A stretch of 9,708 nucleotides of DNA from a bacterium (GTDB lineage Bacteria > UBA9089 > CG2-30-40-21 > SBAY01), in assembly GCA_040757115.1 (NCBI GenBank), contig JBFLYA010000140.1, positions 1 to 9,708 on the forward strand. The letters run 5' to 3'. The translations under genes and the position numbers were made by a program. The notes under the pieces were generated by a model, which saw nothing but the letters and a program-made list of their open reading frames with translations, was not told where the DNA came from and did not search any database. How positions within the stretch are numbered: the stretch's first letter is position 1; each line of letters opens with the position of its first letter. Shown here one piece after another: positions 1 through 9,708 of this stretch.

Positions 1-111
1 GAGTTTTAGTTTTTCGTAAACTTCCTTATCTTTTTCTGATAGTTGGAGATTTTTTATATGTTTTTTGACAAATTTTTTATATTTTTTATGTAAGCGAAGG
101 GCTGGCAACAT
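1..111 (-). CDS. Hypothetical protein, N-terminal 37 codons only (runs off the left edge)
   Basis: A minus-strand reading frame starts at ATG (109-111) and stays open to the window edge. It is preceded by a strong ribosome binding site GGGAGG (minus strand, 126 to 121) nine bases upstream. The visible protein begins MLPALRLHKKYKKFVKKHI and is very rich in lysine, followed by an acidic/basic helical stretch with leucines (LQLSEKDKEVYEKLKL). This suggests a helical, possibly nucleic-acid-binding N-terminus. No family is recognised. The start codon and first codons lie inside one arm of a 14-bp perfect inverted repeat (98-111 / 207-220), so the mRNA leader can fold over its own start site. The good RBS and uninterrupted frame support a real gene; its function is unknown. 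Confidence 0.55.
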   Translation of the reverse strand, partial: MLPALRLHKKYKKFVKKHIKNLQLSEKDKEVYEKLKL

Positions 112-220
112 AAAAATACACCTCCCAAGTTTTTTAATTTTGTTTAGCTGTTAATAGCTAATATACAAATAAGCAAAACAAAAAATGGGAGAAAGTCAAG
201 AAAAAAATGTTGCCAGCCCT
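98..220. repeat. Fold-back leader: 14-bp perfect inverted repeat with inner complementary arms
   Basis: The arms AGGGCTGGCAACAT (98-111) and ATGTTGCCAGCCCT (207-220) are exact reverse complements. Inside them CTCCCA (122-127) pairs with TGGGAG (186-191), T-rich and A-rich stretches face each other, and TTAGCT...AGCTAA forms a small tip hairpin. Read as minus-strand RNA, the structure would pair both the Shine-Dalgarno GGGAGG and the AUG of the partial gene at 1-111 with upstream leader. It could be a translation-control hairpin or the remains of a small palindromic mobile element; the sequence does not decide between them. Confidence 0.6.
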
Positions 221-262
221 GGAATAAATCAGGAATTAGTGATGTTGTGATGGTAAAAATTG

Positions 263-462
263 GGGGGTGTCTTAATCTAGCATAAAAGTTGAAATAGTGT
301 AAGAAAAGGAGATATGGGGATTATGGAGATAAGGAGATAAATTCATTCTGAAATTTTGCAAATTACAATGAATAATCTCCATATCTCCCTTTATCTCCTT
401 ATCCCCTTTTGGACACCAAATCTGAATAGATTTCACTATTAGCGTTATTTTCAGACACCACC
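263..462. mobile_element. Fold-back (MITE-like) element, 200 bp, with 8-bp target duplication, upstream of the EndoQ gene
   Basis: The terminal inverted repeats are GGGGGTGTCT (263-272) and the reverse complement of 453-462 (GGTGGTGTCT), matching at 9 of 10. They are flanked by AAAAATTG at 255-262 and 463-470, a perfect 8-bp direct repeat; the match runs on to 13 bp because G-runs follow on both sides. Internal arms of GGAGATA-type purine repeats (about 302-342) face TATCTCC-type repeats (about 376-408), with TTCATT/AATGAA closing the tip, so nearly all of the middle can fold back. Positions 297-317 are identical over 21 bp to 6883-6903 in the GTAA-ended MITE, so the arms share ancestry although the termini differ. 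No ORF is present. Confidence 0.7.
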
Positions 463-514
463 AAAAATTGGGGGGAAGATAAAAAACGGTTGGTTTTAAA
501 CTTCAGTCAAATCC

Positions 515-540
515 GAGCTCTGGAGATATTGAGAGAGCTC
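515..540 (+). promoter_or_regulatory. Hairpin in the leader of the EndoQ gene
   Basis: GAGCTCT (515-521) and AGAGCTC (534-540) form a 7-bp perfect stem with a 12-base loop, eight bases before the purine-rich ribosome binding site (548-556). There is no T-tract, so it is not a terminator. A role in mRNA stability or translation is possible but unproven. I found no convincing promoter between the upstream mobile element and this gene. Confidence 0.35.
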
Positions 541-564
541 AGGTTACAAAGGAGGGAACTAAAT

Positions 565-1797
565 ATGAAGTTTATAGCTGATTTTCATATCCATTCTAAA
601 TATTCACGTGCCACAAGCCCACAAATGGAGATACCGACTTTAAGTAAATATGCCAGACGAAAAGGGATAGCCTTAATGGGCACTGGTGATTGGACACACC
701 CTGTCTGGCTATATGAATTAAAAAAGGTATTAGAACCAGTTAGTTATGGGTTATTTAAGTATGAGGATACTTTTTTTATGCTCACCGCGGAGGTGTCTAA
801 TCTATTTAACCGGAAAGGTAAAGGGAAGAAGGTTCATAATATTATCTTTGCCCCATCTTTTGAGAGCGTTGAAAAAATAAACAGCCAGCTTGAAAAATAT
901 GGTGATTTAAGTGCTGATGGCAGACCAATGCTTTCCTTAGATGCAAAGAATTTGGTTAAAATAATCCTTGATATTGACCCTGATTGCTTTGTTGTTCCAG
1001 CACATGCCTGGACTCCCTGGTTTTCTGTATTTGGCTCTAATTCTGGATTTGACTCGGTAGAAGAGTGTTTTGAAGAAGAGGCACGAAATATCTATGCCTT
1101 AGAGACCGGCCTTTCATCTGACCCACCAATGAATTGGCGATTATCTGAATTAGACCAATATACACTTATCTCTAATTCTGATAGCCACTCTCCGGCTAAA
1201 ATAGGTCGAGAGGCAAATGCCTTTGATTGTGAGATAAATTACAAAGAAATAATTGATATTCTGAAAAGAAAGGATAGAAATAAATTTCTGTTCACCATTG
1301 AGTTCTTCCCGGAAGAAGGAAAGTATCATTATGATGGACACCGACCGTGTAATCTTAGATTTACACCTGCCCAAACGAAGACACATAATGGTATCTGCCC
1401 TTCCTGTGGTAAAAAAATAACGGTTGGTGTCGTCAATCGTGTCGAAAGATTAGCTGATAGACCCGAAGGATTCGTCCCGGAAAATCATATCCCGTGTAAG
1501 CACCTTATTCCATTAGAAGAAATAATAAGTAAGGTGACTAAAAAAGGCGTTGGCACAGCCGCAGTAGAAAATGAGTATTTGAAACTCACACAATCCCGAC
1601 ATACGGAATTTGATATTCTTCTCTATCTTTCTAAAGAAGAACTAATGCAATTTGTATCTAAAGAAATTCTTAGAGGCATACTAAATGTGCGAGAAAAAAA
1701 GGTGAATATCCTACCCGGCTATGATGGCGTTTATGGTGAAATAGATATACCATTAGAAGAAGAAAAAGAAGAAATAGTTCAATTAAGTCTATTTTAG
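565..1797 (+). CDS. Endonuclease Q-type PHP-domain DNA repair nuclease with C-terminal clamp-binding motif
   Basis: A 410-residue protein of the family often annotated as PHP-domain/UvrD-like and related to archaeal EndoQ, which cuts DNA 5' of deaminated bases and abasic sites. Visible PHP-type metal ligands are H8 and H10 (FHIHSKYS), then E76, H91, H147 (PAHAWTP) and D206/H208 (SNSDSH). A cysteine cluster follows: C262, C278-x2-C281 and C311, matching the EndoQ zinc-finger region. The chain ends with an acidic linker and QLSLF (406-410), the consensus bacterial beta-clamp pentapeptide. The ATG at 565 is chosen because GGAGGG lies eight bases upstream and the metal-binding core begins at once; the TTG at 490 would add 25 unsupported residues. 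The stop codon abuts the convergent cdsA stop with no gap. The family call is confident; substrate preference is inferred. Confidence 0.85.
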   Translation: MKFIADFHIHSKYSRATSPQMEIPTLSKYARRKGIALMGTGDWTHPVWLYELKKVLEPVSYGLFKYEDTFFMLTAEVSNLFNRKGKGKKVHNIIFAPSFESVEKINSQLEKYGDLSADGRPMLSLDAKNLVKIILDIDPDCFVVPAHAWTPWFSVFGSNSGFDSVEECFEEEARNIYALETGLSSDPPMNWRLSELDQYTLISNSDSHSPAKIGREANAFDCEINYKEIIDILKRKDRNKFLFTIEFFPEEGKYHYDGHRPCNLRFTPAQTKTHNGICPSCGKKITVGVVNRVERLADRPEGFVPENHIPCKHLIPLEEIISKVTKKGVGTAAVENEYLKLTQSRHTEFDILLYLSKEELMQFVSKEILRGILNVREKKVNILPGYDGVYGEIDIPLEEEKEEIVQLSLF

Positions 1798-2592
1798 TTA
1801 AAGGGAAAAAAGGAAATAATAATAAATTATTGGTGCATTAAAAATCACACTATCAAAAACATCTAATACCCCACCATGCCCGGGTATCCAGGTTGCTGAG
1901 TCTTTAACCCCGGTCAACCGTTTTATCTTAGATTCTAATAAGTCACCTACCTGCCCGCAAAAACTTAATAACAATCCAATAATTATTGCCTGAATTATTG
2001 AGATATATCCTGTGATTAAACTGGCAATGATAGAAGTCAAAATTCCACCTATTAATCCAGCCACAGTTCCTTCTACGGATTTTTTGGGGCTAATCTGTGG
2101 GATTAATTTGTGTTTGCCAAACTTCAATCCGATGCCAAAGGCAAAAGTATCGGTTAACCAGGTGATTAAGAATAATAACACGATGTAGAAACTACCATTT
2201 TGCAAGTGTTTTAATAAAAGAATATGACTGAGTAAATAACTAATATAGAACACACCGGCTAATGTTACCCCAATTTCTAAAAAATACCTTTTGATAAAAA
2301 AGGTTAATAGATAACCGATTAATAATGGGGAGATTAAAATAGAGGTTAGTAAATAAAATTGTGATGGGATAAAATGGGCAACTAAGGCAAAAAGAAGGCT
2401 AATGATTACGCCAATAATTTTAAATGGTTTTATCTGGACTTTTGAGGATAAGGAATAAAATTCCATTAGTCCTAAAAATATGACGAGGCAGATTAATAAT
2501 AATAAGAAAAGGGTATTTTTTGAGATGATACAATAAATTAATATCGGAACAAATATAACTGAAGTAATTATTCTTTTAAATGTAGAACTCAC
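1798..2592 (-). CDS. cdsA: Phosphatidate cytidylyltransferase (CDP-diglyceride synthase)
   Basis: An integral membrane enzyme that makes CDP-diacylglycerol from CTP and phosphatidic acid, the precursor of all phospholipid headgroup pathways. The 264-residue protein is almost entirely hydrophobic helices, as expected. The C-terminal family signature is clear: S221-K-I-K-R...K230-D231...PGHGG (237-241) V-L-D244. It has one deviation: the usual arginine after the last aspartate is V245 (LDVFDS instead of LDRxDS); the codon is GTT at 1858-1860. The start is GTG, overlapping the uppS stop by four bases (GTGA), with GGAG eight bases upstream, so it is translationally coupled. It is the last gene of the operon here and has no recognisable terminator: its stop is directly against that of the convergent EndoQ gene. 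Confidence 0.93.
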   Translation of the reverse strand: MSSTFKRIITSVIFVPILIYCIISKNTLFLLLLICLVIFLGLMEFYSLSSKVQIKPFKIIGVIISLLFALVAHFIPSQFYLLTSILISPLLIGYLLTFFIKRYFLEIGVTLAGVFYISYLLSHILLLKHLQNGSFYIVLLFLITWLTDTFAFGIGLKFGKHKLIPQISPKKSVEGTVAGLIGGILTSIIASLITGYISIIQAIIIGLLLSFCGQVGDLLESKIKRLTGVKDSATWIPGHGGVLDVFDSVIFNAPIIYYYFLFSL

Positions 2593-3350
2593 TTTTTCAT
2601 CTCCAATATCCCACCAAATCTTCTTTCTCTTTTTTGGTAATCGACAATGGCAGACAGAAAATGTTTTCTTGAAAAATCAGGCCAGTAAGCAGGGGTAATA
2701 TAAATTTCGGTATATGCAATTTGCCACAATAAAAAGTTACTAATTCTCATCTCGCCACTTGTTCGAATAAGTAAATCTGGTTCTGGTAAATTTGCTGTAG
2801 AGAGATATTTTTCAAACAATGGTTCATTGATGTCTTCTGAACTGCATTTTTTGTTTTCAATATCTGCAGTTAATTTTTTAATAGCATCAATAATATCTGC
2901 CCGACCACTATAATTGAGGGCAATATTTAATATTAAACCGGTGTTATTAGCCGTTTTTTCCGTTGCCCATTTTAAATCTTTAATTATCAAATCTGATAAC
3001 TGCTCGATTCTCCCAATGAAATTCAATTTAACATTATCTCGGTTTAATTCTCCAGTCTCTTTGCGTAAATATTCTCGTAAAAGATTCATTAAGGTATTAA
3101 CCTCTTTTTGAGGTCTGGTCCAATTTTCTGTCGAAAAAGCATAAAGAGTTAAAACCTTAATTCCTAATTCACCGCATAACTTAACAATCCTTTTAACCGT
3201 TTTCATTCCCGCACGGTGGCCAGCAACTCGCGGTAGTTTTTTCCCTTTTGCCCATCTTCCATTCCCATCCATAATAATCGCAATATGTCCTGGTAATTTA
3301 TCTTTATCTATGAGAGACAATAATTGAAATTCATCATTTGGGATGGACAT
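2589..3350 (-). CDS. uppS: Isoprenyl transferase (undecaprenyl diphosphate synthase type)
   Basis: A cytoplasmic cis-prenyltransferase that condenses isopentenyl diphosphate onto farnesyl diphosphate to make the polyprenyl carrier for peptidoglycan and surface glycans. At 253 residues it has normal family length. Motifs seen: IIMDGNGRWA with catalytic D28, RVAGHRAG, LYAFSTENW, ALNYSGR, and the C-terminal DLLIRTSGE...ISNFLLWQIAYTE...WPDF block. The last two differ only slightly from the usual RTGGE and AYAE forms. ATG (3348-3350) overlaps the frr stop by one base (TAATG), and its tail overlaps the cdsA start, so frr-uppS-cdsA is a coupled set. AAGGA lies just before the start. Confidence 0.95.
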   Translation of the reverse strand: MSIPNDEFQLLSLIDKDKLPGHIAIIMDGNGRWAKGKKLPRVAGHRAGMKTVKRIVKLCGELGIKVLTLYAFSTENWTRPQKEVNTLMNLLREYLRKETGELNRDNVKLNFIGRIEQLSDLIIKDLKWATEKTANNTGLILNIALNYSGRADIIDAIKKLTADIENKKCSSEDINEPLFEKYLSTANLPEPDLLIRTSGEMRISNFLLWQIAYTEIYITPAYWPDFSRKHFLSAIVDYQKRERRFGGILEMKK

Positions 3351-3901
3351 TATCCTTCTAAAATCTCCTTTTCTTTACTCGCCAGCAATTGGTCTATTTT
3401 CTCTATGAATCTATTGGTTATTTTTTGGATTTCATCATGGGCATGTCTTGATTCATCTTCGGATATTTCTTTTTCCTTTTCTTTAATCTGGGAATTAATT
3501 TTGTGTCTGATATTGCGTATTCCAATTCTTCCTTCTTCCGCTTTTTTCTTAATCACTCGGTCTAACTCTTTTCTTCGTTCCTGGGTCAATGAAGGGATGG
3601 AGATTCTAATTACATTTCCATCAGTATTTGGCATAAGGCTTAAATCGGACTTAATAATTGCCTTACAAATAGACTCCGTAACAGATTTATCCCAGGGGGA
3701 AATAAGAAGGAGTCGTGGTTCTGGGACAGAGATAGTGGCAAGTTGATGAATGGGCATCTGACTACCATAACATTCTACCCGAATATGTTCAACAAGAGAA
3801 GGTGAGGCTTTACCTGTTCGGATTGTGGCAAATTCATTTTTTGTTGCCTCCACAACCTTTGTCATTTTCTCTTCTGCTTCTTTATAAATATTTTTTAGCA
3901 T
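3350..3901 (-). CDS. frr: Ribosome recycling factor
   Basis: RRF splits post-termination ribosomes together with EF-G. At 183 residues it is essentially full length (the usual size is about 185). The signature region IRTGKASPSLVEHI, the SVPEPRLLLISPWDKS segment and the PSLTQERRKEL segment match the family. The long charged helices at both ends correspond to the three-helix-bundle domain I. The ATG at 3899-3901 has a strong RBS (AAGGAGGGG, about nine bases upstream). Unlike the tight junctions downstream, frr is separated from pyrH by 242 bases that contain a 195-bp palindromic element, so transcription coupling with pyrH may be altered. Confidence 0.96.
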   Translation of the reverse strand: MLKNIYKEAEEKMTKVVEATKNEFATIRTGKASPSLVEHIRVECYGSQMPIHQLATISVPEPRLLLISPWDKSVTESICKAIIKSDLSLMPNTDGNVIRISIPSLTQERRKELDRVIKKKAEEGRIGIRNIRHKINSQIKEKEKEISEDESRHAHDEIQKITNRFIEKIDQLLASKEKEILEG

Positions 3902-3946
3902 AAATTTTATCCCCTCCTTTTTAGTTGGTAATTAGTTAAATGGTAG

Positions 3947-4141
3947 CTGGTAATTATACTCCAGTGGGGTATAAATTGTGATTATTTAAAGTAATCGGTA
4001 ATCAGGTAATCAGTAATCGGTAATTTGAGATAGCAGGCTACTGCTTGCTCTTTACCGATAACCTGATAACCGATAACCGATAACCTGAGTTGATAGTAAC
4101 AGGAAATCACAAAATATGCCTCTCTAAAGTATAGTTACCAG
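3947..4141. mobile_element. 195-bp palindromic MITE-like element inserted between pyrH and frr
   Basis: The termini 3947-3983 and 4105-4141 are inverted repeats matching at 29 of 37 positions, beginning CTGGTAAYTATACT. Inside, tandem copies of a GGTAATC-like heptamer (3991-4024) face inverted GATAACC-type copies (4052-4086). The tip carries AGCAG-GCTA-CTGCT (about 4033-4046). The whole unit can extrude as one long cruciform, or fold as a hairpin in the operon mRNA. It ends two bases before the pyrH stop codon. I see no convincing target duplication: the flanks are AATGGTAG and TTTTATGA. GGTAATT-type motifs also occur just outside it at about 3926-3934. It contains no gene. The rest of the pyrH-frr gap is an AT-rich frr leader. 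Confidence 0.65.
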
Positions 4142-4143
4142 TT

Positions 4144-4866
4144 TTATGAAACAATAGTTCCAATCTTTTCTCCTAAAATAATATTAAGCAGGTTATTGGG
4201 TTTTAATAGATTAAAGACAATTATGGGGATGTTATTTTCCATACATAAAGATATTGCGGTGAAATCCATTATTCTCAATCTTTCGTTAATGACCTGCATA
4301 TAAGATATTTTATCATATTTAACCGCATCGGGATATTTAACCGGGTCTTTAGAAAAGATACCATCTACTTTAGTTGCTTTCAGGATAACCTCAGCCCCAA
4401 TTTCTGCGGCTCGAAGTGCCGCGGCTGTATCTGTGGAAAAAAAGGGATTACCTGTTCCTGCGGCAAAAATCACTACCCGTCCTTTTTCCAAATGCCTGAT
4501 TGCCCTTCTGCGAATATACGGTTCAGCAATTCTTTGCATCTCAATGGCACTCTGGACCCGGCAAAAAACCTGCCGTGTCTCCAGGGCATCTTGCAAGGCA
4601 ATGGCATTTATCACAGTGGCTAACATACCCATATGGTCAGCTGAGGTTCTATCCATTTGTGAACCATAAATACTCACGCCACGAAAGATATTCCCGCCGC
4701 CGATACTGATGGCTATTTCTACCCCCAGATTGTGAATGTCTTTAATTTGTTCGGCAATGGAGGCAATAACTTCTGGTTCAATTCCATAACCTTTTTTACC
4801 TTGAAGCACTTCGCCACTGAGTTTGAACAAAACTCGTTTAAAGACAGGTTTTTTATTATCAGTCAC
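4144..4866 (-). CDS. pyrH: Uridylate kinase (UMP kinase)
   Basis: A cytoplasmic hexameric amino-acid-kinase-fold enzyme that phosphorylates UMP to UDP with ATP in pyrimidine nucleotide synthesis. At 240 residues it is full length. Motifs seen: [11 protein letters not shown] (9-19), IGGGNIFRG (55-63), [35 protein letters not shown] and [16 protein letters not shown]. The start is GTG (4864-4866) with an AGGA-type RBS about ten bases upstream; there is no in-frame ATG before the conserved FKR motif. It lies 14 bases after the small coiled-coil membrane gene and two bases from the palindromic element on its 3' side. Confidence 0.95.
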
Positions 4867-4880
4867 CTTTTGTGTTTCCT

Positions 4881-5180
4881 TTATTTAAAAATCATAGTTA
4901 ACACTGCTCCAGTTACAGATAAGATTAGCGGGACAAATAAACCAATTACCCAATAAAAGAGATGGTCAATTTTACCTGAAATTCCCTCTATTCGTTTTTC
5001 GAATCCATCCATTCGTACTTCAAGGGTATCAATCCGTTGATTTATTTGTTGATTCCCACTTTTTATTAAATCTTCTAATCGTTGAATTTCTGCAACAAAC
5101 CTTTTCTCGCGTTCATCTATAAATCTATCATAATAAGGTGGAAGTGTATATTCTTTATAAGCTACTGATTCTCCTGGCAT
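4881..5180 (-). CDS. Small hypothetical protein: coiled coil plus one C-terminal membrane helix
   Basis: A 99-residue protein not recognised as a named family. Residues 19-73 are a charged amphipathic helix with leucine/isoleucine spacing (RLEDLIKSG...[18 protein letters not shown]) typical of a coiled coil. Residues 76-97 are a single membrane segment ([21 protein letters not shown]), leaving only K99 behind it, so it is probably a tail-anchored protein whose coiled coil faces the cytoplasm. The RBS AAGGAGGG is excellent and lies inside the end of tsf, and the gap to tsf is three bases, so it is very likely expressed with the operon. The layout resembles small phage XhlA-like or DUF1640-like coiled-coil membrane proteins, but that resemblance is only architectural. 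Finding a membrane gene between tsf and pyrH is unusual. Confidence 0.75.
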
Positions 5181-5183
5181 TGC

Positions 5184-5792
5184 CTATCCCTCCTTAATTT
5201 TCTCACCAAGTGCATAGCGAACAAACCTGCGAATGGTTATGTTTTCTCTTAATTTGGCAATCACACTCGCCACATAGTCAGAAACAGTTATAGTGGGGTC
5301 TTTAATATAAGGTTGTTCCAACAGACAGATTTCCTTATAATATTTTTCCAATCTACCTTCAACAATTTTATCCCAGAATTTTTCTGGCTTACCTGATTTT
5401 TTCGCCTGTTCTATGTAAATTTCCCTTTCATTGGCAACCATTTCTTCTCTAACCTGGTCTTTGGAGACAACATAAGGATTAGAGGCGGCGATTTGCATGG
5501 CAATATTTTTCACTAATTCTTGAAATTCAGAATTTTTAGCCACAAAATCTGTTTCACAATTAATTTCAACCAACACCCCAAGTTTTGCACCAGGATGGAT
5601 ATAAGAAAAAATTGTTCCTTCTTTGGTTTCGCGGAGTTGTTTTTTCTTTGCTTCGGCTAATCCCTGTGTGCGTAAAATTTTCAATGCCTCTTCAACAACT
5701 CCATTAGCCTTTTGTAATGCCTCTTTGCATTCCATCATTGGTGCTCCGGTAATTTCGCGGAGCTGTTTTACTTGTTCTGCACTAATAACCAT
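5184..5792 (-). CDS. tsf: Elongation factor Ts (short form)
   Basis: The guanine-nucleotide exchange factor for EF-Tu. At 202 residues it is the short form found in many bacteria, against about 283 in E. coli. The N-terminal UBA-like domain contains TGAPMMECKEAL (15-26); the usual TGAGMMDCKKAL has glycine where P18 lies here. The core carries the CETDFVAKN motif (79-87) that contacts EF-Tu. The chain ends with the typical TVSDYVASVIAKLRENITIRRFVRYALGE segment-type finish, so it is not truncated. The ATG at 5790-5792 has AAAGGAG seven bases upstream. It lies 15 bases after rpsB, the conserved order. Confidence 0.95.
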   Translation of the reverse strand: MVISAEQVKQLREITGAPMMECKEALQKANGVVEEALKILRTQGLAEAKKKQLRETKEGTIFSYIHPGAKLGVLVEINCETDFVAKNSEFQELVKNIAMQIAASNPYVVSKDQVREEMVANEREIYIEQAKKSGKPEKFWDKIVEGRLEKYYKEICLLEQPYIKDPTITVSDYVASVIAKLRENITIRRFVRYALGEKIKEG

Positions 5793-5807
5793 AATTTTTC
5801 TCCTTTC

Positions 5808-6659
5808 TTAATCTTCCACTATTTCTTCTTTTTCCTTGAGTGTTTCTTCCATAATACCTTTGTCTAATTCCTCATAGAATTGTGGGAGTAATTCTTCCTC
5901 TTCTTCTAACTTCAGAAATATTTTTTCCTCTTCTTCTTCTACTTGAGCCGCCTCTTCTTCAACTGGTAGCTTATCGGCTAATCTTTTACCTTCCATTATA
6001 CCATCGGCAATCACCGAGGCAATTAACTTCACCGAACGAATCGCATCATCATTACCAGGGATGCAATAATCTACTTCATCCGGGTCGCCATTGGTATCAA
6101 CAACGCCCACAATTGGAATGTTTAATCTTCTCGCTTCTAAAATAGCTATTTTTTCTTTTTTCGTATCCACAATAAATAGTGCCCCTGGCAAGGTTTTTAT
6201 CTCTTTAATCCCACCCAATAGAATTTCCAATCTATTCATTTCCTTTTTTAAAAGAGCCACTTCCTTTTTGGGTAATTTTTCAAATACCCCTCCTTCCTCC
6301 ATTTTCTTAATTTCATTAAGTCTTTTAATACTTTTCTTTACTGTCTCAAAATTAGTCAGAGTTCCTCCTAACCAGCGTTGAGTCACATACGGCATCTGAC
6401 ATCGAATTGCTTCTTCCATAACTACGGTTTGAATTTGTTTCTTTGTCCCAACAAATAAGACAGGCTTTTTTGTCTTAGCCGTTTCCTGAACAAAGCTATA
6501 TGCCTCTTTTAACCCTTTCATTGCCTTTTGAAGATTAATGATATGAATATCATTCCTCTCTGAAAAGATATAAGGTGCCATCTTTGGATTCCATCGTTGG
6601 GTTTGATGACCAAAGTGCACCCCTGCTTCTAAAAGTTGTTTCATTGTAATCGTCGTCAC
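5808..6659 (-). CDS. rpsB: 30S ribosomal protein S2 with long acidic C-terminal tail
   Basis: S2 binds the 30S head/body junction and recruits S1 late in assembly. At 283 residues it is longer than the usual 240-260. The core is standard: [50 protein letters not shown] and [13 protein letters not shown]. Residues 233-283 form an extension in which nearly half the residues are Glu/Asp, with several poly-Glu runs. GTG (6657-6659) is chosen as start because the perfect RBS AAGGAGG is 11 bases upstream and the N-terminus then aligns with E. coli S2. The ATG five codons later would be 26 bases from the RBS. It is the first gene of the minus-strand operon; the promoter candidate is at 6756-6784. 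Confidence 0.95.
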
Positions 6660-6697
6660 TTATTTTATAACCTCCTTAAATTTGGTAAATGGTAATT

Positions 6698-6718
6698 GGT
6701 AATTAGGTACCTGTTACC
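6698..6718. promoter_or_regulatory. Palindrome in the rpsB leader
   Basis: GGTAA and TTACC bracket the self-complementary core AGGTACCT, and further GGTAAWT motifs lie at 6684-6697. In the rpsB transcript this forms a hairpin about 40 bases before the start codon. It could be an S2 autoregulation site, as rpsB leaders often have one, or simply another copy of the GGTAA repeat type seen at 3991-4024. Repeat ancestry looks at least as likely. Confidence 0.3.
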
Positions 6719-6755
6719 ACTTAAATTTTGCAAAACCCTATTTTAAATTTTTTAT

Positions 6756-6784
6756 AATATATCATATTTTTAAATTTTTTGCAA
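6756..6784 (-). promoter_or_regulatory. Candidate promoter of the rpsB-tsf-pyrH-frr-uppS-cdsA operon
   Basis: On the minus strand, TTGCAA (6784-6779) is followed after 17 bases by TATATT (6761-6756). The spacing is ideal and the boxes are one to two mismatches from sigma-70 consensus. The surroundings are extremely AT-rich, so chance matches are possible. It would give an rpsB leader of about 90 bases. Confidence 0.5.
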
Positions 6785-6823
6785 GAAAAAAATTTTAAAT
6801 TAACAAAATTCTCGGTTAGCCTC

Positions 6824-6852
6824 TTGACAACTCTTAAAAATTATGCTATAAA
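6824..6852 (+). promoter_or_regulatory. Near-consensus sigma-70 promoter facing pcm
   Basis: TTGACA (6824-6829), exactly 17 bases, then TATAAA (6847-6852). The -35 is perfect and the -10 has one mismatch. The predicted start (about 6859) falls next to the left target duplication of the 236-bp MITE, so the pcm transcript would begin with the whole MITE. It is divergent from the rpsB promoter candidate about 40 bases away. Confidence 0.65.
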
Positions 6853-6867
6853 CTTATTAAATAATTG

Positions 6868-7103
6868 GTAAGCGTTCAGGTGGTGTAAGAAAAGGAGATA
6901 TGGAGATAAAGGAGATAAGGGGATATTATTAAAAAAATTGAAATTAGTAGAACTAATAGAAATTTATGGAAATTTGTTGTTTCCCACAATCAATTTCTAC
7001 CTATTTCTATAAATTTCAATCTATTTCTATTATCTTATCTCCATATCGTCCTTATCTCCTTATCCCCTTTCTTACACTTTTGATATATAGCCTGAACGGT
7101 TAC
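6868..7103 (+). mobile_element. IS66-type MITE, copy 1 (236 bp), between promoter and pcm
   Basis: Termini GTAAGCGTTCAGG (6868-6880) and the complement of CCTGAACGGTTAC (7091-7103) match at 12 of 13. They are flanked by the perfect 8-bp duplication AATAATTG (6860-6867 and 7104-7111). GTAA ends with an 8-bp duplication are the hallmark of the IS66 family. The interior is self-complementary: GGAGATA-type purine repeats at the left face TATCTCC-type repeats at the right, and AATAGAAATTT-type arms face their complements around TTTCCCACAAT. No ORF is present, so it is non-autonomous. About 95% identical to the inverted copy at 8020-8258. A further terminus-like sequence, GTAATCGTTCAAC, lies at 7112-7124 just outside the duplication. 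Confidence 0.88.
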
Positions 7104-7159
7104 AATAATTGGTAATCGTTCAACCCTGCCCATCAGACTGTACAAGGAGATTTTGTAAG

Positions 7160-7876
7160 ATGAACAAATATATTCTTTTCATAATTTTGCTTATGAGTTT
7201 AAACTTAATTTCCTGCCAGAAATCTACATTACCACCGAGTAAATACACATCTCTACGAGAACAAATGATTCAGGAACAGATTATCGCCAGAGGTGTATCT
7301 GACCAATTAGTCTTAAAGGCAATGCTAAAGGTAGAAAGGCATAAGTTTGTTCCAGATGAAGTAAAAGAAATGGCTTATATTGATAGCCCACTTCCAATAG
7401 GGGAAGACCAAACTATTTCTCAACCATATATTGTTGCCTTGATGACCGAGTTATTAGGGTTAAAAGGGGATGAGAAGGTGCTTGAAATAGGCACTGGTTC
7501 TGGCTATCAGGCGGCAATATTAGCCGAGATAGTCAAAGAAGTCTATACCATTGAAATCCTCAAACCTTTAGCTGATACTGCCCGCCAAAAACTACAAAAA
7601 TTAGGCTATAAGAACATCAAAGTTAAATGCGGAGATGGATATAAAGGTTGGGAAGAATATGCACCCTATGATGGGATAATAGTTACCTGCGCCCCAGACC
7701 ATATCCCACAACCACTAACAGAACAATTAAAAATAGGTGGCAGAATGGTTATCCCGGTTGGAGAATCATATCAAGTGCTTTTACTACTGACTAAAATATC
7801 AAATACACAATTTAGTCGTAAACCTATTATCCCTGTGAGATTTGTGCCTATGACTGGCGAGGGACAAAAAAGATAG
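7160..7876 (+). CDS. pcm: Protein-L-isoaspartate O-methyltransferase, predicted exported lipoprotein
   Basis: Repairs proteins by methylating isoaspartyl residues with S-adenosylmethionine. The methyltransferase core is clear: MIQEQIIARGVSD, DSPLPIGEDQTISQPYIVA (75-93), SAM motif VLEIGTGSGYQA (107-118), CGDGYKGW and the C-terminal RFVPMTGEG. Unusually, the 238-residue chain starts with a hydrophobic signal peptide and lipobox LISC with C19 (MNKYILFIILLMSLNLISC), so it should be a membrane-anchored lipoprotein outside the cytoplasm. The ATG at 7160 has AAGGAGA nine bases upstream. A TTG at 7109 would start inside the MITE target duplication and is rejected. The gene lies between two inverted MITE copies. 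Function of the core is near certain; export is a strong prediction from the N-terminus. Confidence 0.93.
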   Translation: MNKYILFIILLMSLNLISCQKSTLPPSKYTSLREQMIQEQIIARGVSDQLVLKAMLKVERHKFVPDEVKEMAYIDSPLPIGEDQTISQPYIVALMTELLGLKGDEKVLEIGTGSGYQAAILAEIVKEVYTIEILKPLADTARQKLQKLGYKNIKVKCGDGYKGWEEYAPYDGIIVTCAPDHIPQPLTEQLKIGGRMVIPVGESYQVLLLLTKISNTQFSRKPIIPVRFVPMTGEGQKR

Positions 7877-7879
7877 AGG

Positions 7880-8289
7880 GTAACTATTCAGCCACTGATT
7901 AACACGGATTAGCACGGATAAATAGCAGAGGGCAGAGGACAACAGAAGGAAAAACCTTCAGCCTAATTACGGACACGGCTCCCGGACACGATTCACGAAT
8001 TTTCCGTGTTTCATCCGTGGTAACCGTTCAGGCTATATATCAAAAGTGTAAGAAAGGGGATAAGGAGATAAGGGTGATATGGAGATAAGATAATAGAAAT
8101 AGATTGAAATTTATAGAAATAGGTAGAAATTGATTGTGGGAAACAACAAATTTCTATAAATTTCTATTATAGTTTCTACTAATTTCAATTTTTTTAATAA
8201 TATCTCCCTATCTCCTTAATCTCCACATCTCCTTTTGTTACACTACCTGAACGCTTACCATCCGTGTTCATCTGTGGCTGAACAGTTAC
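7880..8289. mobile_element. Older fold-back element with GTAA ends, interrupted by MITE copy 2
   Basis: The ends 7880-7907 and 8262-8289 are inverted repeats matching at 25 of 28, beginning GTAACTRTTCAGCCAC and running into ACGGATTA/ACACGG-type repeats. The complementarity continues further inward (CACGGATTAGCACGGA against TCCGTGTTTCATCCGTG). Removing the 239-bp MITE and one 8-bp duplication leaves a 163-bp element. The GTAA start again suggests IS66-type ends, but I see no clean target duplication (GATAGAGG against AGTGAGGG). It begins three bases after the pcm stop and ends immediately before the tgt RBS, so it fills the pcm-tgt gap. No gene is present in it. The interior at 7923-7950 carries a purine-rich GCAGAGGGCAGAGGA repeat. 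Confidence 0.7.
8020..8258 (-). mobile_element. IS66-type MITE, copy 2 (239 bp), inverted and nested
   Basis: Reverse-complement copy of 6868-7103, with a three-base length difference and roughly ten substitutions, most of them in one arm. Termini GTAACCGTTCAGG (8020-8032) and CCTGAACGCTTAC (8246-8258). The perfect 8-bp duplication CATCCGTG lies at 8012-8019 and 8259-8266, inside the older element at 7880-8289; this proves insertion into that element. It contains no ORF. A poor promoter-like pair (TTGTGG, 15 bases, TATAAA) points toward tgt but is not convincing. Confidence 0.88.
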
Positions 8290-8294
8290 AGTGA

Positions 8295-9428
<1,134 letters not shown>

Positions 9429-9438
<10 letters not shown>

Positions 9439-9708
9439 CAAACGAAGATGAAAATGGGTTTGATGGTTTGATGGTTCAGGTGAAATCAGGCTGAAGCCTG
9501 CGGCTACCAGCCTTCCCGAATCTCGATTTTCAGGGGAAAGGAAGTTTCACGCCAAGCACGCAAAGAACGCAAAGGGAAATCAGGGAAAAAATTACCTTTG
9601 CGTCCTTTGCGTGAAAAAACTATTTTCAGGAGAAACGGACATGAGCCAAGGCTCACAAAGGGCAATGAAAATGGGAGAAGGACAACCCCCTAACCCCCTT
9701 TATTAAGG
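9429..9708. other. Gene-free tail made of short dispersed repeats
   Basis: No credible CDS is seen on either strand in these 280 bases. The stretch holds a duplicated TTTGATGG (about 9458-9473), a perfect palindrome CAGGCTGAAGCCTG (9487-9500) within a GGCTGAAGCCTGCGGCTAC motif, a nine-base-unit inverted repeat (9548-9613), GAGCC-AA-GGCTC (9642-9653), an 11-base direct repeat ATGAAAATGGG (9448-9458 and 9665-9675), and a CCCCCTAACCCCC terminus cut by the window edge. Confidence 0.7.
9548..9613. repeat. Inverted repeat built of 9-base CACGCAAAG units
   Basis: Three tandem nonamers (CACGCCAAG, CACGCAAAG, AACGCAAAG; 9548-9574) face two inverted ones (9595-9612). The paired arms 9557-9575 and 9595-9613 match at 18 of 19 around a 19-base loop. 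ATTTTCAGGGGAAA (9526-9539) and ATTTTCAGGAGAAA (9622-9635) flank the hairpin as a 13-of-14 direct repeat, hinting that it arrived as a unit. Confidence 0.7.

Follow-up and report, generated by a model that had tools for sequence, protein, structure and literature searches.

The window, that is, the whole stretch of 9,708 nucleotides analysed here, contains on its forward strand an open reading frame that encodes a bacterial EndoQ, a lesion-specific endonuclease, and this identity is well supported (Table 1). Translation of the frame gives 410 residues with the C-terminus ...PLEEEKEEIVQLSLF, followed by a TAG stop codon at 1795–1797. The ATG at position 565 is preferred as the start codon to the upstream TTG at position 490, because a good ribosome-binding site, AAAGGAGGG, precedes it. 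A phage or plasmid origin of the gene was rejected, as a search of phages, plasmids and viral contigs gave no match.

Table 1. Features of the EndoQ gene and of the protein it encodes, with positions in the window
Feature	Position	Strand	Evidence
EndoQ-family lesion-specific endonuclease, 410 aa	565–1797	+	PfuEndoQ match, fold, invariant catalytic residues
Ribosome-binding site, AAAGGAGGG-type	548–555	+	sequence; 9 nt before ATG 565
Zinc-knuckle region H259-x2-C262...C278-x2-C281	1339–1407	+	aligned to Pfu C249/C252/C268/C271
Acidic flexible linker LEEEKEEIV, residues 397–405	1753–1779	+	sequence; low pLDDT from residue 400
C-terminal clamp-binding motif QLSLF, residues 406–410	1780–1794	+	terminal peptide; conservation; TAG follows

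The remainder of the window holds several further features. Upstream of the EndoQ gene, positions 295–470 are occupied by a repeated element of ~175 bp with inverted ends (GGAGATATGG...), of which about 25 near-full copies (88–98% identity) and many partial copies are present in the same genome; the element looks like a MITE or a REP-type sequence. A protein-L-isoaspartate methyltransferase gene (7154–7876, forward strand; PCMT, E 4.6e-68) specifies a lipoprotein-type signal, MNKYILFIILLMSLNLISC, which suggests that the enzyme is exported. Inverted repeat arms of ~240 nt (6866–7103 and 8020–8260), with blocks that are 98% and 93% complementary, lie around pcm, and a GGAGATA repeat is common to these arms and to the element at 283–339; pcm may be the cargo of a composite mobile element. 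On the reverse strand, a 99-residue open reading frame between tsf and pyrH (4881–5180), in which a coiled-coil-like part is accompanied by a hydrophobic segment at the C-terminus, gave no match in a Pfam search, and ribosomal protein S2 (5808–6659) bears a strongly acidic C-terminal extension of ~60 residues past the Pfam domain.

The initial annotation had described the product of the frame as an EndoQ-type nuclease, and sequence match, fold and catalytic residues all bear this out. In a phmmer comparison, the window protein matches PfuEndoQ (5zb8) with an E-value of 1.5e-55 and residues 5–407 aligned. The AlphaFold model of the window protein, built with 32 homologues, has a mean pLDDT of 91 and matches the crystal structure of PfuEndoQ in Foldseek with an E-value of 8.5e-41 and a TM score of 0.87. 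Specifically, residues E76, H91 and H147 correspond to E76, H84 and H139 of PfuEndoQ, which are reported to be essential as catalytic metal ligands, while G182 and S184 correspond to G169 and S171 of the lesion pocket (PMC8307549); the former are invariant and the latter 100% conserved across 133 bacterial homologues. All four predicted zinc ligands are present in the alignment to the Pfu protein (H259, C262, C278 and C281); 98% of the bacterial proteins have His, not Cys, as the first of them, which makes the site His-Cys3 rather than Cys4. The NCBIfam model TIGR00375 (Endonuclease Q) also matches the window protein (E 2e-53, 182.1 bits), and its curated cut-off of 326.6 bits is reached neither by this protein nor by any genome of its phylum. 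Since none of the phylum's genomes passes, the cut-off suits archaeal and Bacillus-type members only, and whether a protein counts as an EndoQ in the broad sense is decided by the other features. On the strength of homology and the invariant catalytic residues, the window protein is expected to possess EndoQ activity.

The protein ends in a short tail that, with its free C-terminus, reads EEKEEIVQLSLF. The translation agrees with the earlier claim that QLSLF constitutes the last five residues, with TAG directly after, and the acidic flexible linker proposed to precede it is likewise recovered. In the AlphaFold model, pLDDT falls below 50 over residues 400–410 and the tail is not packed against the protein core. 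Since residues 400–410 are predicted to be disordered, QLSLF should be accessible on a free tail.

A five-residue motif is short and could terminate a protein by chance. We searched the 4.3-Mb genome with a DNA pattern for Q[LF]x[LF]F-stop, using the reversed pattern as control, and obtained 39 matches for the former and 33 for the latter, so that the bare pattern is about as frequent as its control. The reading frames were checked for all stop-ending matches (30 loci and 6 further stretches, the other 3 ending in TGG), and the EndoQ gene is the sole match in the genome that terminates an open frame of more than 62 codons. This singularity argues against a chance match, and plain chance is refuted by the conservation of the motif at the exact C-terminus.

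Relatives of the window protein were taken from 80 loci of one genome-collection scan, from 61 genomes of a relatives search, and from 132 matches in a 198-genome sample of another phylum, 90 of which were read as loci; the loci are the matches nearest the window protein, with distant EndoQs (Bacillus type and archaeal) lying outside the sample. The pattern Q..[LM][FLI] occurs within the last 20 residues in 101 of the 123 non-redundant standalone bacterial EndoQs, compared with a mean of 2.9 and at most 10 when the tails were shuffled 300 times and with 0.17% of internal windows, and in 96 of the 101 it forms the very last residues. The strict pattern Q[LMI].[LM]F is found in 51/123 (shuffle mean 0.19), and allowing F at position 4 gives 112 of 133 proteins with the motif. 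Across the 133 bacterial proteins, Q1, L4 and F5 are almost fixed while positions 2 and 3 are free, the pattern expected for the clamp-binding motif QxxLF (PMC12309361), and weaker variants such as QKTLF and QQSLF are common. In a 33-sequence alignment, F410 is 100% conserved and Q406 and L409 are conserved at 90% or above, whereas the length and composition of the linker are not conserved. Furthermore, the five motif codons differ from those of a genome of the same family (G002) by two synonymous changes only, while the linker carries an indel. Judged from the aligned sequences, purifying selection is shown to act on the motif. The alignment of bacterial homologues, proposed by the initial annotation as a check, thus finds the C-terminal motif conserved, and this conservation among relatives implies that the terminal peptide, which had been called a canonical clamp-binding motif, is functional.

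Conservation is broad, with exceptions. About 15% of the standalone homologues lack the motif. In a genome of the same family (G003), TAA replaces the CAA codon of the motif glutamine, so that the tail reads V-stop-LNLF; either the motif has been lost recently here or the sequence contains an error. The tails of three members of the same order (G005, G006 and G007) end without the motif, as do those of about a dozen scattered other EndoQs. In one genus (g92), a protein ending in QMELF (L184) stands beside four that stop earlier without the motif (L176, L177, L179 and L188), a pattern of recent motif loss. On a tree of the 133 bacterial sequences, motif presence changes 16 times, chiefly at single tips. 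We read this as the mark of an old feature that has probably been lost repeatedly, the tree being a quick one in which the direction of change is unproven. The motif-less members of the order and the stop at the motif glutamine in G003 indicate that the motif is dispensable in some lineages. Compensation by a neighbouring UvrD gene bearing the motif was considered and rejected, as there is no such gene downstream in the loci checked; nor does any other neighbouring gene take over the motif in the motif-less EndoQ loci checked. These losses lend some weight to the idea that QLSLF is a functionless vestige, and the initial annotation had regarded close homologues lacking the pentapeptide as evidence against its claim; such homologues do exist (G003 and G005–G007), but most of the family keeps the motif. 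With 101 of 123 tails carrying it against 2.9 expected, and with the phenylalanine invariant, we consider it very improbable that QLSLF ends the protein by chance or as a functionless remnant. This distribution, broad retention with scattered losses, would appear to be new.

The preferred reading, a functional clamp-binding tail, calls for a clamp in the same genome. A normal DnaN protein of 365 residues (G000:C260, E 2.2e-84) is encoded there; its gene adjoins dnaA and its sequence ends in MPVRT. The identical peptide QLSLF, at the free C-terminus of PolC, has a KD of 3.8 µM for B. subtilis DnaN and a higher affinity for that of E. coli (PMC12309361). In Archaea, TkoEndoQ binds PCNA through a C-terminal PIP box with a KD of 55 nM, and PCNA stimulates cleavage by way of this tail (PMC4858679), in agreement with the earlier statement that archaeal EndoQ binds PCNA through a PIP-type motif. 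The tail might instead bind another repair or replication protein, or the core of the enzyme itself: the evidence examined consists of sequence, and position 2 of the motif varies (L, K, M, Q) more widely than in the strongest clamp consensus. Against such a partner stand the retention of Q1, L4 and F5, which are the positions reported to be important for clamp binding (PMC12309361), the use of the same tail by the archaeal orthologue for the archaeal clamp (PMC4858679), and the model, in which no packing of the tail on its own core is seen. A partner other than the DnaN pocket is therefore unlikely, and the window EndoQ very likely docks on the DnaN clamp.

Docking of this kind would fit into a simple repair scheme. 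PfuEndoQ and B. pumilus EndoQ nick DNA 5′ of deaminated bases (uracil, hypoxanthine, xanthine) and of AP sites, producing a 3′-OH. The window enzyme would recognise the same bases and AP sites and nick 5′ of the lesion, leaving a 3′-OH. Its disordered tail would place QLSLF within reach of the hydrophobic pocket through which the DnaN ring binds proteins, and would so tether the nuclease to DNA that still bears clamps. A DNA polymerase and a ligase could then take over the nick on the same ring and carry out strand-displacement repair. That the window enzyme binds DnaN, is stimulated by it and passes on the nick in this way is inferred.

Roughly one in four of the EndoQs that were read has a length of 930–1160 residues and carries a UvrD-type helicase after the EndoQ part (profile matches to PF00580, E 2.5e-67, and PF13361, E 9e-42). 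These fusions cluster on the tree, with at least 3 changes compared with 33 in shuffles. The motif is found near the new C-terminus in 39 of 42 non-redundant fusions, and 27 of 47 fusions also keep a QxxL/M-type motif at 417–433, the old EndoQ end, ahead of the Walker A motif of the helicase. Fusions with both an internal and a terminal clamp-type motif include L192, L065, L084 and other fused loci. In 12 genomes, the terminal motif is present in 11/11 complete fusions and in 0/13 complete unfused UvrD/PcrA-type helicases (Fisher p 4e-7), and therefore goes with EndoQ function and not with helicases in general. That the motif has moved to the new C-terminus amounts to a natural experiment that favours function. 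A literature search found no paper on an EndoQ-UvrD fusion, with a mention in a 2017 B. pumilus paper being possible, and the fusion with its relocated motif appears to be new.

Taking the two forms together, we lean slightly towards a reading in which the two-peptide fusion is a clamp-tethered nick-and-unwind machine and the window enzyme is a simpler form of the same widespread pathway. In particular, EndoQ would nick 5′ of the lesion, the 3′-to-5′ helicase would load on the intact strand at the nick, and the helicase would displace the lesion-bearing strand, a step with which its polarity would be compatible. A clamp-coupled pathway of this kind would be widespread in bacterial phyla that have received little study. 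Descriptions of bacterial EndoQ usually present it as rare; in a large sample of one phylum, 132 of the 198 genomes have it, and further copies come from records that bear the names of many other phyla. With the clamp tail nearly always present, repair of deaminated bases that is coupled to the clamp and needs no glycosylase may be common in bacteria.

The motif itself has been noticed before. Shiraishi 2016 reports β-clamp consensus motifs at the C-termini of bacterial EndoQs and suggests testing them (PMC4858679), and a literature search found no clamp-binding test of any bacterial EndoQ. The clamp link put forward in the initial annotation is thus supported, although not as a novelty; the novelty of the motif is low, and what the present analysis adds is the breadth of its conservation and the helicase fusions. 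Like the window protein, the Bacillus and Desulfovibrio EndoQs described in that work are bacterial and have a C-terminal β-clamp consensus, and they belong to other lineages (PMC4858679). B. pumilus EndoQ is active, according to a 2017 report in Biosci Biotechnol Biochem as it is cited in PMC6202378.

The archaeal EndoQs of T. kodakarensis and P. furiosus share with the window protein the family, the fold and a clamp peptide that terminates the protein after a short tail; unlike it, they have a PIP box for PCNA (QRSITEFL, QRTLLQYI) and a Cys4 zinc site, and binding and stimulation are experimental (PMC4858679). The initial annotation had taken the two kinds of tail to be convergent. We give about even odds to the alternative that both tails descend from a single clamp-binding peptide, which was adapted to each clamp, and are not a convergent gain, considering that in both domains the peptide sits in the same place, closing the protein behind the same last strand of the core, and that archaeal QRTLLQYI and QRSITEFL (PMC4858679) follow a Q-x-x-hydrophobic logic related to that of QLSLF. 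An ancestral tail fits equally well as convergence, and the choice bears on the word convergent, not on clamp docking.

Comparable C-terminal clamp peptides are known from proteins of other kinds. NucS/EndoMS, likewise a repair endonuclease, carries a PIP motif at its C-terminus in Archaea and the clamp motif [E/K][L/Y][T/R]LF at the same end in Actinobacteria, the latter shown to be necessary for clamp stimulation; it differs from the window EndoQ in its unrelated nuclease fold and its mismatch substrate (PMC8228993). B. subtilis PolC has the identical QLSLF at a free C-terminus and differs in being a polymerase whose binding was measured directly (PMC12309361). IS1634 transposases bear a C-terminal β-clamp motif in bacteria and a PCNA-type motif in their archaeal relatives, differing from EndoQ in being mobile-element proteins (PMC4549789).
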